DNA of 64,000 nt, taken from Thermodesulfovibrio sp. GTDB lineage: Bacteria > Nitrospirota > Thermodesulfovibrionia > Thermodesulfovibrionales > UBA6898. The notes under the pieces are model-generated. The model saw nothing but the letters and a program-made list of their open reading frames with translations, was not told where the DNA came from and searched no databases. The stretch covers positions 1-64,000 of the forward strand of contig PNOC01000008.1 of NCBI GenBank assembly GCA_013824615.1. Reading direction: 5' to 3'. A program made the translations under genes and the position numbers. Below, in pieces: positions 1 through 64,000 of the stretch; within the stretch, counting starts at the first letter, position 1; every line of letters starts with the position of its first letter.

Positions 1-9
1 CAGGACTTA

Positions 10-1082
10 GGGGACGTTGTTTCTAATTATGTAAAACACTTGACAGGCATGAAGCAATTCGATAAGATTACCTATGCCGAGACAAGCCCGTTTGGATATA
101 CCTGGAGCCCTGCATCATATCATGGTGCGTGGTATCAACAAGGCTGCTATCTTTGATGATGATCAGGACAAGGCCCTTTTCTTGGAGCGTTTGGGTAACA
201 ATGTAACAGAGGGCAACTGCTCCATCTACGCCTGGGTCCTCATGAGCAATCACGTACACATTCTCTTTAAGAGCGGCAGGGAGGGCATTTCCTCGGTCAT
301 GAGAAAACTTCTGACATGGTATGCCCAGTATTACAATCGACGTCATCATCGAAGCGGGCATCTGTTCGAAAACCGGTACAAGTCCATACTCTGCGATGAA
401 GATGCATATCTGTTGGCGCTTGTCCGGTACATCCATTTGAACCCCCTTCGTGCAGGGCTCGTCAAGACCATCGAAGCATTGGACAGCTATCAATGGAGCG
501 GTCATCGTGCCATTATCGGGAAGGCCAAACACACGTGGATGGATACCGACTACGTTTTGGCCCGGTTCGGCAGCCCCCTGCGGCAGGCCCTTCATGGATA
601 CCGGAAATTCATGAGCGAAGAAGTTGGAGAAGACCAGACAAAGGAGCTCAGGGGAGGCGGCCTTATCAGAAGCCAGGGGGGCTGGTCCAAGGTGATGTCC
701 ATGAGAAGACGGGGGCAGAAAGAGACCTTTGATGAGCGCATATTGGGCGGCAGCGATTTTGTGAATAAGGTGCTCAACGATGCTGAAGAGCGGCAGCTGC
801 GGCAACTTAAGAATAAGCGGGCCGGGCTAACGATCCAGATGATAATAGATGAAGAATGTCGAAAGCAGGGGATAAGTCCTGAGGAATTAAGAGGAGGGAG
901 CAAGCGGCGCAAGGTGAGCGGTACGCGATCACTGATTGCGTTGAGGTGCAGGGATGAGCTTGGACTATCGTCGGCGGAGATAGCCCGTCACGTCGGGATA
1001 AATACATCGAGCATTATCAGGTCAATCGAAAGAGCGGAGAGACACGGCGCTGATGCAAAGCATTATTAGAAACAACGTCCCC
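10..1082 (+). mobile_element. REP-type transposase unit bounded by 17-bp perfect inverted repeats
   Basis: GGGGACGTTGTTTCTAA at 10-26 recurs as its exact reverse complement at 1066-1082, and the transposase gene fills the space between. The right copy covers the stop codon of the transposase. No duplicated target site can be judged because only nine bases precede the left copy. Housekeeping REP-associated transposases often sit between such palindrome-derived repeats, so this looks like one resident TnpA-REP unit. The boundary could lie slightly further out. Confidence 0.65.
74..1069 (+). CDS. REP-associated tyrosine transposase (Y1/HUH family) with C-terminal DnaA-like helix-turn-helix
   Basis: The protein (331 aa) is predicted to cut and join single-stranded DNA at REP-like hairpins through a covalent 5'-phosphotyrosine link. 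The opening MPRQARLDIPGALHHIMVRG is typical of the TnpA-REP branch of IS200/IS605-type enzymes. The metal-binding HUH motif is visible as HVH in SNHVHILF (about residues 59-66), and the candidate nucleophile is the tyrosine of RYIHLNPLRAGL (about 117-128). The last 60 residues (roughly 265-325) carry a second domain resembling the DnaA C-terminal DNA-binding helices, a common extension in this family. The gene is intact and lies between inverted repeats. It could be active or domesticated; the sequence alone cannot say. Confidence 0.9.
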   Translation: MPRQARLDIPGALHHIMVRGINKAAIFDDDQDKALFLERLGNNVTEGNCSIYAWVLMSNHVHILFKSGREGISSVMRKLLTWYAQYYNRRHHRSGHLFENRYKSILCDEDAYLLALVRYIHLNPLRAGLVKTIEALDSYQWSGHRAIIGKAKHTWMDTDYVLARFGSPLRQALHGYRKFMSEEVGEDQTKELRGGGLIRSQGGWSKVMSMRRRGQKETFDERILGGSDFVNKVLNDAEERQLRQLKNKRAGLTIQMIIDEECRKQGISPEELRGGSKRRKVSGTRSLIALRCRDELGLSSAEIARHVGINTSSIIRSIERAERHGADAKHY

Positions 1083-1126
1083 AAAATGTGTACTTCAAAA
1101 TGTCAACGTCCCCAAAATGTGTACTT
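1074..1126. repeat. 22-bp direct repeat, two copies 31 bp apart
   Basis: AACGTCCCCAAAATGTGTACTT occurs at 1074-1095 and again at 1105-1126, exactly identical. The first copy overlaps the right inverted repeat of the transposase unit. The short spacer CAAAATGTC itself echoes part of the repeat. The arrangement suggests repeated addition of the element end and may include the transposase recognition sequence. Confidence 0.8.
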
Positions 1127-1313
1127 TTTCTTTTTCAGCTATGGCTCTAGTGGCCCGCGCCCCTGAGCATGGCCAGCGTTCTGTGTCTATAAATATAATT
1201 ACGGCATAAGGCAAAGACACTAGCAGACAAAATTGGAAGGACAATAAACACACAATACAAACATCTGCCGAATCCAGCATCTTAAAGGTATAATAGAGGC
1301 AAAAGGAGGAGAC

Positions 1314-1535
1314 ATGACAAAACGATTAACGGCAATCATAGAGAAAGAAAATGATGGATACGTCTCTCTATGTCCAGAGCTTGATATTGCGAGCCAGGGC
1401 GATACGATCGAGCAGGCTACAGACAATCTCAAAGAGGCATTAGAATTATTTTTTGAGACTGCCGGGCCTGAGGAGATAAAGCAGCGGTTTCATGGCGATA
1501 TCTTTGTAACACAAGTGGAGGTTGCTGTTGGGTAA
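1314..1535 (+). CDS. hicB: HicB-family antitoxin
   Basis: A 73-residue protein of the HicB/UPF0150 type. It would neutralise the following HicA-like mRNA interferase and probably repress its own promoter. The partial RNase-H-like fold is recognisable from AIIEKENDGYVSLCPELDIA followed by the GDTIEQATDNLKEALELFFE helix, the standard HicB signature. No extra C-terminal DNA-binding domain is obvious, so this is a short HicB. A strong Shine-Dalgarno (AAGGAGGAG, 1302-1310) precedes the ATG, and a TATAAT at 1289-1294 is a likely -10 element. The downstream toxin start overlaps its end. The order hicB-hicA is the reverse of the E. coli arrangement but is frequent elsewhere. Confidence 0.88.
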   Translation: MTKRLTAIIEKENDGYVSLCPELDIASQGDTIEQATDNLKEALELFFETAGPEEIKQRFHGDIFVTQVEVAVG

Positions 1536-1749
1536 ACTTCGCGTACTTTCCGGAAAGGAAGTATGTGAGATTCTTGCGCGCCATGGCTTCACTGAAGTAA
1601 GAAAAAGAGGAAGCCACATTATAATGCAAAAGAAACTGATCGCCAGCACAATTACAGTTCCTGTCCCCGACCATAACGAAATCAGAATCGGAACCCTACA
1701 ATCCATTATACGTCAGTCTGCAATTCCTCGCTCAGAATTTGAATCATAA
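1528..1749 (+). CDS. hicA: HicA-family toxin (mRNA interferase)
   Basis: A small basic protein with the double-stranded-RNA-binding-like HicA fold. LSGKEVCEILARHGFTEV is followed by RKRGSHIIM, whose histidine is the conserved catalytic residue of the family, and by the VPVPDHNEI strand and GTLQSIIRQ helix. HicA cleaves mRNA independently of the ribosome when free of HicB. Two TTG codons are possible starts (1522, 1528). I choose 1528, giving 73 residues, because GGAGG at 1517-1521 is then six bases upstream; the earlier TTG directly abuts it. The gene overlaps the end of hicB by eight bases, as expected for a co-translated pair. Confidence 0.88.
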   Translation: MGKLRVLSGKEVCEILARHGFTEVRKRGSHIIMQKKLIASTITVPVPDHNEIRIGTLQSIIRQSAIPRSEFES

Positions 1750-1927
1750 AAAATACAAACACAGAACACAGCCTTCAAACAGACGCGGATTAAGCCTGGC
1801 GTGTTTTTCACCGGTGGTTGCCCGCTCTGGTTAAGGCAAACGTTACCCATAAATCACTATGCATACAATCAATCGCAATATGCTATGCTAATGGCTATAA
1901 TAATTAAAAATATTGGGAGGTTCCAAA

Positions 1928-2146
1928 ATGGCCACGGCAGTGAGAATATCAGAAGAATTAGTTAAAGAAGCAAAAAAATATAGTCATGTCGATCATCGTT
2001 CCATAACGGGCCAGATTGAGCACTGGGCAAAAATCGGTAAATGCGCTGAAGACAATCCGGATTTGACATACAGTCTTATCAAAGAAATACTTATCGGGCT
2101 GCAGGAATTAGAACAGGGCGATCGCTCTGAATATAAGTTTGGATAA
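1928..2146 (+). CDS. ParD-like antitoxin
   Basis: A 72-residue protein starting MATAVRISEELVKEAKKYS, with HRSITGQIEHWAKIGKCAEDNPDL, the signature of the ParD-like antitoxin family (PF11903 type). The N-terminal half would form a ribbon-helix-helix DNA-binding dimer; the C-terminal half would wrap the toxin. I start at ATG 1928 because GGGAGG at 1915-1920 is seven bases upstream; an in-frame TTG at 1913 overlaps that ribosome-binding site. TATAAT at 1896-1901 is a plausible -10 box. The toxin gene follows after three bases. Confidence 0.8.
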   Translation: MATAVRISEELVKEAKKYSHVDHRSITGQIEHWAKIGKCAEDNPDLTYSLIKEILIGLQELEQGDRSEYKFG

Positions 2147-2149
2147 ATA

Positions 2150-2431
2150 ATGAGAATCTATCAATCGAGAACTTTTGGAAACAAAGTCAAGAAGTTAGCA
2201 ACGCAGGAGAAAGAAGCACTGGATGACGAAATCAAAAAGATAGCTGATAATCCTTTGATCGGGGAAGAAAAAAAGGGCGATCTCAAAGCAGTCTATGTTC
2301 ATAAGTTCAAAATAAAATCTCTTAAATATCTTCTTTCATACAGAAGGATTAAATCTGACATCGAACTAATCATGATTGGTCCGCATGAAAATTATTATAA
2401 AGAACTTAAAAGCTATTTAAAACGAAGATAA
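2150..2431 (+). CDS. RelE/ParE-superfamily toxin
   Basis: This 93-residue basic protein is the expected partner of the preceding antitoxin. The pattern MRIYQSRTFGNKVKKL, a pair of helices (KEALDDEIKKIADNP), GDLKAVYVHKFKI and a final strand IELIMIGPHENYYKEL matches the RelE/ParE fold. The HENYY end resembles the conserved C-terminal segment in RelE-like toxins. Whether it is a ribosome-dependent RNase (RelE-like) or a gyrase poison (ParE-like) cannot be told from sequence. It begins three bases after the antitoxin stop, so the two are co-transcribed. Confidence 0.8.
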   Translation: MRIYQSRTFGNKVKKLATQEKEALDDEIKKIADNPLIGEEKKGDLKAVYVHKFKIKSLKYLLSYRRIKSDIELIMIGPHENYYKELKSYLKRR

Positions 2432-2609
2432 AAGGATAGTGTCAAGTATCTTTCGCACATTTGATTTGGTGTCTCTGGTTGCGCTCCGTCTGACCATTTC
2501 AATGCTTTTGAATTCGTCATCCAATAATAGCATTCGTCTAACGGCGTTTAATCTGCTATCCTTAATATAAAGAGTCATGCCCACATTAACCTTGCAGTCG
2601 CAACCTTAA

Positions 2610-4817
<2,208 letters not shown>

Positions 4818-4870
4818 TCGCGGCAAAAAAGTTTACATGGTCTCCTGACGGGCGGAAAAAACAGCAAGCG

Positions 4871-4920
4871 AACCTCCGGTTCCAGCGTACAGCGTACAGC
4901 CGCCGCTGAACCGGAGCGTT
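4871..4920. repeat. Imperfect inverted repeat downstream of katG
   Basis: AACCTCCGGTTCCAGCG (4871-4887) is the near-complement of CGCTGAACCGGAGCGTT (4904-4920), with one-base bulges. A short tandem GTACAGC GTACAGC lies in the loop. It could be the katG transcription terminator, although no clear T-run follows, or a palindrome that arrived with katG. Confidence 0.55.
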
Positions 4921-4953
4921 AAGCCGAAACACTTGTGTCCGACAGTTTTTGGG

Positions 4954-5319
4954 TCATGTAGTTATAATATCCCTTTTCTTCTCAGGATTCCCGACATTAC
5001 AACTGCATCCTTTCTGCTGAAGAATTTCTATCTGCCTTTCTACAGGGTCCACGAAAGAGGTTTGAACACTGCTTCCTTTAGCCAACGTCTTATCCAGAAG
5101 ACTCTTATGATTATAGCCCCGTGCAAGCATCTCCCGAACAATATCCTCATGAACCTTGAATAATGCCTTCAGTTTACCCTTCCATCTTTTTGTTTCAGGA
5201 TGGTTGGCGTACCCCTTCTTTCCCTGTGTCAGGATATTCCACATGGCATGGAGTTCATTGTGCTCACCGAGCAGATGATTACGACACAGTCGAGCAGGAG
5301 GGATGTCCCATATCCTCAT
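4954..5319 (-). CDS. Pyrimidine-dimer DNA glycosylase / endonuclease V family protein
   Basis: A 121-residue protein that begins MRIWDIPPARLCRNHLLGEH and continues with GYANHPETKRWKGKL and EMLARGYNH. This matches the bacterial branch of the Pyr_excise (PF03013) family related to T4 endonuclease V. The HLLGEHNEL segment aligns by eye with the T4 segment carrying the catalytic glutamate (HLMAEYREL), so E22 is the candidate equivalent. The T4 enzyme uses the amino group of an N-terminal threonine; here residue 2 is arginine, so the same Schiff-base chemistry is doubtful. The C-terminus has a CSC motif. A TATTAT box ends only seven bases before the ATG and no ribosome-binding site is visible. Confidence 0.72.
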   Translation of the reverse strand: MRIWDIPPARLCRNHLLGEHNELHAMWNILTQGKKGYANHPETKRWKGKLKALFKVHEDIVREMLARGYNHKSLLDKTLAKGSSVQTSFVDPVERQIEILQQKGCSCNVGNPEKKRDIITT

Positions 5320-5575
5320 ATCGTTTATAATACTCCAAACTTGGACAAGATATTCATAAATGATAACCAGATCCAGGCCAGATCTAGGAATGGGTAGATG
5401 CTTCAGAGGGTATCGCTGATGACTGCGGCAGGGAGAAAGTCCCTGGATACGGAATAGGCAAGAGATTTTATAATCTGTTGCCCTGAACTAAAGTTTGGGA
5501 GCCTTAATGCAACTGTCATGCAACCAGATTTAGGGTGCTTTTTAAAACTAAATCCTTTATAATCAAAGGGAAAAA

Positions 5576-5652
<77 letters not shown>

Positions 5653-5660
5653 TATCGGAC

Positions 5661-5690
5661 ATAATAAGAATCTTGGCAGTCTAAAGTCAA
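5661..5690 (-). promoter_or_regulatory. Promoter for tRNA-Pro
   Basis: Reading leftward, TTGACT (5685-5690) and TATTAT (5661-5666) are separated by 18 bp and end eight bases upstream of the mature tRNA 5' end. This fits a sigma-70-type promoter starting transcription almost at the tRNA. Confidence 0.6.
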
Positions 5691-5740
5691 GCTAACCGCA
5701 GTTGTATCAGAAAATACATGGGATAACGGTACGCATAATT

Positions 5741-6505
5741 ATGGAATCATATAAGACAATACGCATTATCAAGGCCCGCGAAGACCAGATCGAAGAAGCT
5801 GAAGATCTGATCGCAATCGAAAAAAAAGTCAGGATTTCTGTCAACGGGCAGAACGTTCTTAATCTTTATTGTTCCCCGGTGATGATCAGGGAGTTCATCG
5901 TCGGAGTCATCTATAACGAGGGCCTGATCAGCGGTGAGTGGTGCGCCGACAGGATCAGCATTGTCTATGGAGAAGATATCCTGGTTGATATTCCGTCCGC
6001 AGGGACGGTCAACACGGCAATCGAAAAAACCGTCACATCCGGCTGTGCCGGCGGCATCAGTCTTATGAAGGGTCTGCCTCCACGGATTATGGAGGATGGC
6101 ACTCAGTTCAGTGTGGCAGCAATACGGGAGATATTCAGAGAGTTCCAGAAAAAATCAGAGGTCTACCGTATTACCGGAGGCGTGCACAGCGCAGCGCTGA
6201 CCGATGGCCGGACCATGCTCGCTTTTGCCGAGGATATCGGGCGGCACAATGCCGTGGATAAAATCATAGGGTTTTCTATTCTTGAAAATATTGGACTCAG
6301 CGGAAAAATGATGCTTGCCAGCGGCAGGCTGTCGTCCGAGATCGCCCTGAAATGCTCGCGGTGCGGGATCCCGGTCCTGGTCAGCAGGGCTGCCCCGACG
6401 AGTCTTGCGGTTGAGATAGCTGAGAAGACAGGACTTACGATGATCGGGTTTGTCCGCGGGGACCGGATGAATATCTATACCGGCAGCCAGCGGATTATTT
6501 CCTGA
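5741..6505 (+). CDS. fdhD: Formate dehydrogenase accessory sulfurtransferase FdhD
   Basis: FdhD carries sulfur from a cysteine desulfurase to the molybdenum cofactor of formate dehydrogenases. Family signatures seen here are NGQNVLNLYCSPVMIREF, the cysteine loop TSGCAGG, GGVHSAAL, the near-invariant EDIGRHNAVDK, SGRLSSEIALKCSR and VSRAAPTSLA. Only the first of the two cysteines of the classic CxxC loop is present, as in many FdhD proteins. I place the start at ATG 5741 (254 aa); an in-frame TTG at 5702 would add 13 residues, and neither has a good ribosome-binding site. No formate dehydrogenase is in the window. Cofactor genes moaA and moaC lie at 38-40 kb. Confidence 0.93.
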   Translation: MESYKTIRIIKAREDQIEEAEDLIAIEKKVRISVNGQNVLNLYCSPVMIREFIVGVIYNEGLISGEWCADRISIVYGEDILVDIPSAGTVNTAIEKTVTSGCAGGISLMKGLPPRIMEDGTQFSVAAIREIFREFQKKSEVYRITGGVHSAALTDGRTMLAFAEDIGRHNAVDKIIGFSILENIGLSGKMMLASGRLSSEIALKCSRCGIPVLVSRAAPTSLAVEIAEKTGLTMIGFVRGDRMNIYTGSQRIIS

Positions 6506-6527
6506 GGCTTTTCCGGGATATTACCGG

Positions 6528-7490
6528 CTAAAGATCAAAGATTTTTCTTCTGAGGATCGTGATCTCAAAACTGATCGAGGCCATGGAAACAATGTTGTTG
6601 ATATATCCGAGATTGGCATCCAGCACCGAGGCGATGCCGTTGTCGACATAGAGCAGGCCTATAATTTTTTCGCGTATCTGGACAGGCACTACCAGGCAGT
6701 CCTGGGGAGTCCCCCCCACTATGGTAATCAGGGGTTCGTTCGCCGGGACCTTGAGCAGCGGACCCCGGTAGTAGTTTTTACCGGCGATCACCTCTGCGAA
6801 GAGCGAATTCGGCTGTGGCCTGAATTCTGCACGTTCCACGTTGAGTCCCTTGGCTTTCCACCCTGATACGCTGCCGGATTTGATTACAAACATTGCAACA
6901 CGCGAGTAAACCTTCCCCGCCGCATGGAGCAGGAGTCCGACTATTTCCTCTTTATCGCGGGCGCTTGCAAAACTTTCTTTGAGCTTCAGGAGGTCGGCCT
7001 TGTTATCGGGAGCGGTTGCCTGCTCCTCATCACTGAGATGCGTCGTGCTGATATACCGCAGGTTGCGTTCTATGCCGTAATATTTTTCAAGAGCATACAG
7101 CAGTCTCATCTCCGTGATGATGTACGGTACGATATCATACGTTGTTCTGAAGCGCAGTTCGTCAATACTCTGGAGTACATTGGGCTCCATCATCGCCACA
7201 TGCAGCCTCTTGCGCTCTTTTTTAAAGGGGATTACCCGGTATTTTTCCGCAATATCCCTGCTGATGCAGTCAATGACCTCGTTTTCGATAGAGGTAAGCA
7301 GCTTTACGTCTACAGCCGGCACCTTGAAGTAGCGGCTCAAAAACCCGGCCAGTTCAGCCTCTTTCAGAAACCCCCTCTCGACGATATTCGTTCCGATCCT
7401 GCCCCCGAAGATGACCTGACGCTCAAGGGCCTCCTTCAGCTGGTCGCGTGTGATAAGACTGTCCCTGACCAGCGCCTCTCCGAGCTTCAT
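6528..7490 (-). CDS. MshEN (GspE N-terminal)-GAF protein, last gene of the pilus operon
   Basis: The first 60 residues carry a double motif (KLGEALVRDSLITRDQLKEA, then GGRIGTNIVERGFLKEAELA) like the c-di-GMP-binding MshEN domain at the front of PilB/GspE ATPases. A GspE-N-like region follows to about residue 130. No ATPase domain follows: there is no Walker motif. The remaining part (about 170-320) looks like a GAF domain ending VPVQIREKIIGLLYVDNG. It overlaps the sigma-54 regulator by four bases and so belongs to the pil operon. I infer a stand-alone c-di-GMP receptor or regulatory subunit acting on the pilus motors or on PilS/PilR. The exact function is unknown. Confidence 0.75.
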   Translation of the reverse strand: MKLGEALVRDSLITRDQLKEALERQVIFGGRIGTNIVERGFLKEAELAGFLSRYFKVPAVDVKLLTSIENEVIDCISRDIAEKYRVIPFKKERKRLHVAMMEPNVLQSIDELRFRTTYDIVPYIITEMRLLYALEKYYGIERNLRYISTTHLSDEEQATAPDNKADLLKLKESFASARDKEEIVGLLLHAAGKVYSRVAMFVIKSGSVSGWKAKGLNVERAEFRPQPNSLFAEVIAGKNYYRGPLLKVPANEPLITIVGGTPQDCLVVPVQIREKIIGLLYVDNGIASVLDANLGYINNIVSMASISFEITILRRKIFDL

Positions 7491-8863
7491 TCCTGCGACC
7501 GCGCAATCCCGTACTTGTGAAGTCTGTGCCTGAAGGAGCGGAAGGAAAGACCGAGTTTTGCCGCTGCCTCGGTCTTCATGCCATGGGTGATTTCAAGGGC
7601 CCTGCAGAGATATTCTTTTTCGATTTTTTCGAGAATTTTTTCGAGGTCGATGTTGTCTTCACCCAGTTTCGGCAGACAGGTGGAATCATGGCGAAGGCGG
7701 CTGATTTCATCCGGGATATCCTCCGGCATCAGGACATCCTTTTCGCACAGGAGGACCAGCCGCTCGATAATATTTTCGAGTTCACGGACATTGCCTTTCC
7801 AGGGATAGTTTATCAGCAGTCCCAGGGCCTCCGGTGATACCCTCACCGCATTTTTGGAATATTTTGCCAGAAAATGTTCAATCAGCAGCGGGATATCCTC
7901 TTTGCGGTCCCGCAGCGGCGGAAGGACCACCGGTACAACATTTAACCGGTAATAAAGGTCCTCCCTGAACTGCCCGGCCCCAATCGCCTCCAGAATATTT
8001 TTATTGGTCGCGGAGACGACACGCACATCGACCGTAATGTCCGAGGTCCCCCCAACCCTCCTGAACGTACCGTTTTCCAGTACGCGCAGCAATTTAGACT
8101 GAAGGGAAGGAGGCATTTCTCCGATCTCATCCAGAAAGAAGGTGCCGCCATTTGCAACCTCAAAAAGTCCGGCCTTACTCTGATAGGCTCCGGTAAAGGC
8201 TCCCCTGACATGCCCGAACATTTCTGATTCGAGCAGCCCTTCGGGGAACGTAGCACAGTTGATTGTAACAAAACTCTTGTTCTTCCGCGGGCTGAGGTTA
8301 TGCAGGGCCGCGGCCACCAGCTCCTTGCCGGTACCGCTCTCACCGGTAATCAGTACGGTAGAATTGCTGTTGGCAACTTTTGGGATGAGCTTGAACAGTT
8401 CCTGCATTCTGGAGCTTTTGCCGATGATATTTTCAAGCCGGTATGAGGCCTGAAATTTTTCGCGGAGGAGAGCAAGCTCCTCCCGCAGTTTTTTCTTCTC
8501 AAAGGCTTTCTTTACGATAAGCCGTATTTCGTCTATTTTAAAAGGCTTGTTGATGTAATCATACGCCCCGACCTTCATGGCCTCGATGGCAGACTCGGTC
8601 GTACCGAAGGCAGTGACCATGATCACGAGGGTTTCAGGCGAAAGTGTCTTGACCTGATGCAGGACCTCGAACCCGTCAGCGCCCGGCATTTTTATATCAG
8701 TTATGACCAGGTCGTAGAGGTTGTTCCTGACCTGTTCGATCCCCGTAATGCCATCCGGGGCCGTGGTAACGTCATAGGACTCTTCCTCAAGGAGGATTTT
8801 CAGCACCTCCCGCATGCTCTGTTCGTCTTCTATGACGAGTATTTTGCCCTTAGAGCTCTCCAT
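7487..8863 (-). CDS. pilR: Sigma-54-dependent NtrC-family response regulator, PilR-like
   Basis: A three-domain regulator (458 aa). A receiver domain (about 1-120) has its phospho-acceptor aspartate in LVITDIKMPG. The AAA+ domain (about 140-380) has Walker A GESGTGKE, the sigma-54-contacting GAFTGA loop, Walker B FLDEIGEMP and the NVRELENIIERL arginine-finger segment. A Fis-type helix-turn-helix lies at the C-terminus (EAAAKLGLSFRSFRHRL). It overlaps the sensor kinase gene and lies downstream of pilC, the PilS-PilR arrangement that in Pseudomonas controls pilin transcription. No pilin gene is in the window, so the target is elsewhere. Confidence 0.92.
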   Translation of the reverse strand: MESSKGKILVIEDEQSMREVLKILLEEESYDVTTAPDGITGIEQVRNNLYDLVITDIKMPGADGFEVLHQVKTLSPETLVIMVTAFGTTESAIEAMKVGAYDYINKPFKIDEIRLIVKKAFEKKKLREELALLREKFQASYRLENIIGKSSRMQELFKLIPKVANSNSTVLITGESGTGKELVAAALHNLSPRKNKSFVTINCATFPEGLLESEMFGHVRGAFTGAYQSKAGLFEVANGGTFFLDEIGEMPPSLQSKLLRVLENGTFRRVGGTSDITVDVRVVSATNKNILEAIGAGQFREDLYYRLNVVPVVLPPLRDRKEDIPLLIEHFLAKYSKNAVRVSPEALGLLINYPWKGNVRELENIIERLVLLCEKDVLMPEDIPDEISRLRHDSTCLPKLGEDNIDLEKILEKIEKEYLCRALEITHGMKTEAAAKLGLSFRSFRHRLHKYGIARSQE

Positions 8864-10442
8864 GACGCATCCTTAGTATAATGGTAAATATTGTTTTTAT
8901 ACCAGGGTTACTGCTGACCGTGATCGTGCCCTGATGCTCTTCCATAATCCGGTATGCTATTGAAAGCCCCAGCCCTGTGCCTGCGTCCTTTGTCGTGAAG
9001 AACGGATAGAATATGCGGTCAAGATCAGCCGGATCGATCCCGACCCCGGTATCCTCAAACGATATGGCGATCTGCTCCGGACTGACCTGTGTCCCGACCG
9101 CCAGGGTTCCCCCGGTGCGCATGGCTTCGATAGCGTTCATGCCGAGGTTCCAGAATACCTGGCGCACCTTCTGCGCATCAACAAGGGCATACAATGGCCC
9201 ATCGAATTTCCTGGTTATGACGATGTCGCCCTTGTCCCTCCCCATGTTTTTCAGCAGCGCGAGCGTTTCGTCGAGCATAAGATGCAGGTCAACCCTCTGC
9301 AGTTCCAGCGGCTTTGGCCGGGAGTAGGTAAGAAAGTCAGTAATAATGTTATTGAGCCGCTCCATCTCGTGCAGAGCGATCTCCATAAGCCGGTCCCTAT
9401 GCTTCTCCGGGATCTTACGGTCTCTGAGCATCTCGAGTGAGCCCTTCATGGAGGCCAGAGGGTTTCTGATTTCATGGGCAATATTCGAAGACAATTCGCC
9501 GATGGCCGCCCACTTCTCTTTCTGCTGGATTTCGATCTCCAGTTTTTTCAGATGTGTCAGGTCTTGGAAGACGCCGATATGCCCGGTATCTTTTCCGCTG
9601 ACATCCTCCAGTACCGAAATAGTAATGCCTATGATCTTTTTCCCTCCTGTGCCGACCTGGATGACCTCATCCCTGCGGCCCTCCCGCAAGGGAACCGGCA
9701 GAAAAGGAAGCAGATCGCTGATATGTCTTCCTATAGCCTCCTGCCTGTCGACCCCGGTTATTTTTTCTGCTGCGCGGTTGAAGATCAGGACCCTGCCTGA
9801 TACGTCAGTGGTGAAGAGGCCGCTCGGAAGGCTTTCGATCACTTTGATGTTGAAACGCTCAAGGTCCTTCAGCTGTGTATCCTGCTCTTCAAGCAAAAGC
9901 TCGGTTTTGGCGAGTCTATGTGAAAGATAGCCGCCCAGATATGCCGTAACGTAAAAAGCGAGTGTATGGACAAAAATGTTGTAGAGAAAAACCTTTTCCG
10001 AAACAGAAGGGTCGAAGGCCTGAGGCAGCAGCCTGTAGAACTGCAGGTCCATCAATACTCCGTACAGAATGCTGCTGAGACTGGCGATAATATAGCCGGC
10101 CCTGCTGTTAATAACAATGCTGGAGGAGAGGATAGTCAGAATCAAGACAAAAGAAAACAGGCTTTCGATGCCACCGGTAATCGAGACCAGAATGATCTCG
10201 GCGCAGATATCCAGAACCAGCTGCACATAGCCAAAAAGTCTGATGTTGCGCACCCTTCCGGCCAGCAGGGCATACAAAATCGTCAGGAGATACAGGGAGA
10301 TAATAAAAAGCGAGATAGTGCGGGGATAGGCATAAAAATACTCGATTCTGAACAGAAACGCAGACCCCAGCAGGAGTGTAACGAACAGGGCCCTGAAAAA
10401 TATCAGGGCCCTTATTCTCGACATCATGGCATATTCTGCCAT
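8850..10442 (-). CDS. pilS: Membrane PAS histidine kinase, PilS-like
   Basis: The first ~180 residues contain about six hydrophobic segments, as in PilS. A PAS domain (about 205-310) includes VIESLPSGLFTTDVSGRVL. The HisKA helix has the phosphorylated histidine in NIAHEIRNPLASMKGSLEML (about 346), followed by a HATPase_c domain with MNAIEAM, DTGVGIDP and GTGLGLSIAYRI. It would sense a membrane or pilin signal and phosphorylate the response regulator encoded by the overlapping next gene. A second in-frame ATG (residue 6) could be the true start. The gene begins six bases after the end of pilC. Confidence 0.9.
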   Translation of the reverse strand: MAEYAMMSRIRALIFFRALFVTLLLGSAFLFRIEYFYAYPRTISLFIISLYLLTILYALLAGRVRNIRLFGYVQLVLDICAEIILVSITGGIESLFSFVLILTILSSSIVINSRAGYIIASLSSILYGVLMDLQFYRLLPQAFDPSVSEKVFLYNIFVHTLAFYVTAYLGGYLSHRLAKTELLLEEQDTQLKDLERFNIKVIESLPSGLFTTDVSGRVLIFNRAAEKITGVDRQEAIGRHISDLLPFLPVPLREGRRDEVIQVGTGGKKIIGITISVLEDVSGKDTGHIGVFQDLTHLKKLEIEIQQKEKWAAIGELSSNIAHEIRNPLASMKGSLEMLRDRKIPEKHRDRLMEIALHEMERLNNIITDFLTYSRPKPLELQRVDLHLMLDETLALLKNMGRDKGDIVITRKFDGPLYALVDAQKVRQVFWNLGMNAIEAMRTGGTLAVGTQVSPEQIAISFEDTGVGIDPADLDRIFYPFFTTKDAGTGLGLSIAYRIMEEHQGTITVSSNPGIKTIFTIILRMRHGEL

Positions 10443-10447
10443 AATCC

Positions 10448-11668
10448 CTATTTTATGAGTGTAATAAGTTTGAAGATCGGGAGATACATGGCGATAACAA
10501 TAAATCCGACCGATCCGCCGAGGAAGACCATCAGCATCGGCTCCATCATGGCCGTGAGATTATTGACCGCGGCGTCAACTTCATCGTCATAGAAATCAGC
10601 GATCTTGCTGAGCATGGTGTCGAGCGCTCCGGTTGATTCACCGACAGAGATCATATGGGTCACCATAGGTGGAAAAACCTTGGATTTCATCAGCGGCTCA
10701 GCTAATGTTTTGCCTTCGGAGACCGCCTGCCGCACATCAAATACCGCGTATTCAATTACCTTATTGCCGGCAGTCTTGGCGGTGATCTCAAGCCCGTCGA
10801 GGATCGGGACGCCGCTGCTGATGAGGGTACTGAGTGTCCGGGTAAACTTGGCAACAGCAACCTTTCTCAGTATTATCCCGAATATGGGGAGCTTCAGGAA
10901 TATCCTGTCAGTTATGGCCCGCCCCTTTTCCCGCTTCCTGATCTGGCCGAAGGCAATGCCGAGGCCGACACAGACCAGGGCGGTTATAAGTCCCCCGATT
11001 CCGGCGATAAAATGGCTGAAATCAATGACCATCTGAGTCGGCAGCGGCAGCTTGCCCCCCATTGAGGAGAACATCTTCGAAAAAGTCGGGACAACAAAGA
11101 TCATGATAATAGCGATAACAAAGACCGCAATGCCGGTGACGACAATGGGGTAGGTCATTGCCCCTTTCACCTTCTTCTTCAGTTTCATGGCTTTTTCCAT
11201 ATATGCGGCAAGCCTGTTGAGAATGGTATCGAGAATACCACCAGACTCTCCGGCTGCAACCATATTGGCATACAGGTCCGTGAATACCTTCGGGTGCTTT
11301 CTCAGTGCGTCGGCATACGTAGAACCGGATTCGACATCCCCTTTTATCGTCACCAGCGTTTTAGCTAAAAGTTTATTCTCTACCTGTGTCGAGAGGATTT
11401 CGAGCGCCTGAACCAGCGGCAGGCCGGCATCGATCATCGTTGCAAACTGGCGGGTGAAGATGACGATGTCCTTGTCGTTAACTCCGCCGCCCAAACTCAG
11501 TTGTGAGAGCGAGAAGCCTGGTTTTTTTGTTTTTTCTCTGATAATTGTAGGAGTTATATTGCGTTTCTTCAGCTGGGCAATAACATCATTCTTTGAGTTG
11601 GCGGATATCTCGCCTGATTCGATAGTTCCTCTGTTTGTCTTGCCTGACCATTCAAAAAGTATCGCCAT
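10448..11668 (-). CDS. pilC: Type IV pilus inner-membrane platform protein PilC
   Basis: PilC (406 aa, typical length) is the inner-membrane platform that couples the motor ATPases to pilin assembly and retraction. Two GspF repeats are visible: FTRQFATMIDAGLPLVQALE (about 68-87) and FTRTLSTLISSGVPILDGLE (about 271-290), each followed by a membrane segment. A C-terminal hydrophobic helix, VGFIVIAMYLPIFKL, closes the protein. The N-terminal beta domain begins MAILFEWSGKTNRGTIESGE. It lies six bases after pilT in the same operon. Confidence 0.95.
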   Translation of the reverse strand: MAILFEWSGKTNRGTIESGEISANSKNDVIAQLKKRNITPTIIREKTKKPGFSLSQLSLGGGVNDKDIVIFTRQFATMIDAGLPLVQALEILSTQVENKLLAKTLVTIKGDVESGSTYADALRKHPKVFTDLYANMVAAGESGGILDTILNRLAAYMEKAMKLKKKVKGAMTYPIVVTGIAVFVIAIIMIFVVPTFSKMFSSMGGKLPLPTQMVIDFSHFIAGIGGLITALVCVGLGIAFGQIRKREKGRAITDRIFLKLPIFGIILRKVAVAKFTRTLSTLISSGVPILDGLEITAKTAGNKVIEYAVFDVRQAVSEGKTLAEPLMKSKVFPPMVTHMISVGESTGALDTMLSKIADFYDDEVDAAVNNLTAMMEPMLMVFLGGSVGFIVIAMYLPIFKLITLIK

Positions 11669-11674
11669 CTGCAG

Positions 11675-12766
11675 TTACCTCCCCCGGCCAGCAGGCGTGC
11701 TGGTCATTCTTTGAAGCATGGTGATCATTTCGTCCGGCACCGAGGAGCGGCTGAGGGCATCCTCATAGGAGATAAAGCCCTTCGAGTAAGCCTCTGCAAG
11801 GGACTGGTTCATCGTCTGCATGCCGAACTTCGACTGTCCTGTCTGCATGGATGAATAAATCTGATGGATCTTGTCCTCCCGGATCAGGTTCCTGATCGCC
11901 GGGTTGGGGACCATAAGCTCTATGGCCAGGCAGCGCCCCTTGCCGCTCTTTTTTCTTATGAGCTGCTGCGAGAGGATTGCCTCGAGAACAAAGGAAAGCT
12001 GAACCCTGATCTGCTCCTGCTGGTGTGGAGGAAAGACATCAATAATACGGTTGATCGTCTGGACTGACGAGTTTGTATGGAGGGTCGCCAGAGTAAGATG
12101 GCCGGTTTCAGCCACGGTCAGTGCGGCCTCGATCGTCTCAAGATCCCTCATTTCACCGATCAGGACAACGTCGGGATCCTGCCGGAGTATATATCGCAGG
12201 GCCATCTTAAATGAGGAGGTGTCGGCGTTGACTTCCCGCTGATTAATGAGGCAGTTCTTGTGTCCGTGAAGGTATTCAATCGGATCCTCTACCGTAATAA
12301 TGTGGTCATATCGCTCCGAGTTGATCCTGTCGACCATGGCTGCCAGCGTCGTGGATTTTCCGCTTCCGGTAGCCCCGGTGACAAGAATGAGACCACTCGG
12401 TTTTTTTACCAGATCATTGACGATTTCCGGAAGCCCGAGGTCCTGAAAGGTCTTGATTTCAAAAGGTATTGTTCTGAAAGCTCCGGCTACGGCTCCGCGC
12501 TGCATAAAGATATTTCCCCTGAACCTGCTGAGCCCTTTGACTCCGAAAGAGAGATCCAGTTCATTATTCTCTTCGAACTTATGCTTTTGTGCGTCTGTCA
12601 GGATGCTGTAGCAGAGCGCCTTGGTGTCCGGGGGATTTAGCGGTGGAGAATCAATAGGGATGAGTTTGCCGTCAACTCGCATGCGCGGGGGACTTCCCGT
12701 TGTTATATGCAGGTCCGACGCTCCTTTTTCTATCATGATTTTCAGCAGGTCATATATACTTCCCAT
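11675..12766 (-). CDS. pilT: Type IV pilus retraction ATPase PilT
   Basis: PilT (363 aa) is the hexameric cytoplasmic motor that disassembles pili and drives twitching. The N-terminal ASDLHITTGSPPRMRVDG is diagnostic. Walker A is GATGSGKSTT, the Asp box is ITVEDPIEYLH, Walker B is VVLIGEMRDLET, and the His box TLHTNSS follows. The C-terminal AIRNLIRE-type segment (here PAIRNLIREDKIHQIYSSMQ), needed for retraction, is retained. It sits between pilB and pilC. Confidence 0.96.
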   Translation of the reverse strand: MGSIYDLLKIMIEKGASDLHITTGSPPRMRVDGKLIPIDSPPLNPPDTKALCYSILTDAQKHKFEENNELDLSFGVKGLSRFRGNIFMQRGAVAGAFRTIPFEIKTFQDLGLPEIVNDLVKKPSGLILVTGATGSGKSTTLAAMVDRINSERYDHIITVEDPIEYLHGHKNCLINQREVNADTSSFKMALRYILRQDPDVVLIGEMRDLETIEAALTVAETGHLTLATLHTNSSVQTINRIIDVFPPHQQEQIRVQLSFVLEAILSQQLIRKKSGKGRCLAIELMVPNPAIRNLIREDKIHQIYSSMQTGQSKFGMQTMNQSLAEAYSKGFISYEDALSRSSVPDEMITMLQRMTSTPAGRGR

Positions 12767-12777
12767 CAGTATCTCCT

Positions 12778-14610
12778 TTAATCTCCGAACGTTACCCTGA
12801 GAATTTCTTCCATGGTGGTGACACCCTCGGCAACTTTGGTGACTCCGCTCATCCGCAGGGTTTTCATCCCAAGCCGTATGGCTGCCTTCTTAATTTCAGA
12901 TGTTGACGCCCCTTCGAGTATGAGCTCCTTGAGTTCGTCCTTAATCAGCATGACCTCGTACAGTGCTACTCTGCCTTTATACCCGGTACCGTTGCAGGCA
13001 TTGCAGCCTTTTCCTTTATAGCAGGTGACGGTTTTTGCCTCATCCTCTGAAAACCCTGCACGGGTAAGCGCAGCTATAGGAAATTTTTCCTCTTCCTTGC
13101 ACTTTTGGCATATCCGCCGTGAAAGTCTCTGTGCCACAATCAGTATGACAGATGAGGAGACCAGAAAGGGCTCAATTCCCATGTTCAGCAGCCGGCTGAT
13201 TGTTCCTGGTGCATCATTGGTATGCAGGGTGCTGAGCACCAGGTGACCGGTGAGGGCAGCCTTGACCCCGATTTCTGCAGTCTCAAAGTCCCGGATCTCT
13301 CCCACCATGATTATGTCAGGGTCCTGCCGCAGGAACGACCTCAGCGCTGCGGCGAAGGTCAGTCCGATCTCTTCCTTTACCTGAACCTGGTTGATGCCCA
13401 TGAAATTAAACTCGACAGGGTCCTCTGCCGTCATAATATTCGTATCAGGTTTATTCAGATGGTTCAGGGCTGAGTAGAGCGTGGTTGTCTTGCCGCTTCC
13501 GGTCGGTCCGGTGACGAGCAGCATGCCATAAGGTTTATTTAACGCCTCCATAAAGTCATCGAGTGCCGACTGCTCAAACCCCAGTTTTGTGAGGTCGACC
13601 TGCAGGTTAGCCTTGTCAAGAAGACGCAGAACTGTTTTTTCTCCAAAAAGGCAGGGCAGGACCGAGACGCGGAAGTCAATTTCCCGCTTTTTGCCGAGCT
13701 TAAGCTTTATTCTTCCGTCCTGGGGCAGCCGCCGCTCTGCTATGTCAAGCTTCGACATGATCTTTACCCTGGAGGTAAGGGCTGCCTTGATTTTTGTCGG
13801 GAGGTTCATGACCGTATACATAACCCCGTCCACGCGGTATCTGACCCTGAGGGACTGTTCGTAGGGTTCTATATGTATATCGCTGGCCCCCTGTTTGATC
13901 GCATTGACAAATATCCCGTTGACCAGCTTGACGATAGGGGCTTCCACTTCCCTGACAAGCTCGGAGTCTTCTTTCTCCTCAAGGATATCAACATTATCAA
14001 GCGCACTGCCGACAATCTTATCGAAGTCATCGACATTAACACTCGGGCTCTCGTCAAAGCCCCCTCCATCTAACCCCGTACCGGCCATATCATCATCAGT
14101 CAGGGTATAGTCTTTTGCCTGAATCTGCATGGACGCTGTTGTTGCGGCTGCGGTGGATGATGACGTGGTGAGCATGCCATCCCCCCTGCCGAGATAGTAG
14201 TTGCTGATGGAGCCGATAATCGCAGATTCACTGGAGACCACGACCTCCACATTATACCCGGTCATGAATTTTACGTCGTCTATTGCGAAGACATTTGAAG
14301 GGTCCGCCATAGCCACGGTAAGCGTTGCGCCGACTCTTGCAATGGGCATAATGAGATATTTTTTTGCCATTTCAGCCGGGATAAGTTTCAACACCCCCGG
14401 GTCGATTTTGTAATCAGCAAGATTTATTGAAGGGACGCCATATTGTTTGCTCAGAAAGGCGACGAGTTTGTCCTCAGTCAGAAACCCCAGCTTCACGAGG
14501 TTGGTCCCGAGTCTTCCCCCCTCTTTTCTTTGGGTGTTTAACGCCTGCTTGAGTTGTTCTTCAGATATAATGCTGGAGGCAATCAGTAATTGCCCTAGTT
14601 TAACCGCCAT
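12778..14610 (-). CDS. pilB: Type IV pilus assembly ATPase PilB
   Basis: PilB (610 aa) powers pilus extension. The N-terminus (1-60) shows the tandem MshEN motif (KLGQLLIASSIISEEQLKQA; GGRLGTNLVKLGFLTEDKL) that in related PilB/MshE ATPases binds c-di-GMP. Then follow GspE-N, a linker, and the motor domain with Walker A GPTGSGKTTT, Asp box MTAEDPVEF, Walker B IIMVGEIRDFET and TLHTNDA. The zinc-binding tetracysteine element is present (CQKC, then CNAC in GKGCNACNGTGY). It heads the leftward pil operon. No Shine-Dalgarno precedes the ATG, and the nearest good promoter places the transcript start at the start codon itself. Confidence 0.96.
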   Translation of the reverse strand: MAVKLGQLLIASSIISEEQLKQALNTQRKEGGRLGTNLVKLGFLTEDKLVAFLSKQYGVPSINLADYKIDPGVLKLIPAEMAKKYLIMPIARVGATLTVAMADPSNVFAIDDVKFMTGYNVEVVVSSESAIIGSISNYYLGRGDGMLTTSSSTAAATTASMQIQAKDYTLTDDDMAGTGLDGGGFDESPSVNVDDFDKIVGSALDNVDILEEKEDSELVREVEAPIVKLVNGIFVNAIKQGASDIHIEPYEQSLRVRYRVDGVMYTVMNLPTKIKAALTSRVKIMSKLDIAERRLPQDGRIKLKLGKKREIDFRVSVLPCLFGEKTVLRLLDKANLQVDLTKLGFEQSALDDFMEALNKPYGMLLVTGPTGSGKTTTLYSALNHLNKPDTNIMTAEDPVEFNFMGINQVQVKEEIGLTFAAALRSFLRQDPDIIMVGEIRDFETAEIGVKAALTGHLVLSTLHTNDAPGTISRLLNMGIEPFLVSSSVILIVAQRLSRRICQKCKEEEKFPIAALTRAGFSEDEAKTVTCYKGKGCNACNGTGYKGRVALYEVMLIKDELKELILEGASTSEIKKAAIRLGMKTLRMSGVTKVAEGVTTMEEILRVTFGD

Positions 14611-14616
14611 AGGAAT

Positions 14617-14645
14617 AAAATATATGAAATTACAGGTATTGTCAA
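14617..14645 (-). promoter_or_regulatory. Promoter of the pil operon, apparently leaderless
   Basis: Leftward TTGACA (14640-14645) and TATTTT (14617-14622) are separated by 17 bp, a near-consensus sigma-70 promoter. Six bases then separate the -10 box from the pilB ATG, so predicted transcription starts at or beside the A of the start codon. The six bases, ATTCCT, contain no ribosome-binding site. Confidence 0.6.
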
Positions 14646-14758
14646 CAAATCAAATAACCGGGAACAAAAGACTTTCCTAGATATTCCAATGGGTTTTGTT
14701 TTATTATTCAACAGTAACATTAAGAATTCTGCAAAGAATTGATACTGATCTTTACGTT

Positions 14759-15193
14759 ATGCTCAATAGCGACAGGAAAATCCCTTCTGATGAGGACCTC
14801 GAAAGGGCAGAACGGCTCAGGGAGGTCCTTGAGGCGCTGGCCGAGATCAACAAGACTGTCCCGGTGATTGTTGAAGGGAAAAATGATGTCAATGCCCTGA
14901 GGAGACTGGGTTTGTCCGGGGAAATCATTACACTCCACAGGGGCGCTACGCTCTATGATTTCTGCGAGGATATTGCCGAGAAATTCCCCCGGGTTGTCCT
15001 GCTGACCGACTGGGACGAAAAAGGCGAGATGCTTTACAGCTCACTTGCTGATAAGCTCAGAGGCCTTATTGAGGACTTTGCTGCAGTGAGGGGGATGCTC
15101 AGGATGCTCTGCCAGAAGGAGATCAAAGATATTGAAGGCATTCCGAGGCTTCTGGCCAGGCTTGAGGGCCCCCGGTTGGAAATAGCTGATTGA
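14759..15193 (+). CDS. Toprim-domain protein
   Basis: The conserved core is a small toprim domain: VPVIVEGKNDVNALRRLG supplies the metal-binding glutamate and VVLLTDWDEKGEML supplies the DxD motif. Related small toprim proteins resemble the catalytic domain of RNase M5 and primases, but no specific substrate is known for this branch. I begin at ATG 14759 (144 aa); an in-frame TTG at 14696 would add 21 residues with no better ribosome-binding site. The stop codon overlaps the start of yraN, so the two are translated together. The gene diverges from pilB. Confidence 0.72.
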   Translation: MLNSDRKIPSDEDLERAERLREVLEALAEINKTVPVIVEGKNDVNALRRLGLSGEIITLHRGATLYDFCEDIAEKFPRVVLLTDWDEKGEMLYSSLADKLRGLIEDFAAVRGMLRMLCQKEIKDIEGIPRLLARLEGPRLEIAD

Positions 15194-15531
15194 ATACCGT
15201 CGGCAAACAGGGAGAGGCGGCAGCCCTGGCCTTTCTCCTGCAGGCCGGCTATAGTATTCTGGCGACCAACTACAAGACAGTTTTCGGTGAAGTCGATATC
15301 ATTGCAAGGGATAAAGACATCACCGTTTTTGTGGAAGTCAAATCAAGGTCCGGCTCTGCCTTTGGCTTCCCGTTCGAGGCGGTCACTCCCAGAAAGCAGG
15401 CGAAGATACGCAAGGTTGCCCTGTTTTATATGAAACAGAAGAAAAAAGAGATCCCGCTCCGGTTCGACGTCCTGAGCATCAATATTGAGAACGGACAGAG
15501 CCGGATTGAGCATATTATTGATGCCTTCTAA
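15190..15531 (+). CDS. yraN: YraN/UPF0102 family endonuclease-fold protein
   Basis: A 113-residue protein of the UPF0102 family with the restriction-endonuclease-like fold. GKQGEAAALAFLLQAGYSIL, GEVDIIARDKDITVFVEVKSR and the ITPRKQAKI-type segment (VTPRKQAKIRK) are family signatures. The E-D-ExK pattern (EVDII, FVEVK) is the predicted metal site. The physiological role is unproven. Its TTG start overlaps the upstream toprim stop by four bases (TTGA), indicating translational coupling. Confidence 0.88.
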   Translation: MNTVGKQGEAAALAFLLQAGYSILATNYKTVFGEVDIIARDKDITVFVEVKSRSGSAFGFPFEAVTPRKQAKIRKVALFYMKQKKKEIPLRFDVLSINIENGQSRIEHIIDAF

Positions 15532-15627
15532 GCTTGCCAGCGCCCAATAAGTCCTGCTGGTCCGCTAATCGCCGCGATACAGAACTCCTTGAAAGTCAAC
15601 CCCAGCCCGGTGCTTTGAGTATTAAAT

Positions 15628-15761
15628 AGTGTCTGTGTATACATTAAGAAGTCGTCATCCTCGGGCTTGACCCGGGGATTCAGAGCTTCTTGAAAACAAT
15701 GGATTCCCGCCTCACGAGAATGACAGCCAAAAACAAAAATGGCAGTTTATACACAGACTCT
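15628..15761. mobile_element. MITE-like element with terminal and internal inverted repeats
   Basis: The ends AGTGTCTGTGTATA (15628-15641) and TATACACAGACTCT (15748-15761) are inverted copies, 13 of 14 matching. Nested inside are GTCATCCTCG (15654-15663) and CGAGAATGAC (15715-15724), again inverted with one mismatch, with CGGGGATTC facing GGATTCCCG. The 134-bp unit codes for nothing. Such nested-palindrome units are usually dispersed miniature elements. Together with 15532-15627, in which I see nothing, it accounts for most of the yraN-tRNA-Ala gap. Confidence 0.55.
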
Positions 15762-15849
15762 AATTATCGGGAAAAGCAATATGTGTACAGATTATTTTCA
15801 TTGAATCTTGTCATCCCACAAAGCAATGTGTTATTTTATAACCTCCTGT

Positions 15850-15925
<76 letters not shown>

Positions 15926-15954
15926 TATTTATCAATGACTTACGCTTATCGGTG

Positions 15955-16080
15955 TTACCTCAGTCTTTGCCAACGTGACAAAATCGTGACAAATCCCTTT
16001 TTTAACGTCCTGTCCAGGATGTCCACTGCCTTAACCTTATGATTCGGTGCAAGATGAGCATACCGCAAGGTCATCTTAGC
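15955..16080 (-). pseudogene. C-terminal remnant of a tyrosine recombinase (phage/island integrase)
   Basis: Reading leftward from about 16077, an open frame encodes AKMTLRYAHLAPNHKVKAVD and runs about 40 residues to a TAA at 15955-15957. The TLRYAHL motif contains the catalytic tyrosine of phage-type integrases, and the following basic tail is typical. Upstream the frame is broken immediately by a stop within the adjoining palindrome, and the catalytic Arg/His residues are missing. It lies 29 bp past the 3' end of tRNA-Ala, the usual integration target, so it is best read as the last trace of an excised or decayed integrative element. Confidence 0.75.
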
Positions 16081-16122
16081 TCTCCAATGTTATTGTAATT
16101 TAATTTCCATAACATTGGAGAG
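16080..16122. repeat. Perfect 14-bp inverted repeat at the integrase breakpoint
   Basis: CTCTCCAATGTTAT (16080-16093) and ATAACATTGGAGAG (16109-16122) are exact complements around a 15-base spacer. The left arm begins exactly where homology to the integrase tail stops. It may be the scar or end of a small element that truncated the integrase, or a recombination or protein-binding site. It has no downstream T-run for a terminator. Confidence 0.7.
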
Positions 16123-16204
16123 TAATTAAGAACGCAAATTAGTTAAGGGGCTGCCCAAATTGATCAATCTACATGGTACCCAATAAAGAGCTGATGACAA
16201 GTTA

Positions 16205-16232
16205 TTGACATTATGCTGAATACTGGTATGAT
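16205..16232 (+). promoter_or_regulatory. Promoter of the hydrogenase operon
   Basis: TTGACA (16205-16210), a 16-bp spacer and TATGAT (16227-16232) preceded by TG one base upstream (an extended -10) form a strong sigma-70-type promoter. The GTG start of hydB is about 35 bases downstream of the predicted transcript start. Confidence 0.65.
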
Positions 16233-16273
16233 TGTAGAGGATTATCTTGCCGGTATTTATATAAGGAGCTTCT

Positions 16274-17317
16274 GTGATCTTCAGGATCATCAAAAAAACT
16301 GAACTGGAAAAACTTTTCAATGTCCTCTCGGATGAAAACCGCATTATCGGTCCGGTTGAAGTCGGCCGTGATCAGGACAGCCAGGCGATATACGGGTTTC
16401 GGGATGTTGCCGATTTCAGGCAGCTTGCACTGGACTATACTACGACATCCCTGCCGGCAAAAAAATATTTTCTACCGTATAAAGAGGACATGGCCACATT
16501 CCGTATTGACGGAAAGGACTGGCAGAAAACGGTTGATTACAACATTGATGCCCCATTTGTCTTTTTTGGTATGCATGCCTGCGACATTAATGCCCTGAAC
16601 AAGCTCGACAAGGTTCTGATGGGCAGCGTCTATCCCATGCCCTACTATGCTGCCAAGCGGCAGAATGCATTTATCATCGGGATCGACTGCGAACCGCAGA
16701 CCTACTGTTTCTGCCGTTCAATGGGAGCCGATACGGTGCTGCATGGTTTTGACATGTTTATAACTGATCTAGGAAACCGCTATTTTGTTGAAATACAATC
16801 CGACACGGCCTATAACCTTCTGAAGAAGGTTCGGGCTGAAGAGCCTCTTGAATCAGACCATGTCGAGTATATGCATGTAATCTCCGAGAAGAAAAAGAAA
16901 TTCACGGCACAGGTCGATACGACGGACCTGACCAAGATCCTTGACATGGAGTTCCAGTCAGATGTCTGGAAGCAGTGGGGTGAAAAATGCCTTGGCTGCG
17001 GCACCTGCGCGAACGTCTGTCCCACCTGCTACTGCTACAGCATCGAGGAAAATGTGAGGATAGATCTGAAGGCAGCGAATAAGAATAAAATACTTTACTC
17101 CTGCAATCTCATTGATTTTGCAGAGGTTGCCGGCGGTCATAACTTCAGGCCTGAAAGGCATAGCCGTCTCAAGTACCGCTACTATCACAAGCATCGAGGC
17201 TTTGTCGAGGCCTATGAGGAGTCGCTTTGCGTGGGCTGCGGCCGGTGCGGGGAAGCGTGTCTTGCAGACATTACGGTGCCTGAGGTAATTTCGAGCGTGC
17301 GCGGGGAGACTTCATAA
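16274..17317 (+). CDS. hydB: Group 3b NiFe hydrogenase beta subunit (iron-sulfur)
   Basis: This 347-residue subunit resembles the beta subunit of cytosolic sulfhydrogenases (HydB). It passes electrons between the flavin subunit and the small subunit. FFGMHACDINALNKLDKVLM and IGIDCEPQTYCFC mark the N-terminal domain. Two [4Fe-4S] ligand sets follow: CLGCGTCANVCPTC (about 236-249) and CVGCGRCGEAC (about 320-330). GTG is the start, with AAGGAG (16263-16268) five bases upstream. It is the first of four genes in the order beta-gamma-delta-alpha known from Pyrococcus sulfhydrogenase. Confidence 0.9.
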   Translation: MIFRIIKKTELEKLFNVLSDENRIIGPVEVGRDQDSQAIYGFRDVADFRQLALDYTTTSLPAKKYFLPYKEDMATFRIDGKDWQKTVDYNIDAPFVFFGMHACDINALNKLDKVLMGSVYPMPYYAAKRQNAFIIGIDCEPQTYCFCRSMGADTVLHGFDMFITDLGNRYFVEIQSDTAYNLLKKVRAEEPLESDHVEYMHVISEKKKKFTAQVDTTDLTKILDMEFQSDVWKQWGEKCLGCGTCANVCPTCYCYSIEENVRIDLKAANKNKILYSCNLIDFAEVAGGHNFRPERHSRLKYRYYHKHRGFVEAYEESLCVGCGRCGEACLADITVPEVISSVRGETS

Positions 17318-17318
17318 T

Positions 17319-18218
17319 ATGGGCAGTAAATTAGCGTTCTCTGACGTAGTAAACCAGAAGCATCACAGAAGAAGCGACCTGGGTGCCTTCGAGCATACGT
17401 ACAAGGCCGAGATTACGAGTATACACCGGTTGACCGACCTTGAAAATCTCTACCGGATTAAGATCATCGACGCTGCTGAACGTGAGCGCTTTGAATTTCA
17501 GCCGGGCCAGTTCCTGATGCTTGAGCTTCCGGGCATTGGCGAGGCCCCGTTTTCGATATCCTCATCCCCGTCCAGGAGAGGCGATGTTGAGCTCTGCATC
17601 CGGAATGCCGGAAGTCTCACCTCATTTCTCTCCCGGGTGGAGCGCGGAACGCATGTAGGCCTTCGGGGGCCTTTCGGCACCAGCTTCCCGATGGAGAAAA
17701 TGCACGGGCAGAACATCCTGTTAATTGCGGGGGGGCTTGGTATTGCACCTCTGAGGGCGCCGATAGCGCATGTGCAGGAAAACAGAAGCCGTTTTAATAA
17801 CGTCGACATTATCTACGGGACAAAAGATCCCGCCCATCTCCTGTTCACCTACCAGTATGATATGTGGCGGGCTGATGATATCCGGCTCAGCGTCATTGTC
17901 GATAAGGCCGATGCCGCATGGACCGGCCGGGTCGGTATGATTACGAAGATCCTTGAGGAGATGTTCGCAGAACGCGGGGATGCTTTTTTCCAGAATACCT
18001 GCGCGATCATCTGCGGGCCGCCGGTCATGTTCAAGTTCGTCTGCAACATGCTGAACACGAAGGATGTCCCGATGCAGAAGATGTTCGTGTCCCTCGAGCG
18101 CCGCATGCACTGCGGCATGGGAAAATGCTGCCGCTGCAATGTCGGCTCGACCTATACCTGCCTCAGCGGGCCGGTCTTTGATTACTGGACCGTCATGAAT
18201 CTGAAAGAGGCGATATAA
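17319..18218 (+). CDS. hydG: Group 3b NiFe hydrogenase gamma subunit (FAD/NAD(P)-binding)
   Basis: A ferredoxin-reductase-like subunit (299 aa) linking hydrogen oxidation or evolution to NAD(P)(H). The FAD-binding stretch FQPGQFLMLELPGIGEAPFS (about 57-76), the nucleotide-binding LLIAGGLGIAPLRAP (about 131-145) and a C-terminal [2Fe-2S] set (CGMGKCCRC, then TYTC) are all present. It lies one base after hydB and two bases before the small subunit gene. The same fold occurs in dihydroorotate dehydrogenase electron-transfer subunits, but the neighbours settle the assignment. Confidence 0.9.
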   Translation: MGSKLAFSDVVNQKHHRRSDLGAFEHTYKAEITSIHRLTDLENLYRIKIIDAAERERFEFQPGQFLMLELPGIGEAPFSISSSPSRRGDVELCIRNAGSLTSFLSRVERGTHVGLRGPFGTSFPMEKMHGQNILLIAGGLGIAPLRAPIAHVQENRSRFNNVDIIYGTKDPAHLLFTYQYDMWRADDIRLSVIVDKADAAWTGRVGMITKILEEMFAERGDAFFQNTCAIICGPPVMFKFVCNMLNTKDVPMQKMFVSLERRMHCGMGKCCRCNVGSTYTCLSGPVFDYWTVMNLKEAI

Positions 18219-18220
18219 CC

Positions 18221-19045
18221 ATGTCAGATACTCTTGCAAAACCAAAAACATACCTGGGGGTGCCTGTCCACCGTCCGAAGGTCGCCTTCTTCGAACTGTC
18301 GTCCTGCGAGGGCTGTCAGCTGCAGCTTCTTAACAATGAGGCGACCCTCCTGGACTTCCTCTCGCTTATGGAGGTAGTCAGGTTCCGGGAGGGTATGACC
18401 GGCGGCACCGATGATTATGAGATTGCCTTTGTTGAAGGCAGTGTCACCCGGCAGGACGAGGTTGAGCGGCTCAAAAAAATCAGAGAGACCGCGAAGGTCC
18501 TTGTTGCCTTCGGGTCCTGCGCCTGCTTCGGCGGGGTGAACCAGCTGAAAAACCGCTTCAGCATGGACCAGGTCAGAAAAGAGGTCTATGGAGATCATCC
18601 GATCGATACTGATGTTGCGCGTCCGCTCGAGTCGGTAGTTCCGGTTGACCTCAGGATATACGGCTGCCCGGTCAAGAAGGAAGAGGTCGAAAAGATTGTG
18701 ACGCGTCTCGCTCTTGGCAGTGAGGTGTTTTATCCCCGCTATCCGGTCTGCATGGAATGCAAGGCAAACGGCAATATCTGTCTCTTTGAGCTGGGGGAGC
18801 CCTGCCTCGGGCCGATTACCCGTGCCGGCTGCGACTCGTGGTGTCCCAGCAACAGGGCAGGCTGCTGGGGGTGCCGTGGACCTGCTGATGATATGAATAT
18901 CACGCAGATGGTCAGCATAATGGAAAAATACGGTTTTTCGCGTGAGACGATCGTTGACCGGCTGGAATGTTTCGGAGGATTTTCAGCGCATATTGAGACG
19001 TTTCGTGATGCCGTTGATATCAGGGAGAAGGTGCAGAAAACATGA
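18221..19045 (+). CDS. hydD: NiFe hydrogenase small (delta) subunit
   Basis: A 274-residue cytoplasmic small subunit with no Tat signal, as expected for group 3. FFELSSCEGCQLQLLN (about 21-36) supplies the proximal-cluster CxxC, GSCACFGGVNQ (about 100-110) and YGCPVKKEE follow, and later cysteines (CMECKANGNICLFELGEPC; CDSWCPS) coordinate the medial and distal clusters. It ferries electrons from the NiFe site to the beta subunit. The end overlaps the large-subunit start by four bases. Confidence 0.93.
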   Translation: MSDTLAKPKTYLGVPVHRPKVAFFELSSCEGCQLQLLNNEATLLDFLSLMEVVRFREGMTGGTDDYEIAFVEGSVTRQDEVERLKKIRETAKVLVAFGSCACFGGVNQLKNRFSMDQVRKEVYGDHPIDTDVARPLESVVPVDLRIYGCPVKKEEVEKIVTRLALGSEVFYPRYPVCMECKANGNICLFELGEPCLGPITRAGCDSWCPSNRAGCWGCRGPADDMNITQMVSIMEKYGFSRETIVDRLECFGGFSAHIETFRDAVDIREKVQKT

Positions 19046-20316
19046 AGGTTACGTGTAATATCGATGTCCATCACCTCACCCGGGTTGAGGGGCATGGCAA
19101 TATAAAGATTTCCATAAAAGAAGGCAGACTTGAACAGGCGACCTGGGAGGTGGTAGAAACCCCGCGTTTTTTTGAGGCGCTGCTTGTCGGCAAGAAATGG
19201 GACAATGCCCCCTGGATCTGCGGCAGGATCTGTGGCATCTGCTCGATTGGACATACCCTTGCCAGCATCCGGGCGATCGAAAATGCCTTTGGCATGGTTC
19301 CTTCTGAACAGACAAGGAAGCTGCGGATTCTGCTGAAGCATATGGAAACACTTCAGAGCCATGTGCTGCACCTCTATTTTCTGTCGGCGCCCGATTTTCT
19401 TGATGTGGGAAGCGTATTCCCGCTGATCAACTCGCACCCTGATGTCGTGAAGATGGCCGCACGGCTGAAGCTTCTTGCAAATGATATCTGCGATTGCGTC
19501 GGCGGACGGCGGCTCCATCCGACGAGGACCGTGGTCGGAGGCTTTACCATGCTGCCGGAAAAAGCTGAACTGGAAAAGTTTAGAAGCAGGCTGCTTGATG
19601 CAATAAAGGATCTGCTCGCCACAGCCGAAATATTCAAGACCTTCAGCCTCCCTGATTTTGTGCGGGAGACTGAATTTGTCTCACTTAAAGGCGACAACGA
19701 TTATCCGTTCATTGGCGGTGATCTGGTCTCGACAGACGGGGTTGTCCGCAAAGAAGACGAATACCTTCAGATGACAAATGAGTATCTCGTTGCCCAGTCA
19801 ACATCCAAATGGAGCAAACTCTCGCGCGGGTCCTTTGCGGTCGGTGCGCTGGCAAGGGTGAACAATAACTTCGCGTTCCTTGATCCTGCTGCCAGAGAGG
19901 TCGCAATCTCCTTTGGGCTGAAACCGGTTACCCATAATCCGTACATGAATAATATTGCTCAACTGGTTGAGTCTGTCCATGTTGTCATGGAATCTGTTGC
20001 CTTGATCGATGACCTGCTCGGCTCTCCATGGGTTGCCCCGCGACAGCCGGTCACCCCCCGGCAGGGCATTGGAGTAGGCGCAGTAGAAGTGCCAAGGGGC
20101 ATTCTCTACCATTGTTATGAGTTCGACGGGACCGGCCATATTGTCAAGTGCGATTGTGTTATCCCGACAAGCCAGAACCATGCGAATATCCAGCATGACC
20201 TTGCCGCCCTTGCCGGCAAATTCGCTGCGGAAGGAATGCAGGACAGAAAGCTTGAACTGCTGGCAGAAATGCTCGTCAGATCATACGATCCCTGCATCTC
20301 CTGCTCGGTCCATTAG
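19042..20316 (+). CDS. hydA: NiFe hydrogenase large (alpha) subunit, lacking a C-terminal tail
   Basis: The catalytic subunit (424 aa) binds the NiFe centre through two CxxC pairs: RICGICSIGH (about 59-68) and the terminal DPCISCSVH. HHLTRVEGHGNIKI near the N-terminus is the standard L0-type motif. The coding frame stops directly after the final histidine. In most NiFe hydrogenases a tail of several residues follows this His and is removed by a dedicated protease once nickel is in place; here there is nothing to cut. No hyp maturation genes are in the window. The four-gene operon order and motifs favour a group 3b NADP(H)-linked enzyme. Confidence 0.93.
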   Translation: MKVTCNIDVHHLTRVEGHGNIKISIKEGRLEQATWEVVETPRFFEALLVGKKWDNAPWICGRICGICSIGHTLASIRAIENAFGMVPSEQTRKLRILLKHMETLQSHVLHLYFLSAPDFLDVGSVFPLINSHPDVVKMAARLKLLANDICDCVGGRRLHPTRTVVGGFTMLPEKAELEKFRSRLLDAIKDLLATAEIFKTFSLPDFVRETEFVSLKGDNDYPFIGGDLVSTDGVVRKEDEYLQMTNEYLVAQSTSKWSKLSRGSFAVGALARVNNNFAFLDPAAREVAISFGLKPVTHNPYMNNIAQLVESVHVVMESVALIDDLLGSPWVAPRQPVTPRQGIGVGAVEVPRGILYHCYEFDGTGHIVKCDCVIPTSQNHANIQHDLAALAGKFAAEGMQDRKLELLAEMLVRSYDPCISCSVH

Positions 20317-20330
20317 CCGGTGTCCGGCCC

Positions 20331-21104
20331 TTGTCCGTGCGTTTCATAAAACTGCTCCTTGAATACAATGGTGCGGGATACCAGGGCTGGCAAACCCAGA
20401 AGACCGGCAGAACAATACAGGATATCATCTGTGCGACAATTGCATCCATCACAGGCGAAGATGTCCGGCTTACCGGGGCAAGCAGGACAGATGCCGGGGT
20501 CCATGCTCTTGGCCAGGTTGCAGCCTTCAGTACAGCATCCGCTCTCCCGCCGGAAATAATCCAACGTGCCTTGAATGCGAAGCTGCCTTCTGATATCCGC
20601 ATACTGGCGGCTGAAGAGACCTCGGGGGAATTTCATCCCCGGTATGATGCAATCCGTAAAAGCTATTTTTATCTGATTTCAACCAGCAGGGTGCGCTCTG
20701 CCTTTTTTTCTCCTTACCTTTGGTATATCCCGGCCGACCTTGACCTCGTCTCCATGCGTGAGGCAGCAGCAGCTCTGCTGGGTGAGCATGACTTTTCGGC
20801 CTTCAGGGGGGCAGGCTGCGGCGCGAAGACGACCATCCGGACGGTTAATTCTCTCGATATAACCGGTGCCGGAGAAATCAGCTTTATGACCGCCTCAATT
20901 CCAGGGGATTTTATAAAGATCAGGATCGAGGCAAATGCATTTTTGAGGCATATGGTAAGGAATATTGTCGGGACGCTTGCTGATGTGGGCAGCGGGAAGA
21001 CTTCTGTCGAAGAATTTTCCCGGATCCTTGCGTCCTGTGACAGGACCCTGGCCGGTCCCACTGCCCCGCCGCAGGGGCTCTTTCTGGAGCAGCTTATCTA
21101 CTGA
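20331..21104 (+). CDS. truA: tRNA pseudouridine(38-40) synthase TruA
   Basis: TruA converts U38-U40 in tRNA anticodon arms to pseudouridine. The protein (257 aa) shows LLEYNGAGYQGWQTQ, the catalytic aspartate in ASRTDAGVHALGQVA, KSYFYLI, FLRHMVRNIVGTLADVGSGK and the APPQGLFLEQLIY end, all family landmarks. Candidate starts are TTG 20331 and GTG 20337; either keeps the core intact. It follows hydA by 14 bases and could be read from the hydrogenase transcript. Its tail overlaps the convergent HD-domain gene by 11 bases. Confidence 0.95.
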   Translation: MSVRFIKLLLEYNGAGYQGWQTQKTGRTIQDIICATIASITGEDVRLTGASRTDAGVHALGQVAAFSTASALPPEIIQRALNAKLPSDIRILAAEETSGEFHPRYDAIRKSYFYLISTSRVRSAFFSPYLWYIPADLDLVSMREAAAALLGEHDFSAFRGAGCGAKTTIRTVNSLDITGAGEISFMTASIPGDFIKIRIEANAFLRHMVRNIVGTLADVGSGKTSVEEFSRILASCDRTLAGPTAPPQGLFLEQLIY

Positions 21105-21669
21105 AAAGCCGGTGCAGCTCCTCGAACCTCCTGAGGTTCTCCTCCCCGTATCTGCCAATCTCCGCCCTCACCTTCTCCAGAGACTTTTCAACCGAAAGCG
21201 ACTCGATCCTCTTTGAGAAAAACTTGTCTGCATAGCAGATGATCTTCTCCTCAAGAGAGACCGGGAGCATATCCCGCTTCGGCAGCGGAAGGTCATGCTT
21301 TTCGATATCAGCGATGCTCAGCCCGACACCCGTATGCCGTTCGCAGACCAGGGCGTGGACCGGGAGGCCTTCCTTTTCGAGCAGTTCGCGGCCCAGATAG
21401 CCATGGCAGATATATTCCTCGTCGCCAAAGCATCCCAGGCCCGGAGCATCGGTCAGGAAGATTCCGATGTCATGCAGCATGGCAGCCTCCTGAATGAAAA
21501 CAACATCAGGAGAGAGATGACCTGCAGCCTCTGCAGCAGCCAGGGCCTTTGCTGTGACCACTCTTGAATGCTCGACCAGGATCTCGTAAGCAAGGGATTC
21601 CGGGGGATAGTATTTTGTGATCAGCGCAACAGGGTCGATCCTGCCATTTATCCCTTTATCCGGTCTCAT
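21094..21669 (-). CDS. HD-domain phosphohydrolase, uncharacterised
   Basis: A 191-residue stand-alone HD domain. The metal site is visible as H in LVEHSRVVTAKAL, HD in EAAMLHDIGIFLTD, H in YICHGYLGRELL and H in LVCERHTGVG, with the distal D in IICYADKFFSK. The HDIG-type spacing is that of small HD phosphohydrolases of unknown substrate. The following residues are a charged helical tail. It overlaps the MscS gene by four bases, so the two leftward genes are co-expressed. No substrate can be named. Confidence 0.78.
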   Translation of the reverse strand: MRPDKGINGRIDPVALITKYYPPESLAYEILVEHSRVVTAKALAAAEAAGHLSPDVVFIQEAAMLHDIGIFLTDAPGLGCFGDEEYICHGYLGRELLEKEGLPVHALVCERHTGVGLSIADIEKHDLPLPKRDMLPVSLEEKIICYADKFFSKRIESLSVEKSLEKVRAEIGRYGEENLRRFEELHRLFSR

Positions 21670-22727
21670 GTCCTGTACTCACGCATAAAGACCGATCTCG
21701 GGAAGGGCATCCGGATGCCTTCCTTTCTGAACCGCTTCAGGACCCTCTTTCTCAGTTCATGCTGCGCAGGGGCCTGGTCGCTGAATTCCCTGACCTGGAC
21801 GGCAACAGTAAATTCCAGCGATGCCTCCCCAAAACCCGGGGAGAGATGGACAACCGGAGCAGGCTCTGTCAGTACTGCCTCGAGCTCAGCTGCCGCCTTT
21901 CCAGCCTCATCAATCAAAATCGCCTCAACCAGATCGGGGTCAGCTTCATAGCTCACACTGACCTGGATCTGAGCCATGAGTCTTTTTTCAGGAAGATGAT
22001 AGTTCGTCACAATGCTCTGGGAGAGCTTATTGTTCGGGATAACGATCATGTTGTTTGCCGGCATCCGTATCCTGGTCGTCCTCCAGGTTATATCTTCGAT
22101 GTAGCCCTCAAGCCCGTTTTCAAGCCGGATGAAATCTCCCACACGCACAGATTTTTCGACCAGGATATGAATGCCTGCAAAAAGGTTCGAGAGCGTGTCC
22201 TGGAGGGCAAGGGCGACCGCAAGGCCTCCAACGCCGAGGGCGGTGATTAGCGGGGCGATTGAGATGCCGAGGACGCTCAGTGTAACCAGAATACCGATGA
22301 CAAGAATAGACCCGTACATTATGCCGTAGGCAAGGCCGGTAGTCGGCACCGGCAGGCTCGACCGCCTGATATAGTCGCGGAATATCTTCCCGGCAAGGTT
22401 TGCTGCCGCAATCGTGATTGAGAGGATGACTATGACGTGGATGGTTTTGCTGGTGTAAAAGACATATTTTTCTGGGAGCTCAGAGAGGGCAATTCCCAGG
22501 TATAAGCCTATAGCGATGCACCAGTAGACCGAAGGGGTTTCGATAACAGGAATAATGATATCGTCCAGACGGTTTGCTGTCCTGCCGCCCCAGCGCCGAA
22601 GCAGTCTGAAGGCGGCTGCCCTGACGACCAGGAGAATCCCGGTCGCAATGATTGCGATGACTGAAGGGAGGACCGTGCTGACCAGTGCATTAGCAGACAT
22701 CGGTGCCTGCCTGTAAAAGGTTGGCAA
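21666..22727 (-). CDS. MscS-family mechanosensitive ion channel
   Basis: A 353-residue inner-membrane protein that would release solutes on osmotic downshift. Four to five hydrophobic segments occupy about residues 10-180. The pore-lining glycine/alanine-rich helix is GVGGLAVALALQDTLSNLFAGI-like (about 170-190), followed by VEKSVRVGDFIRLENGLEG and TTRIRMPANNMIVIPNNKLS, the start of the cytoplasmic beta domain, both highly characteristic. The C-terminal alpha/beta domain ends near FPRSVFMREYRT. No ligand-binding extension is seen. Confidence 0.92.
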   Translation of the reverse strand: MPTFYRQAPMSANALVSTVLPSVIAIIATGILLVVRAAAFRLLRRWGGRTANRLDDIIIPVIETPSVYWCIAIGLYLGIALSELPEKYVFYTSKTIHVIVILSITIAAANLAGKIFRDYIRRSSLPVPTTGLAYGIMYGSILVIGILVTLSVLGISIAPLITALGVGGLAVALALQDTLSNLFAGIHILVEKSVRVGDFIRLENGLEGYIEDITWRTTRIRMPANNMIVIPNNKLSQSIVTNYHLPEKRLMAQIQVSVSYEADPDLVEAILIDEAGKAAAELEAVLTEPAPVVHLSPGFGEASLEFTVAVQVREFSDQAPAQHELRKRVLKRFRKEGIRMPFPRSVFMREYRT

Positions 22728-22839
22728 AAATAATCATTTTGGGAAATACTGCCCTGGTCATTATATAATTATACATGAGCAGGAACCAGAGTTGTTCGAT
22801 ATCATCGGGGCGCTGTAACCAGAGGAGAGGGGGTCAGTA

Positions 22840-23427
22840 ATGATCAGGTACACTGGTGTCAATCATCTTGCGATGGTGACCGGCGATATGGACAGCACCA
22901 TCCGCTACTGGCGTGACCTCCTCGGGATGAGGCTTATCGCGGGCCTTGGTGATCCCGGATACCGGCATTATTTTTTTGAGATTTCGGAGCATGACATGAT
23001 CGCTTTTTTCGAATGGCCGGATGTCTCGCCGGTTGAAGAGAAGGAACATGGCCGGAGGGTCTCGGGCCGGATTGCCTTTGATCATGTCTCCTTCGGCGTA
23101 GAAGCAAAGGAGATGCTCCTGGAGCTTAAAGACCGTATTGATGCAGCGGGATTCTGGGTATCAGAGGTGATCGATCACGGCTTTATCCATTCTGTCTATA
23201 CCTTTGACCCAAACGGGATCCCGATCGAATTCAGCTGGAACATACAGGAAGTGGATATACACCTGAACCCTGCGATGCTGGATTCAGACCCCTCAGCCAT
23301 CTCGCGGGAAGGTGCAGGTCCTCAGCCGGGGATCTGGCCCGAGGTGCAGCGGGCAACCGCCTTGTCTGAGTACAGGCCATATCCGGGGCAGGGCAATCAG
23401 TTTTTTCTCCGGAAAAAGAATTCATGA
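22840..23427 (+). CDS. VOC-family (glyoxalase/dioxygenase fold) protein
   Basis: This 195-residue protein starts MIRYTGVNHLAMVTGDMDST, the usual first strand of a vicinal-oxygen-chelate module. It pairs a second module beginning GRIAFDHVSFGVE. Metal-ligand candidates are H9 of NHLAM, H of FDHVSF and the C-terminal glutamate in DPNGIPIEFSW. The C-terminal 45 residues are an extra tail. The family covers lyases, isomerases, dioxygenases and resistance proteins, so the substrate is open. A GGAGAGGGGG ribosome-binding site precedes it, and the stop overlaps the start of the phosphoesterase gene. Confidence 0.8.
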   Translation: MIRYTGVNHLAMVTGDMDSTIRYWRDLLGMRLIAGLGDPGYRHYFFEISEHDMIAFFEWPDVSPVEEKEHGRRVSGRIAFDHVSFGVEAKEMLLELKDRIDAAGFWVSEVIDHGFIHSVYTFDPNGIPIEFSWNIQEVDIHLNPAMLDSDPSAISREGAGPQPGIWPEVQRATALSEYRPYPGQGNQFFLRKKNS

Positions 23428-24566
23428 TCATCTTTCTTGTGGTCTTTTTTCTTATCTATGGGGGAATGCATGCCTATCTCTTTGTCAGGGTAAGGTCTGC
23501 CGGAATCCTCCCGCTGGCAATGACCATCCCGTTTATCCTGCTGCTTCTGCTGATGGTCTTCATGCCGGTGATCGTCCGTTATGCTGAACAGCAGGGACAT
23601 TCCTCCTTTGCGCGCATGGCGGCATGGGCAGGGTTCAGCTGGATGGGCTGGCTGCTGCTGTTTAGCGCCTATGCCCTGGTTTACGATCTCTTCCGGGGAG
23701 CTGCCGCTGTCTTTGGGAAGATCTCGCGGCAGGATGTTTCCTTTCTGGTTGCAGGGTCACGGAGGGCCCTGCTGGTTATTTTGGGGCTGTCGGTTGCCAC
23801 AACCGCATACGGTTATTTTGAGGCCAGGAAAATTCGCACCGAATACGTTCACCTGCCGTCATCCAAACTTCCGCCGGCCGTCGAGCGGCTCAGAATCGTC
23901 CAGATCTCTGATGTGCATGTCGGCTTGATCAACAGGGAGGAACATCTGCGCAGGATTGCCGGGGCAATCAAAAAGGCAGAGCCGGACATCCTGGTTTCGA
24001 CCGGAGATATGGTCGACGGCCAGGTCTGTACCTACAATGGGTATGCTGCAGTATTCAATGAAATTACCCCAAAATACGGCAAATTTGCTGTTACCGGAAA
24101 CCATGAATTCTATGCAGGGCTCAAAGAGGCGAAATGCTTTCATGCGGATGCCGGGTTTACCCTGCTCAGAGGGCAGCGGGTGACTGTCGGAAATCTTATT
24201 ACCATTGCAGGGGTCGATGACCCAACTGCAAAACAGATGAAACTCGGCCCCTCGGCAAACGAGAACGACTTGCTTGCAAATCTGCCTCCCGAGAGGTTCC
24301 GGCTCCTGCTGAAACATCGTCCGCTTGTCGATAAGTCGGTCCCCGGTCTTTTCGATCTCCAGCTCTCGGGACATGTGCATAAAGGACAGATCTTTCCCTT
24401 CAGCCTCCTGACCTGGCTCTACTATCCGGTGCAGGCAGGCCTTGCTGATCTGGGTGGCGGAAGCACGCTATACGTCAGCAGGGGAACAGGCACCTGGGGG
24501 CCCCCGCTTCGTGTCCTGTCTCCGCCCGAGGTGACCGTGATCGATATAATACGAAAGGCTCAGTAA
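23424..24566 (+). CDS. Membrane-anchored metallophosphoesterase (YaeI-like)
   Basis: The N-terminal ~130 residues hold four hydrophobic segments. The rest is a calcineurin-type phosphoesterase with ISDVHVG, STGDMVDG, GNHEFY and LSGHVHKGQ, the five metal-binding blocks of the family. The arrangement matches YaeI/YkuE-type enzymes that act on membrane lipids or nucleotides at the cytoplasmic face, but the substrate is not proven. It overlaps the upstream VOC gene by four bases. A possible stem (about 24559-24605) lies between it and the convergent next gene. Confidence 0.87.
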   Translation: MIIFLVVFFLIYGGMHAYLFVRVRSAGILPLAMTIPFILLLLLMVFMPVIVRYAEQQGHSSFARMAAWAGFSWMGWLLLFSAYALVYDLFRGAAAVFGKISRQDVSFLVAGSRRALLVILGLSVATTAYGYFEARKIRTEYVHLPSSKLPPAVERLRIVQISDVHVGLINREEHLRRIAGAIKKAEPDILVSTGDMVDGQVCTYNGYAAVFNEITPKYGKFAVTGNHEFYAGLKEAKCFHADAGFTLLRGQRVTVGNLITIAGVDDPTAKQMKLGPSANENDLLANLPPERFRLLLKHRPLVDKSVPGLFDLQLSGHVHKGQIFPFSLLTWLYYPVQAGLADLGGGSTLYVSRGTGTWGPPLRVLSPPEVTVIDIIRKAQ

Positions 24567-24599
24567 GACCAGGAAAGTAATGAGCCGTCAGCCTGGTGC

Positions 24600-24941
24600 T
24601 CACTGCATCAAGAAAATCCTCAGCAGAAGATAACAGGCAAGAGCTGTAACGGCAACGGCAAGCACAATAAGAAACGTATTGCTTGCATAGGGTTTCTTCC
24701 TGTCCGATGGCGCCGGTCCTGGCGGCCTTAGTATCTTCTTCTGCAGAGGGACCGGGTGCTCCTTCTCCGGAACCGGGGGACGCTTTCCCACCATCTGTAT
24801 ATCCAGAAGCTCCGCGCCCTTGAAATCCTTATACTCAACCTTTACCCCCTCCGGCAGGGCCATCTTCTTTTTGCATGCCGCACAAGGCTCTCCGTTGCTA
24901 ACTTCCCTATCGCAATCAGGACATTTCACCTGAATAGTCAC
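24600..24941 (-). CDS. Zinc-ribbon plus single-membrane-helix small protein
   Basis: A 113-residue protein of unknown function. A treble-clef-like zinc ribbon opens it (CPDC at about 8-11, CAAC at about 19-22). A proline- and lysine-rich linker follows, then one C-terminal membrane helix (TFLIVLAVAVTALACYLLLR). This would place the zinc ribbon in the cytoplasm with a tail anchor. It starts with GTG behind GGAGAG; TATAAT about 30 bases upstream is a likely -10 box. It stands alone. Confidence 0.7.
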   Translation of the reverse strand: MTIQVKCPDCDREVSNGEPCAACKKKMALPEGVKVEYKDFKGAELLDIQMVGKRPPVPEKEHPVPLQKKILRPPGPAPSDRKKPYASNTFLIVLAVAVTALACYLLLRIFLMQ

Positions 24942-25057
24942 CTCTCCTGTTTATTCATGTCTCTGCTCTATTATAGCGCGCTGTGCAGACGCAGACAGAT
25001 TTGTTATAATGACGAAGAACCAGACAGGGCTACAGCCAAGATGTATGAAAGGTCGCG

Positions 25058-26701
25058 GTGCCGTTTAATTCCATTCCTGCAATAGATTTTTTAAACAGGG
25101 AAAGTGAACTTGCTTACCTGAGGCGCCTGCCTGAAGTGAAGTCAGACGGCCTCACCGGCAATGTGATCCTCACCGGTGGGCGGGGCATCGGCAAGACAGA
25201 GCTTCTCAAGCAGCTTTACCTCAGACTCTTCAGGGAAGAGGGATGCACCCCTTTTTATTATTCCTTCAGGACGGCAAACCTCAAAGGCAATTATTTTGCA
25301 CGGGACTATTTTGCGAGATTTGTCAGGCAGTATATCGCTTTCCTCAGGAAAGAACCTTCCCTTGCGGAGAATGTTTCTGAGCCGCTCCAGAAGCTTATGC
25401 CGCTCGTCTCTTCCCTGGGGCTGGAATGGCTGCTGGACTGCATGGCAGATTTCCAGGTCCATCTGGATAATAACGACCTTTATTGGCAGGTCATAGCGGC
25501 GATCTCAGTACCGGTGACTGCAGCGAGGAAAGGCGGAAGACCGGTTTTTGTGATGCTGGATGACTTCGATGCGGCCGAGAACCTCTATGAATCGGTCCGT
25601 GGCGACGCACACGGGCTTACGAGCCTTTTCAGCGAGGCAATGAAAAACAGCCTTTGCCCGCATGTGATCACCGGCTCTGCCGCTGCGCTTGAAGCAATTT
25701 TCGCGGATCAGGCATTCATCGGAGGAGTAGAAAGACTGCGCCTCGGCGCCCTTCCTGACGACCTCGCCCGGCAGCTCTTCAGGTCTCTTCTCGGGAAACT
25801 GCGGCTGTCCTGTCCTGCAGAAGAATCCCTGCAGTTTTTGAATCTCCTGAGGGGCAATCCACTCTATATCAGGAACCTTGCAGCGGCAGCGCGGAAGATG
25901 CAGAAGGATAATCTGGCTGAAAAAGACCTGGTTGAATGTTACAGCATGGATGTCTCAGAGGGAGAGACGGCCCGGTACTGGTCTTCGGTATTCAGCCGGT
26001 GCACCGGGGGTGCAGCCCGGAAGAAGGCGGTGGTTAAACTCCTTATGCATTCGGTTGAAGGCGGGGGGATGGAAGGCGAAAGACTTTCGAAGGTACTGGG
26101 CCTGCGGGAGGCCGAGACAGGGGCTGCACTGGACGAACTGCAGGCGTCGGGGATACTCTCTGACCAGGAGCCATTGCTTCAGGATTTTATCCGCGGGCTT
26201 TTTCTGAGGGAGATAGAAGGAAGAACCGCTGAGCAGGTACGCGAGGCCATAGAAAAAAAGTATTCCCGGGCAAAACCTGAATCATGCTTCGAGCTGGTTA
26301 TCCCGATGGATTTGAACGCTGAGCTTGTGGCTGCCGGTGCTGTCGAGCAGATCGGAAAGAACCTTGGCCTTGACAGCGATTTCCTGAGTTTCCTTCAGCT
26401 TGCGCTGATCGAGGTCTGCATCAATGCGATCGAACACAGCGGCAGCCATGACCGGCGGATCCTGCTCAAATTCATCTCCCGGGCCGATGATATCGAGATA
26501 ACGGTTGAGAGTGCCGGCAGGCCGTTTACCCTGGATTCTCTGTCGGCTGTCCCTGCTGAGGAGAAGCTCCGTGGAGGGCAGAAAAGGGGCTGGGGGTTCA
26601 GGCTTATATCAGGGATAATGGACAACGTAAAGGTCGAGAGGGTGGGCGACCGGACAAGAGTGATACTCAATAAAAATATAAAACACAAAGAGGTGCTTTA
26701 A
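25058..26701 (+). CDS. P-loop ATPase fused to an anti-sigma-type (RsbW-like) HATPase domain
   Basis: The N-terminal part (about 10-290) is an AAA/STAND-like ATPase: Walker A TGGRGIGKT (about 39-47) and Walker B VFVMLDDFD (about 164-172). A helical middle region (about 290-400) looks like a winged-helix/sensor segment. The C-terminal 130 residues form a GHKL ATPase of the RsbW/SpoIIAB kind, with N-box LALIEVCINAIEHSGS and G-box GWGFRLISGIMD. The next gene encodes a STAS protein whose ATG overlaps this stop. I infer a partner-switch kinase whose activity is gated by the N-terminal ATPase. GTG at 25058 is the start chosen. I know no characterised protein with this exact architecture. Confidence 0.75.
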   Translation: MPFNSIPAIDFLNRESELAYLRRLPEVKSDGLTGNVILTGGRGIGKTELLKQLYLRLFREEGCTPFYYSFRTANLKGNYFARDYFARFVRQYIAFLRKEPSLAENVSEPLQKLMPLVSSLGLEWLLDCMADFQVHLDNNDLYWQVIAAISVPVTAARKGGRPVFVMLDDFDAAENLYESVRGDAHGLTSLFSEAMKNSLCPHVITGSAAALEAIFADQAFIGGVERLRLGALPDDLARQLFRSLLGKLRLSCPAEESLQFLNLLRGNPLYIRNLAAAARKMQKDNLAEKDLVECYSMDVSEGETARYWSSVFSRCTGGAARKKAVVKLLMHSVEGGGMEGERLSKVLGLREAETGAALDELQASGILSDQEPLLQDFIRGLFLREIEGRTAEQVREAIEKKYSRAKPESCFELVIPMDLNAELVAAGAVEQIGKNLGLDSDFLSFLQLALIEVCINAIEHSGSHDRRILLKFISRADDIEITVESAGRPFTLDSLSAVPAEEKLRGGQKRGWGFRLISGIMDNVKVERVGDRTRVILNKNIKHKEVL

Positions 26702-27063
26702 TGAATCCTGCTCAATTCACCGTTGACTCCAGGCTTGACGGAGACACTGCGGTCATCTACCCGAAGGGATACCTGAACAACCTTGCGGGAGAAAGTCTTG
26801 TTGCCGAGTGCGGCAGATACACCGGCAAAGGCATCAGAAAGATCGTACTCAACTTCGGTGGTACCGGCCTGATCAATTCCATCGGCATATCCCTGCTGCT
26901 TCAGATTATCGAGGACCTCAGGACGATCGAGGGCACGGTCTGCTTCTCGAATATGTCCAAGTTCCAGGTAGACACGCTCGACATGCTTGGCCTGCTGAAG
27001 CATCTGCGCATTTTTCCTGCTGAAAGTGAAGCGCTTCAGTATCTCGGCGCCGGCGCGGTATGA
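26701..27063 (+). CDS. STAS-domain anti-sigma-factor antagonist-like protein
   Basis: A 120-residue single STAS domain. The order GDTAVIYPKGYLNNLAGESL, IRKIVLNFGGTGLINSIGIS, and a C-terminal helix matches RsbV/SpoIIAA. The serine of NSIGISLLL occupies the position phosphorylated by RsbW-type kinases, although the usual D-S-x-G is N-S-I-G here. Start and stop overlap with the kinase gene (TAATG), so the two are made together. The likely role is to relay the phosphorylation state to the GAF-HD-GYP protein encoded just downstream. No sigma factor is encoded here. Confidence 0.82.
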   Translation: MNPAQFTVDSRLDGDTAVIYPKGYLNNLAGESLVAECGRYTGKGIRKIVLNFGGTGLINSIGISLLLQIIEDLRTIEGTVCFSNMSKFQVDTLDMLGLLKHLRIFPAESEALQYLGAGAV

Positions 27064-27069
27064 GCCTGC

Positions 27070-28263
27070 ATGAGCACAGAACTCAAAAGGGCCCTTTATA
27101 ACATCTCGGCCCTGGCTGATCTCGGCCAGGAAATTACCGCGGGCGGGAGTAATTTTCAGGAAAAAATACAGGCTGTCCTCTATGTGATCACCGGGACATT
27201 TCTGACCAACAAAGGGGCGATACTGGCCTGCAATAAGGACGGCCAAATGCATATCCTTGCGCAGCGCGGTTTTGACCAGCTTGACCCCGGCCGCGCAGCC
27301 GAAGAAATTAAGGCACTTGCCAGAAACGAGCCCTGTTTGCTCCCTGCCGCCTTCGGTGCCGATGCCGGGGTTGCTATCGGCGCAGGGATACTGACACCGC
27401 TCTGGGTGCGGGATGAGTTTGCCGGGATGGTTCTGCTCGGAGAAAAGTTCACTGCCGATCCTTACACCGCCGAGGACTTTGAACTCCTCCGCATTATCGC
27501 CGCCCAGATTGCGGTGGCTCTGAACAACCATTCCCTTTTCAGGGACCTCTCGGCCCAGCTCGATGAAAACCGGCGACTCTACGAGGAGATGCGGCGTATC
27601 TACCACGACACGCTCCAGGCGTTTGCCGCTGCAATTGACGCAAAGGACGCCTATACAAAGCACCATTCCCAGAGAGTCGCAAAATATTCCGTTGCCATAG
27701 CCCGGGAACTGGGGTGGAACGACCACGATATAGAAGGGATCTATGTCGCCGGGTATCTCCACGACGTCGGGAAGCTTGTGATCAGCAACGACCTGCTGAA
27801 CAAGAAAAAACCATTTACCCCGGAGGAAGTCGATCAAATCAAGACGCATTCGACCCTCTCCCACACGATCATCTCGAAGATAAATTTCCCCTGGAAGGAT
27901 GTCGGCAAGATGATCAGGCATCACCACGAGAGACTGGACGGCAGCGGTTATCCTGATGCGCTTACCCATGAGGACCTGAATGACGGCGTCAGGATCCTTA
28001 CCCTGGCCGACGCGTTCGACGCGATGACCTCCCGGAGGGCATACAGGGACAAGATGGATATACAGGATGCGCTCAGTGAACTGAAGAATTGCCTGGATAC
28101 TCAGTTCGACAACCGGATCCTGCTGGCCTTCTGCAGGGTTCTTGATAAAGAGATAAAGGGCGAACTGCCTGAACCTGACATACTGCCTCACTTTGACCGG
28201 GATTCTGACCTGTCGGTTATTGCCGCTCTTCTCGAAGGAATAATCCGTGAGCTCTCGTCATGA
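27070..28263 (+). CDS. GAF-HD-GYP protein, predicted c-di-GMP phosphodiesterase
   Basis: A 397-residue soluble protein. A GAF domain fills about residues 20-165 (ending IAAQIAVALNNHSLF). The HD-GYP domain follows, with HHSQRVAKYSVAIARELGW, YLHDVGKLVISNDLL, ILSKIN-type segment (ISKINFPWKDV), the HHHERLDGSGYP signature and LADAFDAMTSRRAYR. All metal ligands and the GYP tripeptide are intact, so hydrolysis of c-di-GMP is plausible. It lies six bases after the STAS gene. The carboxy-terminal 70 residues are variable. Ligand of the GAF domain is unknown. Confidence 0.88.
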   Translation: MSTELKRALYNISALADLGQEITAGGSNFQEKIQAVLYVITGTFLTNKGAILACNKDGQMHILAQRGFDQLDPGRAAEEIKALARNEPCLLPAAFGADAGVAIGAGILTPLWVRDEFAGMVLLGEKFTADPYTAEDFELLRIIAAQIAVALNNHSLFRDLSAQLDENRRLYEEMRRIYHDTLQAFAAAIDAKDAYTKHHSQRVAKYSVAIARELGWNDHDIEGIYVAGYLHDVGKLVISNDLLNKKKPFTPEEVDQIKTHSTLSHTIISKINFPWKDVGKMIRHHHERLDGSGYPDALTHEDLNDGVRILTLADAFDAMTSRRAYRDKMDIQDALSELKNCLDTQFDNRILLAFCRVLDKEIKGELPEPDILPHFDRDSDLSVIAALLEGIIRELSS

Positions 28264-28294
28264 TCTTTTTCTGCTGGTATACTATAATTGAATC

Positions 28295-28927
28295 ATGGAC
28301 CTGATACCCATAAAGATTCAGCACGGAGAGGAAAAGGCCTGGGAGCAGGTCTGCGGCCTTTCCCGTCAGGACGTATCATCGAGGACCCGGTCGGTCTTTG
28401 ACGAAAAGGCCGGGGCCTACCTGCTCCGCTCCTTCGGCATTGACTTCCAGGTGAACCCCTGCGAAATGCTGATCGCCTGCCCATCAGGACAAGGGGAACT
28501 TTTCCTCGGCAAACTCAGGGATTTTTTCAGAATTGCGGTGCTCTGGTATATGTCTCACGCCAAGGATATTCCTCCCACCGGAAGACTTATCCGCCCGGTG
28601 GATGTCAAGGGAGGTCACCGCTTTACTACCGGGACCCATCTGCTTCCGGTGGATGTCATAGCCGGGATATTCGCCAGGGATAAAGAGGGTTTTATAAATA
28701 AAGGCCTGCAGTACGGGGCTGAGGTTGCTGACGGGCTCGGTGATGCAGGTATCCGGTTTTATCCGCTTCCCCGTGTACCGGTTACGATGATCCTCTGGAT
28801 TGCTGATGAGGAATTTCCTGAGCGGGTTGACCTGTTTTTCGATTCCACCTGTGAGTTTCAGCTTGCGCTTTCTGATGTTATTTGGGCCGTGGCGATGATG
28901 TGCTGCATAGTCATGATTGATGGCTGA
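28295..28927 (+). CDS. DUF3786-family protein
   Basis: A 210-residue soluble protein of the DUF3786 type, recognised from HGEEKAWEQVCGLSRQDV near the start, YLLRSFGIDFQVNP, LWYMSHAKDIPPTGRLI, FTTGTHLLPVDVIA and PRVPVTMILWIADEEFP. The family is common in strict anaerobes and sometimes accompanies corrinoid or iron-sulfur proteins; no reaction is known. It sits between the HD-GYP gene and a small exported protein. TATAAT at 28283-28288 ends six bases before the ATG and no ribosome-binding site is present, so the message may be leaderless. Confidence 0.75.
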   Translation: MDLIPIKIQHGEEKAWEQVCGLSRQDVSSRTRSVFDEKAGAYLLRSFGIDFQVNPCEMLIACPSGQGELFLGKLRDFFRIAVLWYMSHAKDIPPTGRLIRPVDVKGGHRFTTGTHLLPVDVIAGIFARDKEGFINKGLQYGAEVADGLGDAGIRFYPLPRVPVTMILWIADEEFPERVDLFFDSTCEFQLALSDVIWAVAMMCCIVMIDG

Positions 28928-28948
28928 AGGCATTTGAGGAGGTTAGCA

Positions 28949-29203
28949 ATGTCATTGAAATGGCTGCTGGTTATTGTTCTGCTTCCCTCGCTGGCCTTTG
29001 CCAGTGAAAACTGCGATACTCAGTACAAAGGCGTCTGCAGGGATATCTGTGCCGCAGAGGAAGAGCCTGCTGAGGGCGCCTTTATCGACTGCACGGAAAA
29101 GCAGGAATGCTGTGTTGCAAAGGCTGTTCCGACGAAGCCCCGTGGTGCGGGTAGTGGTGCGGTGACAGTCGATCCTCAAAAAAAAGGTCAGCAGAGCAAA
29201 TAG
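28949..29203 (+). CDS. Small exported cysteine-rich protein
   Basis: The 84-residue product has a signal peptide (MSLKWLLVIVLLPSLAFA, cleavage expected after AFA). A mature part with six cysteines (ENC, GVC, DIC, DC, ECC) is followed by a low-complexity basic tail. The cysteines probably form disulfides or bind metal in the periplasm. I choose ATG 28949 because GAGGAGG (28936-28942) is six bases upstream; the in-frame TTG at 28934 overlaps that site. I do not recognise the family. Confidence 0.7.
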   Translation: MSLKWLLVIVLLPSLAFASENCDTQYKGVCRDICAAEEEPAEGAFIDCTEKQECCVAKAVPTKPRGAGSGAVTVDPQKKGQQSK

Positions 29204-29207
29204 AAGC

Positions 29208-29870
29208 TCATCGGATAATACCCTGGACTGCATGCACAATAAAATAAACTGACAGCAGCAGAAGAAATATTCCGAGTGCAGTGTTGATCTGGCGCATCCG
29301 CCTGGAAGAAATTATACTTCTGGCCCGGTGCAGGACCAGAGCGAGCAGCAGGAGATACGAGGCGAGGCCGAGACTTCCTGCCAGCAGATAGGCCACCGCG
29401 AGAGAGGTGGTAAAGACAGGGATCAGGCCGATATCCCTGAAGATATTCAGGCTTGAAAGCCACCAGAGGACCATGACCGGATTTGTGCCCGAGAGCGAAA
29501 TACCGCTCAGCAGGGACCAGCGTTTTCGGGTCAGAAGGCTCGATGGCTGAGACGGCTGAGATGGCTGACTGCTATCATGCTCCTGCCTGCTGTGGCGCAG
29601 TGTAAGGATTCCCAGAACGCCAAGGATAATGCTGCCGCTGAACCAGAAGATTGTCTGAACTGCCGGGCGTTCGAGAAAAGGGGCGATACCGAAAAAGGCA
29701 ATAACTCCGTACAGCATGTCAATCAGAAAGGCACCAAGGATTACCATGAAGGCCGGTTTAAGGTGGCCGTTAACCGATCGTCTGATAACCTCAACCTGGA
29801 CAGGGCCGGCAGGGATGGCAACCAGGAACCCCAGAAGAAAGACGAGAAACAGAAGGATTATCGTATTCAT
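29208..29870 (-). CDS. LysE-family exporter
   Basis: A multi-spanning membrane protein of the LysE/RhtB type with about six hydrophobic segments. The family signature is the opening region (LLGFLVAIPAGPVQVEVIRR) and GTNPVMVLWWLSSLNIF, equivalent to the NPK region. It likely exports amino acids or related metabolites. I begin at ATG 29870 (220 aa) because the hydrophobic start MNTIILLFLVFLLG follows; an in-frame ATG at 29909 would add 13 polar residues. A TATACT box nine bases upstream of 29870 supports the later start. An acidic/serine-rich loop lies mid-protein. Confidence 0.78.
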   Translation of the reverse strand: MNTIILLFLVFLLGFLVAIPAGPVQVEVIRRSVNGHLKPAFMVILGAFLIDMLYGVIAFFGIAPFLERPAVQTIFWFSGSIILGVLGILTLRHSRQEHDSSQPSQPSQPSSLLTRKRWSLLSGISLSGTNPVMVLWWLSSLNIFRDIGLIPVFTTSLAVAYLLAGSLGLASYLLLLALVLHRARSIISSRRMRQINTALGIFLLLLSVYFIVHAVQGIIR

Positions 29871-30003
29871 GGTACTGATAGTATAAAGGATTGGCTGCAC
29901 GCTGAACAAAGGGAAAGGGGCCCGGACGCGGGTAATTTTTTAAGGAGATTGCCCTGAGAATATCTGCTACTATGTTACCGGAAGAATGGAAATGGAGGAG
30001 CGT

Positions 30004-31665
30004 ATGCTTGAGAATATAAATCCGATTAAGACTCGCGCGTGGCAAGAACTGAAGACGCATTTTTCGGCAATGAAGAAATTACAGATGAGGGATCTTTTCG
30101 AAGCAGATCCCGAACGCTTTGAGAAGTTCTCACTCAGGTTTGAGGATATCCTTCTGGATTATTCAAAAAATATTATAACGGATGAAACAATGCGGCTCCT
30201 CTGCGGACTCGCCCGTGAAACCCGGGTGGTAGAGGCAGCGGAAAATATGTTTTCAGGCCAAAAGATCAATGAGACGGAAGGCCGTGCCGTGCTGCATGTT
30301 GCCCTGAGAAACCGTTCGAATACCCCTGTATATTACGATGGCAGGGACGTCATGCCTGAGGTGAATGCCGTCCTCCGCAAGGTCGAGGCCTTTTCTGCCG
30401 AAGTCATCTCCGGTGCCTGGAAAGGGTACACCGGCAGGCCGGTGACCGACATCGTAAATATCGGCATCGGCGGATCTGATCTGGGGCCGGTGATGGTTAC
30501 CGAGGCCCTCAAGCCATACCGTACCCAGATCCGGGTCCACTTTGTCTCAAATATTGACGGAACTCATATCATGGAGACCTTGAGGGGACTTTCTCCCGAG
30601 ACGACACTCTTCATGATCGCTTCCAAGACCTTCACCACTCAGGAGACGATGACCAATGCCTATACTGCAAGGCAGTGGTTCCTCAATGCAGCCGGCGACA
30701 TGGCATTTGTAAAAAAGCATTTTGTGGCGATATCGACAAACGAAGCCGCGGTGCAGACCTTCGGTATTTCATTGGAAAATATGTTTGTATTCTGGGACTG
30801 GGTCGGCGGGAGGTATTCGCTCTGGTCCTCGATCGGTCTCTCGATTGCGTGTTCCATCGGGTTTGACCATTTTCGGGAGCTGCTTGAAGGCGCCCATGCG
30901 ATGGACAGACATTTTCAGGAAACGCCCCTTGAGCAGAATATCCCGGTCGTCCTGGCCCTTTTAGGTGTCTGGTATAACAATTTCTTCGGGGCGGCAACAC
31001 ATGCGCTGCTTCCGTATGATCAATATCTGCACCGGTTTGCTGCCTACTTCCAGCAGGGGGATATGGAAAGCAACGGCAAATATATCGACAGGGGGGCAAA
31101 AAAGGTGCTGTACCAGACAGGTCCTGTAATCTGGGGAGAACCAGGGACCAACGGGCAGCATGCCTTTTATCAGCATATCCACCAAGGGACAAAATTGACT
31201 CCCTGCGATTTCATTGCTCCGGCAATAAGTCATAATCCGGTGGGAGAACATCATAACATCCTGCTTTCAAACTTCTTCGCCCAGACGGAAGCCCTGATGA
31301 GAGGCAAGACCAGAGCAGAGGTTGCTGAAGAGTTAAGAGCTGCAGGGAAAAGCCTGCCGGAGATAAGAAAACTTGCACCCTTCAGGGTATTTGAAGGAAA
31401 CCGTCCGACTAACTCTTTCCTTCTAAAAAAACTTACCCCGCGGACCCTCGGCAGTCTGGTCGCCCTTTACGAACACAAAATTTTCGTCCAGGGGGTCATC
31501 TGGAATATATTCAGTTTTGACCAGTGGGGCGTGGAACTGGGAAAGCAGCTCGCAGGCAGGATACTGCCTGAAATTAATGACAATGCAGCGGTGACCTCGC
31601 ATGATTCATCGACAAACGGCCTTATAAATGCATTCAAGGCCTTCAAGAAGATGAGAAATGGATGA
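30004..31665 (+). CDS. pgi: Glucose-6-phosphate isomerase
   Basis: Pgi interconverts glucose 6-phosphate and fructose 6-phosphate. The protein (553 aa from ATG 30004) is full length. Landmarks are [43 protein letters not shown], and the catalytic-loop region [18 protein letters not shown] with its glutamate and histidine, plus the C-terminal lysine region. GGAGGAG (29994-30000) supports ATG 30004; an upstream ATG at 29986 would add six residues and leaves that site inside the gene. It is a single-gene unit facing LysE. Confidence 0.97.
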
Positions 31666-31695
31666 AGGATTAATGCGGTAACGAACTTGCCGGGT

Positions 31696-31998
31696 CTATG
31701 TTTTCTTATCTATCAAAACAACAGCAACATTATCGGCCTGCTTTTCTGCTGATATAATATATTTGCGGGCCTCCTGCTTCACGGACTGGATATTCAGGGT
31801 TGCTCCATCTGACCGGATGGTAATAACCGGCATCCCATCCGGGCCTCCATCCGTTATGCTTATGTTTATGCCGGCTTTAGCCTGCTGCAATACAGCAGGC
31901 ACCGAGGCAGATGCAGACTTGTTGAAAAGGGCTGACATCTTGCGCATAACAAAATAGACTATCCCACCGAGAAGAAATAGTATCAGAATGAATTTCAT
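31696..31998 (-). CDS. Small membrane-anchored protein of unknown function
   Basis: A 100-residue protein with one N-terminal membrane helix (FILILFLLGGIVYFVM) and a soluble tail of about 80 residues with alternating beta-like segments (GINISITDGG, MPVITIRSDGATLNIQSV). The helix is not followed by a clear cleavage site, so it is probably an anchor. Nothing in the tail is recognisable. It is one of three small leftward genes in this stretch. Confidence 0.6.
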   Translation of the reverse strand: MKFILILFLLGGIVYFVMRKMSALFNKSASASVPAVLQQAKAGINISITDGGPDGMPVITIRSDGATLNIQSVKQEARKYIISAEKQADNVAVVLIDKKT

Positions 31999-32064
31999 AT
32001 CTATAAAAATATGGGCAAAATCAAGTCAGCTATGCCCTGCTTTTCCTTAAAGCGTGCCTTTGTA

Positions 32065-32463
32065 TTATTTATTGAGCAGCTTCAGCACTTTTTTGTCATC
32101 CGAGGTCTTGAGTACTATCATTGAACTCCTGGCAGACCCGGCAGTTCCAAATACGGTAATAATATCTATCCCGGCCTGAGCAATAAGGCCTGAAACCTTT
32201 GTGAACTCGCCCGGCTTATTAGGGATTTCTATGGTTACGACATCTGTGGAACCGGTAGCAGCTCCCATTTTTTTCAGAAGTTTGTTTGCCGCTGTATTAT
32301 CGCTGGTTATAAGCATGACGATTGCCTTGTCACCCGTTTCAATGCCAAAGAGCGACATGATATTGATTTTTGCTGCACTGAGAGCCGCGCTTATCTCATG
32401 CACGAGTCCGACCTTGTTGGGCAGTTCAAAACTGAGCTGCTTTGCCTTTGCTGCTGTAGCCAT
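32065..32463 (-). CDS. Tandem ACT-domain protein
   Basis: A 132-residue protein composed of two ACT domains (about 8-65 and 73-130). Each repeats the pattern of a beta strand, a Gly-rich turn and a helix: ELPNKVGLVHEISAALSAAK and EIPNKPGEFTKVSGLIAQAG. ACT domains bind amino acids and usually regulate enzymes. Here no catalytic partner is attached, so it may be a free-standing sensor. Its 5' leader is nearly identical to that of the 60-residue protein encoded just upstream (32587-32769), pointing to shared regulation. Confidence 0.82.
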   Translation of the reverse strand: MATAAKAKQLSFELPNKVGLVHEISAALSAAKINIMSLFGIETGDKAIVMLITSDNTAANKLLKKMGAATGSTDVVTIEIPNKPGEFTKVSGLIAQAGIDIITVFGTAGSARSSMIVLKTSDDKKVLKLLNK

Positions 32464-32501
32464 AATGTATTACCTCCCGGAAATATTATTGATAATGAAG
32501 T
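32464..32501 (-). repeat. Duplicated leader, copy 1 (ACT gene)
   Basis: These 38 bases directly upstream of the ACT-gene ATG match 32770-32807 at 33 of 38 positions. On the coding strand they contain ACTTCATTATCAATA followed by a GGGAGGTAATAC ribosome-binding region. Similarity stops at the start codon on one side and just beyond ACTTC on the other. Confidence 0.8.
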
Positions 32502-32586
32502 TTCCCCCTGATATTGACAGGCTGTACGTGAACGAGGATAGTCTGTGTATGCTTCACGCACTATGCTACATCACATAGCCGTCAAG

Positions 32587-32769
32587 CTATTTCGAAGTAT
32601 AGGCATTCAATCCGATAGTAAGTGGTTTCCCGTTTACGGTCAGCTCTGTCTTCATATTGCCTCTGGTGCTTGCCACAACAAGCGTCTTGCCTGACGCGCT
32701 TGGTACCGGTTCCTCAAGGTCGCAGGTGATAATGAGTTTGGTTCCTTCGATTTTTGCTTCAATGGCCAT
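32587..32769 (-). CDS. Conserved small protein of unknown function (60 aa)
   Basis: A compact 60-residue protein, MAIEAKIEGTKLIITCDLEE at the start, then SGKTLVVASTRGN and PLTIGLNAY. The all-beta pattern and small size suggest a single-domain beta fold. I recall similar short proteins (IEGxKLIIT, SGKTLVVAST) in phages and diverse bacteria, but no function is known to me. It has a good GGAGG ribosome-binding site within a leader shared with the neighbouring ACT-domain gene, which supports it being a real gene. Confidence 0.72.
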   Translation of the reverse strand: MAIEAKIEGTKLIITCDLEEPVPSASGKTLVVASTRGNMKTELTVNGKPLTIGLNAYTSK

Positions 32770-32807
32770 GATGTATTGCCTCCTCGAAATAGTATTGATA
32801 ATGAAGT
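32770..32807 (-). repeat. Duplicated leader, copy 2 (60-aa protein gene)
   Basis: Second copy of the 38-base leader described at 32464-32501, placed identically with respect to the start codon. The five differences include a two-base change just before the ribosome-binding site. It may hold a shared promoter region or a common post-transcriptional control site. Confidence 0.8.
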
Positions 32808-32974
32808 ATACACAAATCGGGTCAGAATATGCCTGTGGAGAGCAGCTTAGAGTAGCTGAGGGGGCTAAGACTTCTTTTCCTTCAATATAGGTACTATTCC
32901 CAATTACATCTCATCTGCGCATCTGGTACTATGAAATCAGGAACAGAGAAAAAATACAGAAGGAGGACAAAAAA

Positions 32975-33358
32975 ATGTTACGGATCAAACATAAAGGTGG
33001 AGAAAAGGTCTCCAAAGGGAATTACTGGAATATCACCAATGGCCAGAGAGTTATCGTTCGCAGCGAGGAAACACTTCCCGGCGGCAGCAATGCAACCTAT
33101 TACAAGGCAAATCCTCTTATCGTTTTGGCAGCAGGACCGGTTCTCGGGCTTTTGTATGCAGCTTTTCTGCCCTTTATCGGCATAGCTATGGTCATGCAGC
33201 TGCTTCTGACCAAACTGTTCGCCCTGGGTGTTGATGAAATGGCCAAGGTCTCTACTTTCAACTGGAGCCCTGCCGCATCCTTCCTGGCAGGGAGAAAACA
33301 TAAGAACAAAAAAGCTGAGGCTGAGAAGACAGAGGAGAAGAAGGAAACAAAGACCTAG
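32975..33358 (+). CDS. Small membrane protein of unknown function
   Basis: A 127-residue protein. The N-terminal 45 residues are soluble (WNITNGQRVIVRSEETLPGG). One long hydrophobic region (about 47-85, LIVLAAGPVLGLLYAAFLPF and IGIAMVMQLLLTKLF) could form a hairpin of two membrane helices. The tail is highly charged with many lysines and glutamates (KKAEAEKTEEKKETKT). GAAGGAGG upstream and a strong terminator downstream mark a one-gene transcript. I do not recognise the family. Confidence 0.7.
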   Translation: MLRIKHKGGEKVSKGNYWNITNGQRVIVRSEETLPGGSNATYYKANPLIVLAAGPVLGLLYAAFLPFIGIAMVMQLLLTKLFALGVDEMAKVSTFNWSPAASFLAGRKHKNKKAEAEKTEEKKETKT

Positions 33359-33371
33359 CTGGTCCGGGATC

Positions 33372-33408
33372 AAAAAGGGCTCCTGCCGCAAGACAGGAGC
33401 CCTTTTTT
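33372..33408 (+). terminator. Rho-independent terminator
   Basis: AAAAAGGGCTCCTG (33372-33385) pairs with CAGGAGCCCTTTTT (33394-33407) around an eight-base loop, and a T-run ends the structure. It closes the small membrane-protein transcript and, because the arms carry A and T tracts, could also work leftward for tRNA-Ser. Confidence 0.9.
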
Positions 33409-33459
33409 ATTGCTTTCCGCAATTGCTGAAGCGATACTGTTTAAAATCAAGAAGTTAAA

Positions 33460-33549
33460 TGGCGGAGAGGGTGAGATTCGAACTCACGGTAGAGTTACCC
33501 CTACAACGATTTTCAAGACCGTCGCCTTCAACCGCTCAGCCACCTCTCC
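33460..33549 (-). tRNA. tRNA-Ser (anticodon TGA)
   Basis: A 90-base class II tRNA on the minus strand. GGAGAGG pairs with CCTCTCC, the discriminator is G and CCA is encoded. The anticodon arm ACGGT-CTTGAAA-ATCGT gives TGA, reading serine UCA/UCG-type codons. A long variable arm (GTAGGGGTAACTCTAC region) confirms serine. Confidence 0.96.
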
Positions 33550-33660
33550 GGATATGCCGCTTATTATACCAGAAAAATATTTTATTCAGCCAATTATTAT
33601 ATAATAGGCGGTGACGGTGATTATGTCCTGTTCCATGCGCATAAAGTAAATAAAGTTAAT

Positions 33661-33689
33661 TTGACTTTTTGATGAAAATTATTTAAATT
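33661..33689 (+). promoter_or_regulatory. Promoter of the tol operon
   Basis: TTGACT (33661-33666) and TAAATT (33684-33689) are 17 bp apart, and the tolQ ATG lies 24 bases after the -10 box, preceded by AAGAGGA. This is the only good promoter seen before the long overlapping gene series that follows. Confidence 0.55.
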
Positions 33690-33713
33690 CAAGGCGGTTA
33701 AGAGGATGCTAAC

Positions 33714-34343
33714 ATGAATAACTCTGTGCTTCAGCTGATACTCAATGCAGGGCTCGTCGTCAAGGGCGTGCTCCTGATTCTCCTTTCTTTCTCGGTTGTC
33801 TCCTGGGCGATAATTTTTTTTAAACAGAGGTATTTTTCAAGAGCAAACAGGGAATCTGAACAGTTTCAGCGTGCCTACCGCACCAACCGGGACCCGAAGA
33901 GTCTTTTCAAGGCAACAAAAGGCATGTCGCTTAGCCCTATCGCCAATGTTTTCAAATCAGTTTATTCCGATGACGCGCATCGCGATAAGGGAGAGGTTAA
34001 ACGGCAGCTCAGGCGGTATGAGACCCTCGAATCGGTGAAACTCGAAAAGTATCTCAATTTTTTGGCGACAACCGGTTCGACATCTCCCTTTATCGGTCTG
34101 TTCGGGACGGTCTGGGGCATTATGAATTCCTTCCACGGAATCGGGACCTCAGGCTCAGCCTCTCTCGCTGTTGTAGCCCCGGGTATAGCCGAGGCGCTTA
34201 TTGCGACAGCGGTTGGACTTGCGGCTGCAATTCCTGCGGTCATAGCCTATAACTACTATCTAAGCCGTGCCAGGCAGATGATTATTGACATGGAGGACTT
34301 CTCCGAGGACCTCCTGGAGCTGTTCAGCGGAGCCAACGATTGA
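33714..34343 (+). CDS. tolQ: TolQ/ExbB-family proton-channel protein
   Basis: A 209-residue inner-membrane protein with three transmembrane helices: one near the N-terminus (LLILLSFSVVSWAIIFF) and two after a cytoplasmic loop (LGLFGTVWGIMNSFHGI region; AEALIATAVGLAAAIPAVIAY). The motor motif GLFGTVWGIM and the threonine-containing pore helix are conserved. With TolR it uses the proton gradient to energise TolA during outer-membrane constriction. The next genes tolR, tolA, tolB, pal and cpoB fix the assignment to Tol rather than Exb. The stop overlaps the tolR start. Confidence 0.94.
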   Translation: MNNSVLQLILNAGLVVKGVLLILLSFSVVSWAIIFFKQRYFSRANRESEQFQRAYRTNRDPKSLFKATKGMSLSPIANVFKSVYSDDAHRDKGEVKRQLRRYETLESVKLEKYLNFLATTGSTSPFIGLFGTVWGIMNSFHGIGTSGSASLAVVAPGIAEALIATAVGLAAAIPAVIAYNYYLSRARQMIIDMEDFSEDLLELFSGAND

Positions 34344-34741
34344 AGGCCCAACGGGACAGAAACGTCCTCTCGGAAATTAATGTAACTCCGCTGGTTGATG
34401 TTATGCTCGTGCTGCTCGTCATTTTCATGGTGACTGCACCACTGATGCAGCAGGGAGTTGATGTGAATCTGCCGAAAGCAAAGGGCAAGGAGCTGCCGCC
34501 GGAAGAGCGGATCAGCCTGATCCTGAAAAAAGACGGAACGCTTTCGATGAATGATGAGCAGGTTTCTATCCCTGAGATGCACAAAAAGCTTCAGAAGGTG
34601 AGTAAGCTGAACCCGAACGTTTTTCTTAAGGCAGATAAGGATGTTCCCTATGGACTGGTTGTTGAGGTAATGGGGGAGATCAAAGACGCAGGCATCGAAA
34701 AACTCGGGATGATCACCGAACCGAAGCTCGAACTGAAATGA
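34340..34741 (+). CDS. tolR: TolR/ExbD-family protein
   Basis: TolR (133 aa) has a single N-terminal membrane helix, VDVMLVLLVIFMVTAPLM, whose aspartate (in LVDVML) is the proton-carrying residue. SEINVTPLVD immediately before it is the family hallmark. The rest is the periplasmic peptidoglycan-binding domain. Translation seems to begin at TTG 34340 overlapping the tolQ stop; no ATG exists before the motif. It forms the stator with TolQ. Confidence 0.93.
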   Translation: MKAQRDRNVLSEINVTPLVDVMLVLLVIFMVTAPLMQQGVDVNLPKAKGKELPPEERISLILKKDGTLSMNDEQVSIPEMHKKLQKVSKLNPNVFLKADKDVPYGLVVEVMGEIKDAGIEKLGMITEPKLELK

Positions 34742-35439
34742 AGGGGCCGAGCCTCCAAAAGACAGCTGCTGTTTCTGCAGCGCTGCACGCAACGCTTTTC
34801 CTGATTACTCTGATCGTCCTGCGAAATTCAAACAGGATGGTTTTGCCCTCGCCGTATGTGGTTAACCTGGTTTCTTCGGGCGGTGCTCCAACCGCTTCTG
34901 TAGTTGAAAAAAGTCTTTCTGAGGCACCAGAGTCGGCGGCAACAAAGGTCGAGTCGCCAAAAGTCGTGACGCTTAAATCTATGGAAAATAATTCCCGGGA
35001 CGTAAAGGCAGACCAGCGGCGGCTTGAGGACTCCCTCCATGCGCTGAACGCGAAAAAGAAGCTCACGCAGCTGGCCAATCTCAGGAAAGCCGTGCTTTCA
35101 GTCAAGGGCAGCAGTGATCAGACCGGGACTCCCTCAAAAACTCAGACAAAGGGCCTGCTGAAGGGCAAGGCAGGAGGGCCGGGAGGGGAGTTGACGTATG
35201 CTGATAGAATCAGGGCGGAGATACATAAGCAGTGGTCGTATCCTGACAGCATCGGAAGGAATCTTGAGACTATAATAGCCATAAGGATTTTGAAGGACGG
35301 GGCTATCAGGGTGGAGGATATAGAAAAAAAATCAGGCGACCGGATTTTTGACAAGTCCGTACTCAAGGCGATTGAGTTGGCCTCCCCCGTCACGCCTCCG
35401 CCGTATGAAATGGAATTCGGTATCAGGTTTACTCCATGA
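34738..35439 (+). CDS. tolA: TolA/TonB-type energy transducer
   Basis: A 233-residue protein with an N-terminal membrane helix (VSAALHATLFLITLIVL), a charged helical middle (about 60-130, including DQRRLEDSLHALNAKKKLTQ) and a C-terminal TonB/TolA-like domain from about 150 (YADRIRAEIHKQWSYPDSI ... PYEMEFGIRFTP). Position between tolR and tolB makes it the TolA of this system, linking the TolQR motor to TolB/Pal. It is shorter than E. coli TolA (421 aa) because the helical spacer is short. Four-base ATGA overlaps join it to both neighbours. Confidence 0.88.
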   Translation: MKGPSLQKTAAVSAALHATLFLITLIVLRNSNRMVLPSPYVVNLVSSGGAPTASVVEKSLSEAPESAATKVESPKVVTLKSMENNSRDVKADQRRLEDSLHALNAKKKLTQLANLRKAVLSVKGSSDQTGTPSKTQTKGLLKGKAGGPGGELTYADRIRAEIHKQWSYPDSIGRNLETIIAIRILKDGAIRVEDIEKKSGDRIFDKSVLKAIELASPVTPPPYEMEFGIRFTP

Positions 35440-36713
35440 AAAGTTTTCGGCGCTCAGGAAGAGTATCGGCATGGTTGATCGCTATGCTCATGGTGGCATT
35501 AATACTGCCGTCCGGTGCATTTGCAAAGATCTATATCGACATAACCTCGCCCTCGATAAAGAAACTGCCTCTGGCGATATTTGATCTTCAGGGGCCCCAG
35601 GGGGTCGAGATAGCGGATATTATCCGGGAAGATCTTGGGTTCACCGGTCTTTTCATGTATATTGATAAAGCGTCATATATTGAGTCGGCAACCCAGCCCT
35701 TTAATCAGAAAAACTGGCTGCCCCTGGGCATCGAGGCGGTTGTCAAAGGGGCGGTATCAGGTGACCGTCATCTTTCAATTTCAATCCTGCTCTATGATAC
35801 TGCTGACGGCAGGGAGATCCTTAACAAACAATACCAGGCGGAGAAGGACCTTGCCAGGCAACTGGGGCACAGCATTGCCAATGACATCTATCAGGCCTTG
35901 ACCGGCAGGCAGGGCATTTTCAGGACCAGGATCGTCTTTGTCGGGGACGATGACGGAGAAAAGGGCATGTATGTCATGGACTGGGATGGGCAGCGGGTCA
36001 GGAAGCTCGGACTTAAGGGTGCATTGATGCTGACGCCGCACTGGTCAGCTGACGGAACGAAGATCATCTACTCCTCTGAGCGCAATAGACAATGGGGCAT
36101 ATATTTGTTAGACTTTCAGAAAATGACCGAAAAAAGGGTTTTTTCTGCTAAGGGGGTTAATATGGCAGGAGATTTTTTCCCGAACGGAAATGCGTTTGTC
36201 TTCTCCTCGTCAAAAGACGGGACTCCTGATATATATGCATACCAGATCGACAGCGGGGCACCCAGGAAGATTACGGCAACACCCGGGATTGATGTCTCCC
36301 CTGCCGTCTCCCCTGACGGAAATTTGATAGCCTTTGTCTCCGACCGGGGAGGCTCCCCCCAGATCTATGTCATGAGGGCGGATGGAGGGGATGTCCGCAG
36401 GATAACCTTTGAAGGTTCCTACAATACCTCGCCGGGATGGTCTCCCCTTGGCGACCGGCTAACCTTTTCAGGCAGACATGGCGGGAAAAACCAGATCTTT
36501 ACCATCAAACCTGACGGGTCAGAGCTCATGCGGCTTACTGACCAGGGCAACAACGAAGACCCGTCATTTTCTCCGGATGGCCGCTATATCTCTTTCACCT
36601 CAGACCGTGACAGGACAAAGGCGGTCTATATTATGAGGGCAAACGGTGAGGCACAAAAAAAAATAACCCCAAGAGACCTTAAGGCCTTTGGCCCGAGATG
36701 GTCTCCCAATTAA
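35436..36713 (+). CDS. tolB: Tol-Pal system protein TolB
   Basis: TolB (425 aa) is a periplasmic protein with an N-terminal signal sequence (about 1-30, LIAMLMVALILPSGAFA). A small alpha/beta domain with IADIIREDLGFTGLF follows, then a six-bladed beta propeller whose repeats are visible as SADGTKIIYSS, PDGNLIAFVSDRGG, PLGDRLTFSGR and PDGRYISFTSDRD. It links Pal to TolA at division sites. A TBDT-independent role in this organism is not indicated. Its start overlaps tolA by four bases; pal follows 22 bases later. Confidence 0.96.
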   Translation: MKSFRRSGRVSAWLIAMLMVALILPSGAFAKIYIDITSPSIKKLPLAIFDLQGPQGVEIADIIREDLGFTGLFMYIDKASYIESATQPFNQKNWLPLGIEAVVKGAVSGDRHLSISILLYDTADGREILNKQYQAEKDLARQLGHSIANDIYQALTGRQGIFRTRIVFVGDDDGEKGMYVMDWDGQRVRKLGLKGALMLTPHWSADGTKIIYSSERNRQWGIYLLDFQKMTEKRVFSAKGVNMAGDFFPNGNAFVFSSSKDGTPDIYAYQIDSGAPRKITATPGIDVSPAVSPDGNLIAFVSDRGGSPQIYVMRADGGDVRRITFEGSYNTSPGWSPLGDRLTFSGRHGGKNQIFTIKPDGSELMRLTDQGNNEDPSFSPDGRYISFTSDRDRTKAVYIMRANGEAQKKITPRDLKAFGPRWSPN

Positions 36714-36735
36714 TTTTCGTATCGAGGAGGAGTAC

Positions 36736-37299
36736 ATGAAGAGACTTGCGCTTGTTTTGATTCTGCTGTCACTGGTGGCAGCAGGCTGTGCACAAAAGGC
36801 GGCAACTAAGGCCGATGACCAGACGCAAAAGATGTCTGATGCCGACAGGGCAAAGAAGGACGCTGCGGACAAAGTGACCGACCGGCAGGTGCCTTCCAAG
36901 GTAGAGTCAGTTGATTCAAAGGACGGCTCCTCACAGAAGATGGACGAGCAGGAAGGAATCTTCAGGGATGTACTCTTTGACTATGATAAATACGAGGTTA
37001 GAGAGACGTATCAGCCTGCGATGAAATCGATTGCCTCCTGGATGACTAAAAACAACGGGGCGCGGCTTTCTGTGGAAGGCCACTGCGATGAGCGGGGGAC
37101 GAATGAATATAACCTTGCTCTTGGCGACCGGCGTGCGAAGGCTGTCAGGGATGCGCTGGTTGCGCTGGGGGTCTCTTCCTCAAAGATTGATCTTATAAGC
37201 TATGGTGAGGAAAAACCCCTCTGCAAAGAACAGACAGAGGACTGCTGGACAAAGAACCGGCGGGCACATTTTGTCGTTCTGACGAAGGCGGGCAAGTAA
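36736..37299 (+). CDS. pal: Peptidoglycan-associated lipoprotein Pal
   Basis: A lipoprotein (187 aa) with signal peptide MKRLALVLILLSLVAAGC; the lipobox is VAAG-C18. A charged linker of about 70 residues leads to an OmpA-like domain (about 85-187) with VLFDYDKYEVRE, LSVEGHCDERGTNEYNLALG and the ENRRAHF-type end (KNRRAHFVVL), which binds peptidoglycan. I use ATG 36736 because GAGGAGGAG lies just upstream and the lipobox follows at the right distance. Pal anchors the outer membrane and is moved to the septum by Tol. Confidence 0.95.
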   Translation: MKRLALVLILLSLVAAGCAQKAATKADDQTQKMSDADRAKKDAADKVTDRQVPSKVESVDSKDGSSQKMDEQEGIFRDVLFDYDKYEVRETYQPAMKSIASWMTKNNGARLSVEGHCDERGTNEYNLALGDRRAKAVRDALVALGVSSSKIDLISYGEEKPLCKEQTEDCWTKNRRAHFVVLTKAGK

Positions 37300-37301
37300 T
37301 A

Positions 37302-38258
37302 ATGTTCAGGGTCAGCGCAGGGTTATTGTTCCTGCTGACGTTTGCCGCCTGCGCAACGAACAGCGACATGGACATGCTCCGGCGGGATGTCGATAATCTG
37401 AAGCGGGACACGTTCGAGTCAAAAAAAGAGATCGACGGGCTTAAGGAAAGAACAGCCAGAGTTGTGAAGGAAGAGTCTTTCAACGCATTGCGCGAGAGCC
37501 AGGGGGAACTGAACACCCGGATTTCGGATATCACCAGCGGCCTGCAGGAGCTTCGGGGCAGGTTCGAGGAGGGCAGATATTATCAGGAAAAGCTTCTGAA
37601 AGACTCAACTGCGGAGAAGGACCTGCTGAGAGCCCAGATTACAGGACTCGAAACCCAGGTCAGGACACTCAAAGACAGGCTTGCTCTGCTCGAGGAGGCC
37701 GGAAAAAACAGGGCTCAGGCTGAGACGGAAAAGCCCGAGGCCGAAAAAGGTGCGCCCCCCGAGCAGATAAAAAATGAGCATATAAAACCTGAGCAGGCAA
37801 AGCCTGAAGATGCCGGCAGTGAGCCTGCCGCGGATAAGGACAGGGATATAAAGCCTGCTCCCGAGGACCCCTCAAAACCATATGATGCCGCATATCAGCT
37901 TTTTAAGGATAAGAAATATAAGGCAGCCCGTACAAAGTTTGAGGCCTTTATTAAGGATGCGCCCAAGCATAAGCTGGCCGGAAATGCGCAGTTCTGGATA
38001 GCAGAGACGCATTACGCGGAAAAGGACTATGAAAATGCGATCCTCGCATATGAAGTGTTGCTCAAAAAATATCCTGACACGGACAAGACAGGCGGTGCAC
38101 TCTTAAAACAGGGCCTGGCCTTTGCCGAGATTGGGGATAAAAAAACTGCCCGGGTGATTCTGGAGAAGTTGATACAGAAATATCCCGACTCAAAGGACTC
38201 TGCTCTCGCCAAAAAAAGGCTGGCTGAGTTTGATAAAAAGCCGGCAAAAAAGAAATGA
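37302..38258 (+). CDS. cpoB: CpoB/YbgF-type lipoprotein with coiled coil and TPR
   Basis: A 318-residue protein. The signal with lipobox-like LTFAAC (C17) suggests a lipoprotein, unlike the soluble E. coli CpoB. A long coiled coil (about 25-135, DMDMLRRDVDNLKRD and repeated EEL-type heptads) leads to an E/P/K-rich linker and three TPR-like repeats (about 190-300, YDAAYQLFKDKKYKAARTKF ... YPDTDKTGGALLKQG). CpoB coordinates peptidoglycan synthesis with Tol-driven constriction. It starts two bases after pal and its stop overlaps moaA. Confidence 0.9.
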   Translation: MFRVSAGLLFLLTFAACATNSDMDMLRRDVDNLKRDTFESKKEIDGLKERTARVVKEESFNALRESQGELNTRISDITSGLQELRGRFEEGRYYQEKLLKDSTAEKDLLRAQITGLETQVRTLKDRLALLEEAGKNRAQAETEKPEAEKGAPPEQIKNEHIKPEQAKPEDAGSEPAADKDRDIKPAPEDPSKPYDAAYQLFKDKKYKAARTKFEAFIKDAPKHKLAGNAQFWIAETHYAEKDYENAILAYEVLLKKYPDTDKTGGALLKQGLAFAEIGDKKTARVILEKLIQKYPDSKDSALAKKRLAEFDKKPAKKK

Positions 38259-39304
38259 TTCCTCTGCAGGACAGCTTCTTCAGGGTAATTGATTACCTGA
38301 GGATTTCGGTTACAGACCGGTGCAACCTGCGGTGCGTCTATTGCATGCCCGCAGAAGGAGTCACGCCTTTTCATCATGACGACATCCTCAGTTATGAGGA
38401 AATTATCCGCGTTGTCCGTATCGCCGCAGGTCTCGGTGTCAGAAAGGTGCGCCTTACCGGCGGCGAACCTCTGACCAGAAAAAATATTGCCTTTCTTGTA
38501 GCCGGGATAAAGAAGATCAGCGGTATTGAGGACCTGAGTCTTACCACCAACGGGGTGCTTCTCGCGCAGCAGGCCGCAGAGCTCGCCGATGCGGGCCTTG
38601 ACCGGGTGAATATCAGCATAGACTCATTCAGGCCGGAAAGGTTCAGGGAGATTACCCGCGGCGGAGACCTGGGGGCAGTGCTGCGCGGACTTGATGCAGC
38701 GCGGAAGGCCGGGCTTGCGCCGGTCAAAATAAATATGGTCCCGGTCCGTGGTATCAATGACGACGAGATAGAAGACTTCGCAAAGATGACCATTGATTCC
38801 GACTGCCATGTCAGGTTTATCGAGTTTATGCCCGCGGGCACAGGGAGCCTTTGGGGCCCGGAGAAATATATATCTGCCGATGAGATGAAGGAGAAAATCC
38901 AACAGATCGCCCCTCTTTTGCCGGTTCGTATCCGCAAGAATGGGCCCTCCAAGTACTACCGGCTTGAAGGGGCCAGGGGCGTCATTGGTTTTATCAGTGC
39001 CCTGACACACCATTTTTGTAACGAGTGCAACAGGCTGCGTCTGACGTCTGAGGGCAAGTTGAGACCCTGCCTTTTTTCCGAGACCGAGATTGACCTGAGG
39101 TCTTCGCTCCGGAGCGGGGTTTCAGACGAAGAGATTGCACGGCTCCTGAGATTGTCTATCGAGATAAAGCCCAAAGAGCATAACCTGCCAAAAGAACATA
39201 ACCTGAATGGACAAGGAGCCGGGATCAGAGAAACGGTTGAATACCCGGTCCCCGGCCCTCAGTGCGGAGCTGAAAAAAGGCCTATGTCAAGGATTGGCGG
39301 ATGA
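38255..39304 (+). CDS. moaA: GTP 3',8-cyclase MoaA, with an unusual C-terminal insertion
   Basis: MoaA (349 aa) is a radical-SAM enzyme starting molybdopterin synthesis. The SAM cluster CxxxCxxC is in [19 protein letters not shown] follows, and the second cluster is in [21 protein letters not shown] with the third cysteine there. The C-terminal RPMSRIGG ends in the essential GG. Between [11 protein letters not shown] and RPMSRIGG an extra stretch of about 30 residues contains a tandem [11 protein letters not shown] duplication, which typical MoaA proteins lack. It overlaps cpoB and moaC by four bases each, an odd placement downstream of tol. Confidence 0.95.
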
Positions 39305-39774
39305 AGAAATTAAGCCACGTTGATGAAAAAGGCCGGGCCCGGATGGTCGATGTTTCGGATAAGTCTTCCACTCTGCGCGAGGCTGTAGCCCAGGGGACTG
39401 TGCGGATGAAGAAAGAAACATTCCGTCTCATTCAGGACAACGGCATCAAAAAAGGCGATGTGCTCGGCGTTGCGCGGATAGCCGGTATCATGGCAGCGAA
39501 GAAGACCTCCGAGATCATTCCGATGTGCCATCCCCTGGGTATCACCTCGGCAGGGGTTGAATTCCGGCCGCTGGCCAGAGAGCACTGTATTGTCATCGAG
39601 GCCCGGGTGAAGACCACAGGACAGACCGGGGTGGAGATGGAGGCGCTTACTGCGGTGGCTGCTGCTGCGCTTACGATATATGATATGTGCAAGGCGGTCG
39701 ACCGGGAGATGACCATAGCCGATATCATGCTCCTCGAAAAAAGTGGTGGAAAGAGTGGTATCTTCAGGCGGTGA
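39301..39774 (+). CDS. moaC: Cyclic pyranopterin monophosphate synthase MoaC
   Basis: MoaC (157 aa) converts the MoaA product to cyclic pyranopterin monophosphate. [20 protein letters not shown], the MCHPLG-containing segment, [20 protein letters not shown] and [11 protein letters not shown] are family blocks with the catalytic lysine and histidine positions retained. The start overlaps the moaA stop by four bases, and the end overlaps the next gene. Later cofactor genes (moaD, moaE, moeA) are not in the window. Confidence 0.96.
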
Positions 39775-40556
39775 AGCCGGCTGACGTGGCCTGTTTTAAA
39801 ATCTGGTTCAATGAGTATTCCCGGAACTTTGTCCTCGATGACCGGGAGGGCCAAAAGAATATTGACCTGAAAATCGAGCATACCTTCCGGGTCTGCAGTC
39901 TCATTCTGCGCATTGCTGAGGGAGAGGCTGCGGACAGTCACGAGACCCTGCTTGCCGAAACAGCTGCTCTTTTCCACGACCTGGGAAGGTTTCCGCAATA
40001 CAGGCAATACAGGACCTTCCGCGACAGTCTTTCAATCAACCACGGCAGGCTCGGGGCAGAGGTCCTCAGGCAGGAACATGTCCTCGACCATCTGCCTGAA
40101 GAAGAGCAGGCCGCGATTCTGAATGCAGTCCAGTTCCACAATGCCTTTGCTATCCCCGAACGTAACAGCGAGGGCCAGCTGCGGCTGCTGAGAATGGTGC
40201 GGGACGCTGACAAGCTCGACATCTGGAGGATATTTCTCGGCTTCTACGAAGGGGCGCAGGCCGGTATTCCTTCAGAGGCCGGCATGGGGCTGCCGGACCT
40301 TCCAACCTACTCTGATGAAGTCCTGAAAAATATTGAGCGCGGGCATACCGCTTCGATGGCTCATCTGAGGACCCTGAACGATTTCAAACTCATGCTGATG
40401 TCCTGGGCCTATGATCTTAATTTCATCACCTCAATCCGGTTGCTGGCTGAACAGGACTATATCAACCGCCTGTCTGCGTTGCTTCCCCGGGACGAGGTGC
40501 TCGATCAAACCAGAACCTCCCTGCTCTTATATGTCAGAGACAGGCTGGCCGGCTGA
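39771..40556 (+). CDS. HD-domain protein of unknown function
   Basis: A 261-residue protein with an HD metal-binding domain: H in [22 protein letters not shown] in [22 protein letters not shown] in [13 protein letters not shown] and D in [16 protein letters not shown]. The C-terminal third is helical ([17 protein letters not shown]). I start at GTG 39771, whose GTGA overlaps the moaC stop; no ribosome-binding site is strong for earlier codons. Related HD proteins cleave phosphate esters of nucleotides, but the substrate is unknown. It lies between moaC and the cytochrome assembly pair. Confidence 0.75.
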
Positions 40557-41281
40557 TGGAATCCCTGCCGGTATGGGCGGCGCTGCTTTCGTCGTTTCTT
40601 TATCTGGCAGGGTATCGAAAAATTGCCCCGGTCTACGCCGGGCTGGCATGCCACGGGGGTGCGATGGCGTATCGGGGCCTCCAGATTGGGCGGCTGCCGA
40701 TTATCGGCCCGCATGATACGCTTTTCTTTATGTCGCTCTCGATAGCTTTTTTTGCAGTTGCTATCACCTACAAGCAGACAAACCGGCTGCGGCTGCTCTA
40801 TCCGATGCTTCTGCTTGCGGTTCTGTTCACCGGGCTGTCGCTTGCCTATCCTCCGCATGATTCTCCGCTGCCGCCGATATTGAAGACCTTCTGGTTTGAA
40901 TCTCATGTGGCCCTCTCTTTCTTTTCCTATGCCTTGTTCGGGATTGCTGCGGTGCTCGGGGGCCTTTACCTGATCCGGCAGGACCCTCAGGTCGAAGTTC
41001 TCCAGTACAAGGCCATTCTGGTAGGGTACTGCTTTTTTTCTGCAGCGATGATATTCGGAGGCATCTGGGCCTTCTATGCGTGGGGTACCTACTGGCTCTG
41101 GACGCCAAAAGAACTGTTTACCGTGATCCTCTGGCTCCATTACAGCCTCTATCTGCATGCCAGGCTCAGACCCGCGTGGGCAGGAAAGCCTGCGGTCCTT
41201 CTCGGCATCTTCGGGTTTGCGATTGTCATGTTCACCTATCTCGGGGTAAGTCTCTTCATGAAAAGCTCACATTCCTTTTAA
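40556..41281 (+). CDS. ccsA: CcsA/ResC-type cytochrome c haem-export protein
   Basis: An integral membrane protein (241 aa, about seven to eight helices) of the system II cytochrome c assembly pathway, which presents haem to apocytochromes in the periplasm. The tryptophan-rich haem motif is visible as WAFYAWGTYWLWTPKELFT. In most family members this region reads WDPKE; here the aspartate is threonine. Conserved histidines H118-type (SHVALSFFSYALFG) and H in WLHYSLYLHARL flank it. The start overlaps the previous stop by one base, and the stop overlaps the resB start. Confidence 0.88.
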   Translation: MESLPVWAALLSSFLYLAGYRKIAPVYAGLACHGGAMAYRGLQIGRLPIIGPHDTLFFMSLSIAFFAVAITYKQTNRLRLLYPMLLLAVLFTGLSLAYPPHDSPLPPILKTFWFESHVALSFFSYALFGIAAVLGGLYLIRQDPQVEVLQYKAILVGYCFFSAAMIFGGIWAFYAWGTYWLWTPKELFTVILWLHYSLYLHARLRPAWAGKPAVLLGIFGFAIVMFTYLGVSLFMKSSHSF

Positions 41282-42018
41282 TGAAAAAGATAATTACGGC
41301 CATGCTGGAGTTTTTTATATCGCTCAGAACAGCAGTCTGGCTGCTATGCGGCCTGATCTTCTTTCTTTTTGCAGGCGGGTTTATCATGCCGGCGCATGAG
41401 GAGTTCCAGGCGCTGCATACAACACCTCTTTTTACCTGGCTGGGAGACAATGCTCCCGGGGTGACCTGGTGGCTTTATGGCTCACTTATTGTTCTTTCAC
41501 TTGTGGCTGCTAATACACTAATCTGCAGCATCGAGGCCCTGATCAAAAAAAAATCTGCCCGCGCCTGGCTCCTGGTGATCTCGCCCCAGATTATACACGC
41601 AGGATTTCTCTTTATCCTGCTTGCCCATCTGCTGAGTTCGTACGACAGTTTCCAGGGGATGGCGATGGCCAGAGAGGGTGAGCAGCTCTCTCTTCCTGGT
41701 GGCATTACCATGGCGGTTGATCGCATACATACTGTCATGGACCCCAGGGGTTTTATCCGGGAATGGGCTGCTGAAGTCCGCTGTTCGGGAGGGGGACAGC
41801 CTGCAGCAGGGGGGATGATCCGTCCAAACGAACCGCTATTTCATGGGGGCCTCGGCCTTTATATTAAGACAGTAAAAGTTGAGCCATACCCCCTTGCGCT
41901 TATCCAGGTAAGCAGGGACCCCGGAGCCCTGTATGCTCTTATTGGCGGGATATTCTTTCTGATCGGCATCTGCACGCTCCTGCTGTTGAAGATACGGCGT
42001 GAATCCCCGCAGGACTAG
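41281..42018 (+). CDS. resB: Short ResB-type cytochrome c biogenesis protein
   Basis: The partner of CcsA in system II. This is a compact version (245 aa) compared with longer ResB/CcsB proteins. Family features are LEFFISLRTAVWLLCGLIFF, an intermembrane loop, AANTLICSIEALIKK, SPQIIHAGFLFILLAHLLSS and a periplasmic domain ending with a last helix (LYALIGGIFFLIGICTLLLL). I start at ATG 41281, which overlaps the ccsA stop (TAATG); the frame runs further upstream only within ccsA. Short ResB proteins occur in other anaerobes with the same CcsA neighbour. Confidence 0.85.
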   Translation: MKKIITAMLEFFISLRTAVWLLCGLIFFLFAGGFIMPAHEEFQALHTTPLFTWLGDNAPGVTWWLYGSLIVLSLVAANTLICSIEALIKKKSARAWLLVISPQIIHAGFLFILLAHLLSSYDSFQGMAMAREGEQLSLPGGITMAVDRIHTVMDPRGFIREWAAEVRCSGGGQPAAGGMIRPNEPLFHGGLGLYIKTVKVEPYPLALIQVSRDPGALYALIGGIFFLIGICTLLLLKIRRESPQD

Positions 42019-42092
42019 ATTGCGCTTGCGCGGACGACTGGTATGATATACTTTAACCAGGCAAAAGACTGCTTCAAAGCTGAGCAAGCTCT

Positions 42093-42566
42093 ATGGTGAC
42101 AAGACACGAATATATAAACGATTTTCTCTATGTTGTCGTGCGGTCTGACGAGAGTCGGGGCGCCCGGACACTGTTATATTGCTCCGGCGTCAATCTCGAC
42201 CGTTTTGCGCCGCTGACGAAGGGGAGACATGGACTGAGTTCGAACCCTGTCATCCGGGGTCTTCAGATCGTCAAGCAGGAGGTGAGTTCTCTCATACTCT
42301 CAAAAGGGGGGACCCCCAGGATTATAAGGGGTAAAGAATGTGCCGGCATTGCACCTACAGCCGACACATGGTATTCAGAGCTGCTGCTGATTGAAGATGC
42401 CGATGAATCCCTTCCTGCTGAAATAATAGACTGCGGCGTCAGAAGCCTTTTTGCAAAAATATTTATATCCTCTACAACAGAACTTCAGCTGCCCGACAAG
42501 CTCCCTGATCCCGGAGAGCTGCAACAATATATCGATGCTCTGTGCAGGCAGTTCGGGAGGGGCTGA
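42093..42566 (+). CDS. Protein of unknown function
   Basis: A 157-residue soluble protein. It begins MVTRHEYINDFLYVVVRSDE and has no signal peptide, membrane helix or recognisable motif. Two cysteines (CSGV, KECAG) and a proline-rich C-terminus are visible. No Shine-Dalgarno is clear; a TGGTATGAT box about 45 bases upstream (42039-42047) could be an extended -10. It lies between resB and the convergent thioredoxin-reductase gene. I recognise no family. Confidence 0.55.
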   Translation: MVTRHEYINDFLYVVVRSDESRGARTLLYCSGVNLDRFAPLTKGRHGLSSNPVIRGLQIVKQEVSSLILSKGGTPRIIRGKECAGIAPTADTWYSELLLIEDADESLPAEIIDCGVRSLFAKIFISSTTELQLPDKLPDPGELQQYIDALCRQFGRG

Positions 42567-42593
42567 GACCTTCTGGCCATATGCCGTAATTTT

Positions 42594-43547
42594 TTATCCG
42601 GCAGCCTTGAGTTTGGCTCTCTTGAGGGTAAGATAATGCGCGGCCCCCAGTGCCGCAATGCTTCCGTCGGCCGCCGCAACAACGATCTGGTTGGCGAATT
42701 TCTGGCGCAAGTCTCCAACCGCAAAGATACCCGGAACATTTGTTTCGCATTTTTCATCTGTCAGGACAAACCCCTGTTCGTTCATCAGGACGCCTGAGGG
42801 GATCAGTTGGTTGTTCGGAGAATAGCCGATAAAAATGAAGACACCGTCTGCAGAAATATCTCCCCTGTCTCCTGTTTCCGTATTATGAAAAGAAACAGCG
42901 GTGACTGCTTTATCATCTCCCCTGATTTCCGTTACCGCAGTGTTCCGGATCAGCTGAATCTTCGGTTCGGTCAGGAGCCGTCCCTGGAGTATCCTGCTCG
43001 CCCGCAGTTCGGTACCCCTGTATACGAGGAACACTTTCCGGGCAATTTTTGCGAGGAAGAGGGCCTCCTCGACCGCTGTGTCTCCGCCACCGACGACAAC
43101 CGTCGTTTTGTCCCTGAAGAAAAAACCGTCACACGTTGCACAGTAGGATACGCCGCTCCCAAGATATTCCCCTTCACCGGGGATGCCAAGCTTCCGGGCA
43201 GAACCACCTGCAGCGAGAATCAGGACGTCGGCATGTAAAAGATCGCCATTGGCCAGCCGGACCGAGTGTTTGTCCGGTCCCGTCTTGAGGGCCATTACCT
43301 CCTGCTGGCTGACATTCAGACCAAAAGACTGTGCATGATGAAGCATCTTCTCAGCAAGATCGAATCCGGTTATGCCTTCAACGCCGGGATAGTTTTCAAC
43401 ATCCTTTGATATGGCAATCTGACCACCGGGTAAACCCTTTTCAAAAAGGACTGTCTTCAATGCAGCCCTCTGACAATAAAGCCCGGCCGCAAGCCCGGCG
43501 GGCCCCCCTCCAACAATGATCACTTCATGGTTTTCATCGATTATCAT
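42594..43547 (-). CDS. trxB: Thioredoxin reductase-like flavoprotein
   Basis: A 317-residue NADPH-dependent disulfide reductase. FAD binding: IIVGGGPAGLAAG near the N-terminus. Redox pair: CATC in YCATCDGFF (about 135-138). NADPH binding: VVVGGGDTAVEEALFL. C-terminal FAD contact: GIFAVGDLRQKFANQIVVAA. I begin at ATG 43547 because AAGGAG sits eight bases upstream and the FAD motif follows directly; the frame continues 41 residues further upstream without family resemblance. No thioredoxin gene is adjacent. Confidence 0.92.
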   Translation of the reverse strand: MIIDENHEVIIVGGGPAGLAAGLYCQRAALKTVLFEKGLPGGQIAISKDVENYPGVEGITGFDLAEKMLHHAQSFGLNVSQQEVMALKTGPDKHSVRLANGDLLHADVLILAAGGSARKLGIPGEGEYLGSGVSYCATCDGFFFRDKTTVVVGGGDTAVEEALFLAKIARKVFLVYRGTELRASRILQGRLLTEPKIQLIRNTAVTEIRGDDKAVTAVSFHNTETGDRGDISADGVFIFIGYSPNNQLIPSGVLMNEQGFVLTDEKCETNVPGIFAVGDLRQKFANQIVVAAADGSIAALGAAHYLTLKRAKLKAAG

Positions 43548-43719
43548 AAGTCCGCTCCTTTTTCTGCAGGAACCTTTTAATCCGGTGACGGGTGTAAGGC
43601 TTGCCATCATGGCTGCTCTGTTCTTCTCACTCAGCAGAAAGGTTGATCCTGCTCTTCCCGGTGAAGACATCAGCAGCTTTTTCTGTTAATATTGAGAATT
43701 GGATCAGCAGTCCTGGATT

Positions 43720-44766
43720 TCAGGCCTCTTTTCTGCCTTCCATAGTCTTCAGGATTTGAAAGACCGCAAGAAACAGCGCAAAGACGAGGGGGCCCATGAT
43801 GAGACCGAGGAGCCCAAAAAATTTTATCCCGCCCAGTACTGTAAAGAAGATAATAATTGTCGGCATCTTCGTCCGGCTGCCGATAATGAGGGGTCTCAGG
43901 AAATTGTCGATCATGCCGATGACGAAGATGCCAATAATGGCAAGACCTCCGGCCTTCAGATACTCTCCCTGAATGGCAAAAATAAGGCTGGCCGGTCCCC
44001 ATACTATGGCAGTACCGACCGCCGGCAGAAATGAGCAGAGAGCCATGACACTGCCCCATAGTACCGGGGCTCCGACCCCGAACAGAGCAAAGGTCAGGCC
44101 CCCGAGAATTCCCTGGCTGATCGCCACGGCTACTCCCCCGTATATGGTAGATACGATCATATCTTTTGTCTGCTGTGCAAGCCGCTCTTTTTCAGAATCC
44201 GGAAAGGGGAGATATTCCTTCACCTGTCCAAGCAGTCGGTTGCCATCCCTGAAAAGAAAGAAGATGGTGAAGAGCATGAGGACAAAATTCACCGCAACCG
44301 TAACCATGTTCGTCAGCCCGGTGGAAAGATATTCAAGAGAGCTCTGTCCCAGCTTTTTCCCGCCGTCGATCAGAAACTCCCTGACAGATCCCTCACTGAT
44401 GCCGACGTGGGGGCCGATGCTCTTGATGATTCCGGCCACTCCCGGCCCGGAGAGGATCCGCTCGACGCCGTTGCCATCCCCTTTCCCTGTTGTTGTCACC
44501 AGATCGGTGACTTCCGAGACGAGGGCAAAGGATATATAGGAAAGTGGGCCGACTATGATTGCCACGATAAGCAGTATGGTAACACCCGAGGCAAGCGACC
44601 CATATCGGGTATATTTAAGGGCATAGAGGTAGACTGGATAGAAAATGACGCAGAATACTATTGCCCATGCGATTGCGGTCAGAAAAGGAGAGAAGATCTG
44701 ATATGTCAGGTAGCCCAGAAGGGCAACAATTGCCAGGTCAAGCAGATACGCAAGCCTGCTCATCAT
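43720..44766 (-). CDS. AI-2E family (PerM/TqsA-type) membrane transporter
   Basis: A 348-residue membrane protein with about eight hydrophobic segments. The family is recognised from AIAWAIVFCVIFYPVYLY near the N-terminus, the large soluble loop (about 65-150), FRDGNRLLGQVKEYLPFPDS, LPAVGTAIVWGPASL and GIFVIGMIDNFLRPLIIG near the end. Members export autoinducer-2 or act as ion/sodium transporters; which applies here is unknown. Monocistronic and leftward. Confidence 0.87.
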   Translation of the reverse strand: MMSRLAYLLDLAIVALLGYLTYQIFSPFLTAIAWAIVFCVIFYPVYLYALKYTRYGSLASGVTILLIVAIIVGPLSYISFALVSEVTDLVTTTGKGDGNGVERILSGPGVAGIIKSIGPHVGISEGSVREFLIDGGKKLGQSSLEYLSTGLTNMVTVAVNFVLMLFTIFFLFRDGNRLLGQVKEYLPFPDSEKERLAQQTKDMIVSTIYGGVAVAISQGILGGLTFALFGVGAPVLWGSVMALCSFLPAVGTAIVWGPASLIFAIQGEYLKAGGLAIIGIFVIGMIDNFLRPLIIGSRTKMPTIIIFFTVLGGIKFFGLLGLIMGPLVFALFLAVFQILKTMEGRKEA

Positions 44767-44863
44767 GCGCCTGCCTTTCCGGGCATTTGTCTCTTTTCGA
44801 AATTGTCCACATGCTCTCCCTTTTATTGAAATTATAGGGCTATATTATCATTATAACTTTACA

Positions 44864-44892
44864 TTGACATCATAACAACATTCTGATAAAAA
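44864..44892 (+). promoter_or_regulatory. Promoter upstream of the CBS gene
   Basis: TTGACA (44864-44869), a 17-bp spacer and TAAAAA (44887-44892) make a plausible sigma-70 promoter about 70 bases before the CBS-domain gene start. The rest of the 44767-44962 spacer is AT-rich and shows nothing else. Confidence 0.45.
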
Positions 44893-44962
44893 AGAACTAT
44901 CCGGTTAAGGCTGTATGGACAGTCGGCGTGTACAAATCAAAGAACAAAATGATGGAGAGAAT

Positions 44963-45391
44963 ATGGCCACTGTAAAGGCGCTGCTTGAAGTAAAAGAAAA
45001 GGGCTTTTGGACTGTAATAGCTGAAACCACAGCTTATGACGCGTTGCAGATTATGGCCGAAAAAGATGTCGGGGCACTGCTGGTTGTCAGGGGCAGTAAG
45101 CTGTTGGGCATATTTACTGAAAGGGATTATTCAAGAAAGGTTGCCTTGAAGGGAAGGTCGTCCCGTGAGACTCCGGTAGGTGAACTTATGACCACCGCTG
45201 TCTATTGCGTCACCCCGGAGGACACGACTGAAAAATGTATGGCGGTAATGGACGGCAAGCGGATACGCCACCTGCCTGTTTTGGAGAACGGCCATCTTGT
45301 CGGACTGGTGAGTGTCCGTGACGTGGTCAGGATGATCATCTCCGAAAAAGAAGAGAAGATCAAGGACCTTGAACACTATATATCAGGCTGA
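44963..45391 (+). CDS. Two-CBS-domain protein
   Basis: A 142-residue pair of CBS domains (about 12-65 and 75-130) forming one Bateman module, which typically binds adenine nucleotides. The repeats are visible as ALQIMAEKDVGALLVVRGSK with FTERDYSRKV, and CMAVMDGKRIRHLPVLENGH with VSVRDVVRMII. The absence of any attached domain suggests a stand-alone energy sensor or regulator. I use ATG 44963, preceded by GGAGAG, over ATG 44915. The stop overlaps the start of the S4 gene. Confidence 0.87.
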   Translation: MATVKALLEVKEKGFWTVIAETTAYDALQIMAEKDVGALLVVRGSKLLGIFTERDYSRKVALKGRSSRETPVGELMTTAVYCVTPEDTTEKCMAVMDGKRIRHLPVLENGHLVGLVSVRDVVRMIISEKEEKIKDLEHYISG

Positions 45392-45600
45392 TGGAGGAGT
45401 TCAGGCTGGAGCAGCATGAGTTTATAGAACTTCACAGTCTGCTGAAGGTGATGCAGCTCTGCAACAGCGGCGGACAGGCCAAAATGGCGGTTGCAGATGG
45501 GGCTGTTCTGGTAGATGGAGCGGTGGAACTGCGCAAACGCTGCAAAATTCGCAAAGGACAGGTTGTTGAATTCGACAGGCAGCGCATTCTTGTTGTTTAA
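45391..45600 (+). CDS. S4-domain RNA-binding protein (YbcJ-like)
   Basis: A 69-residue S4 domain: IELHSLLKVMQLCNSGGQAK, VADGAVLVDGAVELRKRCKI and the basic RKGQVVEF strand. This matches YbcJ-type S4 proteins that bind structured RNA. The gene starts on the stop codon of the CBS gene (TGATG), so the two are translated together. Which RNA is bound is unknown. Confidence 0.85.
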   Translation: MEEFRLEQHEFIELHSLLKVMQLCNSGGQAKMAVADGAVLVDGAVELRKRCKIRKGQVVEFDRQRILVV

Positions 45601-45707
45601 GCTGTTTGTTTCAGATAAAAATCGGCCCGGTTCCGCTGTGATGTTTGACCGCTGCTGATAATTCCTGTCTTTCTTTTTCTCTATTTTGAAATATGGTAAA
45701 ATGCCCT

Positions 45708-46805
45708 ATGCAAGACGATTCCCTGAAACTCTCCGGCAGTATTTTTATTTACAGAATTTATGACGTTGCCTGGGATATAGACCTGGGGAAGGTCGAGGAA
45801 AGGGTGCGGGAGTCCAGACGTCAGAGCATTGACAGAAAGCGCTTTAGCAAGGCCTTCGAGTTTGCAAATCCGCCACTTTCGCTCAGACTGAAGGCCTTTG
45901 AAAAATTGCTTCACGGTGAGCCCCATACGGTCAACGCGTATGCAAAGATATATGATTACGGGGTGCTGAGCGTTATTTTCGAAATACCGGTCAGGGATAT
46001 CGGGATAAAAGCTTTCGAATGCCTGGCAAGCAATGTTGAGGAGCCCTTCAGGGAAGATTTTCGCGTGGAACTTGGACGTCTCATATCTGACCTTGGGGAT
46101 GCCCTTCATCAGGTGAATCAGGGCAGCATCGAAGAAGACTATACGATTTATTACCTCAGACAACTGACCCCGGAAAAGACCGCCAGAGAGCTGCTTCAGA
46201 TCTGTGACATAGGGAGTCTTCTTTTATATGAGGAGGGGGAAATTCCCCCGAGCCGGATGACAAAGGACGAACTGCTTTCCTTCAGCTTTTCATATTCGGA
46301 CAAGGATCTCGTTGTCCTCAGCTGGGACAAGGCCTTTGTTTTTGAACCGGGCGGGAGCATGGACATTCCCGATCTCCTCGAGTTTGCGAATGCACAGCTT
46401 CTTGAACTCAGAGTCTATGATGATATGGTTGACCGGGAGCTTGACAGTATCAACGAAAGTATTGTGGCAGAGGTTTCCCCGTCGATATGGAAGATCAAGC
46501 GCTATGAGAAACTGGCGACAAGGGCAATGCGTACGGTCATGGATCTGACCGGTATCACCGAAAAGATCGACAACTCCCTCAAGGTGACCGAAGACGTCTA
46601 TTATGCAAGGGTTTATGCATCAGCCCTCTCGCTCTTTAAAGTCCAGCAGTGGGAGAAGAGTATTGACCGGAAAATCAATATAGCCTCAAGGGTCTACGAC
46701 ATGCTCTACCGGGAGATCGCAAACAAGCGGACCGAGCTCCTTGAAGTGATTATCGTCATACTTATTGCTATCGAAATACTTTTGTTCCTTATTATGAAGC
46801 TCTGA
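45708..46805 (+). CDS. Protein with C-terminal membrane helix, distantly RMD1/DUF155-like
   Basis: A 365-residue protein. The N-terminal 300 residues are soluble and partly helical. The C-terminal segment (TELLEVIIVILIAIEILLFL) is a membrane helix preceded by SIDRKINIASRVYDMLYREI, which resembles the RMD1/DUF155 end of yeast and bacterial proteins. That likeness is weak. Function unknown. I start at ATG 45708: an extended -10 (TGGTAAAAT, 45694-45702) ends five bases before it, so translation may be leaderless; an in-frame ATG at 45693 lies upstream of that box. Confidence 0.55.
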   Translation: MQDDSLKLSGSIFIYRIYDVAWDIDLGKVEERVRESRRQSIDRKRFSKAFEFANPPLSLRLKAFEKLLHGEPHTVNAYAKIYDYGVLSVIFEIPVRDIGIKAFECLASNVEEPFREDFRVELGRLISDLGDALHQVNQGSIEEDYTIYYLRQLTPEKTARELLQICDIGSLLLYEEGEIPPSRMTKDELLSFSFSYSDKDLVVLSWDKAFVFEPGGSMDIPDLLEFANAQLLELRVYDDMVDRELDSINESIVAEVSPSIWKIKRYEKLATRAMRTVMDLTGITEKIDNSLKVTEDVYYARVYASALSLFKVQQWEKSIDRKINIASRVYDMLYREIANKRTELLEVIIVILIAIEILLFLIMKL

Positions 46806-46847
46806 GGGTGCGCAACAGCACTGCTCAGTTGCAGGATCCTGTCAGGC

Positions 46848-49694
46848 TTAAGTCCCAAGACCCTTGATGGCTGTTCTGAAGGCAGCATAGTCGCTTTCAG
46901 TGGCCGCCATAAAACCGGTGCAGTCCTTGCCCATGGATGTGAGGACAGCCAGATCATCCTTTCTGGAGCTGTCGAGAGATACAAGCGCATTTCTTATTGC
47001 CTTTATCGTTGCGTCATCGAGCGAGGTGTTGCCGCATATGTTGAACTCAGGGATTTCGGCTGATAGACCGAGAATCTTAAGCCCCCGTTCCTTGTATCTT
47101 TCGGCGGTCTCTTCCATCATGGCCCCGGCCTCAAATTCACCGCTGAGCACTCCATCGGCGACACTGGTGTGGTTCCCAAGAAATTTATAGCTTTTTAGAT
47201 CATTGGTCATGACCCCCGCTTCCCTGAGTACGGCAAGCGGAATAACATGGCCTGTGGCGGAGTTCTCGCTTGTAAAGGCCATGGACCGCCCTTTCAGCTC
47301 GGAAACAGATTGCAGTCCGGAGCCGGCGCTGACCACGATTGCCGCCCGGTGGAAGGGCTTGCCCTTGCGGAGCGCCTTTGCAATCACCGTAACCCCGTAT
47401 TTACTGTTTGCATAAATATAGTCGGCCGGGCCCATGGCGCAGAGCTGCGTGATATTTTCTCCTATCTCCCGGACGGCACTCTCCATATCGATCGAGACCC
47501 GAAGGTCCACCTTTCTCCCCAGTTGTCCGCTCAAATATGCAGAGAGTGGCGCAAATTTTCTGAACATGATCGAGGGTGCCTGCAGAGGGACAACCCCGAG
47601 CCTCAGGGAGTGGGTCTGTTTGCCGGAAAATCTGAACCGCTCCATTTCAGCCCCGAGCAGTTCGACTTCTTTCTGGAGGTTCATAAGCTCCGCGCTGACC
47701 CTGAAAGCGAGCTTTCTGTTTTCGAGAGGGATTTCCTTTACAGATTCGATATCCCTCAGGATGCTCTCCGAACTCTTTCTGTGTTCGCTGAGGGCACGGG
47801 ATATCTGGCGGCTTTTCTCCGAGACGAGTTCCGTTGTCTCTGCTATCCTGCCGCTGCTCGTTGCCTGTTCGCTCGTTGCCTTGCTTACCGCCCCGGAGAG
47901 TTTGCGCATCTCTTCAGCCGTCTGCTTGATGAGCGCCACCCCTTTAGCCTGCTCAGCGGTGGCGCGCGCAATATTTTCTATCATGGTCTTCACCCGTCCG
48001 GTTGCCTCCATGATCTGGACCGCAGCCCGGGCCTGTTCACCGGTTGACCTTCGTATCGAGAGAGTCATCTCCGTCGCCTTTTGAGAGCTGTGCAGAACCG
48101 TTCCGAAGATTTTTTCGGCCTCGCCCGCCAGTCTGAGCCCACCCTCTACCGAGTCGTTGCCTTTCCTCATGGCCACCTGAGCATTTTCAACTTCTTTCTG
48201 GATTGCCTGAATTAAAAGGGCGATCTCCTCTGCAGAAGCCCCGGTCCTCTCCGAAAGGTCCCGCATTTCAGAGGCAACAACCGAGAAGCCCTTGCCGTGC
48301 TCCCCTGCCTGAGACGCCAGGATGGTGGCATTCAGCGACAGAAGGTACGTCTCATCATTTACCGACTGAATGACGCGCAGTATCTTCCAGATTTCCGTTG
48401 ATCTTTTGCCGAGGGCGCCTATGCAGAGGGCAGTGTTCTGAACAGAGGTTTCGATCTCTTTCATGCCGTCGATTGTTCGGGCGATCGAGTCCATGCCCAG
48501 TGTTGCTGCATCGCTGGTGACCTTTTCCGAGAGCAGTGCAGACTCCTTTGCATGGGCCTCAACTTCCCTGATTGAAGCCGCAATCTCGGAGATTGCCGTC
48601 ACGGTTTCTTCCGAGTCTGCGGAGAGCTTTTCCGAACTGTCCGCCACCTCCCTGAGCGAAGCAGAAAGTTCATCAATGGAAGAGGAGGAGGCCTCCACCG
48701 TCCTGTCGAGATGGTGAATGTTTTCATTGATCTGCCTGATGCTGGATACCATCTGCTCTATTGATGCAGATGCATCTTCAGCTGAAAATGCAAGCTCGTC
48801 GGTGTTGGCGGCAATCCCGGTTGCGGTCGCGTTCAGCTCCTCAACAGAGAGAGCGATGCTGCCGGTTGCCGCAGTCTCGGCTTCGGCTCCCTTCCGCACC
48901 TTCTCGGTTTCCAGGTCGACCGCGGCGACAACCTTCAATATCCTGTCCGACAGTTCCTTGATCCGCTGAAGTACCACCTCGAGGGAGAGAAAAGACTCTT
49001 TCAGAAGTGTGCTGAGCCTCCCGATTTCATCGTCACCCGCAATCTGAACCTCAAAGGCAAGATCGCCCGAGGCAATCCTGGCCGAGGCCGCCTCGATGGA
49101 CTTGACCGGTGCAATGACCATCTTTCGGAGCAGTATCCAGAGCAGCAGGCTGAAGCAGAGCGAGGCGATAATGGTTATAACGATTACTATGGTAATGAGT
49201 GCCATGGCCTTCTTGTACTCTTTTTCGATCGTCACCGATATTTTTACGGCCCCGAGAAGGTCCTTATCCGATCCGTGGCAGGCATGGCAGGACGGAATAT
49301 TTTTCAGGGGAAGATAATAAATAATCCGGGATTTTTCCCGCAGCATTAAACGGTCTCTGCCTGATTTCAGCTTCTGCATTGCGTCCGCCTCCTGAACCGG
49401 AGAGTCTTTATTAAAGGCCGGGCGCCCTTCAGCATCGAAGACCGTTATATTTTCGATTCCCCTGCTCCTGCCCATGTCCTCGATAAGTTTTTTGGCAATA
49501 TCTTTTCGTCCCTCGACCATGGTTGTCTCGAGATTCCGGAAGATGATATCCGCAGTTTTTTCAGTGCCGTATTCTGCAACACTGTACAGGGTTGCCTTTT
49601 GAATCGCTACCGACATAATGCCCGCAATAGCAATGCCGACAATCAGCATGCTGCCGACAACGGCCAGAATCTTGAATTCGAGACGTTTTTTCAT
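46848..49694 (-). CDS. Chemoreceptor with periplasmic c-haem motif and a C-terminal PhnD-like binding domain
   Basis: A 948-residue protein with five recognisable parts. A first membrane helix (about 8-30) is followed by a periplasmic sensor with a c-type haem motif, CHACH (136-140), in a region ending GSDKDLLGAVKIS, like haem sensor domains of the DUF3365 kind. A second membrane helix (about 163-188) leads to HAMP (about 189-242) and a long methyl-accepting rod (about 250-650) whose tip IQSVNDETYLLSLNATILAS and GKGFSVVASEMRDLSE departs from the canonical QTNLLALNAAIEAA. The last ~250 residues (about 696-945) are a PhnD/SsuA-type substrate-binding domain (GVVPLQAPSIM, AMGPADYIYA, LKGRSMAFTSENSATGHVIP). 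Two membrane helices place that domain in the cytoplasm. I know no such protein; no che genes lie nearby. Confidence 0.85.
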   Translation of the reverse strand: MKKRLEFKILAVVGSMLIVGIAIAGIMSVAIQKATLYSVAEYGTEKTADIIFRNLETTMVEGRKDIAKKLIEDMGRSRGIENITVFDAEGRPAFNKDSPVQEADAMQKLKSGRDRLMLREKSRIIYYLPLKNIPSCHACHGSDKDLLGAVKISVTIEKEYKKAMALITIVIVITIIASLCFSLLLWILLRKMVIAPVKSIEAASARIASGDLAFEVQIAGDDEIGRLSTLLKESFLSLEVVLQRIKELSDRILKVVAAVDLETEKVRKGAEAETAATGSIALSVEELNATATGIAANTDELAFSAEDASASIEQMVSSIRQINENIHHLDRTVEASSSSIDELSASLREVADSSEKLSADSEETVTAISEIAASIREVEAHAKESALLSEKVTSDAATLGMDSIARTIDGMKEIETSVQNTALCIGALGKRSTEIWKILRVIQSVNDETYLLSLNATILASQAGEHGKGFSVVASEMRDLSERTGASAEEIALLIQAIQKEVENAQVAMRKGNDSVEGGLRLAGEAEKIFGTVLHSSQKATEMTLSIRRSTGEQARAAVQIMEATGRVKTMIENIARATAEQAKGVALIKQTAEEMRKLSGAVSKATSEQATSSGRIAETTELVSEKSRQISRALSEHRKSSESILRDIESVKEIPLENRKLAFRVSAELMNLQKEVELLGAEMERFRFSGKQTHSLRLGVVPLQAPSIMFRKFAPLSAYLSGQLGRKVDLRVSIDMESAVREIGENITQLCAMGPADYIYANSKYGVTVIAKALRKGKPFHRAAIVVSAGSGLQSVSELKGRSMAFTSENSATGHVIPLAVLREAGVMTNDLKSYKFLGNHTSVADGVLSGEFEAGAMMEETAERYKERGLKILGLSAEIPEFNICGNTSLDDATIKAIRNALVSLDSSRKDDLAVLTSMGKDCTGFMAATESDYAAFRTAIKGLGT

Positions 49695-49812
49695 ACCATT
49701 AGGGTGAACCCGTCAGGCGAAAAAGAATTGGCTGCGGTTTCAGGGCTGCAGAGATTTGGGAATATTTTTTGCCAGAGTATTGACCAAAATCTTGAATCGT
49801 CCGGGGGTCTCA

Positions 49813-50739
49813 TCATCCTCTCCGCCGGTCTATTTTATAGGCGCTCCCGGTGAACTGCTTTGCATATTTTTTCATTTCGCTGGCAACCTCCGTCATTTCG
49901 CCATAGTGTGAAAAAGGTTTTGCCGTATTCAGGGCTATTCCCACAGAGATTGAGATGAAAGGAAATACCTGTTTCTTCCCCCCCCGGTCAACCGATTCAA
50001 TCGATCGCTCAGTCCTGTCGCCCGGATCGTAGAAGGTAGGGATGATCTGGTCAAAGTTTCGGAGGATCTCAGCAGCGGTTTCCTCCAGCAGCGAGGCAGA
50101 GGTTATAAAGACAAAGTCATCGCCCCCGATGTGGCCGACAAAACTATCATGGGGCTGTTTCGATTTTACAATATTCAGAATCAGCCGCCCGACCATCTTC
50201 AGGACTTCATCCCCCCTGCTGAATCCGTACTTGTCATTAAAGGGTTTGAAAAAGTCGAGATCGGCATAGGCAAGGGCAAAGGTATCCAGGTTGTTCAACC
50301 GTGTCTGGACCTGCTTCATAATGGCGATGTTTCCGGGCAGGCGGGTCAGGGGGTTAATGTCCACGACCCGTTCGGCCCGGCTGAGGCAGAGGGCCACCCG
50401 CATCAGCAGGTCAGTCTCTATGCGCGAACTGTTCAGGTAATCATCTACCAGAAGCTGCTCCCAGGTCCTGAACGGTTGCTCCCCGGTAAAAATAGCGAGG
50501 ACAGGAAGCTGGCCGAAGATAGGGTCGCTTTTAAGGCCGTTCAACAGGCTTATCGTCATCTCGTCCCCGGCATCAATCGTGATGATCATAAGGTCAGGAA
50601 TGGCATTATAGATGAAATCGAGAGAGGACTGTATATTCGAAAAACTCGACACCCGGTAGGTATTTCCGAGGATCTTTTCGATTACCGTTTTCAGGGCAAT
50701 CTCTCCGGTTATCAGGACGATGGAATGAAGGTTATTCAT
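49813..50739 (-). CDS. Receiver-like domain plus GGDEF domain (GGDDF variant)
   Basis: A 308-residue protein. A response-regulator-like domain fills the first ~120 residues, but its acceptor aspartate is not clear (PDLMIITIDAGDE). The C-terminal ~170 residues form a GGDEF domain with YADLDFFKPFNDKYGFSRGD and the active-site loop HIGGDDFVFI. The fourth residue is Asp rather than Glu, which may lower diguanylate cyclase activity. The upstream inhibitory RxxD is replaced (QPHD). It overlaps the HDOD gene by eight bases within a three-gene leftward unit. No trans membrane segments. It could also act as a c-di-GMP receptor. Confidence 0.82.
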   Translation of the reverse strand: MNNLHSIVLITGEIALKTVIEKILGNTYRVSSFSNIQSSLDFIYNAIPDLMIITIDAGDEMTISLLNGLKSDPIFGQLPVLAIFTGEQPFRTWEQLLVDDYLNSSRIETDLLMRVALCLSRAERVVDINPLTRLPGNIAIMKQVQTRLNNLDTFALAYADLDFFKPFNDKYGFSRGDEVLKMVGRLILNIVKSKQPHDSFVGHIGGDDFVFITSASLLEETAAEILRNFDQIIPTFYDPGDRTERSIESVDRGGKKQVFPFISISVGIALNTAKPFSHYGEMTEVASEMKKYAKQFTGSAYKIDRRRG

Positions 50740-51568
50740 CCTGAAAAAGAAAATCGTCAGAATGCATCAGGCTTTCGTCCATTTCTTTGAGGATCTCCTT
50801 TATGTCTTCTTCAGAGAGGTCAAGAATTTTCCAGGCCTCCGGATGGACTGCCGGTACATGGGTATCTCCCGGAAACCCGAAGCCTCTGGCCCGTATCAGG
50901 ATATCAGCGAGATGGACAACCGCAGTCTCGACCGGAAGGTTTTTCGAAAGGTGCGGCTTATGGTGATAGCCGATGATCTCGACCAGACCCTTGGGGAAAT
51001 TCCATTTCTGAGCAATCCAGGCGCCGGCCGTGGCATGAGTCAATCCGTAGTGAGCGTCCTCTGCCTCAAAAATAAAGACATTCCGCGCAGCAGTGTCAGC
51101 CAGGATTTTTTCATATTCTTCCGGAAACTTCAGGCTCAGGGCCACTTTGCCAATATCATGCAGCAGTGCGGCGACGGAAACCTCTTCAGGCTCTTCCAGG
51201 CCCTTTTTCTTTGCAATGATACGGGCGGTTACTGCACAGCCCATAGAATGACCCCAAAGTCCTACCATGGATTTTTCCATGATTTCGAATACCGATACGC
51301 CGAAAAGCATCCCGCGTACGACATTAAGACCCAACAGCAGCAGCGCCTGGCTTACCGAGGAGATCCTGCCTGAAAAACCATAGATAGGAGAATTGACCAC
51401 CTTCAGTACCCGGGAGGTGAGCACCGGGTCGGTGGCCACAAACGCACCGATTTCATTAAGGGAGACCTTCGGGTTTTCTATCACCTTCAGGATGCTCTTC
51501 AGGACAGTTGGGATGGTCGGCAGGGTATCGATGCTTTCAAGCTGTGCGCGCAGTTCGCCGGCATCCAT
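50732..51568 (-). CDS. HDOD-domain protein
   Basis: A 278-residue HDOD protein. The pattern LPTIPTVLKSILKVIENPKV, EIGAFVATDPVLTSRVLKVVNSPIYG, VSVAALLHDIGKVAL and LPVETAVVHLADIL is diagnostic. The HD pair is retained (LLHDIGK), unlike many HDOD proteins, so catalysis is possible. HDOD proteins commonly regulate motility and virulence and appear next to c-di-GMP genes. It begins one base before the small upstream gene ends and overlaps the GGDEF gene. Confidence 0.85.
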   Translation of the reverse strand: MDAGELRAQLESIDTLPTIPTVLKSILKVIENPKVSLNEIGAFVATDPVLTSRVLKVVNSPIYGFSGRISSVSQALLLLGLNVVRGMLFGVSVFEIMEKSMVGLWGHSMGCAVTARIIAKKKGLEEPEEVSVAALLHDIGKVALSLKFPEEYEKILADTAARNVFIFEAEDAHYGLTHATAGAWIAQKWNFPKGLVEIIGYHHKPHLSKNLPVETAVVHLADILIRARGFGFPGDTHVPAVHPEAWKILDLSEEDIKEILKEMDESLMHSDDFLFQDE

Positions 51569-51865
51569 CTATGATGTTACCCCTTTGATCTGTTCTTCAA
51601 AAAGACGTTTAATCAGGGCCATATACGGCTCGTTTTCGGTTTTTTTGAAACGCTCGGAAAGTTCGGCGAGCAGCTCCTCCGGAGGTTTTTCATCCTGGGC
51701 CTCTGCAATGATACTGACGTTTTCGATGCTCATTTTTTCGAGCCTCTGGATCAGTGAGTCGGAGAGTTCCGTGTTCTCACCGAGCAGGATCATGCCGCTT
51801 TCATTCCTGACCGGCTTGGCGAGCTTCATTCCCGGCTTCAGTTTGCTGATTAATACCTTGGGCAC
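51569..51865 (-). CDS. Small protein opening the HDOD-GGDEF operon
   Basis: A 98-residue protein with an N-terminal stretch MPKVLISKLKPGMKLAKPVR and GMILLGENTELSDSLIQRLE that resembles the PilZ-associated or HD-GYP-leading segment found before some c-di-GMP proteins. A C-terminal acidic helix (EELLAELSERFKK) follows. Its job is unknown; it abuts HDOD with no gap. AGGAGG precedes the ATG (51869-51875 region). I call it a putative regulatory partner of the next two genes. Confidence 0.65.
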   Translation of the reverse strand: MPKVLISKLKPGMKLAKPVRNESGMILLGENTELSDSLIQRLEKMSIENVSIIAEAQDEKPPEELLAELSERFKKTENEPYMALIKRLFEEQIKGVTS

Positions 51866-51995
51866 GCACTACCTCCTGAAAGATAACCAACTGCAGATAT
51901 TGTATCATATCAAGTCTATCACAAATGAGGCGGAAGAGAGCAGGGGTTTTTTGTCTGTTTGCCTCTCCTGTAGATTTCCCGGTAGAATAATAAGC

Positions 51996-52538
51996 ATGAA
52001 CAGAAGCAACAGCAGAAATAACGCATTCATTATTGCAGGACTACTGATTATTCTGGCATTAAGCTTCACGGGGCTGTATGCCGCTGAGAAGCCGGTCTCA
52101 CCTTTTGAGATCGATAAACTTGGAAAGGCCCCGGAGTTTGAGCTGAAGGACCTCAACGGTACCAAATTTTTATCGTCATCGCTGAAGGGGAAAGTCTACC
52201 TTCTGAACTTCTGGGCCCCCTGGTGCCCGGCCTGTATCGAGGAGCTGCCGTCGCTTCAGGTGCTCTCCAAAGACAAGGCTCTTAAGGCAAAGGGGTTTCA
52301 GGTTATTGCTGTCTCGGTGGACCAGTCCCCCTCTGATGCAAAAAGTCTGCTCAGAAAAAAAGCGCCTGATTTGTTTACCCTGGTTGATGGCAGCAAGGCT
52401 GTTGCCAGGCAGTTCAAGGTGTTTTCACTCCCGACGACCTTTCTCATTGATAAAAATGGCATGATCAAAGAGAAGTTCTTCGGAGAATACGACTGGACCG
52501 ACAAAGAGATCCGGGAGAAGATCGAGAAGCTGCTTTAG
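51996..52538 (+). CDS. TlpA/ResA-type thioredoxin-like protein
   Basis: A 180-residue exported thiol-disulfide protein. The N-terminus is a membrane anchor or signal (FIIAGLLIILALSFTGLYA). The redox site is CPAC in WAPWCPACIEELP; WCPAC is typical of TlpA/ResA-like proteins that reduce apocytochrome c or other periplasmic cysteines. The cis-proline loop is LPTTFLID. I start at ATG 51996; the open frame extends far upstream only because the opposite HDOD and small genes allow it. A role with the CcsA/ResB system is plausible. Confidence 0.85.
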   Translation: MNRSNSRNNAFIIAGLLIILALSFTGLYAAEKPVSPFEIDKLGKAPEFELKDLNGTKFLSSSLKGKVYLLNFWAPWCPACIEELPSLQVLSKDKALKAKGFQVIAVSVDQSPSDAKSLLRKKAPDLFTLVDGSKAVARQFKVFSLPTTFLIDKNGMIKEKFFGEYDWTDKEIREKIEKLL

Positions 52539-52561
52539 CTGCACGGATTAAGCGGACATTT

Positions 52562-52777
52562 CTATTTTGGCTTGATATCCTGACGAAGATATAGATAGTG
52601 GCGATAATCATTAGCCCACTCGACAAATATTGCATCATCCGCCAGCTTCCCACGGCTGTATTGGTCAAAAAACTCCTCAGAGCCCATCTGCTGCTGACTT
52701 TCGTAGGAATTCAGCCGTTTGGCCACCGCAATCAGCGCGTCCAGAGGTGATGTGTATTGAATCGTTTGCTTAAGCAT
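52562..52777 (-). CDS. Small orphan protein, antitoxin-like
   Basis: A 71-residue protein (MLKQTIQYTSPLDALIAVAK, then SEEFFDQYSRGKLADDAIFVEWANDYRHYL split by a few residues). The EEFF...GKLADDA..VEWA pattern resembles the short partner encoded beside some TumE/DUF6516-type toxins. No toxin gene is adjacent here, so it may be an orphan antitoxin or an unrelated protein. The likeness is from memory and weak. Confidence 0.45.
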   Translation of the reverse strand: MLKQTIQYTSPLDALIAVAKRLNSYESQQQMGSEEFFDQYSRGKLADDAIFVEWANDYRHYLYLRQDIKPK

Positions 52778-52882
52778 GCAACCTGCTTTGTTAACTCCTG
52801 AGTTTAGCTTCCTGCTTTAATTTACCCTATCGATCAAATTATCGGCAAGGTGCAATTCCGCTGCAGATTGGTTATCAGGTTT

Positions 52883-53857
52883 TCAGTTCCAGAGATGACA
52901 GGCTACTCGTCTTCCCTGATATTCCCTCAGTGCAGGAACTTCCCGGTCACATGGCTCAAACTTCTTCGGGCAGCGCGGATGAAACGGGCAGCCTGACGGC
53001 AGGTTTATCGGACTTGGGGCCTCACCCTTGACCGCACCGGCCCTTTCTCCCCCGCCCTGTGCTGCGGAAATTTTAGGCGCAGATTCCAGCAGCATGACAG
53101 TATAGGGATGCAGCGGTTGGTCAAAGAGATCGGCAGTCGGGGCGTATTCAACGATCTTGCCGAGGTACATGACGCCGACCATATCGCTGAGGTAATGCAC
53201 AACTCTCAGGTCATGGCTGATGAAGAGAAAAGAAATTCCGGTCTTCTGCTTAAGATCCATCAGGAGGTTGATGATCTGGGCCTGGATCGATACATCCAGT
53301 GCGGACAAGGGCTCGTCCGCCACAATCAGTTCGGGAGATACAGCCAGGGCGCGCGCGATGCAGATCCTCTGCCGCTGACCGCCACTGAACTCATGGGGAT
53401 AGCGGTTCAGGACTTCCGGGCCGAGCCCGACCTGAGAGAGAATATTTACAGCAGCGCCCTTCATATCCTGCTTTTTGGCAAGCTTATGGATTATGAGTGG
53501 TTCGGTGACAGTATCGAAGACCGTCCTGCGCGGGTTCAGTGAAGCAAAAGGGTCCTGGAAGATTATCTGCGCAGATTTTCTGAAAGCCTTGAGCGCATCC
53601 CCCCTGAGATTCAAGACATTCTGGCCCTTGAAAGATACCTCCCCGGACGTCGGCGCTATGAGCCGGAGGACTAGCCGCGCCAGGGTAGATTTCCCGCAGC
53701 CGCTCTCGCCTACCAGGGCGAGAACCTTGTCCTTTTCGATCGAAAAATCTACACCGTCCACAGCCCGCAGAAGGGAATCCTTACGGCCAAATCCGGTTTT
53801 GATTCCACCCCTGACGGGGTAATGTTTTGTTAGCGCGGTTACCTTCAGGAGTTCCAT
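52883..53857 (-). CDS. oppF: Peptide ABC transporter ATP-binding protein, OppF/DppF-type
   Basis: A 324-residue ABC ATPase for oligopeptide or nickel import. Walker [11 protein letters not shown]-loop, signature LSGGQ ([15 protein letters not shown]), Walker [14 protein letters not shown] and H-loop [13 protein letters not shown] are intact. The C-terminal oligopeptide-transporter extension includes [16 protein letters not shown], a cysteine-rich motif that in this family can hold an iron-sulfur cluster. It overlaps the oppD-like gene by 13 bases. Permease and binding-protein genes are not in the window. Confidence 0.92.
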
Positions 53858-54813
53858 CTGATTTCACCTGCCCGGATACACCGGCTGAGATGGTCCTGCC
53901 CAATCATAAGCAGTTCCGGTTCCTTTATCCTGCATTCCGGCAGTACATAGCTGCACCTGTCTGAATAAACGCATCCTGCAGGCAGTTCATCCATGCGAGG
54001 GACTGTTCCCGGGATGGGATTAAGGCGGACACCTCTTCCCTGCGGTATAGACTCCAGCAGGCCGATGGTATACGGGTGGCGCGGGTTGCTGAAGAGCTCT
54101 CCGGTGGATGCAGATTCCATCAGCCGGCCGGCATACATGATCCCGACTCGTGCGGCATTCTCGGCAATGATCCCGAGGTCATGCGTAATCAGGAGGATCG
54201 ACATCTTCCGTTCGTCCCGCAGACGCTGGATAAGTTCGAGGATCTGGGCCTGAATGGTGACATCGAGTGCGGTAGTCGGCTCGTCGGCTATGATCAAAGA
54301 CGGGTTGCAGGCTATCGCCATGGCGATCATCACCCTTTGGCGCATGCCGCCCGACATCTGGTGCGGATACTCCCTGACGCGAATCTCGGGAGACGGAATT
54401 TTTACTGCCCTGAGAAGCTCGACCGCCTGTTCCATTGCCGCTGTCTTTGAAAGGTTCAGGTGGGTTGTCAGCACTTCAGCAATCTGATAACCGATGGTCA
54501 TGACCGGGTTGAGCGAGGTCATCGGTTCCTGGAATATCATCGAAATCTCTCTGCCCCGCAGCTTTCTTATTGATTCGGAATCGAGTGTCAGCAGGTCCTG
54601 GTCCCTGAAGCGTATTGATCCTGTGGCCTTAGCATTCTGGGGAAGTAGCCCCATGATCGAGAGGGCTGTCATGCTCTTGCCGCAGCCGCTTTCACCGGCC
54701 AGTCCGAATATCTGAGATTCTGCAATCGAAAGGCTGATATTTGATACTGCAGGAATGACTGAGCCGTCGGTGCGGAAGGTTACCGAAAGATCCCTTACTT
54801 CAAGCAGGGACAC
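53845..54813 (-). CDS. oppD: Peptide ABC transporter ATP-binding protein, OppD/DppD-type
   Basis: A 322-residue ABC ATPase. Walker [25 protein letters not shown]-type signature ([12 protein letters not shown]), Walker [14 protein letters not shown] and [12 protein letters not shown] are all present. The C-terminal extension with [15 protein letters not shown] is again cysteine rich. It lies upstream of oppF and just after the TPR gene. With oppF it would form the heterodimeric motor for peptide, nickel or cobalt uptake. Confidence 0.92.
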
Positions 54814-54816
54814 TGT

Positions 54817-55527
54817 CTATGTTTTATCCTCTTTTTTGAGAAAGCGCAGGTATGACTCTGCTTCTTTGAGGTTCGGATTTTGTTCCAGCGCCTTTCCCCA
54901 TTCCTCAAAGGCCAGACCGGTGAGTCCTTCCATATAATAGCTCAGGCCAAGCTGTACCCAGGCCGGGCCATAATTCGGGTTGATCAACTTCGCCTTCACA
55001 AAATGTACAATGGCCTCTTCTGTCAGGCCCTTGTTTCTAAGGGCTATGCCCAGCCGCGTATGTACGTCGGCCAACTTCGGGTGGAGTTTGATCGCTTTTT
55101 TGAACTCTTCGACAGCCTCATCGTTCATATTGAATTCGAGATATATATTTCCCACCCTGAGGTGCTCATTGGCAAGCTTCCCTGCAATAAAAGGGTCCAG
55201 GGCATTCGGGTCCGGGTGGGCGATCTGGGCCGCCATCGCAAAAACCTCCTGGGCCTTCTTGAACTCTCCCATGTCGTTATAGGTTATGGCGAGGTTCAGG
55301 GAGACTTCGGTATACCGGGGGTTGAGTTCCAGCGCTTTTTCAAAATGCTCAGCCGCCTTCTTCATCTCCCGCCTGAGATTATAGATGATGCCCAGCTTGT
55401 TATGGACATCGGCATACCGCGGGTTGAGCGTGATAACTTCCCTGAGAACAGGCTCCGCTGCCTCGAGTTTGCCCTCGTCATAAAGCTTGTTTCCCAAATC
55501 ATAAAGTTCCTGCAGATTCGCGCTCAT
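54817..55527 (-). CDS. TPR-repeat protein
   Basis: A 236-residue protein made almost entirely of tetratricopeptide repeats, beginning LQELYDLGNKLYDEGKLEAA and including NPRYADVHNKLGIIYNLRRE, NPRYTEVSLNLAITYNDMGE and FDNLIV-type helices. No signal or membrane segment; it is a cytoplasmic scaffold. I use ATG 55527 (MSANLQEL) rather than the upstream in-frame ATG 55569 because family resemblance begins there. Its stop lies three bases before oppD and suggests co-transcription. Partner unknown. Confidence 0.72.
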   Translation of the reverse strand: MSANLQELYDLGNKLYDEGKLEAAEPVLREVITLNPRYADVHNKLGIIYNLRREMKKAAEHFEKALELNPRYTEVSLNLAITYNDMGEFKKAQEVFAMAAQIAHPDPNALDPFIAGKLANEHLRVGNIYLEFNMNDEAVEEFKKAIKLHPKLADVHTRLGIALRNKGLTEEAIVHFVKAKLINPNYGPAWVQLGLSYYMEGLTGLAFEEWGKALEQNPNLKEAESYLRFLKKEDKT

Positions 55528-55628
55528 AATGTATCTGGAATTATATGTTGTTACGGAATTTCTTGTCAACAGTCTGGTCGCCCAATGTCCAGTCCCATCT
55601 AAACAGCGGCCATTTGATATAATTACCG

Positions 55629-57227
55629 GTGATGGAGAATACGGGCGACCAGAAGGGGAAGATTGCCAGGGCGGCAGGCATCATGTCTGCTGCAACCTTT
55701 ATAAGCAGAATTCTGGGCTATGTCAAGGACATGATCCTGGCAGGGTTCTTCGGGGCAACCGGGTTGTCGGATACTTTTTTTGCAGCCTTCAGGATTCCGA
55801 ATCTGCTCCGCGAGCTGTTTGCCGAGGGCTCGATGTCGTCGGCCTTTATCCCCGTCCTGACCGAGTACCGCCAGAAACAGGGAGAGGAAGAAGCCCGGAC
55901 CCTTGTCAGGATTACCTATACCTTTATTATTATTGTTGTCGGCCTTGTCTGTCTGGCCGGTATTATTTTTTCACCGGCGATTGTTGCAGCGATCGCCCCG
56001 GGCTTCCTGAAATCACCAGAGAAGTTTGCCATGACGGTGCTGCTGACGCGGATCATGTTTCCGTTTCTGCTTTTTATCAGTTTGGCCTCGCTGGTCATGG
56101 GTGCCCTGAATACCAAAAGGGTCTTTTTTATCCCGACCCTTGCCCCTGCAATGCTCAATATAACGATCATTGCGGTTGTCCTGTTCTGTGCCCCTCTTTT
56201 CAGTCATCCGATTATCGCTGTTGCGGCCGGAGTCGCCCTCGGCGGGTTTGTCCAGTTTGCCTTCCAGTTACCCTCTTTTTTCAGGCAGGGCTACAGTCTG
56301 CGGCCAAGCGCTGCGTTCCGGCATCCGGGCCTCAGGCGCATGGCCATACTGCTGGTCCCGGCGACCATGGCCCTGGCAGTCAACCAGATCAATATAATTG
56401 TAAGCAATGTGCTTGCCTCGTATCTTCATGAGGGCAGCATAACCTATCTGTATTACGCGATGCGGCTGGTCCAGTTCCCGATCGGCATCTTCGGTGTGGC
56501 GATGGGTATGGCGGTCCTGCCGACTCTGTCTGAACATGCGGTAAGGGGGGACTTCGAACGGGTGCGGGAGGATTTCTCGTTCGCGCTCCGGCTCCTGTTT
56601 TTTATTGCGGTACCGTCCATGGCCGGCCTTATTGCCCTGCGCGAACCGATCGTCAACCTCCTGTTCCAGCGCGGAGCCTTTGACTATGCGGCAACGCAGG
56701 GGACGGCTGAAGCACTGCTCTTTTATTCCATAGGTATCTGGTCGATCGTAGGGGTCAGGGTGGTAACTTCGACCTTCTATGCCCTGCAGGATACGAAGAC
56801 CCCGGTCAGGATTGCCGTGGTTGGCATGGCCTCAAATCTGTTATTGAGCCTCATCCTGATGGGACCGCTGAAACACTCGGGGCTCGCCTTGGCGAATGCC
56901 CTGGCCTCAGGTATCAATTTTATGCTGCTCAGCTATTTTCTCAGGAAGAAGTTGGGCCGGGTGGATGCACGCAGGATAGTGGGCTCATTGCTGCGGATTG
57001 CTGCAGCGTCTGCTGTCATGGGGCTCGCAGGCTGGGCCATGCTTCAGGGTGAACTCTGGCAGCGGAGCGGGGAGACCGGGCTCAAGACAATCTACCTGTC
57101 GGCTGCTGTGGCCTGCTGCCTGCTGATCTATGCTGCGCTCAGCTACCTGCTCAAGGTTGAGGAGATGCGTTACCTGTATGCTGCAGTCAGAAAAAAGTTT
57201 GCCGGGAAGCACCAAAAGGGAGCGTAG
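55629..57227 (+). CDS. murJ: Lipid II flippase MurJ
   Basis: MurJ (532 aa, about 14 membrane helices) flips the lipid-linked peptidoglycan precursor. AAGIMSAATFISRILGYVKD, LRELFAEGSMSSAFIPVLTE, PFLLFISLASLVMGALNTKR and VRVVTSTFYALQDTKTPVRI are signatures. It is convergent or neutral with the leftward TPR-opp unit upstream. GTG 55629 and ATG 55632 are both possible starts. TATAAT (55618-55623) with TG one base earlier forms an extended -10 that ends five to eight bases before the start codons; no ribosome-binding site is visible. Confidence 0.96.
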   Translation: MMENTGDQKGKIARAAGIMSAATFISRILGYVKDMILAGFFGATGLSDTFFAAFRIPNLLRELFAEGSMSSAFIPVLTEYRQKQGEEEARTLVRITYTFIIIVVGLVCLAGIIFSPAIVAAIAPGFLKSPEKFAMTVLLTRIMFPFLLFISLASLVMGALNTKRVFFIPTLAPAMLNITIIAVVLFCAPLFSHPIIAVAAGVALGGFVQFAFQLPSFFRQGYSLRPSAAFRHPGLRRMAILLVPATMALAVNQINIIVSNVLASYLHEGSITYLYYAMRLVQFPIGIFGVAMGMAVLPTLSEHAVRGDFERVREDFSFALRLLFFIAVPSMAGLIALREPIVNLLFQRGAFDYAATQGTAEALLFYSIGIWSIVGVRVVTSTFYALQDTKTPVRIAVVGMASNLLLSLILMGPLKHSGLALANALASGINFMLLSYFLRKKLGRVDARRIVGSLLRIAAASAVMGLAGWAMLQGELWQRSGETGLKTIYLSAAVACCLLIYAALSYLLKVEEMRYLYAAVRKKFAGKHQKGA

Positions 57228-57305
57228 AGGCGGCTGCAGGAGCGCTGTAAATTGACTATTGAAGAATGTATATTTTAGAGTAGATAAACACCCAAGGAGG
57301 CGATT

Positions 57306-58622
57306 TTGGCAACAGGAGTAGAGCATTTAAGCAGTACCAAAAAAAGACTTACGATTGAGATTCCGGCTGATGTCATCGAGAAGGAGTACAGCCGTTCTCT
57401 GAACAATATACTTCAGAAGGCGAAGATTCCCGGGTTCAGGCAGGGCAAGGCGCCGGTAAATCTGATAGAGAAAAAATTCGGCGGAGATATCCGGTCTGAT
57501 ATTCTTGATAAGATTATCCCGGATCATTATTCGAAGACGATGCAGTCTTCGAATCTTTCCCCCGTGGGTATGCCGGAGATTGACGGGACGCTTGAAATCA
57601 AGAGGAATGAGCCGCTGGTTTTTTCGCTGACCGTGGAAGTCAGGCCGGAGATCAGCGATCTTACCTATGCCGGTCTTAAAGCAGAGGACGTCCCTGTCAG
57701 TGTGACCGAGGCTGAGGTTGAGGAGACTATCAAGGGGCTGCAGGACAGCAGGGCGATGTATGAAGTTGTTGACCGTGAAGTGCGGGAAGATGACCTCCTG
57801 GTACTCGACTACCTCAAGCTTGATCCCGCCGGTGAAAAAGAGATAACTTCGGCAAAGGACCAGGTGATGAACCTTGGCAACAACCTTGTCCCTAAAGGGA
57901 TTTCCGGGGCCCTGATCGGCAGAAAGAAGGGAGATGTCGTGGATATCACCCTCCCTGAGATCGAGGAAGGACAGATTAAAGAGACGGCAGGGGACGAAAA
58001 GGGCAATCGCCTGAAGATCACGATCAAAGAGGTGAAGGAGAAGAAGGTTCCTCCGATCGATGATGAACTGGCAAAAGACTTTGGCCACGACAGCCTTGCG
58101 GTGCTGCGCGACAAGGTGACTGAAGGCCTGCTCCGCAATAAGAAAGATGATGCAGAGAGCAAACAGAAGGCGCAACTGCTTGAGGAGTTAATCGAACGGC
58201 ATACGTTCGATCTCCCTGAGTCGCTCCTTGCGCGTGAACTCGAAACCCTTGTCCTCAGTGAACTCCACGCAAAACAGAAGGCTGTCCCTTTAACACCTGA
58301 GGCCGCTGCAGATGCGCAGGATGATGCTCCTGACCCAGAGAAGATCGCTGCTGAACTGAGACCCAAGGCAATGCGCAATGTGAAGTCCTCCCTGCTTCTT
58401 GAGGTGATTGCCGACAAGGAGAAGATTGAAGTGACCGAGGAGGAGATCAAGAAACGGATAGCCCTGCTCGCCAGGCATTTCAAGTCCACGCCGGATGCTG
58501 TTGTAAATCTCTTCATGACCCGGGACGGGTCCCTTGAGGGCCTCAGCAGGTCTCTCAGGGAGGAGAAGGTGCTGGATCTGGTGCTGGCAAAGGCCGAAAT
58601 CGGCAAAGGAGCTTCAGCATGA
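57306..58622 (+). CDS. tig: Trigger factor
   Basis: Trigger factor (438 aa) is the ribosome-associated chaperone and peptidyl-prolyl isomerase. The ribosome-binding tail carries GFRQGKAP (the conserved signature). The FKBP-like middle domain (about 155-245, [15 protein letters not shown]) and helical C-domain with a glutamate/lysine-rich end follow. Translation starts at TTG 57306, as no ATG exists before the conserved region; GGAGG at 57296-57300 is five bases upstream. It overlaps clpP by four bases. Confidence 0.95.
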
Positions 58623-59215
58623 GCGTTATTCCCATAGTTATTGAACAGACCGGAAGAACTGAGAGGGCCTATGATATCTATTCACGGCTTCTAAAGGACA
58701 GGATCATCTTCCTCGGCAGTGCCATAGATGACTATGTGGCCAACACCATCATTGCCCAGATCCTTTTTCTCCAGACAGAGGATCCGGACAAGGACATCCA
58801 TATTTATATCAACTCCCCGGGTGGCGTCGTCTCCTCAGGGCTGGCGATATATGATACGATGCAGTATGTAAAGCCTGATATCTGCACCTACTGCATAGGC
58901 CAGGCCGCAAGTATGGGGGCACTGCTTCTGACTGCAGGAGCCAAAGGCAAGCGGTTTGCCCTTCCGCACTCCCGCATCATGCTGCACCAGCCGATGGGCG
59001 GGTTCCAGGGGCAGGCGACTGATATCGAGATACACGCGAGGGAGATCCTGAGACTCAAGGAAATGCTCAATGGCATTTTAGCCATGCATACCGGAAGGGC
59101 TTTTGATCAGATACAGAACGATACAGACCGGGATTTCTTCATGTCGAGTGATGAGGCGAAGGAATACGGGGTTGTTGATGAGGTCATACATTCAGCAGCA
59201 AAGAAGATAGTTTAG
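58619..59215 (+). CDS. clpP: ATP-dependent Clp protease proteolytic subunit ClpP
   Basis: ClpP (198 aa) is the 14-mer serine protease. [36 protein letters not shown] (catalytic Ser) and [15 protein letters not shown] (catalytic His), plus an Asp in [15 protein letters not shown], are present. The first residue of tig's stop and the ATG overlap (ATGA). Its unfoldase partner clpX follows at 59291 after a 75-base spacer containing a tandem duplication. Confidence 0.97.
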
Positions 59216-59234
59216 ACAGCAAAGAAGATAGTTT
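59196..59234. repeat. Tandem duplication over the clpP stop codon
   Basis: CAGCAAAGAAGATAGTTT occurs at 59196-59213 and again at 59217-59234, a 21-bp period. The first copy encodes the end of clpP, AAKKIV and stop; the second lies just beyond the stop. It looks like a recent slippage duplication with no effect on the protein. Confidence 0.85.
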
Positions 59235-59290
59235 GGGGCAGGGGTATCCCAGCCCTTCTCCTCTTACCGGAGGAGTGACGGAGGTTTAAA

Positions 59291-60532
59291 ATGGCTAAGA
59301 AAGATGATGAAATGCTTAAATGCTCCTTCTGCGGCAAAGGGCAGGAAGAGGTCAAAAAACTTATAGCAGGGCCGACGGTCTTTATCTGCAACGAATGCAT
59401 CGAACTCTGCAACGAGATCATTGCGGATGAACTATATGTTGATTCAGGCAAGGACGTTCTGCCGAAGTTGCCGACTCCCAAAGAAATACATAATGTTCTG
59501 AACGATTTTGTGATCGGGCAGGAAAGAGCCAAGAAGATACTTTCTGTGGCTGTCCATAACCACTACAAGAGAATATACAATCCGTCGGAGTCGGATGTCG
59601 AACTCCAGAAGAGCAATATCCTGCTTATAGGGCCGACCGGGACAGGCAAGACCCTTCTTGCCCAGACACTGGCCAGGATCCTGGACGTACCGTTTACGAT
59701 TGCGGACGCTACAACCCTGACCGAAGCCGGCTATGTTGGCGAGGACGTTGAAAATATCATTCTGAAGCTTCTGCAGGCCTCTGAATATGATGTTGAAAAG
59801 GCCCAGCGCGGGATAGTCTATATTGATGAGATCGATAAGATCAGCCGGAAGTCGGATAATCCTTCGATCACCCGGGATGTTTCGGGTGAGGGTGTGCAGC
59901 AGGCCCTGTTGAAGATCGTAGAAGGGACTATCGCAAACATCCCGCCACAAGGGGGAAGAAAGCATCCGCAGCAGGACTTTATCCAGGTTGATACAACGAA
60001 TATTCTCTTTATCTGCGGAGGCGCATTTATAGGGCTCGATACCATGATCGAACAGCGCAGCGGCAAGAATGCCCTGGGGTTCGGGACTAAAGTGGTCAGC
60101 AAGGTCGAACGTAAGATAGGTGATGTGCTGAGTATGACCGAACCGGAAGACCTTATTAAGTATGGTCTTATCCCTGAGTTTGTGGGCAGGCTCCCGGTAT
60201 TCACTTCACTCGAGGAACTGGACGAACCTTCTTTGGTCAGGATCCTGATCGAGCCGAAGAATGCTCTGGTGAAACAGTATCAGAAACTGCTTTCATTTGA
60301 TAATGTGAGGCTTAAATTTACCGATCCGGCTCTTTCTGCGATTGCACGTAAAGCAGTCCAGCGGAAGTCAGGTGCCCGTGGGCTGCGGGCCATCCTTGAG
60401 GAGATCATGCTTGAGGTGATGTACGAGATCCCTTCCCAGAAGGGGATAAAGGAATGCCTGATTACCGAAGATACGGTAGTGAAGAAAGAAAAGCCGATCC
60501 TGATCTACGAAAAACAGGCGGAGTCGGCATAA
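59291..60532 (+). CDS. clpX: ATP-dependent Clp protease unfoldase ClpX
   Basis: ClpX (413 aa) unfolds tagged proteins and feeds them to ClpP. The zinc-binding domain shows [14 protein letters not shown] and CNECIELC. The AAA+ core has Walker A GPTGTGKT, sensor loops [13 protein letters not shown], Walker [10 protein letters not shown], the [10 protein letters not shown] region and IGF-loop surroundings ([17 protein letters not shown]). GAGGAG lies before the ATG. A stem-loop follows the gene. Confidence 0.97.
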
Positions 60533-60550
60533 TACATAATAATTGTCAGT

Positions 60551-60582
60551 AACTGCCCTGCAGTATTTTTTGCAGGGCAGTT
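60551..60582 (+). terminator. Stem-loop between convergent clpX and the COG0523 gene
   Basis: AACTGCCCTGCA (60551-60562) pairs perfectly with TGCAGGGCAGTT (60571-60582) around an eight-base loop. The T-run lies inside the loop, not after the stem, so it is not a textbook terminator. Its position between convergent stops makes a bidirectional terminator likely. Confidence 0.6.
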
Positions 60583-60602
60583 GCGAAACTGATGGGACTC
60601 TT

Positions 60603-61502
60603 CTAAAGAAAAGACATCCCGCTACCCCAGCGGGTCGCAGCCTCCTGCAGAATCCTCTTGCTGTCAAGTGTTTCGCCGATGATCACCATGCGGTTTTCGC
60701 TCAATTGCCTGTTGAACAGTTCAGAAGAGATATTCCCGAATACCAGGTCAAATTTTGCCGGGCCCTTGTCTGTTTCTGCTAAAGCCTTTGCCCTGACGAT
60801 ATTGCCGAACACTCCCTGGGACAGCTCCTTCAGAAATACTTCTATCGAACCGAAACTTACTCCGCTCTTCAGCGTCAACGAGAGTGTATCAAAACAGAGT
60901 CGTGGGGCCCTTTCTGCCGGTGTGCGGTCTTCATGGCCCATATCCGGCAGTGGTTCATTAACGGCTGCCCTGACAGTTTCAAAGGTTATAGCACGTGGAT
61001 TTAACGTGTTCACCAGATTGGCAGTCTTCTGCCGCAGGTCATCGTCAACAAGGTCGATTTTGTTGATCAGGACAATATCGGCTATGCTTACCTGCTCCTG
61101 AAAGAATTTCCCGTACATTTCCGCTTCATAAAGTTCAACAAATTCAGTGGCGTCTACAATGCCGACCACGGTGAACTGCTTGAGTTCCAGCTCAGCCAAA
61201 GCGTCAATAACCCCTGACGGCGACGCAATGCCGCTTGGCTCGATGATAAGGTGTTCGGGGGCATGGTCGCCGATAATCTTCCTGATGGTGGTCTGCAGAT
61301 CAATTTTGAGAGTGCAGCATATGCACCCGCTGGGCAATTCGATTGAATCAATACCGGCAGCCGAAAAAAGCTCTCCGTCAATACCGGCCTTGCCAAAGTC
61401 ATTTACCAGAACAACGGTTTTTTGAGCTGTGTCCGCTGCAATATGCTGAATAAAGGTTGTTTTCCCTGATCCCAGCATGCCGCTCACGATAGTTATTTTC
61501 AT
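60603..61502 (-). CDS. COG0523/CobW-family metallochaperone GTPase
   Basis: A 299-residue P-loop GTPase. Walker A is SGMLGSGKTT near the N-terminus, the metal site is CICC in LPSGCICCTLKIDL, Walker B area VLINKIDLV and an I-N-P motif follow, and the CobW C-domain (about 205-295) completes it. Members deliver zinc, cobalt or iron. I start at ATG 61502 because AAAGGAG is a few bases upstream; the frame extends further upstream without support. It is divergent from a Fur-family regulator, consistent with metal control. Confidence 0.88.
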   Translation of the reverse strand: MKITIVSGMLGSGKTTFIQHIAADTAQKTVVLVNDFGKAGIDGELFSAAGIDSIELPSGCICCTLKIDLQTTIRKIIGDHAPEHLIIEPSGIASPSGVIDALAELELKQFTVVGIVDATEFVELYEAEMYGKFFQEQVSIADIVLINKIDLVDDDLRQKTANLVNTLNPRAITFETVRAAVNEPLPDMGHEDRTPAERAPRLCFDTLSLTLKSGVSFGSIEVFLKELSQGVFGNIVRAKALAETDKGPAKFDLVFGNISSELFNRQLSENRMVIIGETLDSKRILQEAATRWGSGMSFL

Positions 61503-61521
61503 GTTTTCTCCTTTAAAGCTC

Positions 61522-61551
61522 TTGACAACAATTATTATTATATGATATTTT
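61522..61551 (+). promoter_or_regulatory. Divergent promoter region with candidate Fur/PerR operator
   Basis: TTGACA (61522-61527) and TATTTT (61546-61551), 18 bp apart, could drive the Fur-family gene; on the other strand TATAAT (61536-61541 region) could drive the GTPase gene. The stretch between, ATTATTATTATATGATA, is AT-rich and resembles the alternating ATTATAAT units of Fur/PerR boxes. The operator is inferred, not exact. Confidence 0.45.
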
Positions 61552-61579
61552 AAACTATAAAACAATCATTATTGGTCTT

Positions 61580-62011
61580 ATGGAAAAATATAAAAAAATA
61601 GGTATAAAATTGACACCACAGCGGTTGGCGGTGCTGGGATATCTTGAGGGAAACACTGACCATCCCTCCGCAGAGGATATTTACCATGAACTGCTGAAAA
61701 AATATCCGTCCATGTCATTTGCTACTGTTTATACAACGCTCTCCACGCTGAGGCAAAAAGGCTGGCTCTCGGAGATTACGATTGACCAGGGGAAGAAGCG
61801 CTTTGACCCGAATATGTCAGACCATAACCATCTGATCTGCACCACCTGTAAAAAAGTGGTTGATATAAAAATACCGTTCAATCTGGCCCTGCCTGAAGTC
61901 GCTGCCTCTGATTTCATGATAACCGGGAGTCATATTGAATTTTTTGGCATCTGCCCTGATTGCAGAAAAAACAACCGATACTACCAGGAGGAAACTGAAC
62001 AATGTGCGTAG
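61580..62011 (+). CDS. Fur-family transcription regulator, PerR-like
   Basis: A 143-residue repressor. Winged helix at about 10-80 (LTPQRLAVLGYLEGNTDHPS, SFATVYTTLSTLRQKGWLSE) and a metal-binding dimerisation half with FDPNMSDHNHLICTTC and FFGICPDC. The two CxxC pairs would hold a structural zinc, and the histidines (H of DHNH and others) a regulatory metal. The oxygen-defence genes that follow favour a PerR-like peroxide or iron sensor over a general Fur. The end overlaps the next gene by ten bases. Confidence 0.87.
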   Translation: MEKYKKIGIKLTPQRLAVLGYLEGNTDHPSAEDIYHELLKKYPSMSFATVYTTLSTLRQKGWLSEITIDQGKKRFDPNMSDHNHLICTTCKKVVDIKIPFNLALPEVAASDFMITGSHIEFFGICPDCRKNNRYYQEETEQCA

Positions 62012-62439
62012 ACCATACAATGAATTGCAAATGCGGCGGGGGTTCCGCCAGTTTTAACTTTAAAGATGAGATAATGCCGGCCGAGATCGTTAATAATCTG
62101 TACTGCCCCAAATGCTCCGGCGATGTGGCATTTGAGCCGGATTCAATGCTGAAGGACAATAGTTGGATCATTGACTTTGATATGGAGGTCGCCCGGTTTA
62201 TGGGACAGCGTCTCCCCTCATCGTCGATCAACCCCGAGTATCTGTTTGACGAAGGCTACTGTACCTGGCGCGGGGTCTACCCGAATGACCATGTCGACTC
62301 GGTCAGGGAGCGTGCAGAGCTCGTAAAGCTGGCCAAGATCAACCAGAAGAAATACTTTGAGGAATTCAAAAAATGGGGTGTTGAGAGGATGTCCAGGCTT
62401 GAAAAGGAAGGATGGCGCAAGGCTCGTGAAACAAACTGA
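62002..62439 (+). CDS. Zinc-ribbon protein of unknown function in the oxygen-defence operon
   Basis: A 145-residue protein. The N-terminal half has cysteine pairs (MNCKCGGG at about 8-12; YCPKCSGD at about 35-38) that would form a zinc or iron site. The C-terminal half is charged and helical (VERMSRLEKEGWRKARE). I know similar proteins only as conserved neighbours of rubrerythrin-type genes in anaerobes. It overlaps the Fur-family gene and is followed by another zinc-ribbon gene. Confidence 0.62.
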   Translation: MCVDHTMNCKCGGGSASFNFKDEIMPAEIVNNLYCPKCSGDVAFEPDSMLKDNSWIIDFDMEVARFMGQRLPSSSINPEYLFDEGYCTWRGVYPNDHVDSVRERAELVKLAKINQKKYFEEFKKWGVERMSRLEKEGWRKARETN

Positions 62440-62440
62440 T

Positions 62441-62599
62441 ATGACCTGGAAGCAGTCAAGCCCGTGCAGCGCAAAAAAAATGCTCGTCCCCGAAGATGTC
62501 GTATGTCCGCTCTGTACCGCTGAGACCGAGGTCTGGCCGGATGATGAAGACGCGGCCTGCAAGGCCTGCGGCAGCAGGCTCACAATAAATAAAATATAG
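62441..62599 (+). CDS. Tiny zinc-ribbon / rubredoxin-like protein
   Basis: A 52-residue protein with paired cysteines, VVCPLCTAETEVW and DAACKACGSRLT, making one zinc ribbon or iron site. I start at ATG 62441; an in-frame GTG at 62426 is also possible. It lies two bases after the previous gene and before the rubredoxin-fusion gene. Its short length means it is easily missed. Function unknown; an electron carrier or zinc ribbon is possible. Confidence 0.58.
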   Translation: MTWKQSSPCSAKKMLVPEDVVCPLCTAETEVWPDDEDAACKACGSRLTINKI

Positions 62600-62623
62600 A
62601 CAGATGACTTTGAGGAGGAATTG

Positions 62624-63103
62624 TTGGACATCATAATCGAAAAAATACCCGGTGGTTTCCGGATAGACGGGCTGGAGATTAAAGGCGGAAAATGCGGCTG
62701 TACTTCAGTATTGCCCTGCTGTCACAGCTGGTCAAAGTTGAAAAGAAATGGTAATGTATTTACACAGACGAGCAAGGCAACAACCCCCGAAACTGCGGAC
62801 CATTTCACGTGGGGCTATACGGTCAGGAAAGGTGATGTTGTTGTCGAAGTCCAGATGGAAGATGCCCGGGACAAAAGAATATTCTCCGGGTATTATCCGC
62901 CTGCACTGGAAGACTGGGAAGACAGGGGCTGGGAGGTTACATCCCAAACAGGCGCCAGGGAGGACTTTGGCCTCTGGCGGTGTGCTGCCTGCAAATGGCT
63001 GTACAAAGAAGCAGTGGAGAAGGTAAGATTTGACGACCTGCCCGCAGACTGGCGATGCCCTGTCTGCAAGGCCGGGAAAAATGTATTTGAAAAAATAGCC
63101 TGA
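62624..63103 (+). CDS. Cysteine-rich N-domain fused to C-terminal rubredoxin
   Basis: A 159-residue protein. The C-terminal ~45 residues are a rubredoxin: WRCAACKWLYKEA and DWRCPVCKAGKN hold the iron. The N-terminal ~110 residues are not recognised; they contain GKCGCTSVLPCCHSW and a beta-rich stretch. TTG 62621 and TTG 62624 are the possible starts; AGGAGG (62613-62618) better fits 62624. Rubredoxins pass electrons to flavodiiron proteins, one of which is encoded just downstream. The N-terminal part may be a docking or redox partner domain. Confidence 0.75.
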   Translation: MDIIIEKIPGGFRIDGLEIKGGKCGCTSVLPCCHSWSKLKRNGNVFTQTSKATTPETADHFTWGYTVRKGDVVVEVQMEDARDKRIFSGYYPPALEDWEDRGWEVTSQTGAREDFGLWRCAACKWLYKEAVEKVRFDDLPADWRCPVCKAGKNVFEKIA

Positions 63104-63115
63104 AGGAGATACGAA

Positions 63116-63232
63116 ATGACAAAAGTTGGACAGAAATATACATGCACTATCTGCGGAAACGAAGCAGCCATTACCCATGAGGGGGCCGGCGCATTGTTCT
63201 GCTGCGGCAAGCCGATGGAGCAGCTGGCATAG
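63116..63232 (+). CDS. Desulforedoxin-like protein
   Basis: A 38-residue protein MTKVGQKYTCTICGNEAAIT... with CTIC (10-13) and CC (29-30), the four-cysteine iron site of desulforedoxin and of the N-terminal domain of desulfoferrodoxin. AAGGAG lies ten bases upstream. It is too short for most gene finders. It sits between the rubredoxin fusion and the flavodiiron gene, fitting an electron-transfer role in superoxide or oxygen removal. No superoxide reductase domain is attached. Confidence 0.85.
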   Translation: MTKVGQKYTCTICGNEAAITHEGAGALFCCGKPMEQLA

Positions 63233-63284
63233 CCTTGCAGGTGTAGGAAAAGGGAAGTAAACATTATTTATTTATGGAGGCTGC

Positions 63285-64000
63285 ATGAAGGCTGCTGAAC
63301 TGATCAAGGATATTTATTGGGTGGGTGCCATAGACTGGGCTGTGCGGGATTTTCACGGCTATGCCACGCCCCGCGGCACGACCTACAATAACTATCTGAT
63401 AATGGATGACGACATAACCCTGATAGACACGGTCAAGTACGATTTCTCAGATATAACCATCAAGAGCATCCGGAGTCTGACCGATCCGGCAAAGATCAAA
63501 AACGTCGTCGTCAATCACATTGAAAATGATCACGTTACGAGCCTCGGCGATATTATGTCCCTGGCACCGAATGCCACGATCTATATAACGGACAAAGGCA
63601 AAAAGGGACTGAGCCGCTTCTTCGATATATCGAAATGGAATATCAAGGTGGTCAAGACCGGGGAAACGCTGTCAACAGGGAAGAAGACGCTGATGTTCCT
63701 GGAGACGCCGATGCTCCACTGGCCGGACTCGATGATGACCTACGTCAAGGAAGATAAAATACTCTTCAGCCAGGACGGCTTTGGGCAGCACATAGCCTCC
63801 TCCACCCGCTTTGATGATGAATTGATAACCTGTGAGTCCATGGCAGATCTTGACGATGCTGTTGTTGATTATTATGCCAATATCCTCATGCCTTTTGGCC
63901 CGATCATAAAAAACAAAATCGCCGAGATCCAGAAACTCGGACTCGAGATAGATATGATTGCCCCTGACCACGGTATCATCTGGCGGTCCCATCCACAGCG
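63285..64000 (+). CDS. Flavodiiron protein (partial, runs off the window)
   Basis: The first 238 residues of an FprA-type flavodiiron protein. A metallo-beta-lactamase-like domain is seen: YWVGAIDWAVRDFHGY near the start, the diiron ligands H-x-E-x-D-H in NHIENDH, a later H in PMLHWPDSM, D in FSQDGFGQH and H in APDHGIIW. The flavodoxin domain lies past the window. It reduces oxygen to water (or NO to N2O) with electrons from rubredoxin. ATG 63285 is preceded by GGAGG. Preceding genes encode rubredoxin and desulforedoxin. Confidence 0.92.
   Translation, partial: MKAAELIKDIYWVGAIDWAVRDFHGYATPRGTTYNNYLIMDDDITLIDTVKYDFSDITIKSIRSLTDPAKIKNVVVNHIENDHVTSLGDIMSLAPNATIYITDKGKKGLSRFFDISKWNIKVVKTGETLSTGKKTLMFLETPMLHWPDSMMTYVKEDKILFSQDGFGQHIASSTRFDDELITCESMADLDDAVVDYYANILMPFGPIIKNKIAEIQKLGLEIDMIAPDHGIIWRSHPQ

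Follow-up and report, generated by a model that had tools for sequence, protein, structure and literature searches.

In P. aeruginosa, the phosphorylatable STAS protein HsbA of the HsbR-HsbA-HsbD system acts directly on a diguanylate cyclase, HsbD (PMC5085249). STAS or STAS-like proteins also control a diguanylate cyclase in the pairs BgrV-BgrR, of the BgrSTUWV-BgrR system of S. meliloti, and SiaC-SiaD, of the SiaABCD system of P. aeruginosa (PMC8457831). A partner switch with an HD-GYP output was not found described in the literature searched, which is weak evidence given that subscription papers fell mostly outside its scope, and c-di-GMP enzymes are not mentioned in a review devoted to STAS-only proteins. 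The original prediction for the locus described here, that no system of such make-up had been reported, therefore has to be narrowed: partner switches that act on diguanylate cyclases are published, and none was found that acts on an HD-GYP protein.

The locus lies within the window, i.e., the whole stretch of 64,000 nucleotides that was analysed, and is formed by three genes of the + strand (25058-28263) that are as tightly joined as had been predicted, since the start of the STAS gene overlaps the stop of the NTPase-HATPase gene by 1 base, and only 6 bases separate the STAS gene from the GAF-HD-GYP gene. A DUF3786 gene (28295-28927) is located downstream of the latter on the same strand. The features of the locus are the following:

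25058-26701, + strand: NTPase-HATPase gene (ORF1), 547 aa, GTG start.
25175-25198, + strand: Walker A GGRGIGKT, residues 40-47 of the NTPase-HATPase protein, by motif pattern.
25559-25561, + strand: Walker B-region Asp168 (LDDF) of the NTPase-HATPase protein, invariant in alignments A1 and A4.
26336-26671, + strand: HATPase_c_2 domain (Pfam), residues 427-538, with N-box E452/N456 and G2 G511-x-G513.
26510-26518, + strand: G1 box reading Ser485-Ala-Gly487, altered from the Asp that related HATPases carry, by ungapped alignment to RsbW.
26701-27063, + strand: STAS gene (ORF2), 120 aa, by Pfam STAS and alignment to SpoIIAA.
26878-26880, + strand: codon of Ser60 of the STAS protein (INSIG), predicted phospho-acceptor, aligned with SpoIIAA Ser58.
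27070-28263, + strand: GAF-HD-GYP gene (ORF3), 397 aa, by Pfam, motifs and structure-chain alignment.
27070-27558, + strand: GAF subfamily domain at the N terminus, proposed as the input on which STAS docks; its closest relatives outside the module are in proteins that adjoin HATPase-STAS genes and bear other outputs.
27760-27774, + strand: HDVGK motif of the HD-GYP protein, residues 231-235 (HDxGK).
27922-27954, + strand: HHERLDGSGYP motif of the HD-GYP protein, residues 285-295 (HHExxDGxGYP).

The three-gene set is a real and conserved signalling module. The fused NTPase-HATPase protein, complete or cut, is present in 31 of 295 sampled Nitrospirota genomes and in 7 of the 120 genomes from the order to which L089 belongs (Syntrophales-type records), and a longer relative was detected in 17 of 247 Acidobacteriota genomes. 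The order kinase-STAS-HD-GYP was found in Nitrospirota, Syntrophales and Acidobacteriota, with a median gap of -4 bases between the ATPase and STAS genes, and with nearly all the STAS-HD-GYP gaps between -40 and +6; this recurrence in three phyla and the coupled starts and stops rule out that these genes are chance neighbours. One of the 5 genomes searched in the genus of the window has the cassette, and no relative of the module appeared in the viral contigs searched. In the tree of the ATPase, the sequence from the window clusters with those of Syntrophales (100/100), apart from its own family, and all three genes of the window are nearer to Syntrophales than to that family; this probably reflects a transfer of the whole cassette, as one unit, from one phylum to another, in an exchange between Nitrospirota and Syntrophales. 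A MAG contig labelled Nitrospinota (L107) carries a module with an NTPase-kinase 92% identical to a Nitrospirota one, and it is perhaps misbinned or recently transferred.

Three layouts were recognised. Layout A, presumably the ancestral one, includes the genes for a PocR-GAF-GGDEF cyclase, the NTPase-HATPase, the STAS protein and the GAF-HD-GYP protein, and is shared by many Nitrospirota and Acidobacteriota; layout B, formed only by the cyclase and the NTPase-HATPase, is that of the Nitrospirota family f15; and layout C (NTPase-HATPase, STAS and HD-GYP) is that of the window, its family, f9, f13 and Syntrophales. In addition, at one locus, L055 (G153), no HD-GYP gene adjoins those of the kinase and STAS. 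The cyclase gene, which the original prediction had missed, abuts the NTPase-kinase gene in many relatives; in Acidobacteriota it precedes the kinase gene in 17/17 cases, and all three cyclases scanned in this phylum have the PocR-GAF-GGDEF make-up. The GG(D/E)EF motif is intact in nearly all readable linked cyclases, the RxxD inhibitory site is present in the 37/37 that were scored, and the Asp of GHxxGD is kept in all 33 sequences in which this motif is readable. Hence the wider module, which recurs in three phyla and often with this cyclase, looks like a real second-messenger signalling module, predicted to comprise both c-di-GMP-making and c-di-GMP-breaking enzymes.

No cyclase adjoins the module in the lineage of the window. 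When a cyclase orthologue was sought elsewhere in its own genome, 40 GAF/GGDEF matches were obtained, none of them a clear orthologue, given that the best is a GAF-GGDEF match only (residues 310-663, 38%), with no PocR part. Shortened cyclase genes are present in L057 and L060, as expected from an ongoing loss of the cyclase. The remnant in L057 (1567-1905) encodes 113 aa, is internally deleted, and is located ahead of an intact kinase-STAS-HD-GYP set.

Regarding the first protein, AAA_16 matches residues 12-175 over the Pfam cut-off, ATPase_2 (residues 11-272) falls just under it, and HATPase_c_2 matches residues 427-538 with 53.5 bits; a Walker A (GGRGIGKT) and a Walker B-like sequence (VMLDDF) were found. 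In the AlphaFold2 model (pLDDT 84, pTM 0.69), Foldseek related the N-terminal part (residues about 1-400) to the Walker-type archaeal ATPase 2qen, and the C-terminal part to SpoIIAB/RsbW (6m36/1l0o). Nevertheless, ORF1 does not reach the NCBIfam equivalog cut-offs for RsbW (31 bits versus 145) or SpoIIAB (19.7 versus 135), and the RsbW, SpoIIAB and SpoIIAA models all match far under cut-off; by this measure, the proteins of the module are related to these families and not members of them. Walker A is intact in 45 of 48 Nitrospirota and Syntrophales rows, the other three being fragments or outliers. In 16 of the 17 Acidobacteriota homologues, however, the NTPase has lost the Lys of its P-loop, and the predicted ATPase activity of the front end can therefore not be regarded as common to all modules. 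The Acidobacteriota homologues without this Lys (L214-L229) keep the HATPase, i.e., the putative kinase domain.

The residues of the HATPase domain deserve a separate consideration. The N-box E452/N456 and the G2 lid G511-x-G513 are invariant or nearly so in the intact members, and thus the lid residues on which the original prediction had made the kinase activity depend are in place; however, the Asp of the G1 box is replaced by Ser485 in the protein of the window, a change that had been overlooked. The alignment with RsbW is ungapped at this box, and the position is occupied by Ser, Asn or Thr in 51/51 intact module members and by Asp in 46/46 generic related HATPases. In the GHKL ATPase superfamily the G1 Asp contacts the adenine; its replacement in all members means that ATP-dependent kinase activity is not assured, and the loss of the base contact in an otherwise kept pocket suggests either an altered use of nucleotides or that the kinase activity was lost. 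The predicted fusion of a P-loop ATPase with an RsbW-like kinase is therefore confirmed as to its two domains, and the second of these is better described as a putative kinase. Given the Ser at G1 (26510-26518), the nucleotide specificity of the domain may differ. It is conceivable, although we regard it as improbable, that the nucleotide which the GHKL domain, with its altered base pocket, uses or senses is not ATP but another one, perhaps of the guanine type, and that the guanine-nucleotide state would set the phosphorylation of the STAS protein and in this way reciprocally control the cyclase and the HD-GYP enzyme.

The second gene encodes a STAS protein (Pfam STAS, 41 bits) in which Ser60 (LINSIG) aligns with Ser58 of SpoIIAA, a position where the aligned PDB chain 1tid is an S to A mutant. 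The phospho-acceptor position is Ser or Thr in 49/49 STAS homologues, and accordingly the serine predicted at the RsbV phospho-site was borne out. This strict conservation is pertinent to a possible role of the module as a phosphorylation-independent scaffold, where the HATPase would no longer be a kinase and would act as a nucleotide-gated or inert dock for STAS that gathers the HD-GYP protein, and the GGDEF protein where present. The G1 replacement in 51/51 members, the loss of the P-loop in most Acidobacteriota, and a SpoIIE phosphatase that is not universal (see below) agree with such a scaffold, which we nonetheless consider unlikely, given the strict retention in three phyla of the N-box Glu and Asn, the GxG of the lid and a Ser or Thr as acceptor.

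The third protein, for which the Pfam GAF model falls just under cut-off and HD_5 scores 112.7 bits, carries the catalytic residues that had been foreseen: H231, D232, H260, H285, H286 and D314 align with identical residues of PmGH (4mcw) and V-cGAP3 (5z7c), and HDxGK and HHExxDGxGYP are intact in 47/47 HD-GYP homologues. The closest match in the PDB is an enzyme specific for cGAMP, and c-di-GMP is the presumed substrate of the protein of the module. With a profile built on the GAF domain at the N terminus of these HD-GYP proteins, the closest outside relatives were located near HATPase-STAS pairs of other phyla, in proteins whose output is either HisKA or SpoIIE, and in one protein that is fused to a nucleotide cyclase and HATPase_c_2. 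In genome-wide searches with this GAF, the top match in 5/5 genomes outside the module was a frame as long as the protein adjacent to HATPase-STAS, with 65-81 bits versus 24-53 for the next GAF, and in four genomes without the STAS/HD-GYP pair the best match reached only 36-46 bits. Since the nearest outside relatives of this GAF adjoin HATPase-STAS genes and bear other outputs, we infer that STAS may act through the N-terminal GAF of the HD-GYP protein. Members of the subfamily beside HATPase-STAS genes, with swapped outputs, occur at L120, L122, L123, L130, L164 and L166; the output is a histidine kinase, a SpoIIE phosphatase or, at L130, the nucleotide cyclase fused to HATPase_c_2.

Another aspect is which of the components belong together. 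In 8/8 Acidobacteriota genomes where STAS and HD-GYP both sit away from the kinase locus, these two genes are adjacent, and in a ninth case (L226) the STAS-HD-GYP pair is located about 3 kb downstream. In family f15, no STAS match was obtained in 6 of 7 genomes, with a weak match in the remaining one, and neither the lid nor most of the N-box residues remain in the HATPase domains of this family; both features are retained in all lineages that have a STAS orthologue. As f15 is one clade in the tree, the loss of STAS there counts as a single evolutionary event. The f15 loci (L071-L077, L079) keep the fusion protein and, wherever it is visible on the contig, the cyclase, but have lost STAS, HD-GYP and the HATPase lid. 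Conservation of STAS and HD-GYP neighbours had been proposed as a check of the module, and the linkage is indeed kept in three phyla, although homologues without these neighbours exist in f15 and in the split Acidobacteriota. The original prediction would have counted such homologues against it, but they appear to support the link between these proteins, since the HATPase of f15 decayed where STAS is missing, and the split genomes keep STAS and HD-GYP paired.

The persistence of the cyclase with the NTPase-kinase in f15 without STAS, as well as its tie to the NTPase-kinase gene in 17/17 Acidobacteriota, would also fit a flow in the reverse direction, in which the GGDEF and HD-GYP proteins set a local c-di-GMP level that controls the NTPase-kinase, with STAS as the output towards an unlinked target. 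We consider this very improbable: in the split modules STAS pairs with HD-GYP and with no other candidate target, and Pfam detects no known c-di-GMP-binding domain in the NTPase-kinase.

The absence of an encoded sigma factor, part of the original prediction, was corroborated, given that no sigma factor gene is present within the locus or at a conserved neighbouring position. The genome of the window has 10 sigma-70 region 2 loci, all away from the locus; when its sigma proteins were compared with the related neighbourhoods, few matches appeared, none of them adjoining the module and with no conserved place. A sigma factor as the output was discarded on these grounds, as the few neighbourhoods matched are unrelated to the module. 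A classical anti-sigma role, in which an unlinked sigma factor would be sequestered by the HATPase protein, with STAS as antagonist of the latter, and HD-GYP and GGDEF would only be co-regulated or adjust c-di-GMP alongside, has in its favour these 10 loci and the fact that, among solved structures, the HATPase and STAS domains are nearest to SpoIIAB/RsbW and SpoIIAA. It seems to us a doubtful explanation, considering that no sigma gene occupies a conserved neighbouring position in three phyla, that in split modules the partner kept by STAS is HD-GYP and not a sigma gene, and that the HD-GYP protein carries a GAF subfamily typical of STAS-adjacent proteins. Regarding the phosphatase, no SpoIIE-type gene is present in the operon, and the genome of the window has two good SpoIIE loci and one weak. 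As an obligatory partner it was rejected, because none was found in the module-bearing genomes G034, G194, G277, G227 and G310, several of which are near-complete.

The kept kinase-STAS-HD-GYP linkage, the phospho-site and the HD-GYP motifs speak for an effector that is a c-di-GMP enzyme and not a sigma factor, and we judge it reasonably probable that the module works as a partner switch of a non-sigma kind, by which the turnover of c-di-GMP is set. In this mechanism, the NTPase-HATPase protein would bind STAS, and the NTPase front end, in response to some signal, would control the phosphorylation of Ser60 by the HATPase domain, by analogy with RsbW and SpoIIAB. In one of its two phospho-states, STAS would dock on the GAF at the N terminus of the HD-GYP enzyme, so as to either raise or lower the hydrolysis of c-di-GMP; in the wider module, the adjoining PocR-GAF-GGDEF cyclase would provide the opposing activity. 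The output had been predicted as c-di-GMP breakdown alone, which agrees with the linkage, the phospho-site and the motifs but leaves out this cyclase. Against a partner switch stand the replacement of the G1 Asp throughout, the lack of SpoIIE in the operon, the L055 locus without HD-GYP, and the fact that the loss in f15 is one event.

The module resembles RsbU/RsbV/RsbW and SpoIIAA/SpoIIAB in the HATPase_c_2 fold and in the phospho-site Ser at the same position of STAS. It differs from them in that the kinase-like domain is fused to a P-loop NTPase and has its G1 Asp replaced, and in that HD-GYP, with GGDEF in relatives, is linked instead of a sigma factor or a PP2C phosphatase. The lineage-wide loss of this Asp from a pocket otherwise kept offers a clear test case for its role in GHKL enzymes. 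With the 2qen-type archaeal Walker ATPases (ATPase_2/AAA_16) the fold of residues about 1-400 is shared; however, the protein of the module is fused to a GHKL domain, and its P-loop is degenerate in Acidobacteriota. The HD-GYP protein belongs by sequence to the same family as PmGH (4mcw), V-cGAP3 (5z7c) and PA4781 (4r8z) and shares their HD and GYP motifs, with Tyr195 aligned at the position of the PmGH Glu that binds a third metal, but unlike these enzymes it would be regulated through a STAS-linked GAF subfamily. This dedicated subfamily, with its swappable outputs (HD-GYP, histidine kinase, PP2C), is suggested as the target of STAS, and would allow the targets of orphan STAS proteins to be predicted. 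HsbR-HsbA-HsbD, BgrSTUWV-BgrR and SiaABCD likewise include a phosphorylatable STAS or STAS-like protein, which in their case acts on a c-di-GMP enzyme; nevertheless, in these systems the effector is a diguanylate cyclase and HD-GYP is absent, and SiaC is a DUF1987 protein whereas the switch protein of the window is a STAS protein. If the proposed mechanism is true, partner switching would not be limited to sigma factors and single cyclases but would also cover the breakdown of c-di-GMP, and in relatives both arms of its turnover, in phyla that have little signalling genetics.
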